Shown here: in pieces, positions 1-64,000 of the stretch | How the letters are laid out: every line of letters begins with the position of its first letter | Numbering within the stretch: the first letter of the stretch is position 1 | Source: Sphingopyxis soli | Lineage (GTDB): Bacteria > Pseudomonadota > Alphaproteobacteria > Sphingomonadales > Sphingomonadaceae | Direction of reading: 5' to 3' | Assembly: GCF_018682675.1 (NCBI RefSeq) | Contig: NZ_JAFMTR010000068.1 | Location: forward strand, 1-64,000 | Length of the DNA stretch: 64,000 bases | Translations under genes and position numbers: made by a program | The notes under the pieces: model-generated | What the model was told of the DNA's origin: nothing | Seen by the model: the letters and a program-made list of their open reading frames with translations, nothing else | Database searches by the model: none

Positions 1-36
1 AGCCCATGGATGCTGAAACGAGTTCAGCATGACGAG
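1..36. repeat. Right end of a dispersed intergenic repeat
   Basis: The inverted repeat ATGCTGAA / TTCAGCAT (10-17 and 23-30) is perfect with a 5-nt loop. The same block, slightly diverged, forms the right end of the element at 49319-49424. It belongs to the dispersed 'tggatgctgaa...ttcagcatgacga' hairpins common between sphingomonad genes (recalled, not searched). The rest of the element lies left of the window. Confidence 0.6.
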
Positions 37-94
37 AATTGAAAGGCTGGAATCCACCCCAAAACCGTCATCGCCGACAGATCGGCGGCGGGGC

Positions 95-1066
95 TCAAAG
101 GCGCACCTTCGCCTCCAGTTCGCGGCGGGCGGCGAGGTATTGCGCCTCGAGTTCGGCGACGAATTCGGCGACCGGGCGCACCGCGGAGACCGAACCGATG
201 CCCTGTCCCGAACCCCAGATATCCTTCCACGCCTTCGCCTTGGTATTGCCACCCGAACCGAAGTTCATCGTCTTGAGGTCGCCCTCGGGCAGGTTGTCGG
301 GGTCCATGCCTGCAGCGACGATCGACTGGCGAAGATAATTGCCGTGGACGCCGGTAAAGAGGTTCGAATAGACGATGTCGGCCGCGCGGCCCTCGACGAT
401 GCCGTTTTTGTAGCCCGGATCGGCGTTGGCTTCGGCGGTGGCGATGAAGGCGCTGCCGATATAGGCTAGGTCGGCACCGCACGCCTGCGCGGCAAGGATC
501 GAGCGGCCGTGGCCGATCGCCCCCGACAGCGCAATCGGACCGTCGAACCATTCGCGGATTTCCTGCACCAGCGCGAACGGCGACTGGCGGCCGGCGTGGC
601 CGCCCGCACCCGCGGCGACGGGAATCAGGCCGTCGGCGCCCTTTTCGACCGCCTTGCGCGCGAAGCGGTCGTCGATGACGTCATGGAGCGTGATGCCGCC
701 CCAGCTGTGGACCGCCTGGTTGAGTTCCTCGCGCGCGCCGAGCGAGGTGATGGTGATCGGGACTTTCCACTTGGCGCAGGTTGCGATGTCCTGCTCGAGC
801 CGGTCGTTCGATTTGTGGACGATCTGGTTGACGGCATAGGGCGCCGAAAGGCGGTCGGGATTGTCGCGATCCCACGCGGTGAGTTCCTCGGTGATCTGGT
901 GGAGCCATTCGTCGAGCAGCGACTGCGGGCGCGCGTTGAGCGCGGGAAAGCTGCCGACGACGCCGGCCTTGCACTGCGCGATGACGAGTTCGGGCCCCGA
1001 CACGATAAACAGCGGCGAGCCGATGACGGGCAGGCGCAGGCGGTCGAAGATCGGGGGAAGGCTCAT
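95..1066 (-). CDS. Nitronate monooxygenase / 2-nitropropane dioxygenase family
   Basis: This 323-residue cytoplasmic flavoprotein of the NMO (2-nitropropane dioxygenase) TIM-barrel family is predicted to oxidise nitronates or related anionic substrates with FMN. The phosphate-binding loop AGAGGHAG is at residues 152-159, followed by the family segments around GADLAYIGSAFIAT and a C-terminal GNYLRQSI stretch. The length is normal. The ATG at 1066 gives an N-terminus of the usual class, starting just before the first beta strand (LPVIGSPLFIVSG). It lies 67 bp downstream of an AraC-type gene on the same strand, but a palindromic site at 1096-1112 suggests its own promoter. Close relatives are often annotated as enoyl-ACP reductase II or in fatty-acid contexts, so the substrate is uncertain. 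Confidence 0.88.
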   Translation of the reverse strand: MSLPPIFDRLRLPVIGSPLFIVSGPELVIAQCKAGVVGSFPALNARPQSLLDEWLHQITEELTAWDRDNPDRLSAPYAVNQIVHKSNDRLEQDIATCAKWKVPITITSLGAREELNQAVHSWGGITLHDVIDDRFARKAVEKGADGLIPVAAGAGGHAGRQSPFALVQEIREWFDGPIALSGAIGHGRSILAAQACGADLAYIGSAFIATAEANADPGYKNGIVEGRAADIVYSNLFTGVHGNYLRQSIVAAGMDPDNLPEGDLKTMNFGSGGNTKAKAWKDIWGSGQGIGSVSAVRPVAEFVAELEAQYLAARRELEAKVRL

Positions 1067-1095
1067 GAATCACACTCTCCGGTTGCGGTTTGAAA

Positions 1096-1112
1096 CTTAC
1101 CTTAACGTAAAG
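1096..1112. promoter_or_regulatory. Imperfect palindrome, possible MerR-type operator upstream of the NMO gene
   Basis: CTTACCTTAACGTAAAG is an imperfect dyad about 30 bp upstream of the nitronate monooxygenase start. Its shape (CTTTACGTTAA on the other strand) resembles sites bound by MerR-family regulators of branched-chain and fatty-acid catabolism such as LiuR. That resemblance is from memory and no MerR gene is in the window, so the assignment is tentative. Confidence 0.35.
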
Positions 1113-1133
1113 GGAAGGTCGCGCAAGAGGGGA

Positions 1134-2024
1134 TCAGGCCGCCGCGAGGGTGCGGCCCCGGGCGATTTTCATATCCTGCACGGGCGGGAGTCCGAACATC
1201 CGGCGATATTCGCGCGTGAACTGGGGGACGCTTTCGTAACCGACCGCGAAGGCGGCGCTGCTGGCGTTTGCACCCTCCGCCAGCATCGTCCGGCGTGCCT
1301 CGATCAGCCGCAAATGCTTCTGAAACTGGATCGGCGAGAGCGAGGTGACCGCCTTGAAATGCTGGTGAAAGGAGGAAGGCGACATGCCAGCGGCCGCGGC
1401 CAGCCGCTCGACCGCGATCGGCTGCGCATAGTCGGTACGCAGGATCGCCACCGCGCGCGCGATGCGGGGAACGTGGCCGTCGGGCCATCCGAGGCGGCGG
1501 ATCGCCGCGCCATGACGGCCGGCGAGCAGCCAGTAATGAATCTCGCGCACCAATTGCGCCTGCAGCACCGGCACCGACTGCGGGCGGTCGAGCAGCCGGA
1601 TCAGCCGCGCCGCGGCGTCGGCGACCTCGCTGTCGGTGGCGCCGATCCGTACCGGCGCTTCGTCGACCGGCTCGACCGCGTTCATCTCCGCCGACAATTC
1701 CGCGATCACGGCGGGGTCGAGTTCGAGCACGAAGGAATAATAGGGCGCCGCGATGCTGGCGCGCGTGATCTGGCTGACGGTCGGGACGTCGGCCGTGATC
1801 AGCAGCGATTCTCCGGCGCCGAAGGCGAAGCCCTGCGTCCCCATGGTCACATGTTTCGCGCCCTGAACGACGAGCGCGACCAGAGGGCGCGAAATCGCAT
1901 AGCTGATATCGCTGGGCGCCAGCGCGCGGATCGTCGAAAGCCCGGCGATCGGCGTCGGGGCGACGCCATCGGGCCCGACATGCGCATCGGTGTAGCGGCG
2001 GACGGCCAGAAGGAGATCGTTCAT
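1134..2024 (-). CDS. AraC family transcriptional regulator
   Basis: The 296-residue protein has an N-terminal AraC_N-type sensor domain (about 25-180, with a conserved block around GESLLITADVPTVSQI) and a C-terminal AraC double helix-turn-helix domain (about 190-290). The HTH contains AVERLAAAAGMSPSSFHQHF and the second-helix signature FAVGYESVPQFTREYRRMFG. It is divergent from the short-chain dehydrogenase at 2161, with about 135 bp between the starts, a common arrangement in which the regulator controls the dehydrogenase. YqhC-like regulators share this N-terminal domain and respond to aldehydes; the inducer here is unknown. Confidence 0.9.
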   Translation of the reverse strand: MNDLLLAVRRYTDAHVGPDGVAPTPIAGLSTIRALAPSDISYAISRPLVALVVQGAKHVTMGTQGFAFGAGESLLITADVPTVSQITRASIAAPYYSFVLELDPAVIAELSAEMNAVEPVDEAPVRIGATDSEVADAAARLIRLLDRPQSVPVLQAQLVREIHYWLLAGRHGAAIRRLGWPDGHVPRIARAVAILRTDYAQPIAVERLAAAAGMSPSSFHQHFKAVTSLSPIQFQKHLRLIEARRTMLAEGANASSAAFAVGYESVPQFTREYRRMFGLPPVQDMKIARGRTLAAA

Positions 2025-2160
2025 GGCATCGTCATAGCAGCCTTTGCCCGGACCTGCACGGGCTTTGGAGGATCAGGCAAGAATTGGAAAGGGCGAGGCA
2101 ACACGGCCCCCGCCTGGGCGGCCATAAGGATGAGGCCAACCAAGCCAAGGAGTGAAGACC

Positions 2161-2916
2161 ATGACCAAGATCAGCCTTATCACCGGTGCCAGCCGCGGTC
2201 TCGGCCGCAACATGGCGCTCAGCATCGCCAGGCGCGGCGGCGATGTCGTCCTGACCTATCATAGCAACGCCAAGGCCGCCGACGCCGTTGTTTCGGAAAT
2301 CCGCGCCATGGGCCGTAAAGCGGCGGCGATCCAGCTCGACACCGGCATGGTGTCGGCTTTCCCCGGGTTCGCGGAGAATCTGGCAACCATTCTTCGCGAC
2401 GTCTGGGGCCGCGACACGATCGACCATCTGGTCAACAACGCCGGCCATGGCGACTATGCCCTGATCGGCGAGACGACCGAAGCGCAGTTTGACCGGCTGG
2501 TCGATGTGCATTTCAAGGGCGTCTATTTCCTGACGCAAACCCTGTTGCCGATGATCGCCGACGGCGGCCGGATCGTGAACCTGTCGTCGGGCCTGACGCG
2601 CGTCGCCTATCCCGGATATGCGGCCTATGCCGCGGTCAAGGGCGCGATCGAAGTGGTGACGCGCTATCTGGCGAAGGAAATCGGCAGCCGCGGCATCGCG
2701 GTCAACACGGTGGCGCCCGGCGCGATCGAGACCGATTTCGGCGGCGGGGCAGTGCGCGACAACCCCGAACTCAACGAACAGTTCGCCGCGATGACTGCGC
2801 TCGGCCGGGTCGGCCTGCCCGACGATATCGGACCGATGGTCGCGAGCCTGCTGTCCGAGGACAATCGCTGGGTCACCGCGCAGCGGATCGAAGTGTCGGG
2901 CGGTCAGGGCATCTGA
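2161..2916 (+). CDS. SDR family NAD(P)-dependent oxidoreductase
   Basis: This 251-residue classical short-chain dehydrogenase has the dinucleotide motif TGASRGLG (residues 8-15), NNAG in the central sheet, the catalytic block with Ser in LSSGL and a YxxxK in YAAYAAVKG, and the C-terminal ETDF and SGGQGI segments. The ATG at 2161 is preferred over an in-frame GTG at 2152 because the AAGGAG box (2147-2152) is 8 nt upstream of the ATG and overlaps the GTG. The AraC gene opposite is the likely regulator. A strong stem-loop follows at 2957-2982. The substrate cannot be told from sequence. Confidence 0.9.
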   Translation: MTKISLITGASRGLGRNMALSIARRGGDVVLTYHSNAKAADAVVSEIRAMGRKAAAIQLDTGMVSAFPGFAENLATILRDVWGRDTIDHLVNNAGHGDYALIGETTEAQFDRLVDVHFKGVYFLTQTLLPMIADGGRIVNLSSGLTRVAYPGYAAYAAVKGAIEVVTRYLAKEIGSRGIAVNTVAPGAIETDFGGGAVRDNPELNEQFAAMTALGRVGLPDDIGPMVASLLSEDNRWVTAQRIEVSGGQGI

Positions 2917-2931
2917 TTCAGGGCATCTGAT
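2904..2931. repeat. 14-bp tandem duplication across the SDR stop codon
   Basis: TCAGGGCATCTGAT occurs twice in direct tandem (2904-2917 and 2918-2931). The first copy contains the end of the dehydrogenase gene including TGA; the second repeats it in the 3' untranslated region. It looks like a recent slippage duplication and does not alter the protein. Confidence 0.8.
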
Positions 2932-2956
2932 CGGGCCACCGATTGCGGTGCGCCAT

Positions 2957-2982
2957 GGGGCGCCGGGTCATCCCGGCGCCCC
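2957..2982 (+). terminator. Strong stem-loop after the SDR gene
   Basis: GGGGCGCCGGG (2957-2967) and CCCGGCGCCCC (2972-2982) form a perfect 11-bp stem with a TCAT loop, 40 nt after the SDR stop. There is no T-tract, so it may act as an mRNA 3' stabiliser or a Rho-assisted terminator rather than a classical intrinsic terminator. Confidence 0.55.
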
Positions 2983-3067
2983 TAGAGCGCGTTCGGTTCT
3001 GATTGAATCAAAACCGGCACTCCAGATTCTTGTTTTGCCGTGTTTTCCGAGTCGCCAGGTGATTCCA
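2983..3067. repeat. Dispersed alphaproteobacterial intergenic repeat
   Basis: The stretch starting TAGAGCGCGTTCGGTTCTG and continuing through the blocks CCAGATTCTTGTTTTG and GTCGCCAGGTGATTCCACC matches, from memory, a repeat seen in many copies between genes of rhizobia and sphingomonads. It contains a short inverted repeat around TTGAATCAA. The following 3098-3122 (GGATCCCCGCCTGCGCGGGGACA) is another REP-like hairpin. Both are non-coding. Confidence 0.55.
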
Positions 3068-3135
3068 CCAGCGGGGGATGCAAGTTCGGATCGGCCGGCG
3101 ATGGATCCCCGCCTGCGCGGGGACACCAGGGCTTC

Positions 3136-3630
3136 TCAGGCCGCAGCGCGTTTGCGGCTGGCCCGGAAGGCGAAATAGCCGAGGGCGAGCATCGCGATCA
3201 GCAGCGAGCCTTGCGCGGCGGCGAACGGCGGCTCGTTGCCGTTGGGAGCAAGCGCGTTCAGCGCGGGCACCTTCAGGAACGACTGGACGACCAGCACGAA
3301 CAGGTTGAGCCACAGGCCGATCGTGGCGGCGATGGCGTAGATCGCCCCGGCGCGCCCGGCGAGCTTGCGGCCGTACCAGGCCCAGAGCGCGACCGCGAGG
3401 ATCAGCGTCGAGAAGATGCCCACACCGAGCGCGGGGGTGAAGGCGACGATCGGGAATAGGAAACCGGTCAGGCTGGTGAGCAATGTGAACCACAGGAAAA
3501 TCACGTTGGCGCGGGGCAGAATGTGGCCGCGGGCGAAGGCGGGGAGGGCGATCAGGCCGGCGACGATGCCGACGAAGCTGATCAGGACATGCAGCGTGGT
3601 GAATTGCGGAATGGTCAGACCGAGGATCAT
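3136..3630 (-). CDS. Small integral membrane protein of unknown function
   Basis: The 164-residue protein has four predicted hydrophobic helices (about 8-30, 42-65, 68-88, 95-120) and a fifth near 140-158, ending in a basic tail RASRKRAAA, which favours a cytoplasmic C-terminus. I recognise no enzymatic motif. It stands alone on the minus strand, with the broken alpha/beta hydrolase remnant immediately upstream (60 bp). An AAGGAG-type ribosome-binding site precedes the ATG at 3630. Similar unannotated membrane proteins occur in sphingomonads; the function is not known. Confidence 0.75.
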   Translation of the reverse strand: MILGLTIPQFTTLHVLISFVGIVAGLIALPAFARGHILPRANVIFLWFTLLTSLTGFLFPIVAFTPALGVGIFSTLILAVALWAWYGRKLAGRAGAIYAIAATIGLWLNLFVLVVQSFLKVPALNALAPNGNEPPFAAAQGSLLIAMLALGYFAFRASRKRAAA

Positions 3631-3689
3631 GGCACGTCTCCTTTGGAAAGAGAGGAGGCGCGGTTGGGGGAGCCCGCGCCTCCGGTGTA

Positions 3690-3860
3690 TCAGCTGTTGA
3701 TGAAGTCGAGAAGGTCGGCGTTGAACCGGTCCTGATGGCTGACCGTCAGGCCGTGGTCGGCGCCCTCGTGGATCTTCAGCGCCGCATGCCTGACGATCTT
3801 GACGGTCGAGCGCGCCGTGGCATCGAGGCGCCCGACGAATTCCCGCACCGGGAGGATTGC
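3690..3860 (-). pseudogene. 3' fragment of an alpha/beta hydrolase (chloroperoxidase-like)
   Basis: Reading the minus strand into the TGA at 3690-3692 gives about 50 residues that match the C-terminal end of non-haem chloroperoxidase-type alpha/beta hydrolases. The block ALKIHEGADHGLT carries the catalytic His, and the protein ends FNADLLDFINS. Nothing of the nucleophile elbow, oxyanion region or a start codon is present. Homology stops abruptly near 3840-3865, where an unrelated plus-strand fragment begins. The gene was truncated from its 5' side and is not expected to make a functional enzyme. Confidence 0.7.
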
Positions 3861-3861
3861 A

Positions 3862-4049
3862 GGCGCGTGACTTCGTTTATCGAACTCGAACCTGCCGGCG
3901 ATGCGACGCGCGTGCGACTGACGTCGACCGGCTATCCGGACAATGAGGGCGGCCGGGCGCTGCTGTCTTTCTTTGCCAAGGGCAATGCGGCGACGCTCGA
4001 CGCGCTGCGCCGATCGTTCGCCAAGCCCGAGGACCTGCCGGCGCCCTGA
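3862..4049 (+). pseudogene. 3' fragment of an SRPBCC/AHSA1-like gene
   Basis: The plus-strand frame ending at the TGA at 4047-4049 encodes about 60 residues with the look of the C-terminal strand-helix of an SRPBCC (START-like, Activator of Hsp90 homologue) domain: VTSFIELEPAGDATRVRLTS, then a long helix ending ATLDALRRSFA. Full proteins of this family are about 150 residues, so the N-terminal half is missing. No start codon or ribosome-binding site fits the conserved part. It joins head to head with the hydrolase remnant at 3840-3868, as expected if one deletion removed the 5' halves of two divergent genes. Confidence 0.65.
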
Positions 4050-4844
4050 CTATCCGAGCCGCGCCCAGATCGCGGCGGCGTCGGCCGGATCGAGCCCGAA
4101 GCGGTCGCGGAGCGCGGCGGCATAGCCGGCCTGGTCGGCAAGCTCGCGCCGTTCGGTGCCGCCGGCATTTGTGCGCATCAGCGCGGGACCGACGAGAGAG
4201 TCGAGGCCGTTCGGGCCGTAACGCTGGATCACGACATTCTGGCGGAAGGGCGAGCCGGGGTCCGACTGCAGCCATTGGCACGCCCCCTCCAGCAGCGCCT
4301 CGTCGCGGACGTCGGGGGAGAAGTCGAAGCTGGGCGGCAGCACATCGGACTGGTTGTGGAAGCGCCACCAGCCGTCCGCCAAAGGGCGCAGGCCGAAGGT
4401 CGCGTGGCGCTGGACATAATCGCCCTCGGCAAAGGGGATCGGTTCGACCAGCCCCGACCCGAGTCCGACGTCGGCGAGATAATCGCGATCGAGATGAACG
4501 ATGAGCAGGAGGTGATTGCCGATGGCATTCTCGCCGAGCTGTTCGCGCATCACCCCCGCCGCGAGATGTGTCACCGAAAAGCCGATCGCCTCGAGCATCC
4601 AGCCGAACAGCCCGTTCATCTCGTAACACCAGCCGCCGCGGCCGCCGGTGACGATCTTGTCGAACGCGGCGCGCGGGTCGCGGGTCGTCGGGCGGCCGAG
4701 GAAGCAGTCGATGCACTCCCACGCGACGCTGTCGACATGCGCGCGGTGAAGCGCGGTCAGCGTTGCGAGATCGGGGCGCACGTCGCCCACGCCCCCGATG
4801 CGCGCCAGATAGGCGGCGAGCTGCTCGGGCGTCGCGCCGGTCAT
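4050..4844 (-). CDS. Arylamine N-acetyltransferase
   Basis: This 264-residue cytoplasmic enzyme of the NAT family transfers acetyl groups from acetyl-CoA to arylamines or hydrazines. The Cys-His-Asp triad is visible: Cys73 in GGRGGWCYEMN, His111 in GNHLLLIV and Asp125 in YLADVGLG. The length is typical. The ATG at 4844 overlaps the stop of the upstream SnoaL-like gene in an ATGA arrangement, indicating translational coupling, and this decides the start over longer in-frame extensions. The operon probably falls under the TetR protein at 5364-5987 through the palindrome at 5332-5347. Some NATs serve in biosynthesis rather than detoxification; the small NTF2-like partner leaves either possible. 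Confidence 0.92.
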   Translation of the reverse strand: MTGATPEQLAAYLARIGGVGDVRPDLATLTALHRAHVDSVAWECIDCFLGRPTTRDPRAAFDKIVTGGRGGWCYEMNGLFGWMLEAIGFSVTHLAAGVMREQLGENAIGNHLLLIVHLDRDYLADVGLGSGLVEPIPFAEGDYVQRHATFGLRPLADGWWRFHNQSDVLPPSFDFSPDVRDEALLEGACQWLQSDPGSPFRQNVVIQRYGPNGLDSLVGPALMRTNAGGTERRELADQAGYAAALRDRFGLDPADAAAIWARLG

Positions 4845-5317
4845 GCCGCAACCTCGTCGCACGCCCCGACGCCGAGCTGCGCCTGGATCGCGGCGAGGTC
4901 GCACCAGACCTGTTCGCTGCGGATCAGGTCGCCCTCGAATTCGAAGACGTGAAGCATCCGGAAGGTCACGCTGCCGGTGCGGCCGTCGCACAGGAAGATC
5001 GAACCGTCGATCACGCGCCCCTGCCACAGCACCTCGTCGACGACGAAATCGGGGCCATAGAGGCGGCGAACCGGCGTGACCTGTTCCCCGGCGAGCGCGT
5101 CGAACAGACGGCGGTAGAAGGCGCGCGCGGCGTCGCGGCCGCGGATCGGGCCGACGGGCGAGGGGACGACATGGTGCGCGGCGTCGGGGGTCAGGCTGGC
5201 GACGACGGCGTCGACATCGTCGGTCGCCTCATAGCGGAAATGATCGTCGATGAGCTGGTCGATACGCTCGCGGGTGAGGGCGGGGGCGGGACTCATGGCG
5301 CAATTCTCCTGGAACAA
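4841..5317 (-). CDS. Nuclear transport factor 2 / SnoaL-like domain protein
   Basis: The 158-residue protein has the cone-shaped alpha+beta pattern of the NTF2/SnoaL superfamily: an N-terminal helix (LTRERIDQLIDDHFRYEATD), a central segment (PSPVGPIRGRDAARAFYRRLF), and C-terminal beta strands (GSIFLCDGRTGSVTFRMLHVFEFEGDLI). Members are small-molecule isomerases, hydrolases or binding proteins; the family alone does not give the reaction. It is the first gene of a two-gene operon with the arylamine N-acetyltransferase (ATGA overlap) and starts 15 nt from a TetR-type palindrome. Confidence 0.8.
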   Translation of the reverse strand: MFQENCAMSPAPALTRERIDQLIDDHFRYEATDDVDAVVASLTPDAAHHVVPSPVGPIRGRDAARAFYRRLFDALAGEQVTPVRRLYGPDFVVDEVLWQGRVIDGSIFLCDGRTGSVTFRMLHVFEFEGDLIRSEQVWCDLAAIQAQLGVGACDEVAA

Positions 5318-5331
5318 TGGCGCACCTATAT

Positions 5332-5347
5332 TGAGACTTGCGTCTCA
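5332..5347. promoter_or_regulatory. TetR-type operator candidate
   Basis: TGAGAC-TTGC-GTCTCA is a perfect 6-bp inverted repeat with a 4-nt spacer. It lies between the end of the TetR gene and the start of the SnoaL/NAT operon, 15 bp before the SnoaL ATG, where bound repressor would block transcription. The partner is most simply the adjacent TetR protein, though its own promoter lies elsewhere (upstream of 5987). Confidence 0.6.
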
Positions 5348-5363
5348 TGTAAAGATCAATATC

Positions 5364-5987
5364 TCACGCTTCTGCCTTGAGCGCCGCGGCGAGCAGCGCT
5401 TCGGCCGCCCAAGCCAGCGTCGCGCGCGCCTCGACGTCGTCGGCGCGGCAGACATCCTTCATCACGACGAGCGGTTCGATCCCCATCGTCAGCGCGAGCG
5501 CGGCGTGCAGCCGCCGCGCCTGCGCGGCCGGCAGCGCTGCGAGTTCGGGAGCAAGCGCGGTCGCGATCCAACGCATCCGCCGACCCTCGCGGACGTCCGG
5601 CGCCGCCTCACCCTTTTCGCGCGCGGTGAACCAGGCGTCGAGATAGGCGCGCAGCGCGGCGCGCATCGCGGCCTCCTCGGCGATCGCCGTGTCGAGGAAT
5701 CCCGTCTGCAGCTTCAGCAGGTGCGCGCGGGCGTCGTCGCCGGGCGCGCGATCGAGCAGCGCCTCGACCGCGTCGGCGGGGCGATGCGCCGCGACTTCGA
5801 CGAGCAGCGCGTCCTGTGTCGGGAAATAGCGATAGGCGGTCGCGCGCGACACTTTCGCCGCCGCCGCCGCCTCCGCGACGGTCGGGCGAACGCCGGTGCC
5901 GAGCAGCTTGATCGCCGCCTCGACAATCGCGCTGCGGGTGCGCTGTTTCTGGTTGGCGCGGGAGTCGTGTCCGGGTGAGATATTCAT
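5364..5987 (-). CDS. TetR/AcrR family transcriptional regulator
   Basis: This 207-residue regulator has an N-terminal TetR helix-turn-helix (about 18-65: RSAIVEAAIKLL, then TVAEAAAAAKVSRATAYRYF) and a helical ligand-binding C-terminal domain. The ATG at 5987 is chosen because the protein then begins shortly before the first HTH helix; a longer in-frame start at 6074 would run into the divergent DUF6445 gene. The probable targets are the downstream SnoaL/NAT operon and perhaps itself. The ligand is unknown. Confidence 0.88.
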   Translation of the reverse strand: MNISPGHDSRANQKQRTRSAIVEAAIKLLGTGVRPTVAEAAAAAKVSRATAYRYFPTQDALLVEVAAHRPADAVEALLDRAPGDDARAHLLKLQTGFLDTAIAEEAAMRAALRAYLDAWFTAREKGEAAPDVREGRRMRWIATALAPELAALPAAQARRLHAALALTMGIEPLVVMKDVCRADDVEARATLAWAAEALLAAALKAEA

Positions 5988-6067
5988 TTCGCCATGATAC
6001 ACCTGTCTCTCGATTCGCCAAGCCGCGCGGACTGGCCCTTCGCCCGTCCCGTCTCTATGCTCGGCGC

Positions 6068-6745
6068 ATGACAACGGCGACGGTCCGGATCGGGAGTATC
6101 GGCGGGGAGGCGCAGCCGATTGCGGTCATCGAGGATTTCGCGCCCGATCCCGGCGCATTGCGCGCCTTTGCCGCCGGGGCGGCGTTCGGGCCCGCACGCA
6201 ACCACTATCCCGGCGTCCGCGCCGCCTTGCCCGCCGCCTATCTTGCCGACCAGCTTCCGGTCATCGTCGCCGCGGTCGCCGATGCGTTCGGGCGGCGCGG
6301 CGCGGCGGAGGTGATCGATGCGAGCTTTTCGATCGTCTCGACGCCGCCCGGGGCGCTGGCGGTGCCGCAGCGGCTGCCGCACGTCGACGCCTTCGGCGCC
6401 GACCGCATCGCGCTGGTCCATTATCTCGACCCGGCGGGCGGCGACGGCACCGCCTTTTTCCGCCATCGTGCCACCGGGTTCGAGACGGTGACCGAGGCGC
6501 GGCGCGAGCTGTTCTTTCGTCACCTCGACACCGAGCTGCGCTATGGCGGACCACCGCCCGCCGCCTATGTCGCCGGCGACACGCCGCTGTTCGAATGCAT
6601 TCGTACCGAGCCCGCGGCGTATAACCGCGCGCTGCTCTATCCGAGCTGGAACCTGCACAGCGGGGCGATTTCGCCCGGTGCGGCGCTGTCGGCGGACCCG
6701 CGGCGCGGGCGGCTGACGGTCACCGCCTTCCTGTCGATCGGCTGA
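6068..6745 (+). CDS. DUF6445 family protein, possible 2OG-Fe(II)-type fold
   Basis: I assign this 225-residue protein to DUF6445 by its overall pattern. An HxD...H...R series reminiscent of Fe(II)/2-oxoglutarate enzymes is present: His105 and Asp107 in PHVDAFGADR, His197 in YPSWNLHSGA and Arg214 in RRGRLTVTAF. Chemistry is inferred, not shown. Family members in sphingomonads often sit near TonB-receptor or tryptophan-halogenase genes; here the gene stands alone, divergent from TetR with 80 bp between starts. The ATG at 6068 is the first plausible start. There is no signal peptide, so it should be cytoplasmic. Confidence 0.7.
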   Translation: MTTATVRIGSIGGEAQPIAVIEDFAPDPGALRAFAAGAAFGPARNHYPGVRAALPAAYLADQLPVIVAAVADAFGRRGAAEVIDASFSIVSTPPGALAVPQRLPHVDAFGADRIALVHYLDPAGGDGTAFFRHRATGFETVTEARRELFFRHLDTELRYGGPPPAAYVAGDTPLFECIRTEPAAYNRALLYPSWNLHSGAISPGAALSADPRRGRLTVTAFLSIG

Positions 6746-6754
6746 GACGTCGGG

Positions 6755-6949
6755 TCAGACCTTCGCGGCGGCGATCGCCGCTTCCTTTTCGGCGCGCAGC
6801 TTTTCGGAATGGAGCAGCTTGTCGGCCATCGCCTGCCACGCCGCGGCGGCGCGGAGGTTGCGGTCGCGGACCTGGTTCAGCGGCGAGGCCTTGGCCTCTT
6901 CCGAACATTTGCCCGCCTGCGTGAGGTAGAATTCGATCGTGGCCGACAT
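6755..6949 (-). CDS. Small conserved-type hypothetical protein (64 aa)
   Basis: The 64-residue, Ala- and Lys-rich, all-helical protein has one Cys (KCSEEAK). It is predicted soluble, with amphipathic stretches LNQVRDRNLRAAAAWQAMADKLL and an Ala/Glu tail. Codon usage matches the flanking genes. It has the character of the short sphingomonad proteins annotated only as hypothetical. It is convergent with the DUF6445 gene, 9 bp away. Confidence 0.65.
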   Translation of the reverse strand: MSATIEFYLTQAGKCSEEAKASPLNQVRDRNLRAAAAWQAMADKLLHSEKLRAEKEAAIAAAKV

Positions 6950-6977
6950 GGCTGCTTCCTTAAGGTTGGGCGGTCGA

Positions 6978-7130
6978 TCAATCGACCATATCGGCGATCA
7001 GACGCCTGAGCTCGCGGCGCGACAGCGTCGGGCGGCGGCGGCGCGACGGGCTGGCCGTCTGCGCCTTGCCGGCCAGCGACAGCGCGGGCAGAGCAGGAAA
7101 AATAGAGTTCATATTCATAGGGATAGTCAT
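6978..7130 (-). CDS. 50-aa basic small protein
   Basis: A short minus-strand frame encodes 50 residues beginning MTIPMNMNSIFPALPALSLA, followed by a basic stretch SRRRRPTLSRRELRRLIADM and ending VD. The C-terminal half (SRRELRRLIADMVD) is a strongly helical, coherent motif of the kind found in short sphingomonad proteins. In-frame ATGs exist at 7133, 7130, 7118 and 7112, with no strong ribosome-binding site to decide between them. The first positions use AT-rich codons, then switch to genome-typical ones. Its function is unknown. Confidence 0.55.
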   Translation of the reverse strand: MTIPMNMNSIFPALPALSLAGKAQTASPSRRRRPTLSRRELRRLIADMVD

Positions 7131-7200
7131 CATCTTTATCTTTGATTTTACATGTTTGTTGGTTGGAAGCGGCGCGCGGTGCGCCGCCTCCCGGATCGGA

Positions 7201-7290
7201 GCCCGCGCCGTTTGCGCTGGCCCCTCATCTTAGGGCCCGCGCCGTTTGCGCTGGCCCTTCAGCTTAAAGCCCGCGCCGCTTGCGCTGGCT
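7201..7290. repeat. 34-bp tandem repeat at the 3' end of infA
   Basis: The unit GCCCGCGCCGTTTGCGCTGG plus 14 more bases occurs at 7201-7234 and 7235-7268, with a third partial copy from 7269 to about 7290. Copy 3 encodes the last residues of the IF-1 paralogue (QRKRRGL) and copy 2 carries its stop codon, so the coding tail has been duplicated into the 3' untranslated region. The copies differ at a few positions, so the event is not brand new. Confidence 0.8.
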
Positions 7291-7527
7291 GGGCGGAACC
7301 GGCCCGCCCCCGCGTTCGCGGTAGACAAGGCGGCCCTTGCTGAGGTCATAGGGCGTCATCTCGACGCGCACGGCGTCGCCGACGACCGACCGGATGCGGA
7401 AACGCCGCATCCGGCCCGCCGTATAGACGATCACCCGATGACCATTTTCGAGTACGACGCCGAAGCGTCCGTCGGGCAGGATCTCGTCGATCTGCCCCTC
7501 GAACGTCATCAGTTCCTCTTTTGCCAA
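7264..7527 (-). CDS. infA: Translation initiation factor IF-1 (paralogue with basic C-terminal extension)
   Basis: This 87-residue S1/OB-fold protein aligns along its length with IF-1: [11 protein letters not shown] at the start, [20 protein letters not shown] in the RNA-binding face and [14 protein letters not shown] at the end of the fold. A 15-residue Arg/Pro-rich extension ([16 protein letters not shown]) is longer than canonical 72-residue IF-1. The TTG at 7527 is favoured by the match to IF-1's MAKEDL start; an ATG at 7509 has a better AGAGGA box and would give 81 residues. It starts 2 nt after the CspA gene, suggesting co-transcription. It may be a second IF-1 copy rather than the housekeeping one. 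Confidence 0.85.
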
Positions 7528-7529
7528 AA

Positions 7530-7736
7530 TCAGGCCGACTGGAGGTTGATCGCCGAGACCTTGCCGTTGCGGCCGGTTTCGAGTTCGTAGGAGACGCGCT
7601 GTTCCTTGTGGAGCGTGTCCATGCCCGCGGCCTGAACCGCGGTGATGTGGACGAAGCTGTCGCCCGAGCCGTCTTCATTTTCGATGAAGCCGTAGCCCTT
7701 GTCGGTGTTGAAGAATTTTACGGTGCCGATGGCCAT
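7530..7736 (-). CDS. cspA: Cold-shock domain protein (CspA family)
   Basis: The 68-residue single cold-shock domain protein binds single-stranded nucleic acid and probably melts RNA structure. RNP1 (KGYGFIE, 13-19) and RNP2 (FVHI, 28-31) are intact, and the length is exactly that of CspA proteins. The ATG at 7736 is set by homology ([10 protein letters not shown]). The region upstream to about 7860 is a GC-mixed leader of the sort that often regulates csp mRNAs, though I see no defined motif. The IF-1 paralogue follows at once, giving a two-gene translation/RNA unit. Confidence 0.95.
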
Positions 7737-7951
7737 GGGGTGTTTCCTTTCACGAGAAACGGGAATCCACCGGCAAAAGCACCGGCGGAGCTGGTAGCGT
7801 GTGAAGGGAAGAGTCTGCCCCAAGGGGCCGTCAAATTCCGTCGCATGCGACGTTAGCCTTGCCGATATGGGCGGTTTTTCCTGAAAAGTCAAGGTTGGGG
7901 GCCGGGCGGGGTACGCCGCGGCGCAAAACGGGCACCAGAATCCACTCCTTT

Positions 7952-7980
7952 CGTCACCCCGGGTCAAGCCCGGGGTGACG
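7952..7980. repeat. REP-like hairpin
   Basis: CGTCACCCCGGG (7952-7963) and CCCGGGGTGACG (7969-7980) form a perfect 12-bp stem with a 5-nt loop. It is the familiar 'cgtcaccccgggtcaagcccggggtgacg' type found between many sphingomonad genes and sits downstream of the 310-aa gene. It has no T-tract. Confidence 0.7.
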
Positions 7981-7991
7981 ATCGGGATGGG

Positions 7992-8924
7992 TTAACCGCT
8001 CGCGCTTTTGCGGACCGTCCCGCCTTCGAGCGCCGGGTCGTTGGCGGGGGCGGGGAGGGCGAAGAAGGCGCGGCGGGCGGCTTCGCCGGCCCGGTACAGC
8101 GGAGCGACCTCTGCCATGCGCCGCACTTCATAAAGTTCGAGCTCGTCGTCGTCGAGCTCGCGGGCATAGGCGGGATCGCCGAACTGCCCTTCCTCATAGC
8201 CGTAGAAGCCCTCGGGCGGCGGGAAGTCGGTGCGCCACTCCCCGGCGCGGTCGTCGAACCAGACGGTCATCGCCGCGGCGGCCTCTTCGGGCGTTTCGGG
8301 GGTTGGGCCATCGCCGTCGAAACCGCCGGAAATCTGCGCAACTTCACTCGCGATTGCATCGTCCGCGGACAGGGCGACGAGCGGGTTGGCGCGGTTGTCG
8401 CGGCCGGCGAGCCAGAGCGCGAGGGCGGCGTTATGCCCCTCGGCTTCGGCGTTATCCGCGTCCACGTCGAAAAGCGAGAGGAAGCCCGGCCAGTCGCCGG
8501 CGATGATCTGCGCCAGCATCTCCTCGCCCGCCTGCGCGCGCGTTTCGACCATCTTGTCGAGCCGCGCGAGCATCGCGAGGCCAAGGCGCGATTCGATGCG
8601 GCGGCGTTTGGTGAAGCTGCGGTCGTCCTCGCGGGTGACGGTGGTGATCTCGTCATGCCCCCAGATTGCGCGGTCGAGCAGCTCGTCGGCGAGCCGCCCG
8701 CGCGCGATCAGAATGGCCGCCGCCCAGCCGAGCCGGAACGCCGCGCCCTGCGGCTTGTGCCGAAGGTCGTAGGTCGCGCGCGGCGACATGCCGACCGAGG
8801 TGCTGGCGATCTTCACCGACCCGGTGGTCGCCAGGCTCTCCAGAAACGCGCGCTGGAGTGCGGGCGTCCAGTGATAGCTGCCGGGGGCGGGGATGTCGGC
8901 GGGATTGGGGGCGGCGTCGTCCAT
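7992..8924 (-). CDS. Hypothetical protein with N-terminal terminase-small-subunit-like HTH
   Basis: The 310-residue protein starts with a DNA-binding-like segment (about 18-75: ALQRAFLESLATTGSVKIAS, then SVGMSPRATYDLRHKPQGAAF) resembling the helix-turn-helix of phage terminase small subunits. It is followed by an acidic, Ala/Glu-rich region without recognised domains and a C-terminal tail with clusters such as ELDDDELELYEVRR. No phage genes are nearby. Proteins of this layout occur in sphingomonads as uncharacterised proteins. GC content is like the core genome, unlike the lower-GC block that follows. The function is unknown; regulatory DNA binding is only an inference. Confidence 0.7.
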   Translation of the reverse strand: MDDAAPNPADIPAPGSYHWTPALQRAFLESLATTGSVKIASTSVGMSPRATYDLRHKPQGAAFRLGWAAAILIARGRLADELLDRAIWGHDEITTVTREDDRSFTKRRRIESRLGLAMLARLDKMVETRAQAGEEMLAQIIAGDWPGFLSLFDVDADNAEAEGHNAALALWLAGRDNRANPLVALSADDAIASEVAQISGGFDGDGPTPETPEEAAAAMTVWFDDRAGEWRTDFPPPEGFYGYEEGQFGDPAYARELDDDELELYEVRRMAEVAPLYRAGEAARRAFFALPAPANDPALEGGTVRKSASG

Positions 8925-9008
8925 CGATTCGTCCTTTCGGTTGGGTGAAACCGTAAGAGTGAACCATATGGGTTAAATGTAGGAAGGGGAGATTTGTGTG
9001 TTGGAAAC

Positions 9009-9908
9009 CTAGAATCGGTGTTTCGCTTCCATTCGGTCGCGATATCTCTCTTTTGCCGTTTTCCCTTCCTCAGGATCGTAATCCTCGTCGTCCTCGCTTT
9101 CCTCGCACCACAGCATGATCAGGGCGAAAGTGTCTTTTTGAAATAGGACTTGTTCATAAACTCGCGGAAGGCGCTTTCCCCATTCGCTTTCCAGCCAAAA
9201 CTCGCTTCGGCCAATTTCCATTCTGGAGAGTGAACCGGGCGACGATGTAGGAACGTTGAGCCGCGGTAGCGTTGATCCGGGAGCAACACACAACTTTGGA
9301 AGCGTCGAGGAGCGGTAGATTCTCAGAATACGATTGTTGTGTGCTACTACGACGGCCACTCTGCCCCGGTGATGGGAAGCGTAGGCTCGAGCGGCCGCCT
9401 CCTTCGACACGTCGAAGTGTTCATGAATGGCAAGAGCCTGCTCCAAGTGCGGATTGCCAAAGCCGTTCATGAAGCGTCGCAAATGTGGGGGAGGGAGAAG
9501 AATTGCAGCAGCAAACCTGTTTGCCTCGGCTTCCATCCTTACTGCTCGGTCTTGTTGATTGTTCGACCACTTGTTGAGATCGCGAGCGGAGCAGAGAAAC
9601 CCTTGAGGGGTTGCGGGTCTATGAGTGGGGATCAGGAAATGGCCAAGTTCATGCCCAATCGTGAAGCGCCTGCGATGTCGATTCATTCCCTTGCGAACAA
9701 GGACTATTCCGGAACTTCGAACGTCGTCAGTGATTAGGCCGCCTTCAAATCCCTCCGTTGTTAATTCTGCAATATCTTGAATGTCGAGCTGCCGCGCTAG
9801 ATCTTCGATTGGCACAGGTATTACGAGACTTGGCTCGGCCTCCAATATCTTGCCTGCCAATCCAAGGGGTGAGCCTGTTCCATCTAGATCCAGCCGCGTG
9901 ACCTGCAT
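9009..9908 (-). CDS. ImmA/IrrE family metallo-endopeptidase
   Basis: This 299-residue cytoplasmic zinc peptidase of the ImmA/IrrE (COG2856, Peptidase_M78) family has HELGH at 86-90 and a downstream acidic ligand in RMEAEANRFAAAILLP (about 126-128). Family members cleave or inactivate a partner XRE repressor on a stress or element-excision signal. It starts one base after the stop of the XRE gene, so the pair is co-transcribed and probably works together. The C-terminal 100 residues, with a very acidic patch EESEDDEDYDPEEG, go beyond the minimal peptidase domain and may sense the signal. Base composition is clearly lower in GC than the flanks, indicating acquired DNA. Confidence 0.9.
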   Translation of the reverse strand: MQVTRLDLDGTGSPLGLAGKILEAEPSLVIPVPIEDLARQLDIQDIAELTTEGFEGGLITDDVRSSGIVLVRKGMNRHRRRFTIGHELGHFLIPTHRPATPQGFLCSARDLNKWSNNQQDRAVRMEAEANRFAAAILLPPPHLRRFMNGFGNPHLEQALAIHEHFDVSKEAAARAYASHHRGRVAVVVAHNNRILRIYRSSTLPKLCVAPGSTLPRLNVPTSSPGSLSRMEIGRSEFWLESEWGKRLPRVYEQVLFQKDTFALIMLWCEESEDDEDYDPEEGKTAKERYRDRMEAKHRF

Positions 9909-9909
9909 C

Positions 9910-10227
9910 CTACTCCCGACGTTTAAGGCGCTCCATCATTATCTTTATTGTTTCCCGATCATTTTCGGATAGTTCTTTTAAATCTCGGAACATTGCAAGC
10001 ACTTCTGGCTCATCGCCATCAGAGTCAGCGCTCTCTCCGATCAACTCGGCAACGCTGGTGCCAAGGGTGTTGGACAGCTTCACCAGTAGTTCAATCGTCG
10101 GATTTTTCGCCCGCCCCGTTTCTAAATCCCAAATGTGCGCTTTTGATGCACCAACTTTGGTCGCTAAGTCTTGGAGCGACATCGCATTTTTAATTCGAAG
10201 TTCTTTAATTTTATTGGCCAGCGCCAT
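9910..10227 (-). CDS. XRE family transcriptional regulator
   Basis: The 105-residue protein has a single Cro/C1-type HTH at about 7-62 (IKELRIKNAMSLQDLATKVG, then SKAHIWDLETGRAKNPTIEL) and an acidic linker with a C-terminal helix (ELSENDRETIKIMMERLK). The start at 10227 follows a GGGGAG box; longer readings have no support. It is the likely target of the ImmA protease encoded 1 nt downstream and the likely repressor of the divergent promoters at 10291-10341. Low GC content marks it as part of the accessory block. Confidence 0.9.
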   Translation of the reverse strand: MALANKIKELRIKNAMSLQDLATKVGASKAHIWDLETGRAKNPTIELLVKLSNTLGTSVAELIGESADSDGDEPEVLAMFRDLKELSENDRETIKIMMERLKRRE

Positions 10228-10252
10228 GATTACTCCCCAGCGGAATCGGCAT

Positions 10253-10281
10253 TGGCCGAAACCGCTGCGCGGTTTCGGCCA
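10253..10281. promoter_or_regulatory. Perfect 12-bp inverted repeat in the XRE leader
   Basis: TGGCCGAAACCG (10253-10264) and CGGTTTCGGCCA (10270-10281) form a perfect dyad with a CTGCG loop, 26-54 bp upstream of the XRE start and downstream of its predicted -10. In the XRE mRNA it would be a stable 5' hairpin close to the ribosome-binding site. It could be an operator or a translational control element. It is not a typical terminator because there is no T-run on either strand. Confidence 0.5.
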
Positions 10282-10290
10282 CCAGACGGT

Positions 10291-10341
10291 ATCGTACCAC
10301 GTGAGTTGACAGCGCGCAACCGTACGGATATAACAGTACGT
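10291..10341. promoter_or_regulatory. Face-to-face divergent promoters with CGTAC repeats
   Basis: On the plus strand TTGACA (10306-10311) and TATAAC (10329-10334) are separated by 17 bp, a near-consensus sigma-70 promoter reading toward the DUF2188 gene. On the minus strand TTGCGC (10319-10314) and TACGAT (10296-10291) are also 17 bp apart, reading toward the XRE gene, so the two overlap. CGTAC occurs at 10293-10297 and 10321-10325, with its inverse GTACG at 10336-10340. The latter two form a dyad centred on the plus-strand -10. These are good candidates for XRE binding sites that shut both promoters. Confidence 0.55.
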
Positions 10342-10383
10342 AATCGTCGGCAATCGTGCCGCGGGATGTTTGGGAATGAGCGT

Positions 10384-10605
10384 ATGGGAAAGAACCAACA
10401 TGTGGTTCCGCATGGCGATGGCTGGGCCGTTCGCGGTGCGGGCAATGAACGGGTGACATCCACTCACCGCACCCAAGCCGAAGCGCAGGCTGCGGCTAGG
10501 GAAATCGCGATCAATCAGAGGAGCGAGGTGGTGATCCACCGCCCCAATGGTCAGATCAGGGACAAGGACTCGTACGGGAACGATGACTTCCCGCCGCGTG
10601 GATAA
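10384..10605 (+). CDS. DUF2188 domain protein
   Basis: This 73-residue protein matches the DUF2188 pattern: HVVPHGDGWAVRGAG at the start, a helix rich in Ala/Gln/Glu (TQAEAQAAAREIAINQ) and a final strand VVIHRPNGQIRDKDSYGND. Family proteins are small, widespread and of unknown function, and often occur in mobile or stress-related DNA. It has its own strong promoter (10306-10334) and its own terminator (10611-10634), so it is a compact transcription unit. The ATG at 10384 has a GGGAATGAG box upstream. It is lower in GC than the core genes. Confidence 0.85.
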   Translation: MGKNQHVVPHGDGWAVRGAGNERVTSTHRTQAEAQAAAREIAINQRSEVVIHRPNGQIRDKDSYGNDDFPPRG

Positions 10606-10610
10606 CTAGG

Positions 10611-10634
10611 GCCGCCGAAAGGCGGCTTTTTTTT
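10611..10634 (+). terminator. Intrinsic terminator of the DUF2188 gene
   Basis: GCCGCC-GAAA-GGCGGC is followed by eight T residues (10627-10634), a textbook Rho-independent terminator 5 nt after the stop codon. The T-tract runs directly into the GGAG ribosome-binding site (10635-10638) of the next gene, so transcription of that gene must pass this structure unless it has a separate internal promoter. Confidence 0.9.
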
Positions 10635-10647
10635 GGAGATTTTTGAA

Positions 10648-11565
10648 ATGCGAATTGGTCGAAAGAGAGTTCGAAATATCGATCTTTACTGGGGCGTTGT
10701 GCCTGAGGGCGAAGGCTTCCGCCTCATGTACGAGATCGAAAATCCCGATGAATTGACGCGCATGGGTCTGAGCGAAGATCCCGGCGCGGGCGAGACGATC
10801 TTGCCGTCCATCGTGGGGCCCATTTCTCGTTTTAATGCTGAGGGTCGTTGGATCGCTCGGCGCGATCTGCCCAGAGAGATGAGGTATATTCGCACCATCA
10901 GTTGGTCCTGGACCACGTGGGATGGCACAGAGCACACCGAGCACAAGGACATCACTCGCCTTTGTTATCAGCGTGATTTGGTTTCGCCGCCGAGCGTTGA
11001 ATTGACTTACGTTGAGAATGACACGCAGCGCATAGTGATGTCCGACGTTCTTTACCGCTCAGTCACTCATCGCGATCGTGCATTGCATACGATCAACCTG
11101 TTCCTCGAACTATTCGGTTCGTGCGAGATCGCTACGGTGCAACTGGACCGCATCGTCTTGCCTGCAATTCGGAAAGCGAACTGGAAGCTGCTTCCCACCG
11201 GAAAATATCCTTGGGAACAAATCCAAGAGCACGTCGACCAAGCCACTGCACGCATGAACCCCAAATCGCGCGAGATTGTTCTTGATCGACAGAAGGCGCT
11301 TGAAGACTTCGGTCCAGATGAGCGTTGGGTCGGCGAAGGCGGGTTCGACGACTATATGGCTTACGTTTTTCGGGGCGACGGCATTATCGTCCTTGAAAGC
11401 CTCCGAAGGGACAACGCCATCTACGTCTTTACGGGCGATTGGCGGCCTATTTCGAAACTTACCAAGGGTGAAATTCTGAGGGAGAGCCTTCACCACGCTC
11501 GGATTGTGCACTCCGAAGGCTGGAAGGGGCGCTTGGCCGCGCTGTTCAGAAAGCGTGCAGCCTAG
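10648..11565 (+). CDS. Unknown 305-aa protein of the accessory block
   Basis: I do not recognise this 305-residue protein. It reads as a soluble, mixed alpha/beta protein without signal peptide or membrane segments. Features include a beta-rich N-terminal third (NIDLYWGVVPEGEGFRLMYE), several Trp-rich strands (TISWSWTTWDGTEHTEHKD), a central stretch with SVTHRDRALHTINLFLELFG, and a basic C-terminus (GRLAALFRKRAA). The ATG at 10648 with GGAG 9 nt upstream is preferred over an in-frame TTG at 10633 that would fall inside the terminator T-tract. Lower GC and context tie it to the XRE/ImmA/DUF2188 block. It is convergent with leuA, 3 bp apart. A defence or element-maintenance role is only a guess from the context. 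Confidence 0.75.
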   Translation: MRIGRKRVRNIDLYWGVVPEGEGFRLMYEIENPDELTRMGLSEDPGAGETILPSIVGPISRFNAEGRWIARRDLPREMRYIRTISWSWTTWDGTEHTEHKDITRLCYQRDLVSPPSVELTYVENDTQRIVMSDVLYRSVTHRDRALHTINLFLELFGSCEIATVQLDRIVLPAIRKANWKLLPTGKYPWEQIQEHVDQATARMNPKSREIVLDRQKALEDFGPDERWVGEGGFDDYMAYVFRGDGIIVLESLRRDNAIYVFTGDWRPISKLTKGEILRESLHHARIVHSEGWKGRLAALFRKRAA

Positions 11566-11568
11566 CTG

Positions 11569-13233
11569 CTAAGCCCCATTCGCCGCGCTAAGTATCGCCC
11601 GCACGCTCGCCGTCGCGACGTCGGTATCCAGCCCGCACCCGAACAGGCTCTTGCCGTCGGCGGTGCGGCATTCGACGTAGGCCGCGGCCTGCACATTGCT
11701 GCCCTGGCCGATCGCGTGCTCGCTGTAGTCGACGATGTCCATCACGGGGCCGCCGCTTTCGCGGAGCGCGGCGATGACGCTCGACATCAGGCCGTTGCCG
11801 CGCCCGCTGACGCTGCGGGGGGTGCCGTCGATGGTGAGCTTGCCGGCGAAGATGCGGTCGGCGCCGCTGTGCGTTTCCGACCAGTCGACGAGCTGGAAGC
11901 GCTTGGCTTCGGTCGTCAGATACTGGCGTTCGAAGGCGTGCCAGATGTCCTCGGCGCCGAGTTCGCGGCTGGTTTCGTCCGCCAGCGCCTGGACGACATG
12001 GCTGAAGCTCGCCTGCATCTTCTTGGGCAGTTTCAGCCCCTTGTCCTGTTCGAGCACCCAGGCGACGCCGCCCTTGCCCGACTGGCTGTTGACGCGGATC
12101 ACCGCTTCGTAGCTGCGCCCCAAGTCGGCGGGGTCGATGGGCAGATAGGGGACTTCCCAGCGCTCGTCATTCTGGCGCTCGCGCGCGGCGAAGCCCTTTT
12201 TGATCGCGTCCTGATGGCTGCCCGAGAACGCCGTGTAAACGAGCTCGCCGCCATAGGGGTGGCGCGGGTGGACGGGCAGGTTGTTACAATATTCGACCGT
12301 CTGGATGACCTCGTCGATGTTCGAGAAGTCGAGTTCGGGATCGACGCCCTGCGTGTACAGGTTGAGCGCGACGGTGACGAGGCAGGTGTTGCCGGTGCGC
12401 TCGCCATTGCCGAACAGGCAGCCCTCGACGCGGTCGGCGCCCGCGAGCAGGCCGAGCTCGGCCGCCGCGACGCCGGTGCCGCGGTCGTTGTGGGTGTGCA
12501 GGGAGATGATCGCGGTGTCGCGGTTCGGCAGGTTCTTGCAGAAATACTCGATCTGGTCGGCGTAGATGTTCGGCGTCGACGCCTCGACCGTTGCGGGGAG
12601 GTTGAGGATGATCGGGTTCTCGGCCGTCGGCTGGAGGATCTGCATCACCGCCTCGCAGCATTCGATGCTGAAATCGAGTTCGGCGGTCGAGAAGGTTTCG
12701 GGGCTGTACTGGAAGCGCCAGTCGGTGCCGGGGAGGCGCGCGGCATTGTCGCGGAGCTGCTTCGCGCCCTCGATCGCGATGCCCTTGATCTCGGGCATTT
12801 CCATGTTGAACACGATCTTGCGCCACGCGGGGCTGACCGCGTTATAGACGTGGACGATCGCGGTCTTCGCGCCTTCGAGGCTGTCGAAGCTGGTGCGGAT
12901 GAGGTCGGCGCGGCTTTGCGTCAGCACCTGCGGGGTGACGCCCTCCGGGATGCGGCCGCCGCGGACGAGGCCCTGGATATAGTCGAAGTCGGTCGCGCCG
13001 CTGGCGGGGAAGCCGACCTCGATCTCCTTGAACCCGCACTTGACCAGCAGGTCGAAGAAGCGGGTCTTTTTCTCGGCATCCATCGGGTCGATCAGCGACT
13101 GGTTGCCGTCGCGCAGGTCGGTCGAGAGCCAGATGGGCGCCTTGGTGGTGACGCGGCCGGGCCATTCGCGGTGGCTCAAGGGAACCTGCGGGAAGGCGCT
13201 ATATTTGACCGAGGGGTCGCGGAGCATGGTCAT
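11569..13233 (-). CDS. leuA: 2-isopropylmalate synthase
   Basis: LeuA condenses acetyl-CoA with 2-ketoisovalerate, the first committed step of leucine synthesis. The 554-residue protein is of the longer LeuA type: a DRE-TIM (HMGL-like) barrel with LSTDLRDGNQSLIDP near the N-terminus, metal-binding HTHNDRGTG in the middle, and a C-terminal LeuA allosteric domain that binds leucine for feedback inhibition (ending in ATASVRAILSAANGA). The ATG at 13233 or 13227 is possible; only two residues differ. Upstream lies a leucine-rich leader peptide at 13318-13368 and sequence that can pair with it, so expression is probably controlled by leucyl-tRNA supply as well as by feedback. Confidence 0.96.
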   Translation of the reverse strand: MTMLRDPSVKYSAFPQVPLSHREWPGRVTTKAPIWLSTDLRDGNQSLIDPMDAEKKTRFFDLLVKCGFKEIEVGFPASGATDFDYIQGLVRGGRIPEGVTPQVLTQSRADLIRTSFDSLEGAKTAIVHVYNAVSPAWRKIVFNMEMPEIKGIAIEGAKQLRDNAARLPGTDWRFQYSPETFSTAELDFSIECCEAVMQILQPTAENPIILNLPATVEASTPNIYADQIEYFCKNLPNRDTAIISLHTHNDRGTGVAAAELGLLAGADRVEGCLFGNGERTGNTCLVTVALNLYTQGVDPELDFSNIDEVIQTVEYCNNLPVHPRHPYGGELVYTAFSGSHQDAIKKGFAARERQNDERWEVPYLPIDPADLGRSYEAVIRVNSQSGKGGVAWVLEQDKGLKLPKKMQASFSHVVQALADETSRELGAEDIWHAFERQYLTTEAKRFQLVDWSETHSGADRIFAGKLTIDGTPRSVSGRGNGLMSSVIAALRESGGPVMDIVDYSEHAIGQGSNVQAAAYVECRTADGKSLFGCGLDTDVATASVRAILSAANGA

Positions 13234-13243
13234 GGGGTGTAAA

Positions 13244-13368
13244 CTTCTTCTGCGGAGTTGGTGTCGCTTGTCGATCGGACCCTTGAGCGGGTGGCCGCGA
13301 CAGCTGCGCAGCCAGTGTCACGCCCAAGGGCGTGTAAGTCGCAGAAGAAGAAGGGCGTTGCCGCGCAT
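13244..13368 (-). promoter_or_regulatory. leuA leader with leader peptide and long-range pairing
   Basis: In the leuA transcript the leader codons CTT CTT CTG CG (complement of 13340-13350) are exactly complementary over 11 nt to CGCAGAAGAAG (complement of 13244-13254), which lies 11 nt before the leuA ATG and includes its only AGAAG-type ribosome-binding sequence. A second perfect hairpin, CACGCCC/GGGCGTG (13319-13334), spans the leader stop codon. A ribosome stalled on the leucine codons would prevent the long-range pairing and free the leuA start. I see no terminator with a T-tract here, so translational control is as likely as transcription attenuation. Confidence 0.6.
13318..13368 (-). 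CDS. leuA leader peptide (16 aa, leucine-rich)
   Basis: A 16-codon minus-strand frame reads MRGNALLLLRLTRPWA and stops with TGA, 84 nt before leuA. Five of 16 residues are Leu, four of them consecutive (CTT CTT CTT CTG), then Arg and Leu. This composition immediately upstream of a leucine-synthesis gene is the signature of an amino-acid-responsive leader peptide. No strong ribosome-binding site is visible (CACCCCC precedes the ATG), which is the main weakness of the call. Confidence 0.7.
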   Translation of the reverse strand: MRGNALLLLRLTRPWA

Positions 13369-13494
13369 GGGGGTGCCAATGATGCAAAATGTCGCGCTTG
13401 GCAAGGGGGGAGTGCGAAAATTGCGTGGCTGCCACCCTTCCGTCATCCCGGCGAAGGCTGCGACGACGAGGGTGGCTTGGGCCGCCTGCTCCGG

Positions 13495-13983
13495 TTACCC
13501 CGTCACCCACTCGACCTTCGGATCGCGCAGATCGACGACGTCGGCGAGCTCGGCGACGTTGGGATAGCCATAGCCGACGAGGTTGATGAAGGTCTGGATA
13601 TTGAGTGCGAGCGCGGCCGCCTTGACGGGCACGGGGCTTTGGTTGTTCGAGAAATTATTGTTGCAATAGATGAGGATGGGGCGGTTCGCATCGGGACCGA
13701 TCACCGCCGCGAGGCTCTCCGCCGTGAAATCGGTGAGCGGCAGGTTGACCGCGCCCGCGATATGCCCCGCGGCAAAGGCGTCCTTCGAGCGCGCGTCGAG
13801 GAGCAGGGCGCCAGGCTTCGCGGCCTCGGCCTTGAAGCGATCGAAGGCGAGCAGGCGGTCGGCGCGCTGCGGCGCGACGCGGGCGGTGAGCGTCTGGAAC
13901 GCGGGATAGTCGATCTGGGGGTTGGCCTGCGCCAGCGCAGGGGTGGCGACGAGCGCCGCGGCGACCAGCAAGGCTTTGCGCAT
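13495..13983 (-). CDS. Secreted single-domain rhodanese-like protein
   Basis: The 162-residue protein has a Sec signal peptide (about 1-20, MRKALLVAAALVATPALAQA) and one rhodanese domain. LLDARSKDAFAAGHIAGAVN carries the conserved Asp63, and the active-site loop starts at Cys107 in LIYCNNNFSNN. The Cys suggests sulfurtransferase or other thiol chemistry in the periplasm rather than a catalytically dead domain; the loop is Asn-rich, unlike the classic CRKGVT loop, so the substrate may differ. It is a single gene with no clear operon partner. Confidence 0.85.
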   Translation of the reverse strand: MRKALLVAAALVATPALAQANPQIDYPAFQTLTARVAPQRADRLLAFDRFKAEAAKPGALLLDARSKDAFAAGHIAGAVNLPLTDFTAESLAAVIGPDANRPILIYCNNNFSNNQSPVPVKAAALALNIQTFINLVGYGYPNVAELADVVDLRDPKVEWVTG

Positions 13984-14056
13984 GATTTCCTCCCTTGAAG
14001 AGCGGCGACGTTATGCGCGCGCCATGCTGGCTCTGCGATGAATGCGGCTTGCTGCC

Positions 14057-14467
14057 TCAGGGGGTTCCGGCGCGGCGCGCCTCGAACCATTGGCGCAGCG
14101 CCGCGGCGGCGCAGCCGGTGAAGCCGTAGCTGCCGACGGGCGAGCAGCTGTCGGGACGCGTCTGGCGCGCGACAGCGTCATACCCCTCGACCTTCGACGC
14201 CCACGAGCCTCCGCCGGCGGGCGCCTCCTCATTCTGGTGGCGCAGATCCTTGGGTACGCGGTAGCGGTCGGATTCGGGCTGCTGCGCGCAGACGACGATT
14301 TCGTCGCCCGTCGTCTCGGGGCAGGGATCGTCGCCATAGGTGTAGAGGATCGACGTCCTTTGCGGTGGAGACCCGGTCTGCGCGAGATCGTCGTCCTGCG
14401 CGTGCGCGTGCGCGGGCGCGGCGAGCGCCGCGAGGAGGAGGATCGCATAAGGGGCAGGTGTCTTCAT
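14057..14467 (-). CDS. Secreted hypothetical protein with conserved cysteines
   Basis: The 136-residue protein begins with a signal peptide (MKTPAPYAILLLAALAAPAHA) and has five Cys in the mature part (DPCPE, VVCAQQ, PDSCSP, GFTGCAA), compatible with two periplasmic disulfides. The start at 14467 is preferred over an ATG at 14476 because AGGGA then has normal 9-nt spacing. The block GDEIVVCAQQPESDRYRVP is typical of small sphingomonad exported proteins of unknown function. Confidence 0.7.
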   Translation of the reverse strand: MKTPAPYAILLLAALAAPAHAHAQDDDLAQTGSPPQRTSILYTYGDDPCPETTGDEIVVCAQQPESDRYRVPKDLRHQNEEAPAGGGSWASKVEGYDAVARQTRPDSCSPVGSYGFTGCAAAALRQWFEARRAGTP

Positions 14468-14608
14468 CGCGCGCATTCCCTGATCCCCGGAAGATAGGGG
14501 TTAACACGTCAAGATGAACGCCAGCCGAACCGGGGCCGCGCCAAGCGGGTGTAACCGTGCGCCATTTTCCGGCGAACTGGCGGCATAATGTCTGTCGGAG
14601 TCGGTCCC

Positions 14609-15094
14609 ATGAAGAAGCCATTTCTGTTCGCGCTGCTGGCGGCGGCGGCGCTGCCGCTGTCGGCGGCGGCGTTCACCCCCCATGCCTGGGCCAAGCCGGT
14701 CTATGTCGGGGTCGAGGGCGGCCATATCGCGGTCAGCGGCTATGATGCGGTCAGCTATTTCGAAGGCGACGGCGTGCCGGTGAAGGGCGACGCCGCCTTT
14801 GCCGTCGAGCATGACGGGGCAATCTATCATTTCGCGAGCGCGGCGCATGCCGCGATGTTCAAGGCCGATCCCGCGGCCTTTGCGCCGCAATATGGCGGCC
14901 ATTGTTCGTGGGCGATGTCGCGCGGCTATCTCGCGCCCGGCGACCCGCTGGCCTATGCCGTGGTCGGCGGCAAGCTGTACCTGAATTTCAACCAGGATGT
15001 GAAGGCGAAGTGGGACCAGGACCGCGCCGGCTTCATCGCCGCCGCGGAGAAGAATTGGGCGGTGATCCCCGATGATGCGAAGTTCGGGGGGTAG
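14609..15094 (+). CDS. YHS domain-containing exported protein
   Basis: This 161-residue protein has a signal peptide (about 1-28) and a YHS-type domain: VSGYDAVSYFEGDG, then AIYHFASAAHAAMFKADPAAFAPQYGGHC. YHS domains bind metals or occur in metal-handling proteins; His and Cys in YGGHCSWAMS could be ligands. The 14609 start has GGAG 8 nt upstream and begins MKKP, a normal signal-peptide start. Exported YHS proteins of this form are common in alphaproteobacteria, but their role is not established. It is divergent from the preceding hypothetical gene. Confidence 0.82.
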   Translation: MKKPFLFALLAAAALPLSAAAFTPHAWAKPVYVGVEGGHIAVSGYDAVSYFEGDGVPVKGDAAFAVEHDGAIYHFASAAHAAMFKADPAAFAPQYGGHCSWAMSRGYLAPGDPLAYAVVGGKLYLNFNQDVKAKWDQDRAGFIAAAEKNWAVIPDDAKFGG

Positions 15095-15554
15095 GGGATC
15101 GGTTCGGGTTGGGTTGGGGAGCGGATGTTCGATCCTCCCCGCTTGCGGGGCGGTGGCTGCGCCCTTCGATTGTCTTGCAGGCGCTCAGGATAAACTGCGT
15201 CTCCGGCGCAGCGCTGACGGAGGGGCTCGCGTCGTGCCGCAGCGCCGCTTCAGGACGCCAGCCCCTCCACCGCCTTCGGCGGTCCCCCTCCCCGCAAGCG
15301 GGGAAGATTTTGTGGCAGCACATTCGACAGCCGGTCGAGCCGACGACAGGCGGCCGCCTTGCCGGGTGCGCCCGCGATCCCGGGGCGAGCCCCTTCGGTG
15401 AAAAGGCCGCTTCGGAGAGAAGCTCGCCCGCGCTCCGTTCGTCCCGCCGTTGCCACGGCTCGACCGAACGGGGGTATTTTCGGGCGCGCTGGCGCGTTTG
15501 ACGGGCATCGCAAACCCCATGCATTCCCGATGCAATCCAAGGAGAAAGCCCGAA
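15095..15554. other. 460-bp gene-free stretch with a hairpin-rich repeat
   Basis: No credible gene is present. Positions 15133-15303 look like one intergenic element. It is bordered by CCCCGC-TTGCGGGG (15137-15150) and CCCCGC-AA-GCGGGG (15290-15303), and also contains GGAGGGGCT / AGCCCCTCC (15219-15227 and 15260-15268) and ACCGCC-TTC-GGCGGT (15269-15283). The right part (15304-15554) should contain the promoter of the next gene, but I cannot pick it out. Confidence 0.5.
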
Positions 15555-16163
15555 ATGCGCAAATATGCAGGCCTGATGACGTCCCTCTCCCTCGCCCTTG
15601 CCGCCACGACCGGCACCGCCGCGCTGGCGCAGGCGCAGCCTGCCGCGTCGACCGTCAAGCTCGACGTCGGCGCGAAAGTCCATGATTCCGAAGGCGTCGA
15701 ACTCGGCCCGATCGCCAGCAACGACGGCAGCGTCGTCGTGGTCGACTTCGGCGGCCGCCAGGCGGCGCTGCCCGCGAACGTCTTTGCCCAGACCGACAAG
15801 GGTCTGGCGATCACGATCACGGCTGCGCAACTGACCGCTGCGCTCGACAAGCAGGCCGCCGACGCGGCGGCCGCGCTGGAAACCGCCCTGGTGCCGGGCG
15901 CCGAAATTCGCGGTGTCGGCGGCACGTCGGTCGTCGGCAAGGTGAAGTCGGCCGATGCCGACGGCGTTGTCGTCGCGACCGACAAGGGCGAGGTGCGCGT
16001 GCCGCGCAAGGCCTTCTTCCTGACCGAAAAGGGATTGGCGATGAGCTTCAGTGCCGACCAGTTCGCGGCGGCCGTCGCCGAAACGGCGGGCGCGTCGGCA
16101 GCGGCCGACACCGGCGCCGATCCGGCGCCGGCGAACGAACCGGCGCCGACCCCGGCGGGGTGA
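15555..16163 (+). CDS. Exported protein with two tandem PRC-barrel-like repeats
   Basis: The 202-residue protein has a signal peptide (about 1-27) and two homologous repeats: GAKVHDSEGVELGPIASNDG to LTAALDKQAA, and GAEIRGVGGTSVVGKVKSAD to QFAAAVAETA. Each repeat ends with an (A/R)-x-(L/V)P block followed by a T(D/E)KGLA(I/M) strand. The fold resembles small beta-barrels of the PRC type. The C-terminus is a Pro/Ala-rich tail (PAPANEPAPTPAG). An AAGGAG box precedes the ATG, and a classical terminator follows at 16182-16218. It is probably a periplasmic envelope protein; the ligand is unknown. Confidence 0.7.
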   Translation: MRKYAGLMTSLSLALAATTGTAALAQAQPAASTVKLDVGAKVHDSEGVELGPIASNDGSVVVVDFGGRQAALPANVFAQTDKGLAITITAAQLTAALDKQAADAAAALETALVPGAEIRGVGGTSVVGKVKSADADGVVVATDKGEVRVPRKAFFLTEKGLAMSFSADQFAAAVAETAGASAAADTGADPAPANEPAPTPAG

Positions 16164-16181
16164 TCGCCCGCCAGCGGACCG

Positions 16182-16218
16182 AAAAGCGCGGGAGCCCACG
16201 GTTCCCGCGCTTTTTTTT
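16182..16218 (+). terminator. Intrinsic terminator
   Basis: AAAAGCGCGGGA (16182-16193) pairs with TCCCGCGCTTTT (from 16203), followed by a T-run to 16218. The A-tract on the left makes it potentially bidirectional. It ends the transcription unit of the PRC-like protein, 19 nt after its stop. Confidence 0.9.
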
Positions 16219-16456
16219 AACAGCCACCCGCCTGCCGCCAACTACCGGGGACTCGCCAAGCCTAGGGCGTTGGTCTTGTTGCGAAAAGCGACGGCAGGCG
16301 CGGATTTCCGCCGTAATGAGCGGGCAGGCGATCCTCGATTAGCCGTGCAAGGCGCCCGACGACCCGCGCAACTTTCGCCGTGGCCGCGAGTATTCCTGTG
16401 CCAGAAGGGGTCATGCGAACGCGCGTGCCCCTGCCACCCCGTTGAAGGAGTAGCAT

Positions 16457-17350
16457 ATGGGTGCCGTTTCGAAGAGTTCCGGAATTTTGCTGACACTGGC
16501 GATGCTGGCCGCGCCCGCGTCGGCCAGCCTTGCCGCGCAGGAGTCGCAGGACACCGCACAGGGCACGGCGGGCGGCGATGCTGTCGCGACCGTCTATGCC
16601 CAGATCCCGCCGCTGTCCGAGCTCACCGAAGGGCCGAAGCTCGAGGGCATGATCTCGGCGCGCAGCGGCAACCGGATGCAGGTGACGGCGGCCGACGGCA
16701 CCAACACCGTCATTTTCCTGAGCGAAAGCACCAAGGTCAAGGCGAACGGCGGCTTCCTGGGCCTCGGCAGCAGCAAGATGGCGACGAATGCGCTGCTCAA
16801 CGGGCTGCCCGTCACGGTGGAGACTCTGCAGTGGGACGGCGGGCTGGTCGCGAACCAGGTCGTGCTGAAGAGCAAGGATCTGCGTACCGCGAACATGATC
16901 CGCACCGGCACCGACCAGCGCTTTGCCGAGCAGACCGCGGCGACCGAAGCGCTGCGCGGCCGCATGGGCGACATCGACAAATATAATATCAAGAGCACGA
17001 CGAACGTGAACTTCGACTCCGGCAAGGCCGTGCTGTCGGAGCAGGCGAAGGCCGATCTGTGCGCCACCGCGAGCCAGGCCGAGGGCATGGACAATGCCCT
17101 GCTCCTCGTCGTGGGCTACACCGATTCGGTGGGCAGCGAGGAATATAACCAGGTCCTCAGCGAGAAGCGCGCCGGGCGCGTCGTGAACTATCTGCAGCAG
17201 GCATGCGGCTGGAAGCCCTATCGCATGTTGACCCCGACCGGGATGGCCGAAGCCGACCCGACGGCGGACAACAGCACCCCCGAGGGCAAGGCGCAGAACC
17301 GCCGTGTCGCGGTGAACGTGCTGGTCAGCAAGGGGCTCGACGGCCTGTAA
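16457..17350 (+). CDS. OmpA family outer-membrane/periplasmic protein
   Basis: This 297-residue exported protein has a signal peptide (about 1-27), a central beta-rich region (about 50-150) containing NRMQVTAADGTNTVIFLSES, and a C-terminal OmpA domain (about 180-295). The OmpA domain has NVNFDSGKAVLS at its start and the peptidoglycan-binding end NRRVAVNVL; TDSVGSEEYNQVLSEKRA is the usual TDxxGSxxYNxxLSxxRA motif. It anchors the envelope to peptidoglycan. There is no N-terminal 8-stranded OmpA barrel, so it may be soluble periplasmic or use another anchor. AAGGAG 9 nt before the ATG and the terminator at 17375-17408 make it monocistronic. Confidence 0.9.
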   Translation: MGAVSKSSGILLTLAMLAAPASASLAAQESQDTAQGTAGGDAVATVYAQIPPLSELTEGPKLEGMISARSGNRMQVTAADGTNTVIFLSESTKVKANGGFLGLGSSKMATNALLNGLPVTVETLQWDGGLVANQVVLKSKDLRTANMIRTGTDQRFAEQTAATEALRGRMGDIDKYNIKSTTNVNFDSGKAVLSEQAKADLCATASQAEGMDNALLLVVGYTDSVGSEEYNQVLSEKRAGRVVNYLQQACGWKPYRMLTPTGMAEADPTADNSTPEGKAQNRRVAVNVLVSKGLDGL

Positions 17351-17374
17351 GGCGCCTTTTCCGGGTCGCAGACG

Positions 17375-17408
17375 AAAGGCGCGAGGAGGAAGCTTCTCGC
17401 GCCTTTTT
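17375..17408 (+). terminator. Intrinsic terminator of the ompA-like gene
   Basis: AAAGGCGCGAG (17375-17385) and CTCGCGCCTTT (17396-17406) form a perfect 11-bp stem with a 10-nt loop, ending in TTTTT (17404-17408), 25 nt after the stop. Confidence 0.9.
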
Positions 17409-17775
17409 CGCGCGCGCGGGCCGGACGCTGCCGATGACGGGATCAAAGCATCCGGGGGGCGGGGCCTTTCGGCCGCTCCGCCCCCCGTTTGCGTCGGGGG
17501 CAAGTGGGGATTTCCGGAGTGGGGGCAGGGGACATCAGGGACCAGACTGATGTCCCCCACCGCTCCATTGAGCGGAACACTCGGGAACATCTTATACCAT
17601 ACAAGGCGCGTGCCAATTTTCGGGCAACGGCGATTCCGGCGGCACACGCTGGTTAGCGATTCCTTACCGGGGCGCGGGGGTGTCAAAAATCCCGACAGCT
17701 GGCGCCATCCCATATTGGTCCAATTGTCCGGCGCGGGTGTTGGCAGGGCTGCACGACAGAGATAGACAGTCCGCA
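17409..17775. other. 367-bp gene-free region with two hairpins and a possible promoter
   Basis: Two stem-loops stand out: GGGGGGCGG / CCGCCCCCC (17454-17462 and 17478-17486) and GGGGACATCAG / CTGATGTCCCC (17528-17538 and 17547-17557), the latter a perfect 11-bp stem with an 8-nt loop. Beyond them, TTGAGC (17568-17573) and TTATAC (17592-17597) with an 18-bp spacer could be the promoter for the glycosyltransferase gene. The long leader from there to 17776 has no gene. Confidence 0.45.
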
Positions 17776-19014
17776 ATGAAAATCTTCTGCGCTCTTGGGC
17801 CGGGCAACATCGTCGCCGACGCGATGCGCGAGGGCGGCATTGCGGCCGGCGTCACCGGCTTTTCCTTTTCGCAGCAACTCCGCCGCCTGCTTGTCGCCCA
17901 CGGCATCACCGGCGTACTGGTCACCAGCAACGCGGACGCGGGCAGCATCGAACAGGACGGCCTGACTTTCCGAAACCTGCCGCGCCGCGGCGAGAGGGCG
18001 ACCGGCCCCGGCTTCCATCTTTCGCGTATTTGGTATGGCGTCCGGCTTGCCGTCTATGCACGGCGCATCGGGGCCGATTTGGCGATCATCGATTCCGGAT
18101 CGACGCATTATTTCATGCTTGCCCTGTTCAAGTTGCTCGGCATCCCGGTCGCGGTGAATTTTCACAATGTGCGCTGGCCGAACGGCTTCGAGCCGCGGGG
18201 AACGCTCAAGAGACTTATCCGGAAGCTGGATTCGTGGTTCTTTCGCCATATTGCCGCCGGGGCGATGGGCTGTTCGCCCGAATGCGGCGTGCAGGCCCGC
18301 TCCGACGGCGCCGCGCACCTGCCGTATTTCGGATGGACGTCGCAGTTTGCCGCGAGCGATCCCCATCCCGCCGATCCGTTCGCGGATCCCGCCTCGCCAT
18401 TCAGGCTGCTGTTTTCCGGTCGTGTGGAACGGAACAAAGGGGTATTCGATCTGCTCGCGATGGCGCAGGCGCTTCGCGATGCGCCGGGGCGCGCCGTATC
18501 GATCGACGTTTGCGGGGACGGCGGGGCGCTGTCCGAGCTTCGCGCCGAGGTCGATCGGCTCGGACTGGGAGACTGCGTTACGCTGCGCGGACGCCTCGAA
18601 CGTCGCGAACTCGATGCCGCCTATCATGATTGCCACGCTCTTATCGTGCCGACCCGCGGCGACTTTTGCGAGGGCATGCCGCTTGTCTGCGCCGAGGCTG
18701 TCCTTACCGGCAAGCCCGTCATCACCAGCAGGTTGTCCAATGCGCTCCCCGTGATCGGCGAATGTATCCTGGAAGCTGTGCCCGAGAATATCGACTCTTA
18801 TCTTGCTGCGATCCGAACGCTGGCCGGCGATTCCGCCACCTATGCCCGCCTCCAATCGGCGTGCGCCTCCGCCTCGGCCCAGTTTACCGAACGATCGCTT
18901 GGATATGCCGCGGCGGTCGACCGGTTGATCGCGAGCATCTTCTCGGCGCACGTTCCGCTTCCCGACTATGACGGGCTCTATGACGCGGCGCCGGTCGCGA
19001 ATGCGGTCGCCTAG
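17776..19014 (+). CDS. Glycosyltransferase family 4 protein
   Basis: The 412-residue GT-B fold glycosyltransferase has the C-terminal GT1 domain from about 210: FSGRVERNKGVFDLLAMAQA (donor-site lysine region), CGDGGALSELRAEVDRLGL, and the E-x7-E signature EGMPLVCAEAVLTGKPVI. The N-terminal acceptor domain begins MKIFCALGPGN. It is probably cytoplasmic, transferring a sugar from an NDP-sugar in capsule, exopolysaccharide or LPS synthesis. No other polysaccharide gene is adjacent, so it is an orphan glycosyltransferase here. The ATG at 17776 is chosen because the Rossmann-type first strand starts at once. Confidence 0.85.
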   Translation: MKIFCALGPGNIVADAMREGGIAAGVTGFSFSQQLRRLLVAHGITGVLVTSNADAGSIEQDGLTFRNLPRRGERATGPGFHLSRIWYGVRLAVYARRIGADLAIIDSGSTHYFMLALFKLLGIPVAVNFHNVRWPNGFEPRGTLKRLIRKLDSWFFRHIAAGAMGCSPECGVQARSDGAAHLPYFGWTSQFAASDPHPADPFADPASPFRLLFSGRVERNKGVFDLLAMAQALRDAPGRAVSIDVCGDGGALSELRAEVDRLGLGDCVTLRGRLERRELDAAYHDCHALIVPTRGDFCEGMPLVCAEAVLTGKPVITSRLSNALPVIGECILEAVPENIDSYLAAIRTLAGDSATYARLQSACASASAQFTERSLGYAAAVDRLIASIFSAHVPLPDYDGLYDAAPVANAVA

Positions 19015-19205
19015 CGAGGGGGGCCAGCACCGAGCGAAGCGCGCGGCTTTCGCCGAGCGGTTCCGCGCGATCGCGCTGGCGCGGGTCGTCTTCGCCACTG
19101 CCGACTTTTGTTCCGCGGCCTACATGGCGCGCCGCTCGCTATCGATGGTGTGGTGACAGCTGCATCGGGTGCCGTTCATCTTGTTCATGAAGCATTCAGC
19201 CGATT

Positions 19206-19221
19206 GACTACATTTGTAGTC
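19206..19221. promoter_or_regulatory. BlaI/MecI-type operator
   Basis: GACTACA-TT-TGTAGTC is a perfect inverted repeat with the TACAnnTGTA core characteristic of BlaI/MecI/CopY operators, about 37 bp upstream of the blaI-like start. It overlaps the possible -35 TTGACT (19204-19209), so binding would repress the operon and give autoregulation. Confidence 0.82.
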
Positions 19222-19257
19222 GCGTTGCAGATCAACGCCTAGAGGAGGGGTTCCACC

Positions 19258-19626
19258 ATGGCGGAAAGAGCAAGCGATTCCGAAATGCAGGTGCTGTCGG
19301 CGCTGTGGGACAAAGCCCCGCAGACCGCGGCCGACCTGACCCAGCGTATCGGCAAGATCAACGGATGGACGCAGGCGACGGTGAAGACGCTGCTGGCGCG
19401 GCTGGTCCAGAAGGGCGCGGTCACGGCGGAAGCCGACGGGCGCCGCTATCTCTATAGTCCCGCGGTCGAGCGCGCCGACGCGGTCGGCGAGGAATCGCAG
19501 CGCTTCGTCGACCGGCTGTTCGGCGGGCGGGTGAGCCCGCTGATCGCGCATCTCGCCGAGCGCGAGGCGCTGTCGGACACCGACATCGCCGAGATCGAAG
19601 CCCTGCTGCGGAAGCTCAAGTCATGA
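19258..19626 (+). CDS. BlaI/MecI/CopY family transcriptional repressor
   Basis: This 122-residue winged-helix repressor has an N-terminal HTH (about 5-75, SDSEMQVLSALWDKAPQTAA, then NGWTQATVKTLLARLVQKGA, with the wing DGRRYLYSP) and a C-terminal dimerisation helix (about 85-120). BlaI-type repressors leave DNA when cleaved by the partner membrane protease, here encoded in the next gene with a 4-nt ATGA overlap. The operator at 19206-19221 and a GAGGAGG box precede the ATG. No beta-lactamase or PBP gene is adjacent, so the regulated target may lie elsewhere. Confidence 0.93.
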   Translation: MAERASDSEMQVLSALWDKAPQTAADLTQRIGKINGWTQATVKTLLARLVQKGAVTAEADGRRYLYSPAVERADAVGEESQRFVDRLFGGRVSPLIAHLAEREALSDTDIAEIEALLRKLKS

Positions 19627-21314
19627 GCGCCGCGATGATCATGCAGGTCTGGGGCGACACGATGGTCGCCACCGCCGCGCTCGTCCTTGCGGTGCTCGTC
19701 ATCCGCAAGCCCTTTGCCCGCCATTTCGGCCCGCAGCTCGCCTATACGTTGTGGCTCGTCCCCGCGCTGCGGCTGGTGCTGCCGCCGCTGCCCTTCGCCG
19801 ATCCGGCGCCGGTGGTGTCGTCGGCGGTGCCCGCCGACGTGGTGCTGATGGAGGTCGTCGACGCTGCCCAGGCGGTCGGGACGCCGGTCGCCATTCCCGA
19901 GGCGAGCTGGACGCTTGCCGATGCGCTGCCCCTGCTGTTCGTGCTGTGGGCGCTGGGCTTCGTCGCGGTGCTCGTCAGCGCGGCGCTGTCGCATCAGCGA
20001 TTTCGTGCCGGGGTGTTGGACGGAGCGGTCGAGCTCGAGCCGCTGGGCAGCATCCGCCTGATCATGACCGACGCGGTCGACGGGCCGGTCGCGTTCGGCC
20101 TGTGGCGGCGCTTCGTCGCGGTGCCGCACGATTTCTTCGCGCGCTACGCGACCGAAGAGCGCGCGCTGGCGATCGATCACGAGCTGTCGCACCATCGCCA
20201 CGGCGACTTGTGGGCGAATGCCGCGGCGCTGCTGCTGCTCGCGGCGCAATGGTTCAACCCCCTTGCCTGGCGCGCGATCCGCGCCTTCCGTTTCGACCAG
20301 GAGGCGGCGTGCGACGCGCGCGTCCTGACGATGACCGACACCGCCCCGCGCAATGTGCGGACCGCGCGCTATGCCACCGCGATCGCCAAGGCGGCGGTCG
20401 GATCGCGGCTGTCGCTCGCGGCGCCGATGGCGGTCCACGACAATCTGCAGGAGAGACTGACGATGCTGATGCAGCAGGATATTTCGAAGAAGCGCGGGCT
20501 GGTCGGCCGGCTGCTCGTCGGCGGTGCCGCGGTGGCGGTGCTGGCGACGACCGCGACGCTGGTGCCCGCTGCGACCGCGAGCGTGCAGGCCGATGCCGAG
20601 GCCGCTGCGCCGCCTGCACCCCCCGCCGCGCCCGACGCGCCGCTGCCGCCCGAGGCTCCGGCGGCGCCCGATGCGCCCCATGCGATGATCTTCGCCGAGC
20701 AGCACGACGGCGACGCTGCCGAAAAGGACGGCAAGAAGCGCGAGGTTCACCGGATCGTGATCCGCCAGGACGGCGATGGCGAGGGCAAGCCCGCGGTGAT
20801 GCTGGCGCCCGCCGACGGCAAGTATAAGCGCGTCGAGATCCGCACCCCCGGCAGCCTGTCGCGCGACGATGTGCTTGCGACGCTCAAGGAGCAGGGGATC
20901 GGCGGCGCGCAGGCCGAGGCGATCGCCGACAAGCTGGAGGCGAAGCGCAAGGAACGTATCCGCACCGTGATGGCGCCGATGCCTCCGATGCCGCCCCTGC
21001 CGCCGATGGTCGCGCATGGCGCGTGGCAGAGCTTCGATGGCAAGGCGATGGTGATGGGCAAGTGCGGCGACGGGTCGAAGACCGCGCCGATCGTCAACCG
21101 CGAGGAGGTCGACGGCAACAAGCGCCAGCACATCTATATGATCCGCTGCGGCGACACCGCCGAAAGCAAGGCGGCGCGGCTGGCGGCGCTGAAGAAGGCG
21201 CGCGACGGCTTCATGAAGGCCGAGACGGCGCGCGGCCTGTCGGAGAACATGCGCGCGAAGGTCGCCGCCGACCTCGACAAGGCGATCGCCGATCTCGAGA
21301 AATCGGGCGACTGA
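19623..21314 (+). CDS. BlaR1/MecR1-type M56 membrane metalloprotease
   Basis: The 563-residue inner-membrane sensor-protease has membrane segments at about 11-26, 38-55, 100-122 and 272-295, a zinc motif HELSH (186-190) and the usual downstream acidic segment FDQEAACDARVL. On signal it should activate and cleave the BlaI-type partner. Instead of the penicillin-binding sensor domain of BlaR1 it has an Ala/Pro-rich linker (about 315-345) and a charged C-terminal region of about 200 residues with no PBP motif (no SxxK in context). It is therefore an M56 protease with a different sensor. It is coupled to the repressor gene (ATGA overlap). Confidence 0.9.
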   Translation: MSAAMIMQVWGDTMVATAALVLAVLVIRKPFARHFGPQLAYTLWLVPALRLVLPPLPFADPAPVVSSAVPADVVLMEVVDAAQAVGTPVAIPEASWTLADALPLLFVLWALGFVAVLVSAALSHQRFRAGVLDGAVELEPLGSIRLIMTDAVDGPVAFGLWRRFVAVPHDFFARYATEERALAIDHELSHHRHGDLWANAAALLLLAAQWFNPLAWRAIRAFRFDQEAACDARVLTMTDTAPRNVRTARYATAIAKAAVGSRLSLAAPMAVHDNLQERLTMLMQQDISKKRGLVGRLLVGGAAVAVLATTATLVPAATASVQADAEAAAPPAPPAAPDAPLPPEAPAAPDAPHAMIFAEQHDGDAAEKDGKKREVHRIVIRQDGDGEGKPAVMLAPADGKYKRVEIRTPGSLSRDDVLATLKEQGIGGAQAEAIADKLEAKRKERIRTVMAPMPPMPPLPPMVAHGAWQSFDGKAMVMGKCGDGSKTAPIVNREEVDGNKRQHIYMIRCGDTAESKAARLAALKKARDGFMKAETARGLSENMRAKVAADLDKAIADLEKSGD

Positions 21315-21471
21315 GGCCCGACCATCTTCCTGGCCGGCGCCCATTCCCCGGTGGCGCTGGCGATAGGGGCGGGGAAAGGGGGCGGCCATGTTCGCTCCCT
21401 TTCTCTATTGGTGCCGCCTTTTTCTCCCGCTGCCCTTTTCCTTCGCGCCGCGCGGTGCCACATGGACGGGC

Positions 21472-22389
21472 ATGAGCGACGAAAGGCCCTGGCCCGACAC
21501 GATCCGCGCCGGCGACTGCGAGCAGCATGAGCCGCTGGTGCGCCGCGTGCTCGCGCCCAATCCCTCACCCTATACCTTCACCGGCACCCAGACGTGGATC
21601 GTCGGGGCGGGGAGCGACGTCGCGGTGATCGATCCGGGCCCGACCGGAAGCGGCCTCAGCATCGGCGACCCCGCCGACATCAACGGCGTCGGGCATGTCG
21701 AGGCGATCCTGCGCGCGACCGCGGGCCAGCGCATCGCCGCGATCCTCTGCACGCACACGCACCGCGACCATAGTCCCGCGTCGCGTCCCTTGCAGGCGGC
21801 GACGGGCGCGCCGATCATCGGCTGCGCGCCGCTGGCGCTGGCCGACGACGGGCCGCGGGCGGATTCGGCCTTCGACAGCGACTATGCGCCCGACCGCGTG
21901 CTCACCGACGGCGAGCGGATTGCGGGCGACGGCTGGACGATCGAGGCGGTCGCGACGCCGGGGCATACGTCGAACCACCTCTGCTTCGCGCTCGTCGAAA
22001 GCGGGGCGCTGTTCACCGGCGACCATGTGATGGCGTGGTCGACGAGCGTGGTGAGCCCGCCAGACGGCGATATGGCCGCCTATATGGCAAGCCTGTCGAA
22101 GCTGTACGAGCGCGGCGACCGCATCTATTATCCGGCGCACGGCCCCGCGGTGACCAAGCCGAGGCAACTGGTGCGCGGGATGCTGGGCCATCGCAAGCAG
22201 CGCGAGCGGCAGATATTGCGCGAACTCGACAAGGGGACGCGTGCGATCCCCGAGATGGTGAAGCATATGTACAAGGGTCTCGACCCCCGGCTGACCGGCG
22301 CGGCGGGGCGGTCGGTGCTTGCGCACCTGCTCGACCTTCAGGCGCGCGGCGTCGTGCGGGCGCAGGACGACGAGTGGGTGCTGGCCTGA
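21472..22389 (+). CDS. Metallo-beta-lactamase fold hydrolase (LACTB2-like)
   Basis: This 305-residue cytoplasmic MBL-fold protein has the metal motif HTHRDH (residues 95-100), downstream GHTSNHLC and TGDHVMAW ligands, and a C-terminal winged-helix region (about 225-300) typical of LACTB2-like proteins. Those are RNA or thioester hydrolases rather than antibiotic-resistance enzymes. The ATG at 21472 is preferred over longer in-frame starts by alignment with the family's start (MSDERPWPDTI). It begins an operon with the 71-aa and DUF4230 genes: its TGA overlaps the next ATG (TGATG). Confidence 0.9.
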   Translation: MSDERPWPDTIRAGDCEQHEPLVRRVLAPNPSPYTFTGTQTWIVGAGSDVAVIDPGPTGSGLSIGDPADINGVGHVEAILRATAGQRIAAILCTHTHRDHSPASRPLQAATGAPIIGCAPLALADDGPRADSAFDSDYAPDRVLTDGERIAGDGWTIEAVATPGHTSNHLCFALVESGALFTGDHVMAWSTSVVSPPDGDMAAYMASLSKLYERGDRIYYPAHGPAVTKPRQLVRGMLGHRKQRERQILRELDKGTRAIPEMVKHMYKGLDPRLTGAAGRSVLAHLLDLQARGVVRAQDDEWVLA

Positions 22390-22604
22390 TGCCGATGGCG
22401 CTCGTGCTGGCGGCCGCGGCGACCTTCCCGCGCAGCTCGCGCCGGTCGGAGGACAACAGCGCGGCCAGGCTGAAGCGTGCCGATCTGGTGCGCGCGCCCG
22501 ATCCCCGTTGCAGCTATGATCGCGTGCTGCACTACAACCCCGCGACGTCGCGCCGTGAAATGGACCGGCCGGCGCCCGACTGTTCGGATTACAAGGCACC
22601 ATGA
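22389..22604 (+). CDS. Small hypothetical protein (71 aa), operon member
   Basis: The 71-residue protein starts in the TGATG overlap with the MBL gene and ends in an ATGA overlap with DUF4230, so it is a translated operon member despite its size. The N-terminus has a short hydrophobic stretch (MALVLAAAATF); the remainder is polar, with the two Cys in PDPRCSYDRVL and PDCSDYKAP, and may be exported. No known domain is recognised. Confidence 0.7.
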   Translation: MPMALVLAAAATFPRSSRRSEDNSAARLKRADLVRAPDPRCSYDRVLHYNPATSRREMDRPAPDCSDYKAP

Positions 22605-23248
22605 CCACGCCCGCGTCCTCGCCCGCACCGCGCCTGTTGCCGCGCCTGATCCTGCTCGCCGCTGCTGCGTTGCTCGCGCTCGCCGCCTGGTGGGCGGTCA
22701 GCGTCTGGCGCGACTGGCAGAAGGGCTTCGACCCAGAGACAGTTGTCGCAGCGAGCCTGCAGGGATTGCAGGAACAGAATGTGCTGGTGCCCTTCACCGC
22801 GCGCTATGTCGCGGTCGTCACCTCGACCCAGTCGCGGCTGGGCCTCGAAGCCAAGAAGACGCTGATCATGCCCGGCACCGTTCGCTACGAACTCGACCTT
22901 GGCAAGCTCAGGCAGTCCGACCTCGACTGGGATGCCGCGACGAAGGCGCTGACGGTGACGCTGCCGCCGCTCCGCCTCGCCGGGCCCGAGATCGATCTGG
23001 ATTCGATCAGCGAGTTTCGCGACGGGGTGATCCTGTTGACGCTGACCGACGCCGAAAAGACGCTCGACGCCGCGAACCGCAAGGCGGCGCAGGAAGAGCT
23101 GATCAGGCAGGCGAAGGCGACGGTGCCGATGCGCCTCGCGAAGGGGGCGGCGCGCACGGCGGTCGAACAGAGTTTCGCGATGCCGCTGAAGGCGGCGGGG
23201 ATCGACGCGAAGGTAGCCGCGCGCTTCGCGGACGACCCCGCGCGCTGA
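22601..23248 (+). CDS. DUF4230 domain-containing membrane-anchored protein
   Basis: The 215-residue protein has one N-terminal transmembrane helix (about 13-38) and a long periplasmic region with the DUF4230 pattern: TVVAASLQGLQEQNVLVPFT, RYELDLGKLRQSDLDWD and a helical end rich in Ala and Lys. DUF4230 proteins are exported or anchored and of unknown function. It is last in the MBL/71-aa/DUF4230 operon, with a 4-nt overlap at its start. A role in envelope or lipid metabolism is possible, not shown. Confidence 0.85.
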   Translation: MTTPASSPAPRLLPRLILLAAAALLALAAWWAVSVWRDWQKGFDPETVVAASLQGLQEQNVLVPFTARYVAVVTSTQSRLGLEAKKTLIMPGTVRYELDLGKLRQSDLDWDAATKALTVTLPPLRLAGPEIDLDSISEFRDGVILLTLTDAEKTLDAANRKAAQEELIRQAKATVPMRLAKGAARTAVEQSFAMPLKAAGIDAKVAARFADDPAR

Positions 23249-23309
23249 GGCTTTCGCACCGGTCCCGCTTGCGATAGTCTCCGCCCGGGAATGGCTTGGG
23301 GAGTGGGGT

Positions 23310-24023
23310 ATGGCGACGATCGTCGAGGGTGCGGTGCGCACCGAACGTTTCTGGCAGCGAATGGCGATCGGGCTCGCCATCTTCATCATCTTCGGCTTTT
23401 TGCAATTCGCGCTGCGCGGGTTCGTCGATCCGGTGCGGGCGCCCTTCTGGGTGCATCTGCACGGCGTCGCGATGCTGGCCTGGCTGGGGTTGCTGATCGT
23501 CCAGCCGACGCTTGAGCTTCGCGGCAACCTGGCGCTGCACCGGCGGCTCGGCTGGGCCGGGGCCGCGCTCGCCGCGCTGATCGTCTGCCTCGGCATTTTC
23601 GTCGGGCTGGCGTCGCTGGCGCTGAACCGCTTTCCACCCTTTTTCACGCCGCCCTATTTCCTGGCGTTGACGACCGTGGAGTCGCTCGCGTTCGGGCTGA
23701 CCGCGATGGCGGCGATCCGCCGGCGGCGCGACACCGAATGGCACCGGCGGCTGATGATCGGTGCGACGATCGTCATTCTCGAACCGGCGCTCGGCCGGTT
23801 GTTGCCGATGCCGATGATGATCGGCTGGGCGGACATTCCGGTGGCGCTGATCCAGCTTGGCGTCGTCGGGATCGTCGCGCTGCACGATCGGCGCGCGCTG
23901 GGGCACGTCCATCCGGCGACGAAAGCGGTGGCGCTGCTGGTCATCGCGGTGCGCGTGACCGTCTATCTTCTGTCGCTGACGCCGCCGGTGGTTGCGCTCG
24001 CGGCGAAGCTCGCGGGAAGCTGA
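23310..24023 (+). CDS. Polytopic membrane protein of unknown function
   Basis: This 237-residue protein has about seven hydrophobic helices (22-42, 51-70, 80-108, 122-141, 150-168, 172-193, 202-220). His-containing segments (VHLHGVAMLAWLGLL, ALHRRLG, WHRRLM, ALHDRRALGH) near membrane edges recall ferric-reductase-like or DUF2306/haem-binding membrane proteins, but no exact family was recognised. The ATG at 23310 has a GGGGAG-like box. It is separated from nadA by 71 bp. Confidence 0.7.
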   Translation: MATIVEGAVRTERFWQRMAIGLAIFIIFGFLQFALRGFVDPVRAPFWVHLHGVAMLAWLGLLIVQPTLELRGNLALHRRLGWAGAALAALIVCLGIFVGLASLALNRFPPFFTPPYFLALTTVESLAFGLTAMAAIRRRRDTEWHRRLMIGATIVILEPALGRLLPMPMMIGWADIPVALIQLGVVGIVALHDRRALGHVHPATKAVALLVIAVRVTVYLLSLTPPVVALAAKLAGS

Positions 24024-24094
24024 TACGGCGAATTGCCCTTGGGGCGGCCGCGGTGTAGAGCGCCGCCCAAGGCAAAGCCATATAAGGAAAAGCC

Positions 24095-25084
24095 ATGACT
24101 GCTCCCGTTCGCGAAAATCTGTCGGGTCTCGACCTGCGCGCCGAAATCGAGCGCCTGCGCAAGGAGCGCAACGCCGTCATCCTCGCGCATTATTACCAGA
24201 AGCCCGAGATCCAGGATCTGGCCGATTTCGTCGGCGACTCGCTCGAGCTGTCGCGCAAGGCGGCCGACACCGACGCCGACGTGATCGCCTTTTGCGGGGT
24301 CAAGTTCATGGCCGAGACGGCGAAGATCCTGTCGCCGCAGAAGACGGTGATCCTGCCCGACATGGATGCGGGATGCAGCCTCGAGGACAGTTGTCCGCCC
24401 GAACAGTTCGCGCGTTTCCGTGCGCAGCATCCCGACCATATCGCGCTGACCTACATCAACTGTTCGGCGGCGGTGAAGGCGCTCTCCGACATCATCGTCA
24501 CCTCGTCGAGCGCCGAGACGATCATCAGCCAGATCCCCGAAAGCCAGAAGATCATCTTCGGCCCCGACCGGCACCTTGGCGGCTATCTCAACCGCAAGTT
24601 CGGGCGCGACATGCTGCTGTGGCCGGGCGTGTGCATCGTCCACGAGGCGTTCAGCGAGACCGAGCTCCTGAAGCTGAAGGCGCAGCATCCGGGCGCGCCG
24701 GTCGCGGCGCATCCCGAATGTCCGCCGCACATCGTCGACCATGCCGACTATGTCGGATCGACGAGCGGCATCTTGCAGTTCGCGAAGAGCTTCCCCGGCG
24801 ACACGCTGATCGTCGCGACCGAGCCGCACATCATCCACCAGATGGAGCTGGCGCTGCCCGAAAAGACCTTCATTGGCGCGCCGGGCGCGGATGGAAACTG
24901 CAACTGCAATATCTGCCCGTATATGGCGCTCAACACGATGGAGAAGCTCTACCTCGCGCTCCGCGACCTCAAGCCGCGGATCGAGATGGACGAAGAGCTT
25001 CGCCTCGCGGCGCGCAAGAGCCTCGACCGGATGCTCGAAATGGCGTCGGGGACGGTGGGCAAGGGCGACCTCGGTCGCGCTTGA
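24095..25084 (+). CDS. nadA: Quinolinate synthase NadA
   Basis: The 329-residue cytoplasmic [4Fe-4S] enzyme condenses iminoaspartate with DHAP to quinolinate in NAD synthesis. The three cluster Cys appear at 94 (DAGCSLED), 180 (GVCIVHE) and 274 (CNICPYM), and the substrate motif AHYYQKPEIQD at 31-41. The length is normal. The ATG has an AAGGAAAA box. nadB and nadC are not adjacent, so the pathway is split. The 5' region contains an imperfect stem around 24035-24073 that may end the previous transcript. A weak terminator-like stem (GCGAC/GTCGC, then CTTTT) lies at 25088-25107 just after the stop. Confidence 0.96.
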   Translation: MTAPVRENLSGLDLRAEIERLRKERNAVILAHYYQKPEIQDLADFVGDSLELSRKAADTDADVIAFCGVKFMAETAKILSPQKTVILPDMDAGCSLEDSCPPEQFARFRAQHPDHIALTYINCSAAVKALSDIIVTSSSAETIISQIPESQKIIFGPDRHLGGYLNRKFGRDMLLWPGVCIVHEAFSETELLKLKAQHPGAPVAAHPECPPHIVDHADYVGSTSGILQFAKSFPGDTLIVATEPHIIHQMELALPEKTFIGAPGADGNCNCNICPYMALNTMEKLYLALRDLKPRIEMDEELRLAARKSLDRMLEMASGTVGKGDLGRA

Positions 25085-26192
25085 ACCGCGACGGCGAGTC
25101 GCCTTTTGCGGTTTCGCGAATCGAGTCGCGGCGATGAGTCGGGAACCGCGGTCGGGGCGACGACTCCGAAAATGCTGCGCTAATGTTACAAAAATGCCGC
25201 GGCGAATCCGCTTGTTGCTAATGCCGGACTTATCCACAAGCGAACGGGTATGATTGCTGCTTTGCGTGCGTTTTCTGTTGGCGGCATCCCGCGTTCGTGA
25301 CAGCTTCAAATCATCGGACGCCGGAGACGACGGACCGCCGGGACGAGAAGGGCAGTTGCAAGACTGGCCGGACGAGAACGGAGAGGGACGACGAGGAAAG
25401 CAACCGATAGCCGGATCACGGAACGCAGCGATTCCCACGAGTTGAGGCGGACCCGATCGGGTACGGAAATGCAGGCCATCGCTTTGAAAGCGCAGCTGTT
25501 TCGGCAGAGGCACGGACGAGATGATGAAGGGCTTTCCAGGTGAGGCCGGCCCCCGAAAGGGGGCCGACCGAACCATCGCCGGACCGTTCCGGCGCACGCG
25601 GCGGCGCGGCGTTTTGCGGGTCACTGACCGAAAGGACAGGGAGCCGGGATGCAGCGGCGAAGCGCGGCGAGGGACGCAACCGGATAGTGGGGGTTGGCAG
25701 CGATGTCGGCCCCCATTTCGTATGCGCCCGGCTTTATATGCGCGCCCTGCGGCGCGCCCGCGGGTCCGTTGTTCCGGCGCTCGCCGCTGCCGCCCGCCTG
25801 CGGCCCATCACCCGAAAAAATTCGAACCAGTGATCGCCGTCACATCGCGGTCAAACAAGGCTGCTTATCCCGTCCTTGCGACCCGGAGCAGTTCCCCGAC
25901 CGGAACTGATCCTCCTCTTCCCGGCCGTGGCCTTCGGGCGACGGCCGGGAACCTTTTCCTCCCCTCTCGCATTATTCGCCTATCGGCTGCTGCCCGATCG
26001 CCCGTTGACGGGCTCGCCGACCGGAAAGGGGAGATCATAGGGATGATCGATTTCGTACCTTGCGCCTGTCCTCGGTGAACGGCGCCCCGGCAACCGCGCG
26101 CGCTCCTCCATTTCGCTAGGCGATTGCAGTGATTTAGGGTAGCACAGACTGTCCGCAACGTCGGGCAGACCATTGATCGTAGGGGGTCAATC
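25085..26192. other. 1.1-kb non-coding region, GGA-rich, possible structured RNA
   Basis: I see no convincing protein gene. Features: a weak terminator-like stem (25088-25107); an exact DnaA-box 9-mer TTATCCACA (25230-25238), alone; a purine-rich block with ten GGA triplets between 25316 and 25422, including repeated GGACGAG; a GGCCCCC-GAAA-GGGGGCC stem (25548-25565); and a strong hairpin at 25918-25951. The region is long and purine-biased compared with the usual tight spacing in this genome. A long non-coding RNA or leader is possible, but known families (RNase P, tmRNA, SRP RNA) are not recognisable in it. Confidence 0.4.
25918..25951 (+). terminator. Long perfect hairpin, possible transcript end
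   Basis: TTCCCGGCCGT (25918-25928) and ACGGCCGGGAA (25941-25951) form a perfect 11-bp stem with a 12-nt loop, followed by CCTTTTCC. It could end a transcript crossing the non-coding region after nadA, or serve as a stable mRNA structure. The T-run is interrupted, so the call is moderate. Confidence 0.5.
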
Positions 26193-26465
26193 ATGATTAG
26201 TTTCATTATCGCTATTGTGATGGGTGGCATTATCGGCTGGCTTGCCAGCATCGTGATGCGCACCGACGCCCAGCAGGGCATTTTCCTGAATATCATCGTC
26301 GGGTGCGTGGGCTCTATTCTGGGCCGGCTGCTGCTCGGCGGCGTGTTCGGCGGTGGGCATCTGCGCGGCGACGCGTTCGACTGGCGGACGCTGGTCACGG
26401 CGTTCATCGGCGCGATCATCCTGCTGGCGATCGTCAACCTGATCCGGCGCGGCCGGGTACGCTGA
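26193..26465 (+). CDS. GlsB/YeaQ/YmgE family membrane protein
   Basis: This 90-residue protein is almost entirely membrane-embedded, with helices about 1-20, 27-50 and 63-82, and the Gly-rich family signatures GGIIGWLAS and FLNIIVGCVGSILGRLLLGG. These are the transglycosylase-associated/GlsB stress proteins, small inner-membrane proteins often induced in stationary phase or general stress. The start MISFIIAIVMGG is the usual one and has a GGGGG box. A terminator follows at 26512-26546, so it is a single-gene unit. Confidence 0.93.
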   Translation: MISFIIAIVMGGIIGWLASIVMRTDAQQGIFLNIIVGCVGSILGRLLLGGVFGGGHLRGDAFDWRTLVTAFIGAIILLAIVNLIRRGRVR

Positions 26466-26511
26466 CGCCGCGAACCGCCGGGTCCGATCCGGACCTGGCA
26501 GCGAAGAAATC

Positions 26512-26546
26512 GGGGGCGGCCGACGCATGTCGGTCGCCCCCATTTT
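26512..26546 (+). terminator. Terminator after the GlsB-like gene
   Basis: GGGGGCGGCCGAC (26512-26524) pairs with GTCGGTCGCCCCC (26529-26541) with a GCAT loop and one G-U pair, ending in ATTTT. It lies 47 nt after the stop codon. Confidence 0.8.
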
Positions 26547-26739
26547 CGTAGCCAAGCACTGGAATTTGCTGCCCGACCAGCTTATGACGCCGTGCCCGGA
26601 GGGTGGGGCGAGGGGGCCTGTTTCACCCCTTGCGCGCGGTGATTTAATAGGGTAATACACCGACCGGAAATCTGGCTGCGCCCCTGCGGTGCGGCTTGCA
26701 CTGCCGTCGGCAGCAGGTCGACGGCCGAGGGGATGTGGC

Positions 26740-27951
26740 GTGAATTACGAGCGGAAAGTGGATTCGATGGACAGCCTGGCGGGGACCGAAAGCTTTTACG
26801 AAGCCGATGACAACCGCCGCAAGCGGATGCTGACGATCGCGGCGGTCGCGCTGATCGCGGTCATCCTGCTCGGCGTCTGGTATGCGTTCGCGCACAGCAA
26901 GGGCGCCGATACGGCCGCGGGCGGCGCCGGCGGCGCCGGCGGCGCGGGGGCGCAGAATGTGCCGAACGTCACCGTCGTGATTCCCGGCCGCGTCTCGGTG
27001 CAGGCGGCGATCGCCGCCAACGGCACGATCGCGGCGCGCCGCGAAATGCCGGTCGGCATCGCGGGCGAGGGCGGACAGGTCGTCCGCGTGCTCGTCGAGC
27101 CCGGCCAGTGGGTCGGCGCGGGCCAGACGCTCGCAGTGATCGACCGCGCCGTGCAGTCGCAGCAGGCGGCGAGCCTCGCTGCCTCGATCAAGGTCGCGCA
27201 GGCCGATGCCGATCTGGCGCAGGCGGAGCTGGAGCGCGCGCAGGCGCTGGTCGGCCGCGGCTTCATCTCGAAGGCGGACATGGACCGCAAGCGTGCGACC
27301 CGCGATGCCGCCAACGCGCGCGTCCGCGTGTCGCAGGCGCAATATCAGGAAGCACTGGCGCGCAACGGCCGCCTCAACATCGTCGCCCCGGCGGCGGGGC
27401 TGGTCCTGACGCGTCAGGTCGAACCCGGCCAGGTCGTCGGCGCGGGCAGCGGCGTGCTGTTCCGCATGGCGCGCGGCGGCGAGATGGAAATGCTGGCGCA
27501 GCTTGCCGAAGCCGATTTGCAGCGCGTCAAGGTCGGCACCCGTGCGACCATCACGCCTGTCGGCACCAACCTGCAGATCGCCGGGCAGGTGTGGCAGGTT
27601 TCGCCGATCGTCAACATGGACACGCGGCAGGGCACGGCGCGCATCGCGGTCCCGTACAGCGCCGCGCTGCGCCCCGGCGGCTTTGCCGACGCGCGGCTCG
27701 TCTCGGGCACCGAACAGGCGCCACTGCTCCCCGAAAGCGCGGTGCAGAGCGGACCCGACGGCAATTTCGTGCTGGTCGTCGGCGCGGACGACAAGATCGA
27801 GCGCAAGCTGGTGAAGGTCGGCACCGTCACCGACGGCGGCGTGTCGATCGCGTCGGGACTGACCGGCAACGAGAAGGTCGTCGTGCTGGCGGGCGCATTC
27901 CTGAACCCCGGCGACAAGGTGAAGCCGGTGGTCCAGAAATCGTCGCAGTAG
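26740..27951 (+). CDS. RND efflux periplasmic adaptor subunit
   Basis: The 403-residue membrane-fusion protein has an N-terminal anchor helix (about 35-55), a Gly/Ala linker, two halves of a lipoyl/barrel-sandwich domain (VVRVLVEPGQWVGAGQTLAV and RLNIVAPAAGLVLTRQVEPG) flanking an alpha-hairpin (about 140-205), a beta-barrel, and a membrane-proximal end (GAFLNPGDKVKPVV). It links the downstream permease to an outer-membrane channel. The GTG at 26740 with GAGGGG 7 nt upstream is preferred; an ATG at 26767 is the alternative. It forms a two-gene operon with the permease (46-bp gap) and lacks a local outer-membrane partner. Confidence 0.9.
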   Translation: MNYERKVDSMDSLAGTESFYEADDNRRKRMLTIAAVALIAVILLGVWYAFAHSKGADTAAGGAGGAGGAGAQNVPNVTVVIPGRVSVQAAIAANGTIAARREMPVGIAGEGGQVVRVLVEPGQWVGAGQTLAVIDRAVQSQQAASLAASIKVAQADADLAQAELERAQALVGRGFISKADMDRKRATRDAANARVRVSQAQYQEALARNGRLNIVAPAAGLVLTRQVEPGQVVGAGSGVLFRMARGGEMEMLAQLAEADLQRVKVGTRATITPVGTNLQIAGQVWQVSPIVNMDTRQGTARIAVPYSAALRPGGFADARLVSGTEQAPLLPESAVQSGPDGNFVLVVGADDKIERKLVKVGTVTDGGVSIASGLTGNEKVVVLAGAFLNPGDKVKPVVQKSSQ

Positions 27952-27997
27952 AATTGGTCGCACACGCAGCCTGCGGGCGCACAAGGGCGTTTGAATC

Positions 27998-30900
27998 ATG
28001 AGCTTTCGCAACATCTCCGCCTGGTGCATCCGCAACCCGGTGCCGCCGATCGTGCTGTTCGCGCTTCTGTTGATGGCAGGGCTCGTCAGCTTCAACCGGA
28101 TGGACGTCAACGACAATCCGGACATCGAATTCCCGGCGGTGCAGGTCATCGTCGTCCAGCCGGGCGCCGCGCCGTCCGAACTCGAGACGCAGGTGACGCA
28201 GCGCGTCGAAGCCGCGGTGCGCAGCGTTAGCGGCGTCGACGAAATGTCCTCCTATGTCAGCGAGGGCAACAGCCGCACGATGGTGCAATTCGCGATCGGC
28301 ACCCCGATCGACCGCGCCTATAACGACGTCAACCAGGCAATCTCGCAGATCCGCAGCGACCTGCCCGACGGCATTCTCGAACCGCAGGTCGTGCGCGTCG
28401 ATATCGCGGGCGGCCCGATCACCTATTTCGCGGTCGAGACGCGCGACATGACGCTGGAGCAGCTGTCGTGGTTCGTCGACAATACGGTCGCAAAGGAACT
28501 GCTGTCGATCCCCGGCATGAGCCAGGTGCGCCGCTCGGGCGGCGTCGACCGCGAGATCCGCGTGATCCTCGATCCCGCACGGATGCAGAGCTATGGCCTG
28601 ACCGCGAGCCAGGTGAACCAGCAGCTGCGTCAGGTGAACGTCAATGCCGCGGGCGGGCGCACCGAGATTGCAGGCAGCGAGCAGGCGGTGCGCGTGCTCG
28701 GCAACGCCGCGAACGCGTTCCAGCTCGGCGACACGCGCATCTCGATCGGCAACGGCCGCACGATCCGCCTGTCGGACGTCGCGAAGGTCACCGACGGCTA
28801 TGCCGAACAGCGCAACCTCGCGAAGATCGGCGGCAAGCAGGTGCTGAGCTTCTCGATCGAAAAGGCGAAGGGCGCATCCGACGTTACCGTCCATGACGAG
28901 ACGATGAAGAAGCTCGCCGAGATCAAGAAGAACAACCCCAAGGTCGACTTCAAGATCCTGTTCACGCGCACCGAATATACGAAGGAGCAGTATCGCAGCT
29001 CGATGGCCGCGATGATAGAGGGCGCGGTGCTGGCCGTCGTCGTCGTCTTCCTGTTCCTGCGCGACTGGCGCGCGACGCTGATCAGCGCGATGGCGATCCC
29101 GCTGTCGGCGATCCCGACCTTCTGGTTCATGGACATGATGGGCTTTTCGCTGAACGGCCTGTCGCTGCTGGCGCTCAGCCTCGTCGCCGGGGTGCTGGTC
29201 GACGACGCGATCGTCGAGATCGAGAATATCGTCCGGCATATGCGGATGGGCAAGACTGCCTATCAGGCCGCGATCGACGCCGCCGACGAGATCGGCCTTG
29301 CGGTCGTCGCGACGACGATGTCGATCGTCGCGGTGTTCCTGCCCGTCGCGCTGATGCCGGGCATTTCAGGGCAATTCTTCATCCAGTTCGGCATGACCGT
29401 GGTGTTCGCGGTACTCGTCAGCCTGGCGGTCGCGCGCATGATCACCCCGATGATTGCCGCCTATTTCCTGTCGGCGCAGGGCGAGCAGGATCACGCCTCG
29501 GGCCCGTGGGTCGACCGCTACGAACGCATCCTTGCGTGGACGCTCGACAATTCGAAGCACAAGGTGAAGCGGGCCGAGTTCGACGCGGAACCGACGAAGC
29601 TCGGCTATCTGGGCCTGCCGCTGGCGATGGCGGGGTTGTATGTCCTGTACGCGATCTATGCCTATTTCCAGCCGGTGCCGCTCGGTCAGGAGGGGCGCAA
29701 CCCGGCGCTCTATTTCCTGCTGCAGGTGCCTTTCTTCGCCGCCTTCATATATCTGTTGAGCAGTCTGGTCATGATCCTGCTCGGAGCGCTTGCCTGGCTC
29801 TGCGGGGTGCGCCAGTTCGCGTTCACGGGCTGGGCCAAGTTCATGGTGCAGCGTGCCTACGCGCGCCTGTTCGACCATCGCGTCTGGATCGTCGGGATCG
29901 GCGTCGCGGCTTTCGCGACGAGCATCTTGCTGTTCGCGACGCTGCCGCAACAGTTCCAGCCGACGATCAACAGCGATTACAGCCAGGTGCGCTGGGAGCT
30001 GCCGCCGGGGTCGACGCTGGCGCAGAGCGAGCATATCTCGAACGAGATCAACGATATTCTCGAAGCCGACAAGACGGTCGAGAATGCCTTCTATGACGTC
30101 AATGTTGGCGGCGGCACGGTGTACATCACGCTCAAGAAGAAGCGCGAACAGACCAGCGTCGACTGGGAACGCGGGCTGCAGCCGAAAATGGCGGCGATTC
30201 CCGACGCGCGGGTGTCGTTCCAGAGCCAGGCCGGCGGCTTTTCGGGCCGCGACCTGACCTTCATCATCGGCGGCGACGATCCGGCGCTGCTCGAGCGTCA
30301 CGCGATGAAGATCGTCGGCGAGATGAGCAAGCTCAAGGAACTGCGTTCGCCGCGGATTGAGGGCGACATTCCGCGCCCCGAAATCATCGTCAAGCCGCGC
30401 CTCGACCTGGCCGCCGAACTCGGCGTCACGACCTCGGCGCTCAGCCAGACGATCCGTATCGCGACGATCGGCGACATCGACCAGAACGCCGCGAAATTCT
30501 CGCTGTCCGATCGCCAGATCCCGATCCGCGTGCTGCTGTCCGAGGATTCGCGCCGCGCGCTCGCGACGATCGAGAATCTGCCGGTGCCGACTTCGCGCGG
30601 GACCACCGTGCCGCTGAAGTCGGTGGCCGAGATCGGCTTCGGCGCCGGCCCGACCGAACTGCGCCGGTACAACCAGACGCGGCGCATCGTGATCGGCGCC
30701 GACCTGGCGCCCGGCCTTGTCACCAGCGACGCACAGAAGAAGATCGACGCGCTGCCCGCGATCAAGGACATGCCGCAAGGGGTGCGCAAGATCATCCAGG
30801 GCGACGCCAAATGGCAGGCGGAGTTGATCAACAACTTCCTGATCGCGGTCGTCTCGGGCCTGCTGCTCGTCTTCTCGACGCTGGTGCTCCTCTATCGCCG

Positions 30901-31414
30901 CTTCCTGTCGCCGCTGGTCAACATGTCGTCGCTGTTGCTCGCGCCGTTGGGCGGGCTGCTTGGGCTGCTGATCACGGGCATGGAAATCTCCATGCCCGTC
31001 TATATCGGCCTGCTGATGCTGCTCGGCATCGTCGCGAAGAATTCGATCCTGCTGGTCGATTTCGCGATCGAGGAAATGGATCATGGCGTCGGCAAGATGG
31101 AGGCGCTGCTCGATGCCGGCCGCAAGCGCGCGCAGCCGATCGTCATGACGACGGTCGCGATGGTTGCGGGCATGGTGCCGACCGCGCTGTCGCTGTCGGG
31201 CGACGGCGCGTGGCGCGCGCCGATGGGCGTGGTCGTGATCGGCGGGTTGACCCTGTCGACGCTGCTGACGCTGCTGATCGTGCCCGCAGGGTTCAGCCTG
31301 GCCGACAGCATCGAGAAGCGCCTCGGCCGCTTCTTCTCGCGCAACCTTCTGACCTATCGGAAAGGCGACGATGTGAAGCCGCACGGCGCCCCGGCGCCCG
31401 AACCGGCGGAATAA
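27998..31414 (+). CDS. RND efflux transporter permease (AcrB/CzcA-like), extended
   Basis: This 1138-residue inner-membrane proton-driven permease has the RND duplicated layout, with the TM4 relay residues in [20 protein letters not shown] and the second-half signature [17 protein letters not shown]. It is about 90-100 residues longer than usual. The extra stretch (residues about 525-625) sits between the halves and holds two more predicted helices ([20 protein letters not shown] and [19 protein letters not shown]). It is paired with the adaptor at 26740; no regulator or outer-membrane factor is local, so it may share a channel. Substrates are unknown. Confidence 0.92.
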
Positions 31415-31484
31415 TGCCGACGAACCGGCGCGACAGGTCGCTGCGCCGGTTGCAACCTTTGCGGCGTTTCGCCATTTGGTTCGC

Positions 31485-32750
31485 ATGACCGACCGCCTTC
31501 TTTCCCGGCCGATGGGCGTCGCCATTCCGGCGCGGGGCTCCAATATCCGTGTGGTGGCGACCGGATTGCTGATCGTGATGGCGGCGGTGTTCCTCGCCGC
31601 GCGCTATTTCGGTCACGTCCATCCCGCGATCGGTTTCGTGCGCGCCTTTGCCGAGGCGGCGATGGTCGGCGGGCTGGCCGACTGGTTCGCGGTGACCGCG
31701 CTGTTCCGCCATCCGCTGGGCCTGCCGATCCCGCACACCGCGATCGTGCCGCGCAACAAGAACCGCATCGGCGACACGCTGGCGCGCTTCCTGCTCACCA
31801 ATTTCCTGCTGCCGCGGCTGATCGCGCGCAAGATGCGGACGGTCGACGTCGCGGGCGCGGTCGGCAAATTCCTGTCGCAGCCGGCCGAGGGCGGCGGGCG
31901 GCTCAGGCTCGGCGCGTCGCGGATCATCGCCGACGGGCTCGGCGCGCTCGACCAGCAGCGGCTGGGCGGGATGGTCAAGTCGGCGATCGCCGATCGCCTC
32001 CGCGACCTCGACGTCGCGCCGTTGCTCGGGCAGGCGCTGCAGGCGGCGCTCGCCGAGGGGCGGCACCAGCCTTTGCTCGACGCGATGGTCAAATGGGGAT
32101 CGAAGACGCTCGAACTCAACGAGCATCTGATCCACCAGATGGTCCACGACAACAGCAACGCGATCGTGCGCTTCACCGGGCTCGACGAGAGCATTTCGAA
32201 CCGCATCGTCGCGGGGCTCGGCAAGCTGCTCAGCGAAATGGCGGTCGACGAAACGCACCCGCTGCGCATCCGCGTCGAGGAAGGACTCGCCAAGATGGCG
32301 CTCGACCTGCAGCACGATCCCGAGGTGAAGGCGAAGGTCGCCAAGGTCCGCGACGAGCTGCTCGAGAACAAGGCGGTCAAGCGCTGGCTCGACGGATTGT
32401 GGGAACAGGGGCGCGCCGCGCTGCTCAAGGCCGCGCGCGACCCCGAAACGATGCTCGCGGGCCGGATCGGCGAGCTCGTCACCCAGTTCGGCACGATGCT
32501 GGGCGAGGACGAGGGGCTGAAGCGCACGCTCAATCGCTATGCCCGCCGCGCGGTGGTCGGCATGGTCGACAGTTACGGCGAGACGGCGCTGAAACTGGTG
32601 TCCGATACGATCCGCGGGTGGGACGCCAAGACGATCACCGACCGGCTGGAAAATGCGGTCGGCGACGACCTTCAATATATCCGCATCAACGGCACGCTGG
32701 TCGGCGGGCTGGTCGGGGTGTTGATTCACGCGGTGGACGTGCTGCTCTAG
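31485..32750 (+). CDS. DUF445 domain-containing membrane protein
   Basis: The 421-residue DUF445 (YjiN-like) protein has an N-terminal membrane segment (about 22-40), the conserved AFAEAAMVGGLADWFAVTAL and FRHPLGLPIPHTAIVPRNKN motifs, a long helical domain with repeated amphipathic helices, and a C-terminal membrane helix (GTLVGGLVGVLIHAVDVLL). The family has no established function. The ATG at 31485 is chosen because an upstream TTG extension adds only non-conserved residues. It is convergent with the next gene. Confidence 0.92.
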   Translation: MTDRLLSRPMGVAIPARGSNIRVVATGLLIVMAAVFLAARYFGHVHPAIGFVRAFAEAAMVGGLADWFAVTALFRHPLGLPIPHTAIVPRNKNRIGDTLARFLLTNFLLPRLIARKMRTVDVAGAVGKFLSQPAEGGGRLRLGASRIIADGLGALDQQRLGGMVKSAIADRLRDLDVAPLLGQALQAALAEGRHQPLLDAMVKWGSKTLELNEHLIHQMVHDNSNAIVRFTGLDESISNRIVAGLGKLLSEMAVDETHPLRIRVEEGLAKMALDLQHDPEVKAKVAKVRDELLENKAVKRWLDGLWEQGRAALLKAARDPETMLAGRIGELVTQFGTMLGEDEGLKRTLNRYARRAVVGMVDSYGETALKLVSDTIRGWDAKTITDRLENAVGDDLQYIRINGTLVGGLVGVLIHAVDVLL

Positions 32751-32778
32751 ACAGGCTCGTTGATCTAGGGTCAGGATC

Positions 32779-33570
32779 CTAGACAAGGCTGGCGAGCCCT
32801 TCGCGAAACGTCGGATAACGTGGCGCCCAGCCGAGGAGCCGCTTCGCCTTGCCGTTCGCGACGCGGCGGTTCTCGGAATAGAAAGCGCGCGCGGCGGGCG
32901 AGAGGCCGGCTTCGTCGAGCGGCAGGAGCGGGGGAAGGGGCGCATCGAGCATCGCGCAGCCCCATTCGACCAGCCGGTTCTGGTGGCAGGGCTCGTCGTC
33001 GGCGAGGTTGTAGATGCCCGCCGGTCCGCGGAACGACGCGATGACGCCGCCCGCGATGTCGTCGACATGGACGCGGCTGAAAACCTGGCCGGGCAGGTCG
33101 ATCCGGTGCGCGCGGCCTTCGTTGATCCGGTCGAGGATCGAGCGGCCGGGGCCGTAGATGCCGGGCAGGCGAAAGAGCCGCACGTCGCCGCGCAGCGCCG
33201 ACCATGCGGCGTCGGCGGCGTTGCGGTCGGGGCGGCGGCCCTTGATCGGCGCGCTTTCGTCGACCCACGCGCCGCCCGTGTCACCATAGACGCCGGTCGA
33301 GGACAGGTAGCCGACCCATGTTGCGGGGGCGACGCCCAGCGCTTGGCCATAGCGATCCAGCACCGGGTCGCAGCCGTTGACGGGCGGGACCGACGAGAGA
33401 ATATGCGTCGCCGACCGAAGGGCGCCGATTACCGCCGCCTCGTCGCCGAACGCAATGCTGCCGCTGCGGCCATCCTGCGTCGTCCCCGCGACCTCCCAGC
33501 CGCGCGCGTCGAGCCGGGTGGCGAGATGCCCCGCCGCATAGCCCATTCCGAAAATCAGCATCTTCGCCAT
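32779..33570 (-). CDS. NAD-dependent epimerase/dehydratase-like protein (YeeZ type)
   Basis: This 263-residue atypical/extended SDR has a Rossmann start MAKMLIFGMGYAAGHLATRL (GxGxxG variant), the active-site region GYLSSTGVYGDTGGAWVDES with a Tyr-containing STGVYGD, and RLPGIYGPGRSILDRINEG. It resembles the YeeZ group of NAD(P)-binding proteins, whose substrates are unknown. The ATG at 33570 lies 47 bp from the divergent pepN start. The length agrees with the family. Confidence 0.88.
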   Translation of the reverse strand: MAKMLIFGMGYAAGHLATRLDARGWEVAGTTQDGRSGSIAFGDEAAVIGALRSATHILSSVPPVNGCDPVLDRYGQALGVAPATWVGYLSSTGVYGDTGGAWVDESAPIKGRRPDRNAADAAWSALRGDVRLFRLPGIYGPGRSILDRINEGRAHRIDLPGQVFSRVHVDDIAGGVIASFRGPAGIYNLADDEPCHQNRLVEWGCAMLDAPLPPLLPLDEAGLSPAARAFYSENRRVANGKAKRLLGWAPRYPTFREGLASLV

Positions 33571-33617
33571 TGCAGCGCTTATTGCGCGCCTGCGGCGCCG
33601 CGCCTAGACCCTCGTTC

Positions 33618-36218
33618 ATGACCGACGCCTCTTCCACGCCCGCCATTCCCGTCACCATCCACCGCGGCGATTACCGGCCGCCCGAATGGCAGCTTCCCGA
33701 CATCGCGCTCGATTTCGCGCTGGGGATCGACGAGACGCGCGTCACCGCCGCGCTGTCGGTGGTGCGTAGCGCCGATGCGCCGGCGCCGCTGACGCTGCGC
33801 GGCGACGGGCTCACGGCGCTGGCGGTGCGCGTCGACGGCGAAGGGTGGAACGACTGGCGGATGGAGGGGCCCGACCTTGTCGTCGATCTCGGCGACCGGA
33901 CCGCGGCGGTGGTCGAGGTCGAGACTGCGATCAACCCGGCCGCCAACACGCAGCTGATGGGCCTCTATGCGTCGAACGGGATGCTCTGCACCCAGTGCGA
34001 GGCCGAGGGCTTTCGCCGCATCACCTTCCATCCCGACCGGCCCGATGTCCTCAGCCGCTACAAGGTGCGGATGGAAGGCGACAAGGCGCTGTTCCCGATC
34101 CTGCTGTCGAACGGCAATTGCATCGAAAAGGGCGAAAGCGAAGGCGGGCGGCACTGGGCGCTGTGGGAAGACCCCTGGCCGAAGCCCTCCTACCTCTTCG
34201 CGCTCGTCGCGGGCGACCTGGTGGTCAATCGCGACGAGTTCGTCACCCTGTCGGGGCGCAAGGTCGAACTCGGCATCTGGGTGCGCGAGGGCGACGTCGA
34301 ACGCACGAGCCACGCGATGCAGGCGCTCAAGAACAGCATGAAATGGGACGAGCAGGTCTATGGCCGCGAATATGACCTTGACCTGTTCAACATCGTCGCG
34401 GTCAGCGACTTCAACATGGGGGCGATGGAGAACAAGGGGCTCAACATCTTCAACACCCGCTATATCCTCGCCGATCCCGACACCGCGACCGATCTCGACT
34501 ATGACGGCGTCGAGGGCGTCGTCGCGCACGAATATTTCCACAACTGGTCGGGCAATCGCGTCACCTGCCGCGACTGGTTCCAGCTTAGCCTGAAAGAAGG
34601 TTTCACGGTCTTTCGCGACCAGAGCTTCTCGGCCGACATGGGCTCGCCGGCGGTCAAGCGGATCGAGGATGTTCGCCTGCTCCGCGCTGCGCAATTCCCC
34701 GAGGATGCGGGGCCGCTCGCGCATCCGATCCGGCCCGACTCCTATCAGGAAATCAGCAATTTCTATACCGCGACCGTCTATAACAAGGGCGCCGAGGTCA
34801 TCCGGATGATGCACGCGATGGTCGGGGCGGAGCGTTTCCGCAAAGGCACCGATCTCTATTTCGAGCGCCACGACGGCGAGGCGGCGACGTGCGAGGATTT
34901 CGTCCGCGCGATCGAGGATGGCGCGGGCGTCGACCTCACGCTGTTCCGCCGCTGGTACGAGCAGGCGGGGACGCCGCGCGTCACCGCGCGCATCGAGAGC
35001 GACGAGGACACCGGCGAGCGCGTGCTGCACCTTGCGCAGGCGGTGCCCGCGACCCCCGGCCAGCCCGACAAGGCGCCGACCCTGATCCCGCTGCGGATCA
35101 AGGCGTTCGATCTGGACGGCGGGCATGGCATCGAGGAGGAACGGCTTGTCCTGCTCGACCGCGGCGAGATGGCGGTGCCGCTCGGCCATTATCGCAGTCG
35201 GCCGATGTTGTCGCTGAACCGCGGTTTTTCGGCGCCGGTGATCGTCGATTTCGCGCGCGCGGGCGGCGAACTGGCGTGGCTTGCGGCGCACGACGACGAT
35301 CCGTTCGCGCGCTACGAGGCGTTGCAGCAGCTGATGCTCGACACGCTCGTCGCCGCCGTGTCGGGCGAGACGGTCGACCACAGCGTCGTGATCGACGCCG
35401 TCGCGCAGACGCTTGGCGGACGCGCCGCCGATCCGGCGTTCGTTGCCGAGGCGGTGCTGCTGCCGAGCGAAGCGTTCGTCGGCGACCAGATGGTCGTCGT
35501 CGACCCCGACGCGATCCGCCGCGAGCGGCTGGCGTTGCAGGCGGCGATCGGCGGCGCGCTGGAAGCCGAGTGGCGCGCGATCCTGGCCGAAACGCCGCCG
35601 CCCGCGGCGATCCTCTCGCGCAAGGCGAAGGGGGGCCGACGCCTGCGCGGCGTCGCGCTTGCGTACCTCGCGGCGACGGGATTGCCCGATACGCCGGCGG
35701 TCGCATTCGGCATTTTCTCCGACGCCGACGGGATGACCGAGCGGCAGGCGGCGCTCGCGACCTTGGCGCATGGCGACAGCGACGAACGGGTGGCGGCGCT
35801 CGATATCTTCTATCAGCGCTATCGCGACAATCCGCTGGTGCTCGACAAATGGTTCCAGGTGCAGGCCTGGTCGCTGCGTCCCGACACCGTCGACGCGGTG
35901 AGGGAACTGGCCGGGCATCCCGACTTCACGCTGGCGAACCCCAATCGCGTGCGCTCGCTCTATGGCGCGCTGACCGGCAATCAGGCGGCGTTTCATCAGG
36001 CCGATGGCGCGGGCTACCGGCTGATCGCCGATCTTGTCATCGCGCTCGACCCGAAGAATCCGCAGACCGCGGCGCGGATGATCCCGCCGCTCGGCCGCTG
36101 GAAACGCTTCGACGAGGCGCGGCAGACGATGATGAAGGCCGAACTGCAACGCATCCTCGCGCAACCGGGCCTGTCGCGCGACGTGACCGAACAGGCGTCG
36201 AAGAGCTTGCTGGGGTAG
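33618..36218 (+). CDS. pepN: Aminopeptidase N (M1 family)
   Basis: The 866-residue zinc aminopeptidase removes N-terminal residues from peptides in the cytoplasm. The exopeptidase motif GAMEN (268-272), the zinc motif HEYFH (304-308) with the third ligand Glu327 in LSLKEGFTVFRDQ, and the C-terminal alpha-helical DUF3458-type region (from about 540) match E. coli PepN, which is similar in length. The ATG at 33618 is the start of the conserved part; an in-frame start at 33570 would overlap the divergent epimerase-like gene. It is monocistronic. Confidence 0.96.
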   Translation: MTDASSTPAIPVTIHRGDYRPPEWQLPDIALDFALGIDETRVTAALSVVRSADAPAPLTLRGDGLTALAVRVDGEGWNDWRMEGPDLVVDLGDRTAAVVEVETAINPAANTQLMGLYASNGMLCTQCEAEGFRRITFHPDRPDVLSRYKVRMEGDKALFPILLSNGNCIEKGESEGGRHWALWEDPWPKPSYLFALVAGDLVVNRDEFVTLSGRKVELGIWVREGDVERTSHAMQALKNSMKWDEQVYGREYDLDLFNIVAVSDFNMGAMENKGLNIFNTRYILADPDTATDLDYDGVEGVVAHEYFHNWSGNRVTCRDWFQLSLKEGFTVFRDQSFSADMGSPAVKRIEDVRLLRAAQFPEDAGPLAHPIRPDSYQEISNFYTATVYNKGAEVIRMMHAMVGAERFRKGTDLYFERHDGEAATCEDFVRAIEDGAGVDLTLFRRWYEQAGTPRVTARIESDEDTGERVLHLAQAVPATPGQPDKAPTLIPLRIKAFDLDGGHGIEEERLVLLDRGEMAVPLGHYRSRPMLSLNRGFSAPVIVDFARAGGELAWLAAHDDDPFARYEALQQLMLDTLVAAVSGETVDHSVVIDAVAQTLGGRAADPAFVAEAVLLPSEAFVGDQMVVVDPDAIRRERLALQAAIGGALEAEWRAILAETPPPAAILSRKAKGGRRLRGVALAYLAATGLPDTPAVAFGIFSDADGMTERQAALATLAHGDSDERVAALDIFYQRYRDNPLVLDKWFQVQAWSLRPDTVDAVRELAGHPDFTLANPNRVRSLYGALTGNQAAFHQADGAGYRLIADLVIALDPKNPQTAARMIPPLGRWKRFDEARQTMMKAELQRILAQPGLSRDVTEQASKSLLG

Positions 36219-36278
36219 CGTCGGCCTCGGGCTGGCCCGAACCTGTCGTCCGATCTGCGGTGGCCGTCGTCCCAGCCG

Positions 36279-36926
36279 TCAGGCGATCCTGAAATGGCTG
36301 AAAAATGGCTGTAGCCGCCAGCGGATCTGCGCTTCGTCGAGCATACCGTCTTCCACGCCGAACAGGCGGTTGAGCATCATGTCGCCCGAAATCGTCGATA
36401 GAAAAAGATGCGCGGCCGCTTCCGGATCGTCGATCGCCGCCTTGCCGGTGGCAGCCCATTCGGAGAATAATGCCGACACCTCCGCAATGAAAGGAAGGTG
36501 AAGGTCGCGATAGGTCTGCAACGCGAAATCGCGGTCGCGAAGGCCTTCGGAAACCAGCATCCGCAACAGCGCTACCGTGCGCGGCGATTGCCAAAGCCCG
36601 ATCTCGCGGCGGACGAAGCCCATCAGGATATCGACGGCCGACGCGTCGGGCGCCTCCACCTGATTGACCCGGCCCTGCATCGTCTCGTCGCGCCAGCGAA
36701 CGGCGATCGCATGAAGCAGGCCCTGCTTGTTGCCGAACAGTTCGTAGAGGGTTGCGAGCGAGCCGCCCGAACGCCGAACGATCTCGGCAAGACTCGTCCT
36801 GTCATATCCCTGGTCCATGAACAGCGCTTCGGCGGCGTCGAGAATCGCCTCGTGCCGCCGTTCGCGCGGACTGGTGGGTCCCTTGGGTCTATCGGTTTGA
36901 CATGGAGTCGCTTCATTCTCGACCAA
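36279..36926 (-). CDS. TetR/AcrR family regulator of the RND operon
   Basis: This 215-residue repressor has a TetR HTH at about 20-68 (RRHEAILDAAEALFMDQGYD, then TSLAEIVRRSGGSLATLYEL) and a helical ligand pocket. It is divergent from the adaptor-permease-channel operon, with 112 bp between starts and a perfect 16-bp palindrome (36954-36969) in the middle, so it very likely represses that operon and itself. Efflux substrates are the probable inducers. Confidence 0.92.
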   Translation of the reverse strand: MVENEATPCQTDRPKGPTSPRERRHEAILDAAEALFMDQGYDRTSLAEIVRRSGGSLATLYELFGNKQGLLHAIAVRWRDETMQGRVNQVEAPDASAVDILMGFVRREIGLWQSPRTVALLRMLVSEGLRDRDFALQTYRDLHLPFIAEVSALFSEWAATGKAAIDDPEAAAHLFLSTISGDMMLNRLFGVEDGMLDEAQIRWRLQPFFSHFRIA

Positions 36927-36953
36927 CGGCCCGTCCTCTCTCTTGCTCTTTTC

Positions 36954-36969
36954 TGTAATTTAAATTACA
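36954..36969. promoter_or_regulatory. Perfect 16-bp palindrome between tetR and the RND operon
   Basis: TGTAATTT-AAATTACA is a perfect palindrome in an AT-rich island between the divergent regulator and adaptor genes, 28 bp before the regulator ATG and 69 bp before the adaptor ATG. Position and symmetry fit the operator of the TetR protein. Confidence 0.82.
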
Positions 36970-37038
36970 CGGCACCAAAGCGCAACGGTTTCCATCCGTC
37001 GCCTTTCACCGAAAACAACGAATTTTTCAGGGGTCCCT

Positions 37039-38205
37039 ATGAGTCGCGTCCGTCCCTTTGCAAGCGTCGCCGGCGCTGCGCTGGCCCTGTTGCTGGCTGG
37101 CTGTTCGTCGGAAGCGCCGCCCGCGCCGCCGCCGCCCGAGGTCAACATCGTGACGGTCGGGACGCAGCCCGTGCCCAACATCATCGAGCTGCCCGGCCGC
37201 GTGCAGGCCTATCGCACCGCCGAAGTGCGCGCGCGCGTCGACGGGATCGTCGAGCGCCGCCTGTTCGAGGAAGGCAGCTATGTCGCCGCGGGCAAGGCGC
37301 TGTTCCGCATCGATCCGCGCCAGTTGACCGCGAACGTCAATGCGGCGCGCGCCCAGCTTGCCCGCGCGCAGGCGACCGCCGCCAACGCACGGCAGGTGGT
37401 CGGCCGCTATCAGCCGCTGCTCTCCGAACAGGCGATCGGCAAGCAGGAGTATGATGCCGCGGTTGCCGCGCAGCGCACCGCCGAGGCCGATGTCCAGTCG
37501 GCGCAGGCCAATCTCGATTCGGCGCGGCTCAGCCTTGGCTATGCGACCGTGACCGCGCCGATTGCCGGCCGGGCGCGGCGCGCCGAGGTGACCGAGGGCG
37601 CGCTGGTCAGCGCGGCGCAGGGCACGTTGCTGACGACGATCGAACAGATCGACCGCGTCTATGTCAATTTCGGCCAGTCGAGTTCGGATCTGATGGCGAT
37701 CCGCCGCGACATCGAAAGCGGGAAGCTCCAGATTCCGCCGGTGGGCCGCGTCGAGGTGCAACTGGTCCTCGAGGACGGCACCCCCTATCCGGTGGTCGGG
37801 CATCTCGACTTCCTCGACCTGTCGATCGACGAGGCGACCGGCACCGCGGCGTTGCGCGCCGAATTCCCCAATCCCGCCGATACGCTGCTGCCGGGGCAGT
37901 TCGTTCGCGCGCGTATCAAGGCCGGTTTCAGACCGAACGGCATCCTGATCCCGCAGCGCGCGGTCAAGCTGTCGGCCGATGCGGCGACGGTGATGATCCT
38001 CGACGAAAAGAACATCGTCACCATCCGTCCGGTGAAGCTCGGGATGATGCAACAGGGGCAATGGGCGATTCTCGACGGGCTGCGGCCCGGCGACCGCGTG
38101 ATCGTCGACGGGCTGCAGAAGGTCCAGCCGGGGCAGACCGCCAAGGTCGGCGGAACCGCGGCGACGCGGCCGACGCCCGCCAAAACCGCGACGAAGAAAC
38201 GCTGA
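37039..38205 (+). CDS. RND efflux periplasmic adaptor, lipoprotein
   Basis: The 388-residue AcrA/MexA-type adaptor has a lipoprotein signal with the lipobox LLLAGC (Cys24 lipidated). After a Pro-rich linker come the biotinyl-lipoyl halves around VRARVDGIVERRLFEEGSYV and LGYATVTAPIAGRARRAEVT, an alpha-hairpin (about 95-155), and a beta-barrel with TLLPGQFVRARIKAG. It bridges the downstream AcrB-type permease and the NodT/OprM-type channel. It is first in a three-gene operon, with 10 bp to the permease, under the TetR palindrome. Confidence 0.93.
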   Translation: MSRVRPFASVAGAALALLLAGCSSEAPPAPPPPEVNIVTVGTQPVPNIIELPGRVQAYRTAEVRARVDGIVERRLFEEGSYVAAGKALFRIDPRQLTANVNAARAQLARAQATAANARQVVGRYQPLLSEQAIGKQEYDAAVAAQRTAEADVQSAQANLDSARLSLGYATVTAPIAGRARRAEVTEGALVSAAQGTLLTTIEQIDRVYVNFGQSSSDLMAIRRDIESGKLQIPPVGRVEVQLVLEDGTPYPVVGHLDFLDLSIDEATGTAALRAEFPNPADTLLPGQFVRARIKAGFRPNGILIPQRAVKLSADAATVMILDEKNIVTIRPVKLGMMQQGQWAILDGLRPGDRVIVDGLQKVQPGQTAKVGGTAATRPTPAKTATKKR

Positions 38206-38215
38206 GTTCCGCAGC

Positions 38216-41200
38216 ATGAGCCCCCGCTTTTTCATCGACCGGCCCATTTTTTCGTGGGTCATCGCCATCGGCATCCTGCTGGCCGGAATCATCGCGCTGC
38301 GCGGTTTGCCGGTCGAACAATATCCCTCGGTCGCGCCGCCATCGCTGACGATCAGCGTCACCTATCCGGGCGCCGATGCGAGCACGCTCGAGCAGAATGT
38401 CACGCAGGTGATCGAGCAGGAGCTGAACGGGGTCGAGGGTTTCCTCTACATGGCCTCGACCAGCGAATCGAACGGCACCGCGTCGATCACGCTGACGTTC
38501 GAAGCCGGCACCAATATCGATGACGCCCAGCTGGAGGTGCAGAACCGTCTTCGCCGGGTCGAACAACGCCTGCCCGACGATGTGCGCCGTCAAGGCATCT
38601 CGGTCACCGAGGCCAATTCGGGCTTCCTGCTGATCGTCGCGATCACGTCGAAGAGCGGCAACACCGACCCGATGGAGGTCAATAATTTCGCCAACACGCG
38701 CGTGCTCGACGAGCTGCGCCGCGTGAACGGCGTCGGCAACGTCCAGGCCTTTGCCCCCGAATATGCGATGCGCATCTGGCTCGACCCGCAGAAGCTCGCT
38801 TCGCACAATCTGTCGCCCGCCGAAGCGCTAGGCGCAGTGCAGGAGCAGAACAGCCAGACGCCGGGCGGCCAGCTAGGCGACCAGCCGCTTGCAAAGAATG
38901 CGCAGCTCAACGCCGTGATCACGACGCAGGGGCGTTTCACCAAGCCCGAGCAATTCGAAGGCATCATCCTGCGCGCCAACCCCGACGGTTCGGCGGTGAC
39001 GCTGGGCGACGTCGGGCGCGTCGAGTTGGGGGCGGCGAACTACGTTTTTTCCTCGGAGCTCAACGGCAAGCCGATGGCGGGCCTTGCCGTCCAGTTGACG
39101 CCGGGCGCCAACGCGCTGTCGACCGCGGAAGGCATCCGCAGCCGGATGGAAGAGCTGTCGAAGGGCTTTCCGCCCGATATCACCTGGTCGATCCCCTACG
39201 ACACGACGCCCTTTATCAGCCTGTCGATCGAGGAGGTGGTGAAGACGCTGGGCGAGGCGATGGTGCTGGTCTTCCTGGTCATGTTCCTCTTCCTTCAGAA
39301 CTGGCGTGCCACGGTCATCCCGACGATCGTCGTCCCGATCGCGCTCGCGGGTGCGTGCCTCGGCCTGTGGATCGCAGGCTTTTCGATCAACGTGCTGACC
39401 CTGTTCGGGATGGTGCTGGCGATCGGCATCCTTGTCGACGATGCGATCGTCGTGATCGAGAATGTCGAGCGCATCATGAGCGAGGAGCATCTGTCGCCCT
39501 ATGAAGCGACGGTGAAGGCGATGAGCCAGATCACCTCGGCGATTATCGGCATCACGCTGGTGCTGATCGCGGTGTTCATCCCCATGGCCTTCTTCCCCGG
39601 CTCGACGGGCGGCATCTATCGGCAATTCTCGCTGACGCTCGCGATTTCCATCGCCTTTTCGGCCATGCTCGCGCTGACCTTGACCCCGGCGCTCTGCGCG
39701 ACGCTGCTCAAGCCGCACGATGAGGAGAAGCGGAGCGGGCCCATCGGCCAATGGTTCGACCGCTTCTTCGCCCGCTTCAACGGCTGGTTCGGCCGCACGA
39801 CCGATCGCTATCAGGGCCGCGTCGGGCGCATACTGTCGTCGCCGTTGCGCTGGCTCGGCGTCTTTGTGGCGATGGTCGCGGTGACCGCGCTGCTCTTCAC
39901 GCGCCTGCCGGGGTCGTTCCTGCCGCAGGAGGATCAGGGCTATCTGATCACCGTTGTCCAGGCACCGCCGGGCGCGACGACCCAGCGCACCGATCTGGCG
40001 TCCGATCAGGTGAAAAAATTCTTCGCCGCCCAGCCACAGGTTGCGAACACCGTGCTCGTCCGCGGTTTCAGTTTCTTCGGTCAGGGGCAGGCGAACGCGA
40101 TCATGTTCACCCCGCTCAAGCCGTGGGACGAGCGCACGGGCGACGGCGACAGCGCCGATGCGATCGCCGGCAAGGCGATGGGCGCGTTCATGGGAATCAA
40201 GGAAGCCTTCGTCTTCTCGCTGAGCCCGCCGTCGATTCCCGAACTCGGCACCGCGAGCGGCTTTACGTTCAAGCTGCAGGACCGCGGCGGCAACGGCCGC
40301 GCGGCGCTGATGCAGGCGCGCAACCAGATGCTGGGCGGCGCGATGCAGAGCAAGCTGCTCGCGAACGTCCGGCCCGAGGGGCAGGAGGATGCACCGGTGC
40401 TGAAGGTCGATATCGACCGCACCAAGGCGCGCGCGCTCGGCCTGTCGATCGGCGACGTCAACGCGACCCTCGCGATCGCCTTTGGCAGCGCCTATGCCAA
40501 CGACTTCACGCGCGAGGGGCGCGTGCTGCGCGTGCTGATCCAGGCCGACGCGGCGAGCCGCATGACCCCGCAGGACGTCACCGACCTCAAGGTGCGGAGC
40601 GCGGCGGGCGAGATGGTGCCCTTCGGTTCGTTCAGCACCGCCGAATGGTCGGCCGAGGCGCCGCAGCTCCAGCGCTACAACGGCTATCCCGCGATGACGA
40701 TCTCGGGCGAACCCGCGCCCGGCCAGTCGACCGGCGAGGCGATGGCGGAGATGGAGCGGCTTGCGGCCTCTTTGCCCGCAGGTTTCTCCTATGAATGGAC
40801 CGGCATCTCCTATGAGGAGAAGCAGTCGGCGGGGCAGATCGGGATGCTGCTCGGCCTGTCGCTCGTCGTCGTCTTTCTGCTGCTCGCCGCGCTCTACGAA
40901 AGCTGGTCGGTGCCGGTCGCGGTGCTGCTGGTGGTGCCGCTGGGCGTGCTCGGCGCGGTGCTGTTCTCGATGATGCGCGGGCTCGGCGCCGATATTTATT
41001 TCAACGTCGGGCTGATCACGATCATCGGCCTGTCTGCAAAGAATGCGATCCTGATCGTCGAATTCGCGATCGAGCAGGAGGCCGAGGGCAAATCGACGCT
41101 CGACGCGGTGATGGAAGCGGTGAAGCTGCGGCTGCGCCCGATCATCATGACCAGCCTGGCGTTCATCCTGGGCATGGTGCCGCTGGTCATCGCGAGCGGG

Positions 41201-41383
41201 GCAGGGGCGGCAAGCCGCATCGCGGTCGGATCGGGCGTCATGGGCGGCATGATTGCGGCGACTTTGCTCGGCATCTTCTTCATCCCGCTGTTCTATCTGT
41301 CGGTACGCAAATGGCTGAGCCGCAAGCGGCCGCCGGCGCCCGGCGAGAAAGGCCATCACGATCCGGAGCCCGGCCATGCGTAA
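38216..41383 (+). CDS. AcrB/MexB-type RND multidrug efflux permease
   Basis: The 1055-residue inner-membrane permease of the hydrophobe/amphiphile efflux-1 group has the normal AcrB length. Visible are SPRFFIDRPIFSWVIAIGIL at the start, the TM4 motif GILVDDAIVVIENVERIM with the proton-relay Asp pair, and the second-half GLSAKNAILIVEFAIEQ (TM10). The drug-binding porter domains lie between TM1-2 and TM7-8. Three genes (adaptor, permease, channel) are tightly linked; the permease stop overlaps the channel start by 8 nt. Confidence 0.95.
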   Translation: MSPRFFIDRPIFSWVIAIGILLAGIIALRGLPVEQYPSVAPPSLTISVTYPGADASTLEQNVTQVIEQELNGVEGFLYMASTSESNGTASITLTFEAGTNIDDAQLEVQNRLRRVEQRLPDDVRRQGISVTEANSGFLLIVAITSKSGNTDPMEVNNFANTRVLDELRRVNGVGNVQAFAPEYAMRIWLDPQKLASHNLSPAEALGAVQEQNSQTPGGQLGDQPLAKNAQLNAVITTQGRFTKPEQFEGIILRANPDGSAVTLGDVGRVELGAANYVFSSELNGKPMAGLAVQLTPGANALSTAEGIRSRMEELSKGFPPDITWSIPYDTTPFISLSIEEVVKTLGEAMVLVFLVMFLFLQNWRATVIPTIVVPIALAGACLGLWIAGFSINVLTLFGMVLAIGILVDDAIVVIENVERIMSEEHLSPYEATVKAMSQITSAIIGITLVLIAVFIPMAFFPGSTGGIYRQFSLTLAISIAFSAMLALTLTPALCATLLKPHDEEKRSGPIGQWFDRFFARFNGWFGRTTDRYQGRVGRILSSPLRWLGVFVAMVAVTALLFTRLPGSFLPQEDQGYLITVVQAPPGATTQRTDLASDQVKKFFAAQPQVANTVLVRGFSFFGQGQANAIMFTPLKPWDERTGDGDSADAIAGKAMGAFMGIKEAFVFSLSPPSIPELGTASGFTFKLQDRGGNGRAALMQARNQMLGGAMQSKLLANVRPEGQEDAPVLKVDIDRTKARALGLSIGDVNATLAIAFGSAYANDFTREGRVLRVLIQADAASRMTPQDVTDLKVRSAAGEMVPFGSFSTAEWSAEAPQLQRYNGYPAMTISGEPAPGQSTGEAMAEMERLAASLPAGFSYEWTGISYEEKQSAGQIGMLLGLSLVVVFLLLAALYESWSVPVAVLLVVPLGVLGAVLFSMMRGLGADIYFNVGLITIIGLSAKNAILIVEFAIEQEAEGKSTLDAVMEAVKLRLRPIIMTSLAFILGMVPLVIASGAGAASRIAVGSGVMGGMIAATLLGIFFIPLFYLSVRKWLSRKRPPAPGEKGHHDPEPGHA

Positions 41384-42776
41384 GTTCGCCGTCCTCTTCG
41401 CCGCGACCGCGTTGGCGGGCTGCGTCAACCTTGCGCCCGACCATGTGCGGCCGCCGCTGGCGACCGATGCGCATTATCCGCAAGGATTCGAGAATGACGT
41501 GACATTGGGGCAGCGCGCGACCGACGTCGCGTGGCGCGACTTTTTCGCCGACCCGCAGCTGGAGGCGCTGATCGCGCGCGCGATCGAGCGCAATCGCGAT
41601 CTGGCGGTGGCCGTTGCGCGGATCGAGGAGGCGCGCGGCCTCTATCGCATTCAGGACGCGGATCGCCTGCCGACCGTGGGCGCGAGCGCCGACGCGGTGC
41701 GTAGCCGTGGCCCGTCGCCGAGCGGCCCCGGAACCGACACGTCGAACCGCTATTCGGTCGGCGTTGGCGTCACTTCGTTCGAACTCGATTTCTGGGGCCG
41801 GGTGAAGAATCTGTCGGAGGCGGCGCGCAGCCAGTATTTCGCGACGCAACAGGCCGAGCGCGCGTTCCGGCTGACGCTGGTTCGCGACGTCGCATCGACC
41901 TATTTCGCCTCGCACGGCGCCGAGGAGCAGATCGAGCTCGCCGAGGCGACGGTGACGAGCCGGCGCGAAGGACTGCGGATCGCCAAGCTGCGCCTCGACG
42001 CCGGGGTGACTTCGGCGCTCGATTACCGCCAGTCGGAGACGCTGCTCACGCAGGCCGAGACGCAGCTTGCGAGCCTGAAGCTCGCGAAGGCGCAAGCGGA
42101 CAATTTCCTCGCCGTGCTCGTCGGCGGTCCGCTTCCGGCCGATCTGCCCGCGGCGCTGCCGCTGGCCGCCCAGTCGTCGCCGCCGACGCTGTCGGCCGGC
42201 CTGCCGTCGGACCTGCTCGTCGCGCGGCCCGACATCGTGGCGGCGGAGCAACAGCTTCGCGCGGCGCGCGCCAACGTCGGCGCGGCGCGCGCCGCCTTCT
42301 TCCCGTCGATTTCGTTGACCGGCAATGTCGGTTTCGCGTCGGGCGCGCTCGACGGCCTGTTCACCGACAATGGGCTGACGTGGAGCTTCGGGCCGTCGAT
42401 CACCCTCCCGATCTTCGATTTCGGGCGCAACAAGGGCAATCTGACCGTCGCCGAGGCGCGCGAGAATATCGCGGTCGCAACCTATGAAAAGACGGTCCAG
42501 TCGGCCTTTCGCGAAGTCGCCGATGCGCTCGCCGGGCGGCGCTATCTTGCCGAACAGGTCGAGGCGCAGGAGCGCGGTACGCTGGCGACGCGTCGCATCG
42601 CCGATCTGGCGCGCAAGCGCTACCGCGAGGGCGTTTCGACCTATCTCGAAGTGCTCGACGCCGAACGCAGCCTGTTCGCCGCCGAGCAGGCCTTGATCGA
42701 ACTGCGCCGCGCGCAGGCCGACAATCTGGTGACGCTGTACGTCGCGCTGGGCGGAGGGTTGGTCGGGCCTGCCTGA
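41376..42776 (+). CDS. NodT/OprM-family outer-membrane factor lipoprotein
   Basis: This 466-residue outer-membrane channel of the OprM/NodT class has a lipobox (ATALAGC, Cys about 16) and two OEP repeats (about 60-250 and 260-460). Indicators are DVAWRDFFADPQLEALIARA, NRYSVGVGVTSFELDFWG with a conserved FELDFWGR-type motif, and SLTGNVGFASGALDGLFTDN. It trimerises to form the exit duct for the pump. The start overlaps the permease gene by 8 nt (translational coupling). Confidence 0.94.
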   Translation: MRKFAVLFAATALAGCVNLAPDHVRPPLATDAHYPQGFENDVTLGQRATDVAWRDFFADPQLEALIARAIERNRDLAVAVARIEEARGLYRIQDADRLPTVGASADAVRSRGPSPSGPGTDTSNRYSVGVGVTSFELDFWGRVKNLSEAARSQYFATQQAERAFRLTLVRDVASTYFASHGAEEQIELAEATVTSRREGLRIAKLRLDAGVTSALDYRQSETLLTQAETQLASLKLAKAQADNFLAVLVGGPLPADLPAALPLAAQSSPPTLSAGLPSDLLVARPDIVAAEQQLRAARANVGAARAAFFPSISLTGNVGFASGALDGLFTDNGLTWSFGPSITLPIFDFGRNKGNLTVAEARENIAVATYEKTVQSAFREVADALAGRRYLAEQVEAQERGTLATRRIADLARKRYREGVSTYLEVLDAERSLFAAEQALIELRRAQADNLVTLYVALGGGLVGPA

Positions 42777-42791
42777 CGGCGCGCCCGCCGG

Positions 42792-43763
42792 TCAGTCGTA
42801 GAGGCCTACGGTTTCCGCCGCTTGCTTTTGCGCACCCGCCCCATCGGCCTGATAGGCGGCGACGATTTGCGCGATGACCGACAGGGCGAGCGTCGCCGGG
42901 TCGCGCGTTGCCGGAATCAGTCCGGCGGGATTCCGGAAATGCGCGAGGGTCGGTTCGTCGAATCCCTTGTCGCGCAGCATCCTCAGCCGGTCGCGGCGGC
43001 TCTGCGCGCCGCCGATGGCGCCGACATGGAGATGCGGTTGCCGCAGCGCCCAGGGGAGCAAAACCTCTTCCCACTCATGGTCGTGGAACAGCAGGGTAAA
43101 AGCGGTCCAGCGGTCGCCCCGAAGCGGGGGAGGCGCGCGGTGGTCGATCGGGGTTGCCGCGATCCCGGCGGCGGCAAGCCCGGCCACGTCGGTCGAAGCG
43201 GGAGAAAGAGCGCGAACATCGGCGCCGAGGAAATGGGCAAGGCGCGCGGTCGCGACCAACGCATCGCCGTGTCCCATCGCGACGATGCGCAGGGACGGAA
43301 CGAAGGGGCGGAGAAAGCCGTCGCCTGACCAGCCGCATGTTGCGGCGGACCGGGCAGCGGTTATTCCAGCGCCCGAGATAGAGATCGCGGCTGGTTCACG
43401 CGCATCGAGGCGGGCAAGCGTTGCGGCGATCGCCCCCGGGTCGGGGCGGGGTGTAAACAGCAGGTCGATCCCGCCGCCGCAGGGCAGGCGGATGTCGATG
43501 TAGGGCGACCCCGCGCCGAAGCGGACGATGCGGCTTTCCCCGGCCCTGAGGATTGACCGCGCCTCGCCGACGATCGCCGCCTCGATACAGCCGCCGGAGA
43601 AAGAGCCGCGATAGTCGCCGTCGGATCGGACGACCATCTGTGCCCCCAGCGCGCGCGGCGACGAGCCCGCGATGCCGACCAGCGTGACGAGGACGGCTTC
43701 CCCGGCAGGCGCGTCGAGCGCAAAGCGCAGGATGTCGGCGGGGGTGGTTGCCAGCGGGGTCAT
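42792..43763 (-). CDS. XdhC/CoxI family molybdenum-cofactor maturation protein
   Basis: The 323-residue XdhC-type protein inserts sulfurated molybdenum cofactor into xanthine-dehydrogenase-family enzymes. The N-terminal XdhC_CoxI domain includes TLVGIAGSSPRALGAQMVVR and SFSGGCIEAAIVGEA; a C-terminal Rossmann-like domain (about 160-300) contains HLHVGAIGGAQSRRDRLRML. The ATG at 43763 starts at the conserved MTPLATTPADI block; a much longer frame upstream would overlap the MocA-type gene and is unlikely. It is divergent from that gene by 33 bp and adjacent to paoCBA, which it probably serves. Confidence 0.9.
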   Translation of the reverse strand: MTPLATTPADILRFALDAPAGEAVLVTLVGIAGSSPRALGAQMVVRSDGDYRGSFSGGCIEAAIVGEARSILRAGESRIVRFGAGSPYIDIRLPCGGGIDLLFTPRPDPGAIAATLARLDAREPAAISISGAGITAARSAATCGWSGDGFLRPFVPSLRIVAMGHGDALVATARLAHFLGADVRALSPASTDVAGLAAAGIAATPIDHRAPPPLRGDRWTAFTLLFHDHEWEEVLLPWALRQPHLHVGAIGGAQSRRDRLRMLRDKGFDEPTLAHFRNPAGLIPATRDPATLALSVIAQIVAAYQADGAGAQKQAAETVGLYD

Positions 43764-43796
43764 TTTGCCGGACAGTCGCGCAACGGAGGAGGCGAC

Positions 43797-44375
43797 ATGA
43801 TCGATCCGGGCGCGGTTGCCGCCATCTTTCTGGCCGCGGGCCGGTCGAGCCGGTTCGGCGCCGCCGACAAGCTGCTCGCGCCGCTCGATGCCATGCCCGT
43901 CGCGCTGCGCGCGGCAGCGGCGATCGTCGAACTTGCGCCAGCGCGGCGGATCGCCGTCTGCCCCGATCGTGACGGTGACCTTGCGACGCTGCTCGCGGCC
44001 GAGGGGTTCGAGATCGTCGCCAACCCGGATACGGAAGCCGGCCTGTCGGCCTCGCTGCGGAAGGGCATCGACGCTGTCGCGGCCGGGCCCGAAAGGGCGG
44101 CGCTGCTCTGCCTGGCCGATATGCCCCTCGTGCGCGCGGCGCACCTGCGCGCGCTTCTGGCGCGGTTCGATCCCGAAACGGCGCCGGTCGTCGCATCGAG
44201 CCGCGATGGCGTGCCGATGCCCCCGGCGCTGTTCGCGCGCGCGGTGTTCGGCGAACTGGCTACGGCAACGGGGGATCGGGGAGGGCGCGCGCTGCTGGCC
44301 TCGGCGGCGCTGGTTCCGGCAGCCGCCGGCGAACTGGCCGACATCGACCGCCCCGCGGACCTGTCCGCGTGGTAG
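43797..44375 (+). CDS. Nucleotidyltransferase, MocA/MobA-like (Mo-cofactor cytidylyl/guanylyltransferase)
   Basis: This 192-residue NTP-transferase begins with the nucleotide-binding motif FLAAGRSSRFGAADKLLAPL and has the catalytic acidic loop LCLADMPLVRAAHLRALL. Such proteins (MocA) attach CMP to molybdopterin for aldehyde oxidoreductases of the PaoABC type, which fits the neighbours. GGAGGAGGC precedes the ATG. It is divergent from xdhC and convergent with paoC (16 bp apart). Confidence 0.88.
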   Translation: MIDPGAVAAIFLAAGRSSRFGAADKLLAPLDAMPVALRAAAAIVELAPARRIAVCPDRDGDLATLLAAEGFEIVANPDTEAGLSASLRKGIDAVAAGPERAALLCLADMPLVRAAHLRALLARFDPETAPVVASSRDGVPMPPALFARAVFGELATATGDRGGRALLASAALVPAAAGELADIDRPADLSAW

Positions 44376-44391
44376 CGGCCACGCCGCCGCA

Positions 44392-46599
44392 TCAGGCGAT
44401 CGCCGGCAGGCGGTCGATCAGCTTGTCGAGCGTCACCGGATAGTTGCGCACGCGAATGCCGGTCGCGTGATAGACCGCGTTGGCGACCGCCGCCGCGACC
44501 CCGCAAATCCCGAGCTCCCCGACGCCCTTTGCCTTCATCGGCGACGTGGTCGGATCGACCTCGTCGAGGAAGATCACGTCCTGCGACGGAATATCGGCGT
44601 GGACGGGCACTTCGTAGCCCGCGAGGTCATGATTGACGAAAAAGCCGAACCTTTTGTCGACCGCCAACTCCTCCATCAGCGCCGCGCCCGCGCCCATCGT
44701 CATCGCGCCGATGACCTGGCTGCGCGCCGCCTTCGGGTTGAGGATGCGCCCCGCCGCACACACGGCAAGCATCCGGCGCAGACGGATCTCGCCGGTCGCG
44801 GCGTCGACCGCCGCCTCGACGAAATGTGCGCCGAAGGTCGATTGTTGGAAGGTCTGCGCGAGGTCGCCATATTCCATCATGTCTTCGGCTACGACCTCGC
44901 CGTCGGCCGCCGCCCTGGCGAGCGCGATGCTCTTTCCGCCGGCGCTGACCTTGCCGTTCGCAAAGGCGGCTTTTGCCGGATCGAGACCCAGTTTTTGCGC
45001 GATAGCGGTACGCAATTTGGCGCAAGCGGCGTAGACGCCCGCGGTCGAGCTGTTCGCGCCCCACTGGCCGCCCGAGCCCGCGGATACGGGGAAGAGCGAG
45101 TCGCCGAGGCGGACCTCGACCCGATCGAGCGGTACGCCGAGCATTTCGGCGGCGGTCTGCGCGATGATCGTATAGCTGCCGGTGCCGATGTCGGTCATGT
45201 CGGTCTCGACGATCACCCGGCCCGCGCGATCGAGCCGCACGCGCGCCGCCGATTTTTCGTTGAGATTGTTGCGGAAGGCGGCGGCGACTCCGGTGCCGAC
45301 GAGCCAGCGGCCGTCGCGGGTCAGGCCGGGCTTCGGATTGCGCGATGCCCACCCGAATTTGTCGGCACCGATCCGGAGGCATTCGTTGAGCTGGCGCTGC
45401 GAGAATTTGCGCTCGGGCTTCTCGGGATCGACCTGCGTGTCGTTGAGGATACGGAAGGCGACGGGGTCCATGCCCAGCTTTTCGGCCATCTCGTCGATTG
45501 CGATCTCCAGCGCCATCAGGCCGGGCGCCTCGCCGGGCGCGCGCATCGCGTTGCCCTCGGGAAGGTCGAGGACGGCGAGGCGCATCGCGGTCATCCGGTG
45601 CGGCGCGGCATAGAGCAGGCGCGTCTGCCCGACCGCGGTTTCGGGGCCGCCGCCCTTGAGGTCGCCCGACCAGCTTTCATGGCCGATCGACGTCAGCTTG
45701 CCGTCGGGTGTCGCGCCGAGGCGGATGCGCTGGATCGTCGCGGGGCGATGGGTCGTGTTGTTCGCGATGAGCGGACGCGGCAGTGCGACCTTGACCGGCC
45801 GACCGGCTGCCTTGGCACCCAGTGCCGCGAGGATCGCGTCGGCGCGGACGAACAATTTGCCGCCGAACCCCCCGCCGATATAGGGCGACACCAGCCGGAC
45901 ATTTTCCCTGGGAATGCCGAGCGTTTTTGCAACGTCGCCGACCGACCAGGCGATCATCTGGTTCGATGTCCACAGGGTGAGCTTGTCGCCATCCCAGCTT
46001 GCGATAGAGGCGTGCGGCTCCATCATCGCATGGCTGTGGTCGGGGGTCGTATAATGTTCGTCGAGCTTGACCGGTGCCGAGGCGAAGGCGGCGTCGAAAT
46101 CGCCGAAGCTGCTGTCGGGCTCGGTGCCGAAAAAGGCCGGCGGCTTGATCGCCCCGTCGAGCGAACTCGCAAGGTCGAAATTGCCCTTATCGCGGGTGTA
46201 CCGGACGCGGACGAGCCCGGCGGCCGCGCGCGCTTGTTCGAAGCTCTCGGCGACGACGATCGCGATTGCCTGATGATAGTGCTGGATTTCGGGTCCGCCG
46301 AGCAGGCGGGCGGTGTTGAAGTCGCCTTTGCCTAACGTCCCGGCGCTGGCCGCGGTGACAATGGCGAGAACGCCGGGCGCCGCCTTCGCCTCCGCGAGGT
46401 CGATCGACGCGATGCGGCCCTTGGCGATCGCCGAGCCGACGATGAAGCCATAGGCCTGGTTGGGCACGGCGTCGTGGCGCTCATAGGCGTAGGGCGCGGT
46501 GCCGCTGGTCTTGAGCGGCCCCTCGATCCGGCTGGTCGGCTTGCCGACGACCTTGAGCTGGTCGATCGGATTTTCGGTGGCAGGCGTGTCGAACTTCAT
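44392..46599 (-). CDS. paoC: Aldehyde oxidoreductase molybdenum-binding subunit
   Basis: The 735-residue xanthine-oxidase-family large subunit binds molybdopterin cytosine dinucleotide. It has an Ald_Xan_dh hammerhead domain (about 30-140) and the Mo-binding domain after it (QMIAWSVGDVAKTLGI, RAPGEAPGLMALEIAIDEMA). The catalytic Glu is predicted at residue 695 in GVGELGIC. It oxidises aldehydes to acids in the periplasm with PaoA and PaoB. The ATG at 46599 is 4 nt from the paoB stop; longer readings fuse unrelated sequence from the paoB region. It is the last gene of the paoABC operon. Confidence 0.93.
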   Translation of the reverse strand: MKFDTPATENPIDQLKVVGKPTSRIEGPLKTSGTAPYAYERHDAVPNQAYGFIVGSAIAKGRIASIDLAEAKAAPGVLAIVTAASAGTLGKGDFNTARLLGGPEIQHYHQAIAIVVAESFEQARAAAGLVRVRYTRDKGNFDLASSLDGAIKPPAFFGTEPDSSFGDFDAAFASAPVKLDEHYTTPDHSHAMMEPHASIASWDGDKLTLWTSNQMIAWSVGDVAKTLGIPRENVRLVSPYIGGGFGGKLFVRADAILAALGAKAAGRPVKVALPRPLIANNTTHRPATIQRIRLGATPDGKLTSIGHESWSGDLKGGGPETAVGQTRLLYAAPHRMTAMRLAVLDLPEGNAMRAPGEAPGLMALEIAIDEMAEKLGMDPVAFRILNDTQVDPEKPERKFSQRQLNECLRIGADKFGWASRNPKPGLTRDGRWLVGTGVAAAFRNNLNEKSAARVRLDRAGRVIVETDMTDIGTGSYTIIAQTAAEMLGVPLDRVEVRLGDSLFPVSAGSGGQWGANSSTAGVYAACAKLRTAIAQKLGLDPAKAAFANGKVSAGGKSIALARAAADGEVVAEDMMEYGDLAQTFQQSTFGAHFVEAAVDAATGEIRLRRMLAVCAAGRILNPKAARSQVIGAMTMGAGAALMEELAVDKRFGFFVNHDLAGYEVPVHADIPSQDVIFLDEVDPTTSPMKAKGVGELGICGVAAAVANAVYHATGIRVRNYPVTLDKLIDRLPAIA

Positions 46600-46603
46600 C
46601 GGT

Positions 46604-47554
46604 TCAGCCTTTCGCTTGCGCCAGCACCCCGGCGAGCGTGCGCTCGACGAGGGGCAGCTTGTAGGCATTTTCGTGGCTGGTCTTCGCGCCCGCGAGCAGC
46701 GCCGAGGTGACTGCCTTCGCGCCGCGCGGCAACTCCGCATCGGCTGCCTTGACCCGCCACGGCTTGTAACCGACCCCGCCGAGCGCGACCCGGCCGCTGC
46801 CGTCGGGCTGGACGACGACGCCGACCGAGACGAGCGCGAAGGCATAGGAGGCGCGGTCGCGGACCTTGTGATAGATGTGCGTGCCGCCGACGGGTTTCGG
46901 CAGGGTCACCGCAGTGATCAACTCGCCCGGCGCCAGCGCGGTTTCGAGGTGCGGCGTGCTGCCCGGCGCGCGGTAGAAATCGGCAAGCGCGATGCGGCGT
47001 GCCTTGCCTGCCTTGTCGACTGTCTCGACCGTCGCGTCCAGCGCCTGCATCGCGACCGCCATGTCGCTGGGATGGGTGGCGATGCACGCCTCGCTCGCGC
47101 CGACTACGGCGTGCAGGCGGCTGAACCCGCCGATCGCCGCGCAGCCGCTGCCCGGCTGGCGTTTGTTACACGGCTGGTTGGTGTCGTAGAAATAGGGGCA
47201 GCGCGTGCGCTGGAGGAGGTTACCCGCGGTCGTCGCCTTGTTGCGCAGCTGGCCCGAGGCGCCCGCGACGAGCGCGCGCGAAACGAGGCCGTAGTCGCGG
47301 CGGATGCGCGCGTCGGCGGCGAGGTCGGTGTTGCGCACCATCGCCCCGATCCGCAGCCCGCCATCGCTCGTCGGCTCGATCGTGTCGAGCTTCAACCGGC
47401 TGACGTCGATCAGATGGGAAGGAGTTTCGATCTCGAGCTTCATGAGGTCGAGGAGGTTGGTGCCGCCCGCGATGAAGCGCGCGCCAGGCGTGCGGGCAAA
47501 GGCGGCGGTGGCGGCGGCGGGGGTGTCGACCCGCTCATAGGTGAAGCTCTTCAT
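46604..47554 (-). CDS. paoB: Aldehyde oxidoreductase FAD subunit
   Basis: This 316-residue FAD-binding subunit has [16 protein letters not shown] for FAD and an inserted Cys-rich loop [21 protein letters not shown] before [20 protein letters not shown], the signature of the additional [4Fe-4S] cluster of PaoB-type subunits. The C-terminal CO_deh_flav_C domain is at about 210-315. Its ATG overlaps the paoA stop in an ATGA arrangement. It transfers electrons between the molybdenum and iron-sulfur parts. Confidence 0.92.
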
Positions 47555-48195
47555 GCCTTCACTCCCGCGGCGTCGACAATCGCGTCGACGATGTTCGAAT
47601 AGGCGCCGCAGCGGCAGATGTTGCCGCTCATCCGCTCGCGCAGTTCGCGCGGCGTGACGGCAGGGGCGACGGAGAGGTCGGCGGTCACGTGGCTCGGGAT
47701 GCCGGCCTTGATCTCGTCCAGCACCGCGACGGCCGAGCAGATCTGGCCGGGCGTGCAATAGCCGCATTGATATCCGTCGTGGACGACGAAGGCCTCCTGC
47801 ATCGGATGCAGATTGCCCGGCTGGCCCAGCCCCTCGATCGTCGTGATCCGGTCGCCGTCGTGCTGGACCGCGAGCGACAGGCAGCTGTTGATCCGCCGCC
47901 CGTCGACGAGGACGGTGCAGGCGCCGCACTGGCCGTGGTCGCATCCCTTTTTGGTGCCGGTCAGGCGCAGATGCTCGCGCAGCGCGTCGAGCAATGTCGT
48001 GCGCGTATCGAGTTCGAGCGAGTGCGCGGTGCCGTTGACTTCGAAATCGACCTTTGCGGTCGGCGGGCTTGCCGGAGCCCTGGAGGGCGCCGCTTCGGCC
48101 ATCGCGGGTCTGGCGACTGCCGCCGTGGCGACCGACGCAGCGCCGCCGGCCAGCAGCCCGCGCCGCGAAATGGGAAAGTCGTCGGATGGCGCCAT
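47551..48195 (-). CDS. paoA: Aldehyde oxidoreductase [2Fe-2S] subunit with Tat signal
   Basis: The 214-residue iron-sulfur subunit has a twin-arginine signal ([13 protein letters not shown], about 9-22), so the folded heterotrimer is exported to the periplasm. Two clusters follow: plant-type Cys pattern [15 protein letters not shown] (with INSC) and the helical CGYCTPGQ...ICRCGAY. It is the first gene of paoABC. A separate promoter must lie in the 260-bp divergent region shared with kduI, but no clear element was picked. Confidence 0.94.
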
Positions 48196-48397
48196 GTCAT
48201 GTCCCCGATCGTCTGGTGCGCCCGCGGATTGCAGTCCCCGCAGCGCTTTGAGCCATTATGTGCCGGATGGGACGATGCATGCCGCCCCGCACTCTTTTCG
48301 GATGTGCGGGAACGGTATCATAGGGATGTGCGGTAGGGCAATCGGGAGTCTGGCGGCGTCGCCGCCTTCTTCTCGATAGCGGTTGCCGCAGAGCATT

Positions 48398-48409
48398 GAC
48401 ACCGGTTAC
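48398..48409. promoter_or_regulatory. LacI-type operator upstream of kduI
   Basis: GACACCGGTTAC has the same GACACCGGT core as the perfect palindrome at 52412-52423, differing only at two positions of the right arm. It lies 49 bp before the kduI start, in the divergent region with paoA. The LacI protein at 51234-52286 is the probable binder. Confidence 0.65.
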
Positions 48410-48457
48410 CTAATTGCCTATCGCAGCCGGAAACCAATCTTGTTCGAGGATGCCGCC

Positions 48458-49300
48458 ATGTTCGATCGCACCTATTACGCCACCCATCCCGCGATGATGG
48501 AGGATGTGTCGAACGCGGAGCTTCGCGACCGTTATCTGATCCGGAATCTCTTCCGCCCCGGCGAGTGCGTTCTCAACTACACCCATGCCGACCGCTTCGT
48601 CATCGGCGGGGTCGCGGTCGGCGGCGCGCCGGTCAAATTGCCGGCGCAGACCGAGCCGCCGTCGGCGGCCGGGCACCCGTTTCTCGAACGGCGCGAGCTT
48701 GCGATCGTCAACATTTCGTCCGTCGAAGGCACGGTCACGGTCGACGGGGAGGTCTTCACGCTCGGCAACAAGGATTGCCTCTATGTGACGATGGGCGCGA
48801 CGGACGTCGAGTTCGCGGGGCAGGGTGCGCGCTATTATCTGGCGTCGTGTCCGGCGCACAAGGCGTTCACGACGCGCAAGCTCGGCATCGCCGACGCCAA
48901 CGCGCTCGACCGCGGCAGTCTCGCCGAATCGAACGAGCGCACGATCTATCAGCTCGTCATTCCCGGCGTCTGCGACAGCGCCCAGCTCGTCATGGGGCTG
49001 ACCGTGCTCAAGGAAGGCAGCGTGTGGAACACGATGCCGCCGCACATTCACGAGCGCCGCAGCGAGATCTATTTCTATTTCGAACTCGACAATGTCGAGA
49101 CCGACCGCGTGATGCATTTCATGGGCGAGGGCGAGGCGACGCGCCACATCGTCATGCAGAATGAGGAAGCGGTGATCAGCCCGCCGTGGTCGATCCACAT
49201 GGGGGCGGGTACTAAATCCTATGCCTTTATCTGGGCGATGGCGGGCGAGAATCAGGATTATACGGACATGAACGTTCTCGACATCTGCCAGCTGTCGTAA
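48458..49300 (+). CDS. kduI: 5-keto-4-deoxyuronate (4-deoxy-L-threo-5-hexosulose-uronate) isomerase
   Basis: The 280-residue cupin isomerase converts 5-keto-4-deoxyuronate to 2,5-diketo-3-deoxygluconate, after unsaturated oligouronate breakdown. The zinc ligands are visible: His196 and His198 ([10 protein letters not shown]), Glu203 and His247 ([10 protein letters not shown]). The conserved start [14 protein letters not shown] and internal [13 protein letters not shown] match KduI. The start at 48458 is decided by the conserved start and a GAGGA box. It heads the kduI-kduD-kdgK operon with a LacI site just upstream. Confidence 0.96.
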
Positions 49301-49318
49301 AGAGCGTTCCGGTCTTCC

Positions 49319-49424
49319 TCGTCACCCTGAACCCGTTTCAGGGTCCATGGCTGGACCTTTCCTAAAGCGCCGCGCCGGACGAGGGGGCAGGCCGTGGATG
49401 CTGAACCAAGTTCGGCATGGCGAG
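49319..49424. repeat. Composite intergenic repeat between kduI and kduD
   Basis: Two hairpins flank a GC-rich middle: ACCCTGAA / TTCAGGGT (49324-49331 and 49337-49344) and a right block (49395-49424) matching that at 1-36, with ATGCTGAA / TTCGGCAT (49398-49405, 49411-49418). It is the sphingomonad 'gtcaccctgaa...tggatgctgaa' composite repeat (recalled). Its right end contributes the GAGAGG that precedes kduD. Confidence 0.65.
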
Positions 49425-49439
49425 AGGATGAGACAAGCG

Positions 49440-50207
49440 ATGTCATTGTTCGACCTCACTGGAAAAGTCGCGCTGGTCACCGGCGCCAACACCGGCATCG
49501 GACAGGGGATCGCGGTGGCGCTCGCCGGGGCGGGGGCCGACATTGCCGCTGCGGGCCGCTCGCCCGCTGACGGGACCGTCGACAAGGTGCGCGGGCTCGG
49601 ACGGAAGGGCGAAAATTTCGTCGCCGATCTGTCGAGCGTCGGCGCGGTGCAGCCGCTCGTCGATGCGGTGCTCGCCGAATTCGGCCGCATCGACATCCTC
49701 GTCAACAATGCGGGCATCATCCGCCGCGCCGACGCGGTCGATTTCACCGAAGAGGATTGGGACGCGGTGATGGACACCAATCTCAAGACGCTCTTCTTCC
49801 TGTGTCAGAGCGTGGGTCGCCACATGATTGCGCGTATCGAGAAGGAGGGGGGCTCGGGCAAGATCATCAACATCGCCTCGATGCTCACCTTTCAGGGCGG
49901 CATCCGCGTGCCGAGCTATACCGCGTCGAAATCGGGGGTCGGCGGGCTCACCAAGCTGCTCGCGAACGAATGGGCAGCGAAGGGCGTGCAGGTCAACGCG
50001 ATTGCCCCGGGCTATATCGCGACGAACAACACCGCCGCGCTCCAGGCCGACGAGACGCGCAATCGCCAGATCATGGAGCGTATTCCGGCGGGGCGCTGGG
50101 GCGATCCTGCCGACATCGGCGGCGCCGCGGTGTTCCTCGCTTCCCCGGCGTCGGACTATGTGCAGGGCCATATCCTCGCCGTCGACGGCGGCTGGCTCGC
50201 GCGCTAG
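49440..50207 (+). CDS. kduD: 2-deoxy-D-gluconate 3-dehydrogenase (KduD-type SDR)
   Basis: This 255-residue SDR reduces 2,5-diketo-3-deoxygluconate to 2-keto-3-deoxygluconate (KDG). It has TGANTGIG (dinucleotide), NNAG, the YTASKSG catalytic Tyr/Lys and RWGDPADIGGAAVFL, with the typical KduD start MSLFDLTGKVALVTG. The ATG at 49440 is chosen by homology; an ATG at 49428 adds MRQA and would sit directly on the GAGAGG box. It works with KduI upstream and KdgK downstream (9-bp gap). Confidence 0.93.
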   Translation: MSLFDLTGKVALVTGANTGIGQGIAVALAGAGADIAAAGRSPADGTVDKVRGLGRKGENFVADLSSVGAVQPLVDAVLAEFGRIDILVNNAGIIRRADAVDFTEEDWDAVMDTNLKTLFFLCQSVGRHMIARIEKEGGSGKIINIASMLTFQGGIRVPSYTASKSGVGGLTKLLANEWAAKGVQVNAIAPGYIATNNTAALQADETRNRQIMERIPAGRWGDPADIGGAAVFLASPASDYVQGHILAVDGGWLAR

Positions 50208-50216
50208 CATCGCGCC

Positions 50217-51227
50217 ATGACCGGCCGCCTTGTCTTCTTCGGCGAACTGCTGATCCGCCTGACGGCGCCGGGCAACGAGCTGTTGATGCAGTCGCCCGCC
50301 CTGTCGCTTCACGTCGGGGGCGCGGAAGCGAATGTCGCGATCGGGCTCGCGCACCTCGGCCACGACTGCGCGATGGTCAGTTCCATTCCACCCAACGCTC
50401 TGGGGCGCGGAGCGGTAGCGGCGGTACGCAGCGCCGGCGTCGACTGTGCCGCTGTCACCAGCCGCCCCGGGCGGATGGGGCTCTATTTCCTGAGCGTCGG
50501 CGCCGGGTTGCGCGCGTCGGAAATCGTGTACGACCGTGCGGGATCGAGCTTCGCGGCGACCGGGCCGGAAGATTATGACTTCGACCGATTGCTGGCGGGG
50601 GCCGGGCTGCTGCACCTGTCGGGGATCACCCCCGCGCTCGGGCCACGTTCGGCCGAAGCCGCGCTCGCGGCGGCGCGGGCGGCGAAGCGGCTGGGCGTCC
50701 CGGTCAGTTTCGACGGCAATTACCGCGCCATGCTGTGGGACGCGTGGGACAGCGAGCCGCGTGCGATCCTGTCGGCGTTGATCGGAACCGCGGATATCCT
50801 TTTCGGCAACCACCGCGACCTGTCGCTGGTGCTGGGGCGCGCGTTCAGCGGAGAGGGCGAGGACCGGCGGCGCGAAGCGGCCGAAGCCGGTTTTGCGGCG
50901 TTTCCGGGCCTCAAGCTGATCGCCTCGACCGCGCGGCACACCGTCACCGCCGACCATCATCGCATCGCGGCGCGCATCGACCTGCGCGAAGCGAGCCACC
51001 AGACGGCCGACATCGACGTGACCGGCATCGTCGACCGCATCGGCGCCGGCGACGCTTTCGCAGCGGGGGTGCTTCATGCGCATCTGTCGGGCGGCGATGC
51101 GCGCGCGATGGCAGAAAGCGGACTCGCGCTCGCCTGCCTCAAACATTCGTTGCCGGGCGATGCCAGCCGTTTCGGGCAAAGCGACATCGACGCCTTCCAT
51201 TCCGGGGCGCTCGACGTCCGGCGATAG
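50217..51227 (+). CDS. kdgK: 2-keto-3-deoxygluconate kinase
   Basis: The 336-residue PfkB/ribokinase-family sugar kinase phosphorylates KDG to KDPG. The N-terminal substrate lid has GGAEANVAIGLAHLGH, a central FDGNYRAMLW and the anion-hole catalytic signature DRIGAGDAFAAGVLHAHLSG with the Asp base. The family position (after kduI and kduD) supports the KDG substrate. Its product KDPG needs an aldolase that is not encoded here. Confidence 0.92.
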   Translation: MTGRLVFFGELLIRLTAPGNELLMQSPALSLHVGGAEANVAIGLAHLGHDCAMVSSIPPNALGRGAVAAVRSAGVDCAAVTSRPGRMGLYFLSVGAGLRASEIVYDRAGSSFAATGPEDYDFDRLLAGAGLLHLSGITPALGPRSAEAALAAARAAKRLGVPVSFDGNYRAMLWDAWDSEPRAILSALIGTADILFGNHRDLSLVLGRAFSGEGEDRRREAAEAGFAAFPGLKLIASTARHTVTADHHRIAARIDLREASHQTADIDVTGIVDRIGAGDAFAAGVLHAHLSGGDARAMAESGLALACLKHSLPGDASRFGQSDIDAFHSGALDVRR

Positions 51228-51233
51228 GGCAGG

Positions 51234-52286
51234 TCAGCCGCGCGGCGGCGCGACCGACTGGCGTTCGATGAAGGTTGACGGCATCACCGGATTCTCGTCG
51301 TCGGCTGCCTTGGCGCCGGAGCCCAAGAAATCGGCAACGAGCGTGCGCGCGGCGCGCGATCCCATCTCGCGGATCGGCCACCGCACCGTGCTGAGCGCAG
51401 GCCAGATATGCGTTGCGGTCGGCGAATCGTCGAAACCGATAATCGACAGGTCGGCGGGAACCGACAGACCCTTGCCATGTGCAACGCTCATCACGCCTGC
51501 TGCCATTTCGTCGTTCGACACGAAGACGGCGGTCGGCGGCTCCTCCAGCGACAGCATCGCCTCGCCCGCCTCGACTCCCGCGGTGTAGCGATAGTTGCCG
51601 GGCGCGTAGAGCTCGTCGGGAAGCGACAGCCCCGCAGCGGCGAGCGCGGCGCGAAATCCCTCTTCGCGTTCGGCGGCCGAGCGGAAGCCCGCGGGGCCGC
51701 GCACGAAGCCGATGCGGCGGTGGCCAAGCGCGATCAGCTTGCCCACCGCCTCGGCGACGACTTCGCGATCGTTCGACGACACGCAATGCCTTGCATCGTC
51801 GAGCGGCGCCGATCCGACGCGGACATAACGGACGCCCAGATCCTCGCAGATCTTTGCAAGATCGTCATTCTCCGAAATCGGCGGCAGCAGCATAGCGCCG
51901 ATCGGGCGCTGCTTTTCGAGGAACAGGCGCACGTCGTCGAGCAGCTTGTCCGAGCCGCGATCGACCGGGCGGACGAGCAGCGCAAGATCGCTGTCCTTGA
52001 TCGCGTCGAGAACGCCCTGCTGGAAATTGAGCACCGTCTGCGCGTTCGGATTGTCGTGGAGCAGCGCGATCAGGAAATTCCGGCGAAAGGCGAGGGCGCG
52101 CGCCTGCGGATTGGGAACGAAGCCGAGCGTTTCGATCGCCTGCTGCACCGACTTGCGGGTCTTGTCGCTGATGAACTCGGACCGGTTGATGACGCGGCTC
52201 ACCGTCTTTTTCGATACCCCGGCCATCGCCGCGACGTCGTTGATTGTCGGTTGCTTGCCGCCTTGTCCGCCCGCGCGTGCCGCCAT
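51234..52286 (-). CDS. LacI family transcriptional repressor of uronate genes
   Basis: This 350-residue repressor has an N-terminal LacI HTH (about 12-60, TINDVAAMAGVSKKTVSRVI, then NRSEFISDKTRKSVQQAIET) and a periplasmic-binding-protein-like sensor domain (about 70-340, with FVSNDEMAAGVMSVAHGKGL and LSIIGFDDSPTATHIWPALS). It is convergent with kdgK (6 bp) and divergent from the FAH/transport operon. Sites at 48398 and 52412 suggest it represses both uronate operons. The inducer is unknown but KDG or a uronate is likely. Confidence 0.92.
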   Translation of the reverse strand: MAARAGGQGGKQPTINDVAAMAGVSKKTVSRVINRSEFISDKTRKSVQQAIETLGFVPNPQARALAFRRNFLIALLHDNPNAQTVLNFQQGVLDAIKDSDLALLVRPVDRGSDKLLDDVRLFLEKQRPIGAMLLPPISENDDLAKICEDLGVRYVRVGSAPLDDARHCVSSNDREVVAEAVGKLIALGHRRIGFVRGPAGFRSAAEREEGFRAALAAAGLSLPDELYAPGNYRYTAGVEAGEAMLSLEEPPTAVFVSNDEMAAGVMSVAHGKGLSVPADLSIIGFDDSPTATHIWPALSTVRWPIREMGSRAARTLVADFLGSGAKAADDENPVMPSTFIERQSVAPPRG

Positions 52287-52411
52287 GATAACGCTTTCTC
52301 TCCACCGCGCCGCACGCCCGAAGCGCCAAGCCCACCTGTCGGCCGGTACCGTCCCTAGTGAAGGCTTGGCCCCGCAAAATCAACCGTGGCTGCGGCTATT
52401 CGCTTGCTTTT

Positions 52412-52423
52412 GACACCGGTGTC
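52412..52423. promoter_or_regulatory. LacI-type operator between lacI and the transport operon
   Basis: GACACCGGTGTC is a perfect 12-bp palindrome with the central C-G step of LacI-family operators, located 37 bp before the FAH-type gene and 126 bp from the lacI start. It could control both directions. Confidence 0.8.
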
Positions 52424-52459
52424 TTTTAGGACATTCGGCGGAAGAGGGAAATCACAAAA

Positions 52460-53245
52460 ATGCCGGCAACGAACGAACAGCAGAATATCGCCCAGGCGTT
52501 TCTGGCGGCGCGTCAAAAAAAGACACCGCTTACCTCGTATCCCGGCACGATGCCGGCCAGCATGGCGGAGGCCTACGCGATCCAGGATGCGGCGATCGCG
52601 TCCGACGGGCGCCGTGTCGGCGGCTGGAAGGTCGGCCGCATCGCCCCCGAACTGGTCGGCGCCTATGGCGACAACCGCCTGACCGGCCCTGTTTTCAGCG
52701 ACGAGATATTCGACGGCAGTGCGGGGCAGCGGCCCATAATGCCTGTCTATGCCGACGGTTTCGCGGCGGCCGAGGCCGAAGTCCTGTTGTGTCTCGGCGA
52801 CGTCGGCACGCGCGATTACGACCTGGAGTCGGTGAAGGATTGCATTATCGAAGTGCGAACCGGCATCGAGATCGCAAGCTCGCCCTTTCCCGCGATCAAC
52901 CAGCATGGCCCGGCGGTCACGGCCTCGGACTATGGCAATAACAAGGGGCTGATCCTCGGCCCCGCGATTTCCGGCTGGCGCGACGCCGACCTGATCCGCA
53001 TGCCCGTCGAATTTTTCGTCGACGATGCACCGGTCGGCGCCGCGACGATGGAGACGATGCTCGACGGTCCGTTCGGATCGGCGCTCTTCCTGATCCGCAC
53101 GCTGCGCGCGCGAGGTATCGCGATCGCCCCGGGCACCTGGGTGTCGACCGGGGCGATCACCGGAATTCACGAAATCCGGCCCGGCCAGCGGGGCGATGCG
53201 CTCTTCGACGGAAAAATCCGCGTCGGCTGCGCGGTTACAGGATAA
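52460..53245 (+). CDS. FAH-family protein (2-keto-4-pentenoate hydratase-like)
   Basis: The 261-residue protein has the fumarylacetoacetase/2-oxopent-4-enoate hydratase fold. Signs are RVGGWKVGRIAPELVGAYGD (substrate side), AEAEVLLCLG and CIIEVRTGIEIASSPFP with carboxylates that should bind the divalent metal, and TWVSTGAITGIHEIRPGQ near the C-terminus. Classic members hydrate 2-keto-4-pentenoate in aromatic meta-cleavage, but no such genes are near. In this uronate operon it more likely acts on a 2-keto-3-deoxy acid, an inference. It is followed by the MFS transporter (24 bp). Confidence 0.85.
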   Translation: MPATNEQQNIAQAFLAARQKKTPLTSYPGTMPASMAEAYAIQDAAIASDGRRVGGWKVGRIAPELVGAYGDNRLTGPVFSDEIFDGSAGQRPIMPVYADGFAAAEAEVLLCLGDVGTRDYDLESVKDCIIEVRTGIEIASSPFPAINQHGPAVTASDYGNNKGLILGPAISGWRDADLIRMPVEFFVDDAPVGAATMETMLDGPFGSALFLIRTLRARGIAIAPGTWVSTGAITGIHEIRPGQRGDALFDGKIRVGCAVTG

Positions 53246-53269
53246 GAGACAGACCAGCGGGAGAGACAA

Positions 53270-54577
53270 ATGGCAAAGGCAATCGCGAACGGAGGCGCTG
53301 TGCCGCGGATGGGTCGCTACCGCTGGCTGATCGTGGCGGTGCTCTTTGCCGCGACGACGGTCAACTATATCGACCGCACAATGCTCGGTCTGCTCGCGCC
53401 GACGCTCGGCGACGAGCTGGGGTGGAGCGAGAATGACTATGGCAACATCGTCACCGCCTTCCAGGCCGCCTATGCGCTCGGCTTCCTGCTCATGGGCTGG
53501 CTGATCGACCGCTTCGGGCCGAAGATCGGCTATGGCATCGCGATCTCGATCTGGACGATCGGCCATGTCGCGCATGGCTTCGCCTCGTCGGTGGCCTCCT
53601 TCATGATGGCGCGCGTGATCCTGGGGGTCGGTGAGGCGGGGCATTTCCCCGCGGTCGTCCGCGCGTCGAGCGAATGGTTTCCGCAGAAAGAGCGATCCTA
53701 CGCGATCGGCTGGGTCAACAGCGCGACGACGATCGGCGTCATCCTGACCGCCCCGACGATCGCCTTCTTCATGCGTGTTCTCGGCTTCGACTGGCGCGAA
53801 ACCTTCATCGTCACCGGCGCGTTCGGCGTCGTCCTGCTGCTCCTGTGGCTCTGGCTCTACAGCAATCCGCGCGAGAGCGGCAAGGTCAGCGCCGCCGAGC
53901 TTGCGTGGATCGAGCATGACCCGCCGGAGAAGATCGAGCGGCTCGGCTGGGGCGCGGTCGTCACCAAGCGCGAGGCATGGGCCTATGCTCTCGGCAAGTT
54001 CCTCACCGATCCGGTCTGGTTCCTGATGCTCTTCTGGCTGCCGAAATATTTCAGCACGACCTATGACGTCGACCTGAAGGTCGTGCTGCTGCCGATGATC
54101 GTCATGTATCTGCTGTCGGACGTCGGCAGCATCCTGGGGGGCTGGGTGTCGTCGAAGCTGATCCAGACGGGGCACAGCGTCAATTTCGCGCGCAAGGCGA
54201 CGATGCTGGGTGCGGGATGCTGCGTGCTGCCTTTGCTGTTCGTCTCGGGGCTCGACAATATGTGGCTCGCGGTGGTGTTGATCGGCATCGCGCTCGCGGG
54301 GCACCAAGCCTTTTCATCGACGATCCTTTCGATCCCGCCCGACATGTTCCCGAAGCGCGCCGTCGGGTCGGTGATCGGGCTGGGCGGCTTTGCCGGCGGG
54401 GTCGGCGGCATGGTCATGGCGAAGTCGACCGGGCTGGTGCTCGATGCAACGGGGGGCAATTACACGGTCATCTTCGCCGCCTGCACGACCGTCTATTTCC
54501 TAGCGGTGCTGGCGATCCACACCCTCAGCCCGCGCCTCGCGCCCGTTGCAATAGAGAGCGAAGCTGCCGCGGCATGA
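53270..54577 (+). CDS. MFS transporter, hexuronate type (ExuT-like)
   Basis: This 435-residue 12-helix major facilitator of the anion:cation symporter family has the start RYRWLIVAVLFAATTVNYID and signatures such as LMGWLIDRFGPKIGYGIAIS, GVGEAGHFPAVVRASSEWFP and GLGGFAGGVGGMVMAKSTGL, as in ExuT/GudP transporters. It should take hexuronates or aldonates across the inner membrane. It is the second gene of the operon; its stop overlaps the uxaC start (ATGA). Confidence 0.9.
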   Translation: MAKAIANGGAVPRMGRYRWLIVAVLFAATTVNYIDRTMLGLLAPTLGDELGWSENDYGNIVTAFQAAYALGFLLMGWLIDRFGPKIGYGIAISIWTIGHVAHGFASSVASFMMARVILGVGEAGHFPAVVRASSEWFPQKERSYAIGWVNSATTIGVILTAPTIAFFMRVLGFDWRETFIVTGAFGVVLLLLWLWLYSNPRESGKVSAAELAWIEHDPPEKIERLGWGAVVTKREAWAYALGKFLTDPVWFLMLFWLPKYFSTTYDVDLKVVLLPMIVMYLLSDVGSILGGWVSSKLIQTGHSVNFARKATMLGAGCCVLPLLFVSGLDNMWLAVVLIGIALAGHQAFSSTILSIPPDMFPKRAVGSVIGLGGFAGGVGGMVMAKSTGLVLDATGGNYTVIFAACTTVYFLAVLAIHTLSPRLAPVAIESEAAAA

Positions 54578-55986
54578 CGCGTCCGCTGACCCTGCATCCC
54601 GACCGCCTCTTTCCGTCCGATCCGGGGCAACGCGACATTGCGCGCCGATTGTACGCGGAGGTGGCCAGCCTTCCGATCATCAGCCCGCACGGGCACACCG
54701 ACCCGAGCTGGTTCGCGGGCAACGCGCCCTTCGGCAATGCGGCGGAGCTGCTGCTGCATCCCGACCATTATCTGTTCCGGATGCTCTATTCGCAGGGCAT
54801 ATCGCTCGATGCGCTCGGCATCGGAAATCCGGGCGCCGATCCGCGCGAAAGCTGGCGGTTGTTCGCCCGGAACTATCATCTGTTCCGCGGCACCCCTTCG
54901 CGGATGTGGATGGACTGGGTGTTCGCCGATGCGTTCGGTTTCGACGTGCAATTTTCGGGCGAGACGTCGGACCTCTATTACGATCGCATCACCGAGGCGT
55001 TGGCGACCGACGCCTTTCGCCCGCGCGCGCTGTTCGACCGCTTCGGGATCGAGGTGATCGCGACGACCGAAAGCCCGCTCGATACGCTGGGTCATCACGC
55101 CGCGATCCGCGCCGCCAATGCGAGCGGCGAGTGGAGCGGGCGCGTGATCACCGCCTATCGCCCCGATCCGGTGGTCGATCCGGAGTTCGGGGGCTTTCGC
55201 GATAATCTTGCGCGCTTCTCCGAGCTGTCGGGCGAAGATGCCTTCAGTTACGCCGGTTATCTCGCCGCGCACCGCAACCGCCGCGCCTGTTTTGAGGCGA
55301 TGGGTGCGACCTCGACCGACCATGGGCACCCGACCGCAGCGACCGCCGACCTGTCGGACGCCGAGGCCGAGGCGCTGTTCGCGCGCGTTACCGGCCCCGC
55401 GGTCAGCCCCGCCGACGCCGAGCTGTTCCGTGCCCATATGCTGACGGTCATGGCGGGGATGAGCCTCGATGACGGGCTTGTCATGCAGATCCATCCCGGC
55501 GCGTTCCGCAATCATAACGCCTGGCTGTTCGAGCATTACGGCCGCGACAAGGGCGCCGATATTCCGACGGGCACCGATTATGTCCATGCGCTGCGCCCGC
55601 TGCTCGGCCGCTATGGCAATGAGGCGGGACTCACGGTCATTCTCTTCACCCTCGACGAGACAAGTTACGCGCGGGAGCTGGCGCCGCTCGCGGGCCATTA
55701 TCCGGCGCTGAAGCTCGGCCCGGCCTGGTGGTTCCACGACAGCCCGGAGGGGATGCGCCGGTTCCGCAGCCAGACGACCGAGACGGCGGGCTTCTACAAC
55801 ACGGTGGGCTTCAACGACGACACGCGCGCCTTCCTGTCGATCCCGGCGCGCCACGATGTCGCGCGGCGTATCGATTGCGGCTTCCTTGCCGGGCTCGTCG
55901 CCGAGCACCGGATGGCGGAATGGGAGGCGGCCGAGCTTGCGATCGACCTCAGCTACAATCTCGCCAAGGCCGCGTACAAGCTGTGA
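54574..55986 (+). CDS. uxaC: Glucuronate/galacturonate isomerase
   Basis: The 470-residue uronate isomerase of the amidohydrolase-related TIM-barrel family converts D-glucuronate to fructuronate and D-galacturonate to tagaturonate. Its metal His pair is in ISPHGHTDPSWFAG, and IEVIATTESPLDTLGHHAAI, VMQIHPGAFRNHNAWLFEHY and the C-terminal end LAGLVAEHRMAEWEAAELAI are family blocks. The length equals E. coli UxaC. The start at 54574 overlaps the transporter stop by 4 nt. Confidence 0.95.
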   Translation: MTRPLTLHPDRLFPSDPGQRDIARRLYAEVASLPIISPHGHTDPSWFAGNAPFGNAAELLLHPDHYLFRMLYSQGISLDALGIGNPGADPRESWRLFARNYHLFRGTPSRMWMDWVFADAFGFDVQFSGETSDLYYDRITEALATDAFRPRALFDRFGIEVIATTESPLDTLGHHAAIRAANASGEWSGRVITAYRPDPVVDPEFGGFRDNLARFSELSGEDAFSYAGYLAAHRNRRACFEAMGATSTDHGHPTAATADLSDAEAEALFARVTGPAVSPADAELFRAHMLTVMAGMSLDDGLVMQIHPGAFRNHNAWLFEHYGRDKGADIPTGTDYVHALRPLLGRYGNEAGLTVILFTLDETSYARELAPLAGHYPALKLGPAWWFHDSPEGMRRFRSQTTETAGFYNTVGFNDDTRAFLSIPARHDVARRIDCGFLAGLVAEHRMAEWEAAELAIDLSYNLAKAAYKL

Positions 55987-57299
55987 GGCTGTCGGCGCAA
56001 ACGCCGCTCCCTGTGTCGGTGCAGGTGCCGGACTACGACCGCGCGGATCAGAAGCCGGGCATCGTCCATATCGGCATCGGCGCGTTCCACCGCGCGCACC
56101 AGGCGCTCTATACCGACGCTGCGATGGGGGCGGGCGACCGCGACTGGGGCATTATCGGCGTGTCGCTGCGCTCGGGCGACGTCGCCGCGCAGCTCAACCC
56201 CCAGGACGGGCTTTATACGGTGAGCAGGCGCAGCGCAGCGGGAACCGGCGTGCGCCTGATCGGTGCGGTGCAGAAGGTGATCGTTGCGGCCGATGCTCCG
56301 CAGGCGGTTGTCGACGCCATCGCCGCGCCGGCCACGCATATCGTCAGCTTCACCGTCACCGAGAAAGGCTATCTGCGCGGCCCCGGCGGTTCGCTCGATC
56401 TGGACGCTGCCAGGGGGTCATCGAGCCTCTACCGCTTTGTCGGCGCCGGTTTGGCAGCGCGCAAGGCGGCTGGCTTGCCCGGACCGACCCTGCTCAGCTG
56501 CGACAATCTTGCGGGTAACGGGGCCGTGCTGAAGGCGCTGATGCGCCAGTATCTTCTCGCCGATCATTCCGGTCTGATCGACTGGTTCGACCGCGAATGC
56601 CGCTGTCCTGCGACGATGGTCGACCGCATCGTTCCCGCCACGACCGACGCCGACCGCGCCGCTGTGGAAGCCGCGCTCGGTGTGCGTGACGAAGGCGCCG
56701 TGGTCACCGAAGGCTTTAGCCAGTGGGTGATCGAGGATGACTTTGCCGGCCCGCGCCCGTTTTGGGAGAAGGTCGGCGCCGAACTCGTCGACGACGTCGC
56801 GCCCTATGAAACGGCGAAGCTTCGCATGCTCAACGGCGCCCATTCCGCGCTCGCCTATATCGGGCTGGGGAGGGGGCACGAATTCGTCCATCAGGCGATC
56901 GCCGATCCCGCCATTCGCCCGGTCATCGAACGGCTGATGCGCCATGAAGCCGCGCCGACGATCGACGCGGCGTCGGGGCAGGATCTGTCCGCCTATGCCG
57001 ATGCGCTGCTCGATCGCTTCGCCAATCCGGCGCTGCATCACCGGCTGATCCAGATCGCGATGGATGGCAGCCAGAAGATTCCGCAGCGCTGGCTTGAAAC
57101 GCTGGCGTGGCATCAGGCGCGGGGCGAGCATTGCCCGTCGCTGGAAGCGGCGGTCGCCGCCTGGATCGACTTTCTGCGGAGCGACCGCCCGATCGACGAT
57201 CCGCTCGCCGCGCCGCTCAAGGCAGCGGCAGCGGGCGCCGATGCGGCACGGCGGATATTCGGGCCGACAGGACCGATCGCCTCGCCCTGGCGGCCCTAA
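55983..57299 (+). CDS. uxuB: Mannitol dehydrogenase family oxidoreductase (UxuB-like fructuronate reductase)
   Basis: This 438-residue protein of the long-chain mannitol dehydrogenase family has an N-terminal Rossmann domain ([20 protein letters not shown]) and a C-terminal catalytic domain with [20 protein letters not shown] (the K-x4-N-x2-H-type signature). It should reduce fructuronate to mannonate and/or tagaturonate to altronate using NADH. The GTG start at 55983 overlaps the uxaC stop as GTGA, which is the main evidence for translation from it. Mannitol or another polyol cannot be excluded, but context favours UxuB. It is last in the operon. Confidence 0.9.
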
Positions 57300-58636
57300 T
57301 CGATGTCCTGCTCTATTGGCGCAGCCGCAATCCCCGATGGGGGACTGCCATCGAGCGCCAGCCGCAGCCGGTCACGGTCGAGCGCATTGTCCCAGCGCGC
57401 GACGACGACGGTCGCGACGGCGTTGCCGATGAAATTCGTCAGGCTGCGGCATTCCGACATGAAGCGGTCGACGCCGAGGATCAGCGCCATGCCGGCGACC
57501 GGGACCGACGGCACGATCGACAGCGTCGCGGCCAGCGTGATGAAGCCCGCGCCGGTGACCCCTGCGGCGCCCTTCGACGAAATCATCGCGATCAGCAGCA
57601 GCGCGATCTGGTCGCCCAGCGACAGGTCGACGTTGCACGCCTGCGCGATGAACAGCGCGGCGAGCGTCATATAGATGTTGGTGCCGTCGAGATTGAACGA
57701 ATAGCCGGTCGGCACGACCAGCCCGACGACCGACTTGGCGCAGCCCGCGCGCTCCATCTTTTCCATCAGGCTCGGCAGCGCGCTTTCGGACGACGAGGTA
57801 CCGAGCACCAGCAGCAGTTCGGCCTTGAGATAGCGGATCAGCTTCAGGATCGAGAAGCCGGCGAGCCGCGCCGCGGCGCCGAGCACGACGAGCACGAAGA
57901 TCAGCGAGGTCAGGTAGAAGGTCGCGACCAGCCCCGCGAGATTGGCGAGCGATTCGATGCCATATTTGCCGATGGTGAAAGCCATCGCGCCAAATGCGCC
58001 GATCGGCGCCGCGCGCATCAATATGCCGACGAGCTTGAAAACCACCAGCCCGACGCGTTCGAACAGGTCGCGCACGGGAGCGGCCGGTTCGCCGACCATC
58101 GACAGCGCGATGCCGAACAGGATCGACACCAGCAGAACCTGCAGCAGCGATTCCCCCGTCAGCGCCGAGATCAGCGTGGTCGGGATGATCGCCATCAGGA
58201 AATCGACGATGCTGTTGTGGGCAGCCTTCTCGACATAGCCGCTCACCCCCGCGGTATCGAGCGTCGCCGGATCGACATTCATGCCGGCGCCCGGCTGGAC
58301 CGTATTGGCGACCACCAGCCCGACGATCAGGGCGAGCGTCGAGAAGAAGAGGAAATAGACGAAGGCCTTGCCCGCGACGCGGCCGACCGACCGCAGCTCG
58401 CTCATGCCCGCGATGCCGGTGACGAGGGTCAGGAAGATCACCGGCGCGATGATCATCTTCACCAGCTTGATGAAGGCGTCGCCGAGGGGTTTCAGCGCTT
58501 CGCCGGTCGCAGGCCAGAAATGACCGATCAGCGCGCCGAAAAAGATCGCAACGAGCACCTGAACATAGAGTTGGCGGTAGAAAGGCCTGGCCTCTGCCAA
58601 AGTCTGTCCTGCCCGATCGATCGTGATAGCGGCCAC
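57296..58636 (-). CDS. Dicarboxylate/amino acid:cation symporter (DAACS family)
   Basis: This 446-residue membrane transporter of the DctA/GltP family has the motifs [35 protein letters not shown] (the hairpin serine-rich motif), [15 protein letters not shown] and [20 protein letters not shown], all canonical. It imports C4-dicarboxylates or acidic amino acids with protons or sodium. The start GTG at 58636 (VAAITIDR) sets the usual N-terminus; longer readings add Arg-rich noise. Its stop overlaps the end of uxuB tail to tail by 2 nt. It is not clearly part of uronate use. Confidence 0.9.
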
Positions 58637-58754
58637 GCGTGATACCCCCCCGAACGCGGCACCTTGCCGCCGCTGCACATCCCGCGCAAGCCGCGCGGCG
58701 ACCGGACCGCATTCTGCCGGATCGAGCCGGAACCAGACGGCGCCGAACCGTTCG

Positions 58755-60149
58755 TCAGTGCGCCGCCTGCGGGCCGCGGGCAACACCCGACTGTTCGAGC
58801 TGGTCGTCGATCGCGGCGATCAGCCGGTCGAGCGCCGCTTCGTCCTTCGCCTCGGCACGCGCGACGAGCACGTCCTGCGTGTTCGAGGCGCGGAGCAGCC
58901 ACCAGCCGTCGCCGGTCATCACGCGCGCGCCGTCGGTGCGGTCGACCCTGGCCCCGGACGCGGTGAGTCGCGCGAGAACCTCATCCACAATGGCGAATTT
59001 GCGCACCTCGTCGACCTGGAAACGCATTTCGGGCGTGTTGACCATCGCCGGCATGTCACCGCGCAGTTCGGTCACGCTCTTGCCCAGCTTGTGCGCCGCC
59101 TCGATCAGCCGGACCGCGGCATAGGGCGCATCGTCATAGCCATAATAGCGGTCGGCGAAGAAAATGTGGCCGCTCATCTCGCCCGCCAGCGGGCTGCCCG
59201 TTTCCTTCATTTTGGCCTTGATCAGGCTGTGGCCGGTCTTCCACATCAACGGCTTGCCGCCCATCCCGGCGACGCGGTCGAACAGCGCCTGGCTGGCCTT
59301 CACATCGGCGATGATCGTCGCGCCGGGAATGTCCTGCAGCGTGGCCTCGGCATATATTTGCAGCAGCTGGTCGCCCCAGATCACGCGGCCCTGCCCGTCG
59401 ATGGCGCCGATCCGGTCGCCGTCTCCATCGAAAGCGACGCCGAAATCGAGGCTCTTCTCCGCGACCAGTTTGCGCAGGTCGGCCAGATTGGCCTCGACCG
59501 TCGGATCGGGATGATGGTTGGGGAAATGGCCGTCGATGTCGGTAAACAGAAGATGATGCTCGCCCGGAAGCCGCGCGGTGAGCTTTTCGATCACCGTGCC
59601 CGCGGCGCCGTTGCCGGCGTCCCAGCCGATGCGGAAGGCGCCGCCGGCGAAGCCTTCGACGAGACGGTCGACATAGGCGTCGACGATGTCGATACTCTCC
59701 GACGTGCCTTCGCCCCCGGCATCGACGGCTTCCCAGTCGCCCGCGGCGGCGATTTCGCCGATCCGCTGGATGTCGGCGCCGAAAAAGGGACGCCCCTGAA
59801 ACACCATCTTGAAGCCGTTATAGTCGGGGGGGTTGTGGCTGCCGGTTATCTGTATGCCGCCATCCACATCCTCGGTTGAGGCGGCATAATAAAGCATCGG
59901 CGTGGGACCCAGCCCGACGCGCAGCGCGTCGACGCCCGCCGCGTTGATCCCCTCGACCAGCGCGGCCTCGAGCATCGGCGACGACAGGCGCCCGTCATAG
60001 CCCACGGCCACCCGCTTGCCCCCCGCGCGCTTGACCAGCGTTGCGAAGCTGCGCCCGATCGCATGGGCGTCGGCCGCCGACAGCGTGTCGCCGACCACCC
60101 CGCGGATGTCATATTCGCGGAGCATCGAGGCGTGAAATATGTGGGTCAT
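58755..60149 (-). CDS. Phosphomannomutase/phosphoglucomutase
   Basis: The 464-residue alpha-D-phosphohexomutase (ManB/AlgC group) has the phosphoserine loop [15 protein letters not shown] (Ser104), the Mg site FDGDGDRIG, the sugar-binding loop [13 protein letters not shown] with GEMSGHIFF, and the C-terminal phosphate-binding end. It interconverts hexose 6- and 1-phosphates for GDP-mannose, UDP-glucose or exopolysaccharide synthesis. The ATG at 60149 gives the family start [17 protein letters not shown]. Confidence 0.94.
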
Positions 60150-60348
60150 CGGGTGCTGGCTCGCTGGAATGTTTCTGGAATCGACGGATGGCCTGCCATC
60201 GGGACAGGTCGATGACAAGTCACTGGCCAAAGTTTGCGGCGGGCGAAACCCCGAATTCCTGTTGGGTGGGAGCAATCTGCGGTGTGGCTGCGGCGGGCCG
60301 GGCGCGGCGCCGCCCAGCGAATGACGGTGCCCGCCGCAGGGTCCCACC

Positions 60349-62460
60349 CTATTTCTTCCCGGCCAGTTCCATCGTCAGAAAGGCGTGGAGCATCGCGGCG
60401 CGCACGGCATCCTCGGCATGGTCGGCGCCGACCGAATGGCCGCCCTCCAGATATTCGTGAAAATAGACCTTGTTGCCATATTCGGTCAGGCGCGCCGCGA
60501 ATTTGCGCGCATGGCCGGGGTGGACGCGGTCGTCCTTGGTCGAGAGATAGAGGAAGATCGGCGGGTATTTCACGCCCTTGCGGATGTTCTGATACGGCGA
60601 ATATTTCGACAGGAACGCCCAGTCGGCGGGATTGTCGGGATCGCCATATTCGGCGACCCACGAAGCGCCCGCGAGCAGCTTGTTGTAGCGCTTCATGTCC
60701 TTGAGCGGCGAGCCCGAGATGACCGCGCCGTAAAGATCGGGCCGCTGCTCCATCGCCGCGCCCACCAGCACGCCGCCGTTCGAGCGGCCCGAGATGGCGA
60801 TCTTGCCCTTTGCACTCACGCCGGTCGCGACGAGATCCTCGGCGACGGCATGGAGGTCGTCGAAGCTGTTCTGGCGCCTCTCGCGGAGCGCCGCCTGATG
60901 CCAGGCGGGGCCATATTCGCCGCCGCCGCGGATGTTCGCGAGGACATAGGCATTGCCGTCCTCGACCCAGAACAGGCCGAGCGGACCGGCGCGATAGGGC
61001 TGGCCGGTGAGATAGCCGGGGGTCTGCGCGGCGCGGAAACCGCCATAGGCGTGGACGAGCGCGGGGACAGGGCCGGTCGCGCCCTGCTTGCGGACGAGGA
61101 AATAGGGCACCTTGGTGCCATCCTTCGAGGTTGCGAAGCGCTTTTCGACGCGTATGTCCTTCGCATCGAAGGTGGCGGGGAGGCTCTGCACCACCCGCGG
61201 CGCGCCGCTCTCGCCGACCGCATAGAGCGTCGGCGGCATCAGCATCGTCTCGGCGGTGACGAACGCCAGGTCGCGGTCGTCGACGGTTCCGGCGATGTTC
61301 AGCGTCGCATTGGCGGTAACGGGCACTTCCTTCTGGCTCCAGCGGCCGCTCGCCCGGTCGCGGCGCAGCGCGAACAGCTTGCCCTCCACATCGTCGAGCG
61401 CCTTGACCCACAAGACATTCCTGCTCGCGGCGACATTCTCGATCGCCTGCGATTTCGTCGGCGTCATCACCGGCACGAAGGGCACCTGACCGCCGCTGGC
61501 GAGGATATCGAGCGGCAGCGCGAGGAGCGAGCCCGCGGGAAAATCGGCGTAGGGCTCATTAAGAAAGATAATGACCTGGCCGTCGATCACCGCGCGGATG
61601 TCGGCGGTGTCGGGAATGACGCTGAGGTCGAAATCGCCGTCGCCGGGGTTCGGCAACAGGATGTCGCTGGTGTAGAAGGTCTTGTTGCGGCTGATCATCG
61701 TCCGGCGCTTGTCGCCGTCCATGAAGGCGAAGACGTTGATGCCGACGTCCGCGGCTGTGCCCTCGGCGACCGTCGCGGCGGTCGACAGCGGCGTGCCCCG
61801 CTTCCAGCGCTTGACGATGCGCGGATAGCCCGATGCGGTCATGCTGCCTGCGCCATAGTCGGTCGCGACGAGCAAGGTGTCGGCATTCTCCCATGTCACG
61901 CTGCTCTTCGCCTGCGGCAGCGTGAAGCCGTCCGCGACGAAGCTTTTTGTCGTGCGGTCCCATTCGCGGACGATATCGGCGTCGGTGCCGCCGGGACTCA
62001 CCGAAATCAGGCAGCGCTTGTAGTCGGGCGCGAGGCAATCGGCGCCGTGCCAGACCCAGCTCTGCTTCTCGGCCCGGCCGAGCGCGTCGATGTCGATCAG
62101 CGTCGTCCACACCGGCTTGCCCGCAAGATAGGCGTCGAGCGGGCTTTGCCGCCAGATGCCGCGCGGGTTGGCGGCGTCGCGCCAGAAGCTGGTGATAACG
62201 TCGCCCATCACCTCGCCCGGCCCGGCGATCTGGCGGTCGTCGTCGAGGATCGCCTTCGCGCGCTGGCGGTCGGTTTCGAAGCCGGGGCGAGTGCGGATCA
62301 GCGCGTCGGTCGCCGCATTTTCCTTCTTCACCCAGTCGAGCGCCTTTTGCCCTTCGATATCCTCGAGCCAGAGATAGGGGTCCCGGGTGTCCTGAGCCGC
62401 CGCGGCGACCGCGAGGAGGGACGGGCCGAGGGCAAGCGCGGCGAGGGTGGCGCGGATCAT
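60349..62460 (-). CDS. Prolyl oligopeptidase family serine peptidase (S9A), exported
   Basis: The 703-residue protein has a signal peptide (about 1-24), a seven-bladed propeller (about 60-430) and a C-terminal alpha/beta hydrolase domain. The catalytic Ser560 is in [11 protein letters not shown], an Asp in [12 protein letters not shown], and His675 in [10 protein letters not shown]. It cleaves short proline-containing peptides, probably in the periplasm. The start at 62460 begins the signal peptide ([20 protein letters not shown]). Related exported S9 peptidases are abundant in sphingomonads. Confidence 0.94.
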
Positions 62461-62550
62461 GTCTTGGAATTCTCCCCTGGGGTGTGGCGGCGCGTATCGC
62501 GGCGCTGTGCTAGCACCACCAGACACCCGAGGGGAAGGGGGAGGGCGACC

Positions 62551-62973
62551 CTATTGATCGATGATGATCGTGCCCGGGTGGTGCTTGTCGAGATGCTTCT
62601 TGATGATCTTGAGGTTGCGGGTGTTCGAGCGGAACAGGAAGTCGAAAGCGTCGCCGACGAGCGGCACCGCACCGAGCGCGGTATCGACGCCGAGATTGCC
62701 AATCATCCGCCAGATTTTCCACTTCGGCATCCCGAGGTTGCGCGCCTCCCAGATGATATAGGCGCCCATCGTCGCGGTGATCACGTCGCCGACGACGGGA
62801 ACGAGTCCGACGATCGCGTCGAGGCCGACGGGGCGGTTGATGCCGGGAATGACGAAGCTGCGTTCGAGCAGCATTTCCAGCGTCTCGACCCGCTTGCGCA
62901 GCGAAGCGGGATCGCGCCGGTTCTGAATCAGCGCGTCGAAAATGGCGTCGGGATTGGGAGTCGAAGGGGCCAT
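62551..62973 (-). CDS. DUF4112 domain-containing protein
   Basis: The 140-residue small membrane-associated protein has the DUF4112 blocks INRPVGLDAIVGLVPVVGDV and LGVDTALGAVPLVGDAFDFL, each a Gly/Val-rich hydrophobic segment with VGD. Two predicted membrane or interface helices face the cytosol. The function is not known. AAGGAC-type spacing before the ATG is ordinary. It is a single gene between the peptidase and the binding-protein gene. Confidence 0.9.
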   Translation of the reverse strand: MAPSTPNPDAIFDALIQNRRDPASLRKRVETLEMLLERSFVIPGINRPVGLDAIVGLVPVVGDVITATMGAYIIWEARNLGMPKWKIWRMIGNLGVDTALGAVPLVGDAFDFLFRSNTRNLKIIKKHLDKHHPGTIIIDQ

Positions 62974-63015
62974 GCGGGTCCTTTCAAAAGCGCTCGGGGG
63001 TGAAGCGCCGCCTTA

Positions 63016-64000
63016 CTAGTTGGGGGGCGTGATCAGGCGATTCAATGGGTGGGCGCCGCGCGCGTTCGGTCGCAGGCCGGTCAGGCGCTGCGAGGCGACC
63101 GACCAGCGGAGCGGCGCGGCGAGCGCGATGAAAGGGGTGTAGCGCGCGAGCACCGCTTCGGCTTCGCTAACCTGTTCGGCCCGTTGGCCCGCGTCGATGT
63201 TCGCCATCGCCTGGTCGATCAGTTCCTGCGCCTCGCGATTGCACAGCGTGTCGCGCTGGCACGACAGGCGGCGCAGCGCCCACAGCGCGTCGTCGTTCGG
63301 CGCGACCTCGTCGATCAAGCGAAGGTCGGAAGCCGAGGCCATGTTGACGCGCCGCGTCTCGATCCCCAGCCGGGCGATATCCGCCGCGACATAGGCATAG
63401 AGGATGCGGCCGCCCGGCGTGTCGGGAACCGCGATGCGCAGCGGAGCGATCGGGCGTCCCCCGCTGCGCCAGGCATCGACCACGCGCTGCGCCTGCACGA
63501 GGCGCGAGGCGTCGTCATAATCGTTCCAGGCCGGCGGGATCGGCGCCGGGCCGCCGTCGCGGCGGTGCGCGGCGGGGCGCATCGCGACCTGCGGTTGCCA
63601 TTCGGCGAGCCCGAAGGCGTCGACCAGCCGCTCGCGCCGGATGACGCGCGACAGGGCGTCGCGGTTCGCATCGGTCGCGAGAAACCCTTCGGCGCGGGTG
63701 AAGGCCAGACCGAACAATCCGGGCACCGGATCGACGACCAGCCGCGAGCGGCCGATATCCGATGCGATGAAATAGGGGAGGGTCGAGAAGCGCCCGCCGA
63801 TGACACCGTCGGCATAGCCGTTCTTGAACCGCGCGAGCGCGCCCTGCGGCGAGGTGCCGACGAGTTCGATCGACGCCTTGGGATCGTTCGCCGCCGCCTC
63901 CGCCGCGTCGGGATCCTCGGCGAGCGGGTCGGGAACGGGCGACAGCAGCACGGCGCTGCCGATCCGCTTCGCGCGCATCGGCCCCCAGCCCATCCCCTTG
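63016..64000 (-). CDS. Peptide/nickel-type ABC transporter substrate-binding protein (partial, cut by window edge)
   Basis: The minus-strand frame is open through the right edge, so only the C-terminal part (at least 325 residues) is present. It matches SBP_bac_5 (OppA/DppA-type) solute-binding proteins: ALARFKNGYADGVIGGRFST, RLVVDPVPGLFGLAFTRAEG, and repeated turn-and-helix segments near the C-terminus ending HPLNRLITPPN. Full proteins are about 500 residues, starting with a signal peptide that lies beyond 64000. The associated permease genes are not in the window. Confidence 0.82.
   Translation of the reverse strand, partial: KGMGWGPMRAKRIGSAVLLSPVPDPLAEDPDAAEAAANDPKASIELVGTSPQGALARFKNGYADGVIGGRFSTLPYFIASDIGRSRLVVDPVPGLFGLAFTRAEGFLATDANRDALSRVIRRERLVDAFGLAEWQPQVAMRPAAHRRDGGPAPIPPAWNDYDDASRLVQAQRVVDAWRSGGRPIAPLRIAVPDTPGGRILYAYVAADIARLGIETRRVNMASASDLRLIDEVAPNDDALWALRRLSCQRDTLCNREAQELIDQAMANIDAGQRAEQVSEAEAVLARYTPFIALAAPLRWSVASQRLTGLRPNARGAHPLNRLITPPN

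Follow-up and report, generated by a model that had tools for sequence, protein, structure and literature searches.

A leucine-rich leader that probably controls translation of leuA in sphingomonads by pairing with its start region

The leuA gene of Sphingopyxis soli, which encodes 2-isopropylmalate synthase, is preceded by a short reading frame crowded with leucine codons. This arrangement raises the question of whether translation of the frame governs the gene behind it, and at which step. A preliminary description of the locus, which lies in a 64,000-nt stretch of DNA referred to here as the window, held that part of the leucine codons can pair with the sequence just before the leuA ATG. 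It proposed that a ribosome stalled on these codons would open the leuA start itself, making the leader a translational rather than a terminator-based switch.

Both sequence features are present as described (Table 1). The leader reads ATG CGC GGC AAC GCC CTT CTT CTT CTG CGA CTT ACA CGC CCT TGG GCG TGA, so that its leucine codons comprise the run CTT CTT CTT CTG and a further CTT after CGA, and its stop codon lies 84 nt from the leuA ATG. The complementarity between the leucine codons and the start region is exact over 11 nt, "just before" the ATG amounting to a gap of 10 nt. In the entire 64 kb, the 11-mer of arm 4 is present at two places only, namely 13244-13254 on the minus strand and 13340-13350 on the plus strand, the second being the complementary copy within the leader. 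Shuffled sequence would yield 0.06 matches, and none of 100 shuffles contained two or more. The RNA of 13220-13400 (minus strand) has a predicted folding energy of -59.7 kcal/mol (z -2.33) relative to 200 dinucleotide shuffles, whose energies average -50.4 (sd 4.0) and six of which fold as well. The 11-bp outer helix formed by arms 1 and 4 appears in the MFE and centroid structures alike. Nested inside this helix is an inner one, formed by arms 2 and 3; in the folds, arm 2 alone can also form a small self-hairpin.

Table 1. Features of the leuA locus, in window coordinates
Feature	Position	Strand	Remarks
leuA, 2-isopropylmalate synthase, TIGR00970 (leuA_yeast) type	11569..13233	-	769.8 bits against a cut-off of 697.4
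Leader ORF, MRGNALLLLRLTRPWA and stop	13318..13368	-	16 codons, five of them Leu
Arm 1, CTTCTTCTGCG, 5' side of outer helix	13340..13350	-	within Leu codons; exact complement of arm 4; in fold
CGACTTA box, in frame CGA CTT A..	13335..13341	-	conserved in the family and in other alphaproteobacteria
Arm 2, CGCCCTTGGGCG, 5' side of inner helix	13321..13332	-	3' end of leader ORF; pairs with arm 3, with compensatory changes in the family
Arm 3, CGCTCAAGGG, 3' side of inner helix	13280..13289	-	31 nt downstream of the leader-end arm
Arm 4, CGCAGAAGAAG, 3' side of outer helix	13244..13254	-	overlaps the likely leuA ribosome-binding region
Promoter-like pair, TTGCCA (13404-13399), 17 nt, CATTGG (13381-13376)	13376..13404	-	read by eye

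The promoter-like pair ends 7 nt upstream of the leader ATG, so that transcription of the leader may begin at this codon or beside it; a similar spacing recurs in many family sequences (TTTACA/CTGGACA...CATAGG). It is put forward as a candidate promoter, since a sigma-70 consensus scan returned no site at 13376..13404. On the minus strand of 12700-14100 no terminator-like site was found, the single such site in this interval lying on the plus strand, against 1.1 expected by chance, and no T run precedes leuA in the window. The earlier observation that a T-tract terminator is not visible thus holds. A search of the window and 14 related stretches against Rfam 15 gave no family above its gathering threshold, and three weak matches far below. 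Directly upstream of the leader region lies an ORF (13495-13983, minus strand) that, judged by eye from a remembered motif, is presumably rhodanese-like. Further along, positions 15104-15300 probably belong to a dispersed repeat family: 25 short matches to them lie in the rest of the genome, several at the ends of contigs.

If the leader served leuA, it should accompany the gene in relatives, and the preliminary description had named its conservation as a check. LeuA was sought in 60 genomes: the one that contains the window, 35 congeneric ones and 24 from other families of the order. It was matched in 56, that is, in the window's own, in all 35 congeners (78-94% identity, one match covering just part of the protein) and in 20 of the 24 others (27-34%). 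All 36 genus upstream regions first examined, including the window's own, contain the leader, and 33 of these, judged by eye, have exactly LLLLRLTRPWA. The three variants carry Gly in place of Arg (L011), LPLL (L035) and LPRPRA (L044). One further congener, G147, has no match to the leader-core pattern at up to three mismatches, but its leuA (75% identity; L370) does carry a leader, MAMIGKVALLLRLIRPWA, and the inner arms; the CAGAAG/GAAGAAG arm was not found before this leuA. In total, all 37 genus genomes examined have the leader, and in 36 of them CAGAAG or GAAGAAG precedes leuA.

Beyond the genus, a 27-base leader core, searched with up to three mismatches in 296 genomes of the order, was found in 79, all from the window's family; the reversed pattern gave one match among the matches listed. 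Because such a search selects by the leader itself, a second one selected by the leuA gene. LeuA of type TIGR00970 is encoded in 173 of 259 family genomes; of the 86 without it, G136 and the g39 genomes were covered, through the leader pattern. From the family, 99 leuA loci outside the genus were taken for their spread over genera. The leader was recovered in 95 of them by the first patterns and in 97 by a slightly looser set, spanning 52 genera, so that the leader frame passes the conservation check in genus and family alike. Of the 95 readable leaders, 47 end in RLTRP and 19 in RLTRPWA. By a rough count over 160 leaders, four leucine codons precede the conserved end in 93 and three in 41. 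Two loci inspected by eye were left out for want of a core pattern: L168 (G426) has a short SLLRL* frame and no arm 2, and L169 (G335) has both inner arms and no CGACTT.

A scan of GTDB genomes for CGACTTACNCGCCCTTNGGCG returned at least 119 stretches. The 80 titles viewed are those of sphingomonads, except for three MAGs (Alphaproteobacteria/Proteobacteria) and one labelled Mesorhizobium. In 115 of the 119 stretches listed, a leuA motif lies in the next 700 nt; among the remaining four, three run out less than 190 nt past the match and the fourth is L273. The same kind of leader also precedes the distant LeuA type TIGR00973 in four family genomes. Two of these proteins, L367 and L061, score 693.8 and 644.7 bits against a cut-off of 598.7, while L368 and L369 were assigned by sequence. 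Of the ten pairs of the inner helix, L061 retains all, and L367, L368 and L369 retain eight each.

The inner helix, which did not figure in the preliminary description, is strongly maintained. Among the 97 gene-chosen sequences from 52 genera, between 91 and 97 retain any given one of its ten pairs, and pairs 4, 5, 6, 7, 9 and 10 show changes on both sides; pair 6, for instance, is A-T in 56 sequences and G-C in 40. Across 163 sequences (36 from the genus, 30 found by leader and 97 found by gene), a sequence's own inner arms match at 9.84 of 10 positions, compared to 9.09 when arms are swapped between types. One member of this set, L043, carries a wrongly placed arm 3 (the TGCGCGCGGG row), which also entered the pairing and folding tests.

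Whether the arms of the outer helix likewise change in concert, as the preliminary description had asked, depends on the depth of the comparison. Within the genus, own and swapped arms gave helix scores of 22.69 and 22.40 (14 of 200 permutations as good) and duplex energies of -15.37 and -15.45, and a positional test gave z 1.5, compared to 2.6 for its reversed control. Here the arms are nearly invariant, so that covariation is uninformative, and in G147 the CAGAAG/GAAGAAG arm is missing. Outside the genus the arms are not independent: at 127 loci, own arms scored 17.07 against 14.81 (sd 0.23) for swapped ones, and none of 200 permutations reached the own score. When each genus was represented by a single sequence (n=51), duplex energies were -15.2 to -15.9 for own arms and -12.5 to -13.1 for swapped arms, a gain of 2.7-3.0 kcal/mol that none of 2000 permutations equaled in any of the five draws made (z -6.6 to -7.5). 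The reversed-string control also showed a difference, of 1.0-1.3 kcal/mol (z -2.8 to -3.6; 0 to 8 of 2000), and part of the outer-helix signal thus stems from relatedness or composition.

The signal is also well localized. For the two leader types it peaks over the 25 nt directly upstream of leuA, with z of 5.7 and 6.1 against 1.1 and 3.5 in the reversed controls, the 3.5 being that of the P* type. Further upstream it is weaker (z 2.9 and 1.8), and between the leader and the arm 3 region it is absent (z -0.4 and 1.6; controls -0.3 and 1.5). Among genera the register of the helix shifts, as in CTGCTTCG:CGAAGCAG, CGCAACGGA:TCCGTTGCG and CTATCGCT:AGCGATAG, and in the latter two the start region pairs with leader codons that are not CU-rich. 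By sequence comparison, then, leader frame, inner helix and long-range outer helix are all conserved, the last in varying register. A separate candidate, GATAAGGC before leuA in some relatives, was considered as a second promoter and set aside: in the folds of L049 and L116 it falls within the 3' strand of the outer helix, though it may still have a promoter role.

Two further analyses bear on the choice of codons and on its predicted consequence. They used groups of 36 genus loci and of 61 and 63 other loci, leaving out L137, L158 and L062, whose leader ATG was not found in the range searched. On average, 27%, 28% and 33% of the synonymous variants outdo the actual leader in pairing with the start region of the same locus, against 50% expected; for the window leader the figure is 13%. 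Conversely, 6 of 61 leaders and 7 of 63 fall behind three quarters of their synonymous variants in this respect. When the leucine codons are masked in predicted folds, as if by a ribosome whose footprint was given a size taken from general knowledge, the unpaired fraction of the start region rises from 0.48 to 0.71 in the genus, and from 0.49 to 0.56 and 0.42 to 0.54 in the other two groups. The predicted start region becomes more open in 36 of 36 genus loci, 46 of 61 and 53 of 63, and is not freed in 15 of 61 and 10 of 63. With a ribosome footprint masked at the leader stop instead, the fractions are 0.48, 0.49 and 0.46, compared to 0.48, 0.49 and 0.42 for free RNA, which leaves the start about equally closed.

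The leader ORF also harbors the heptamer CGACTTA, whose conservation is likewise new relative to the preliminary description. At the 97 gene-chosen family loci the sequence is CGACTT in 87 and CGACTA in 10, followed by A in 96. The search pattern required the letters CG and CT, which leaves the third base (A in 97 of 97), the sixth and the seventh as the positions that carry information. Of the two family loci failing the pattern, one has CGACTT and one lacks it. The peptide would permit codons other than CGACTT, and the heptamer is kept nearly letter for letter in a way that neither the peptide nor the helices seem to demand.

How does this arrangement compare to known leaders? With the enterobacterial leu leader and other classical attenuators it shares a peptide rich in the regulated amino acid and an outcome that would be set by the position of the ribosome; it differs in that no intrinsic terminator hairpin with a T tract was found, nor an Rfam match. 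With ermC-type translational attenuation it shares a stalled leader ribosome that would open a masked downstream start, and the window indeed holds a leader ORF together with a helix predicted to mask such a start. In contrast to the ermC type, the stall signal would here be uncharged tRNA at leucine codons, and the masking strand is formed by the leader codons themselves.

The closest likeness is to the LEU element predicted for actinobacterial leuA. The part of its description drawn on here reports a leader with a leucine run, a base stem between this run and the Shine-Dalgarno sequence, and a pseudoknot (Seliverstov et al., 2005; PMC1262725). The idea of such a base stem is thus not new in kind. 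The sphingomonad locus likewise has a leader ORF with a leucine run before leuA, a base stem to the Shine-Dalgarno region, of 11 bp in the window, and an internal stem, and the same part of that account describes no terminator. The sequence of the inner stem differs, and in other genera the sphingomonad base stem also uses non-leucine codons. Four actinobacterial leuA regions (L295-L298) were read for comparison, and all have leaders with LLL or LLLL. L298 combines a 10-bp base stem, GCTTCTTCTT:GAGAAGAAGC, with a 12-bp inner stem; the base stem is shorter in L295, the best base helix of L297 lies outside the leucine run, and L296 was judged by reading only. CGACTTA is absent from all four and occurs in some Rhizobiales leaders. 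A possible common descent with the actinobacterial element would draw on the homologous leuA, on the shared topology and on these Rhizobiales leaders rather than on aligned RNA sequence. Leader peptides of leuA also feature in the accessible parts of reports on Streptomyces lividans and Corynebacterium glutamicum (PMC8079986; PMC4046766), and the corresponding parts of reports on Caulobacter and Sinorhizobium describe other leaders with no mention of one for leuA (PMC4117421; PMC10117765).

We therefore consider the sphingomonad leader to be probably a translational attenuator of leuA that senses leucine supply, a variant of LEU-element type control. The comparative and folding results favor the translational rather than terminator-based switch originally proposed. 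The mRNA would be nearly leaderless, with the leader translated first. When leucine is ample, the ribosome would reach the leader stop and leave arm 1 free to pair with arm 4, shutting the leuA start. When charged Leu-tRNA is short, the ribosome would stall at the leucine codons and cover arm 1, the start would stay open, and LeuA would be made. The inner helix may shorten the loop and so aid closing of the outer helix. In such a scheme a transcription terminator would be unnecessary. Leader and fold-back onto the start are kept in most of the relatives examined and resemble the LEU element, which suggests that the cell probably opens leuA when leucine runs short. Likewise, the mutual fit of leader codons and leuA start across 51 genera points to a switch read by the ribosome. 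If true, this would provide a large family, for which a search of the openly accessible literature found no description of a leucine leader, with a mechanism of leucine control.

Three other explanations deserve weighing. The plainest holds that the leader is a conserved, unregulated upstream ORF, and that complementarity is a by-product of CU-rich leucine codons facing an AG-rich ribosome-binding site. The near-invariant arms and non-significant permutation tests within the genus would fit this account, as would the capacity of GAAG or AGAAG to act as a weak Shine-Dalgarno sequence. It sits poorly with the other registers found in other genera, some involving codons that are not CU-rich, and with own pairs that outperform both swapped pairs and most synonymous alternatives, and we regard it as the least probable of the three. 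A somewhat better, if still small, chance belongs to transcription attenuation that is controlled by the leader ribosome and acts through Rho or an unusual terminator, in which case transcription would end early, ahead of leuA or inside it, and closure of the start by arm 1 would merely expose untranslated RNA to Rho. Coupling of blocked translation to Rho is well established, the stretch from arm 3 to leuA looks C-rich and G-poor by eye in the window and many relatives, and 9 of 39 and 5 of 58 family loci have a TTTT no more than 30 nt from the start. However, no intrinsic terminator was found on the minus strand of 12700-14100, T runs are lacking in the window and few in relatives, and the outer-helix signal peaks at the leuA start region itself.

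Between these two in likelihood, and thus also improbable, is the proposal that the folded leader serves as the target of a protein or of another factor acting in trans, the peptide being incidental. This is what the 2005 authors favored for the LEU element, in the part of their paper drawn on here, while leaving its mechanism open (PMC1262725). They doubted ribosome control because changed leucine codons were reported, in work cited there, to have no effect on regulation, and by analogy this report would count against ribosome stalling in sphingomonads as well. The retention of CGACTT beyond the needs of the peptide, in the third base and in a leucine codon confined to CTT or CTA, could also reflect a binding site. 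Yet the leader retains its leucine codons, and its codon choice favors pairing with the start region of the same locus over most synonymous alternatives.

The heptamer extends well beyond the family. Among 40 alphaproteobacterial leuA loci sampled from 61 outside the family (one, L336, being cut by a contig end), CGACTTA occurs within 450 nt upstream in 27, compared to one each for the reversed and the complementary string. In 17 of the 40 it is found at least twice, mostly in a pair of consecutive short frames that resemble leaders, of which the far one often resembles LRLTxP and the near one RLIGG (L314, L315, L317, L320, L321, L324, L328-L330, L332-L335, L337, L338, L341 and L345). In the wider phylum, none of 20 leuA loci, sampled from 80 outside the family, has it. 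Conceivably, an ancient leucine-sensing mRNA element stays with alphaproteobacterial leuA and works through ribosome stalling, with CGACTTA as a signal of its own, outside peptide and helices, that many loci carry twice; we lean against this reading at present. Leader-like short frames, some with CGACTTA, are also seen before homologous leuA genes on large plasmids or chromids, namely in Rhizobium (L299), Shinella (L300), Cupriavidus (L301), Ochrobactrum (L302), Burkholderia (L305) and R. leguminosarum (L306), the Shinella example with CGACTTA reading CTTCGACTTATCGGCGACCGCTGGGCCTGA.
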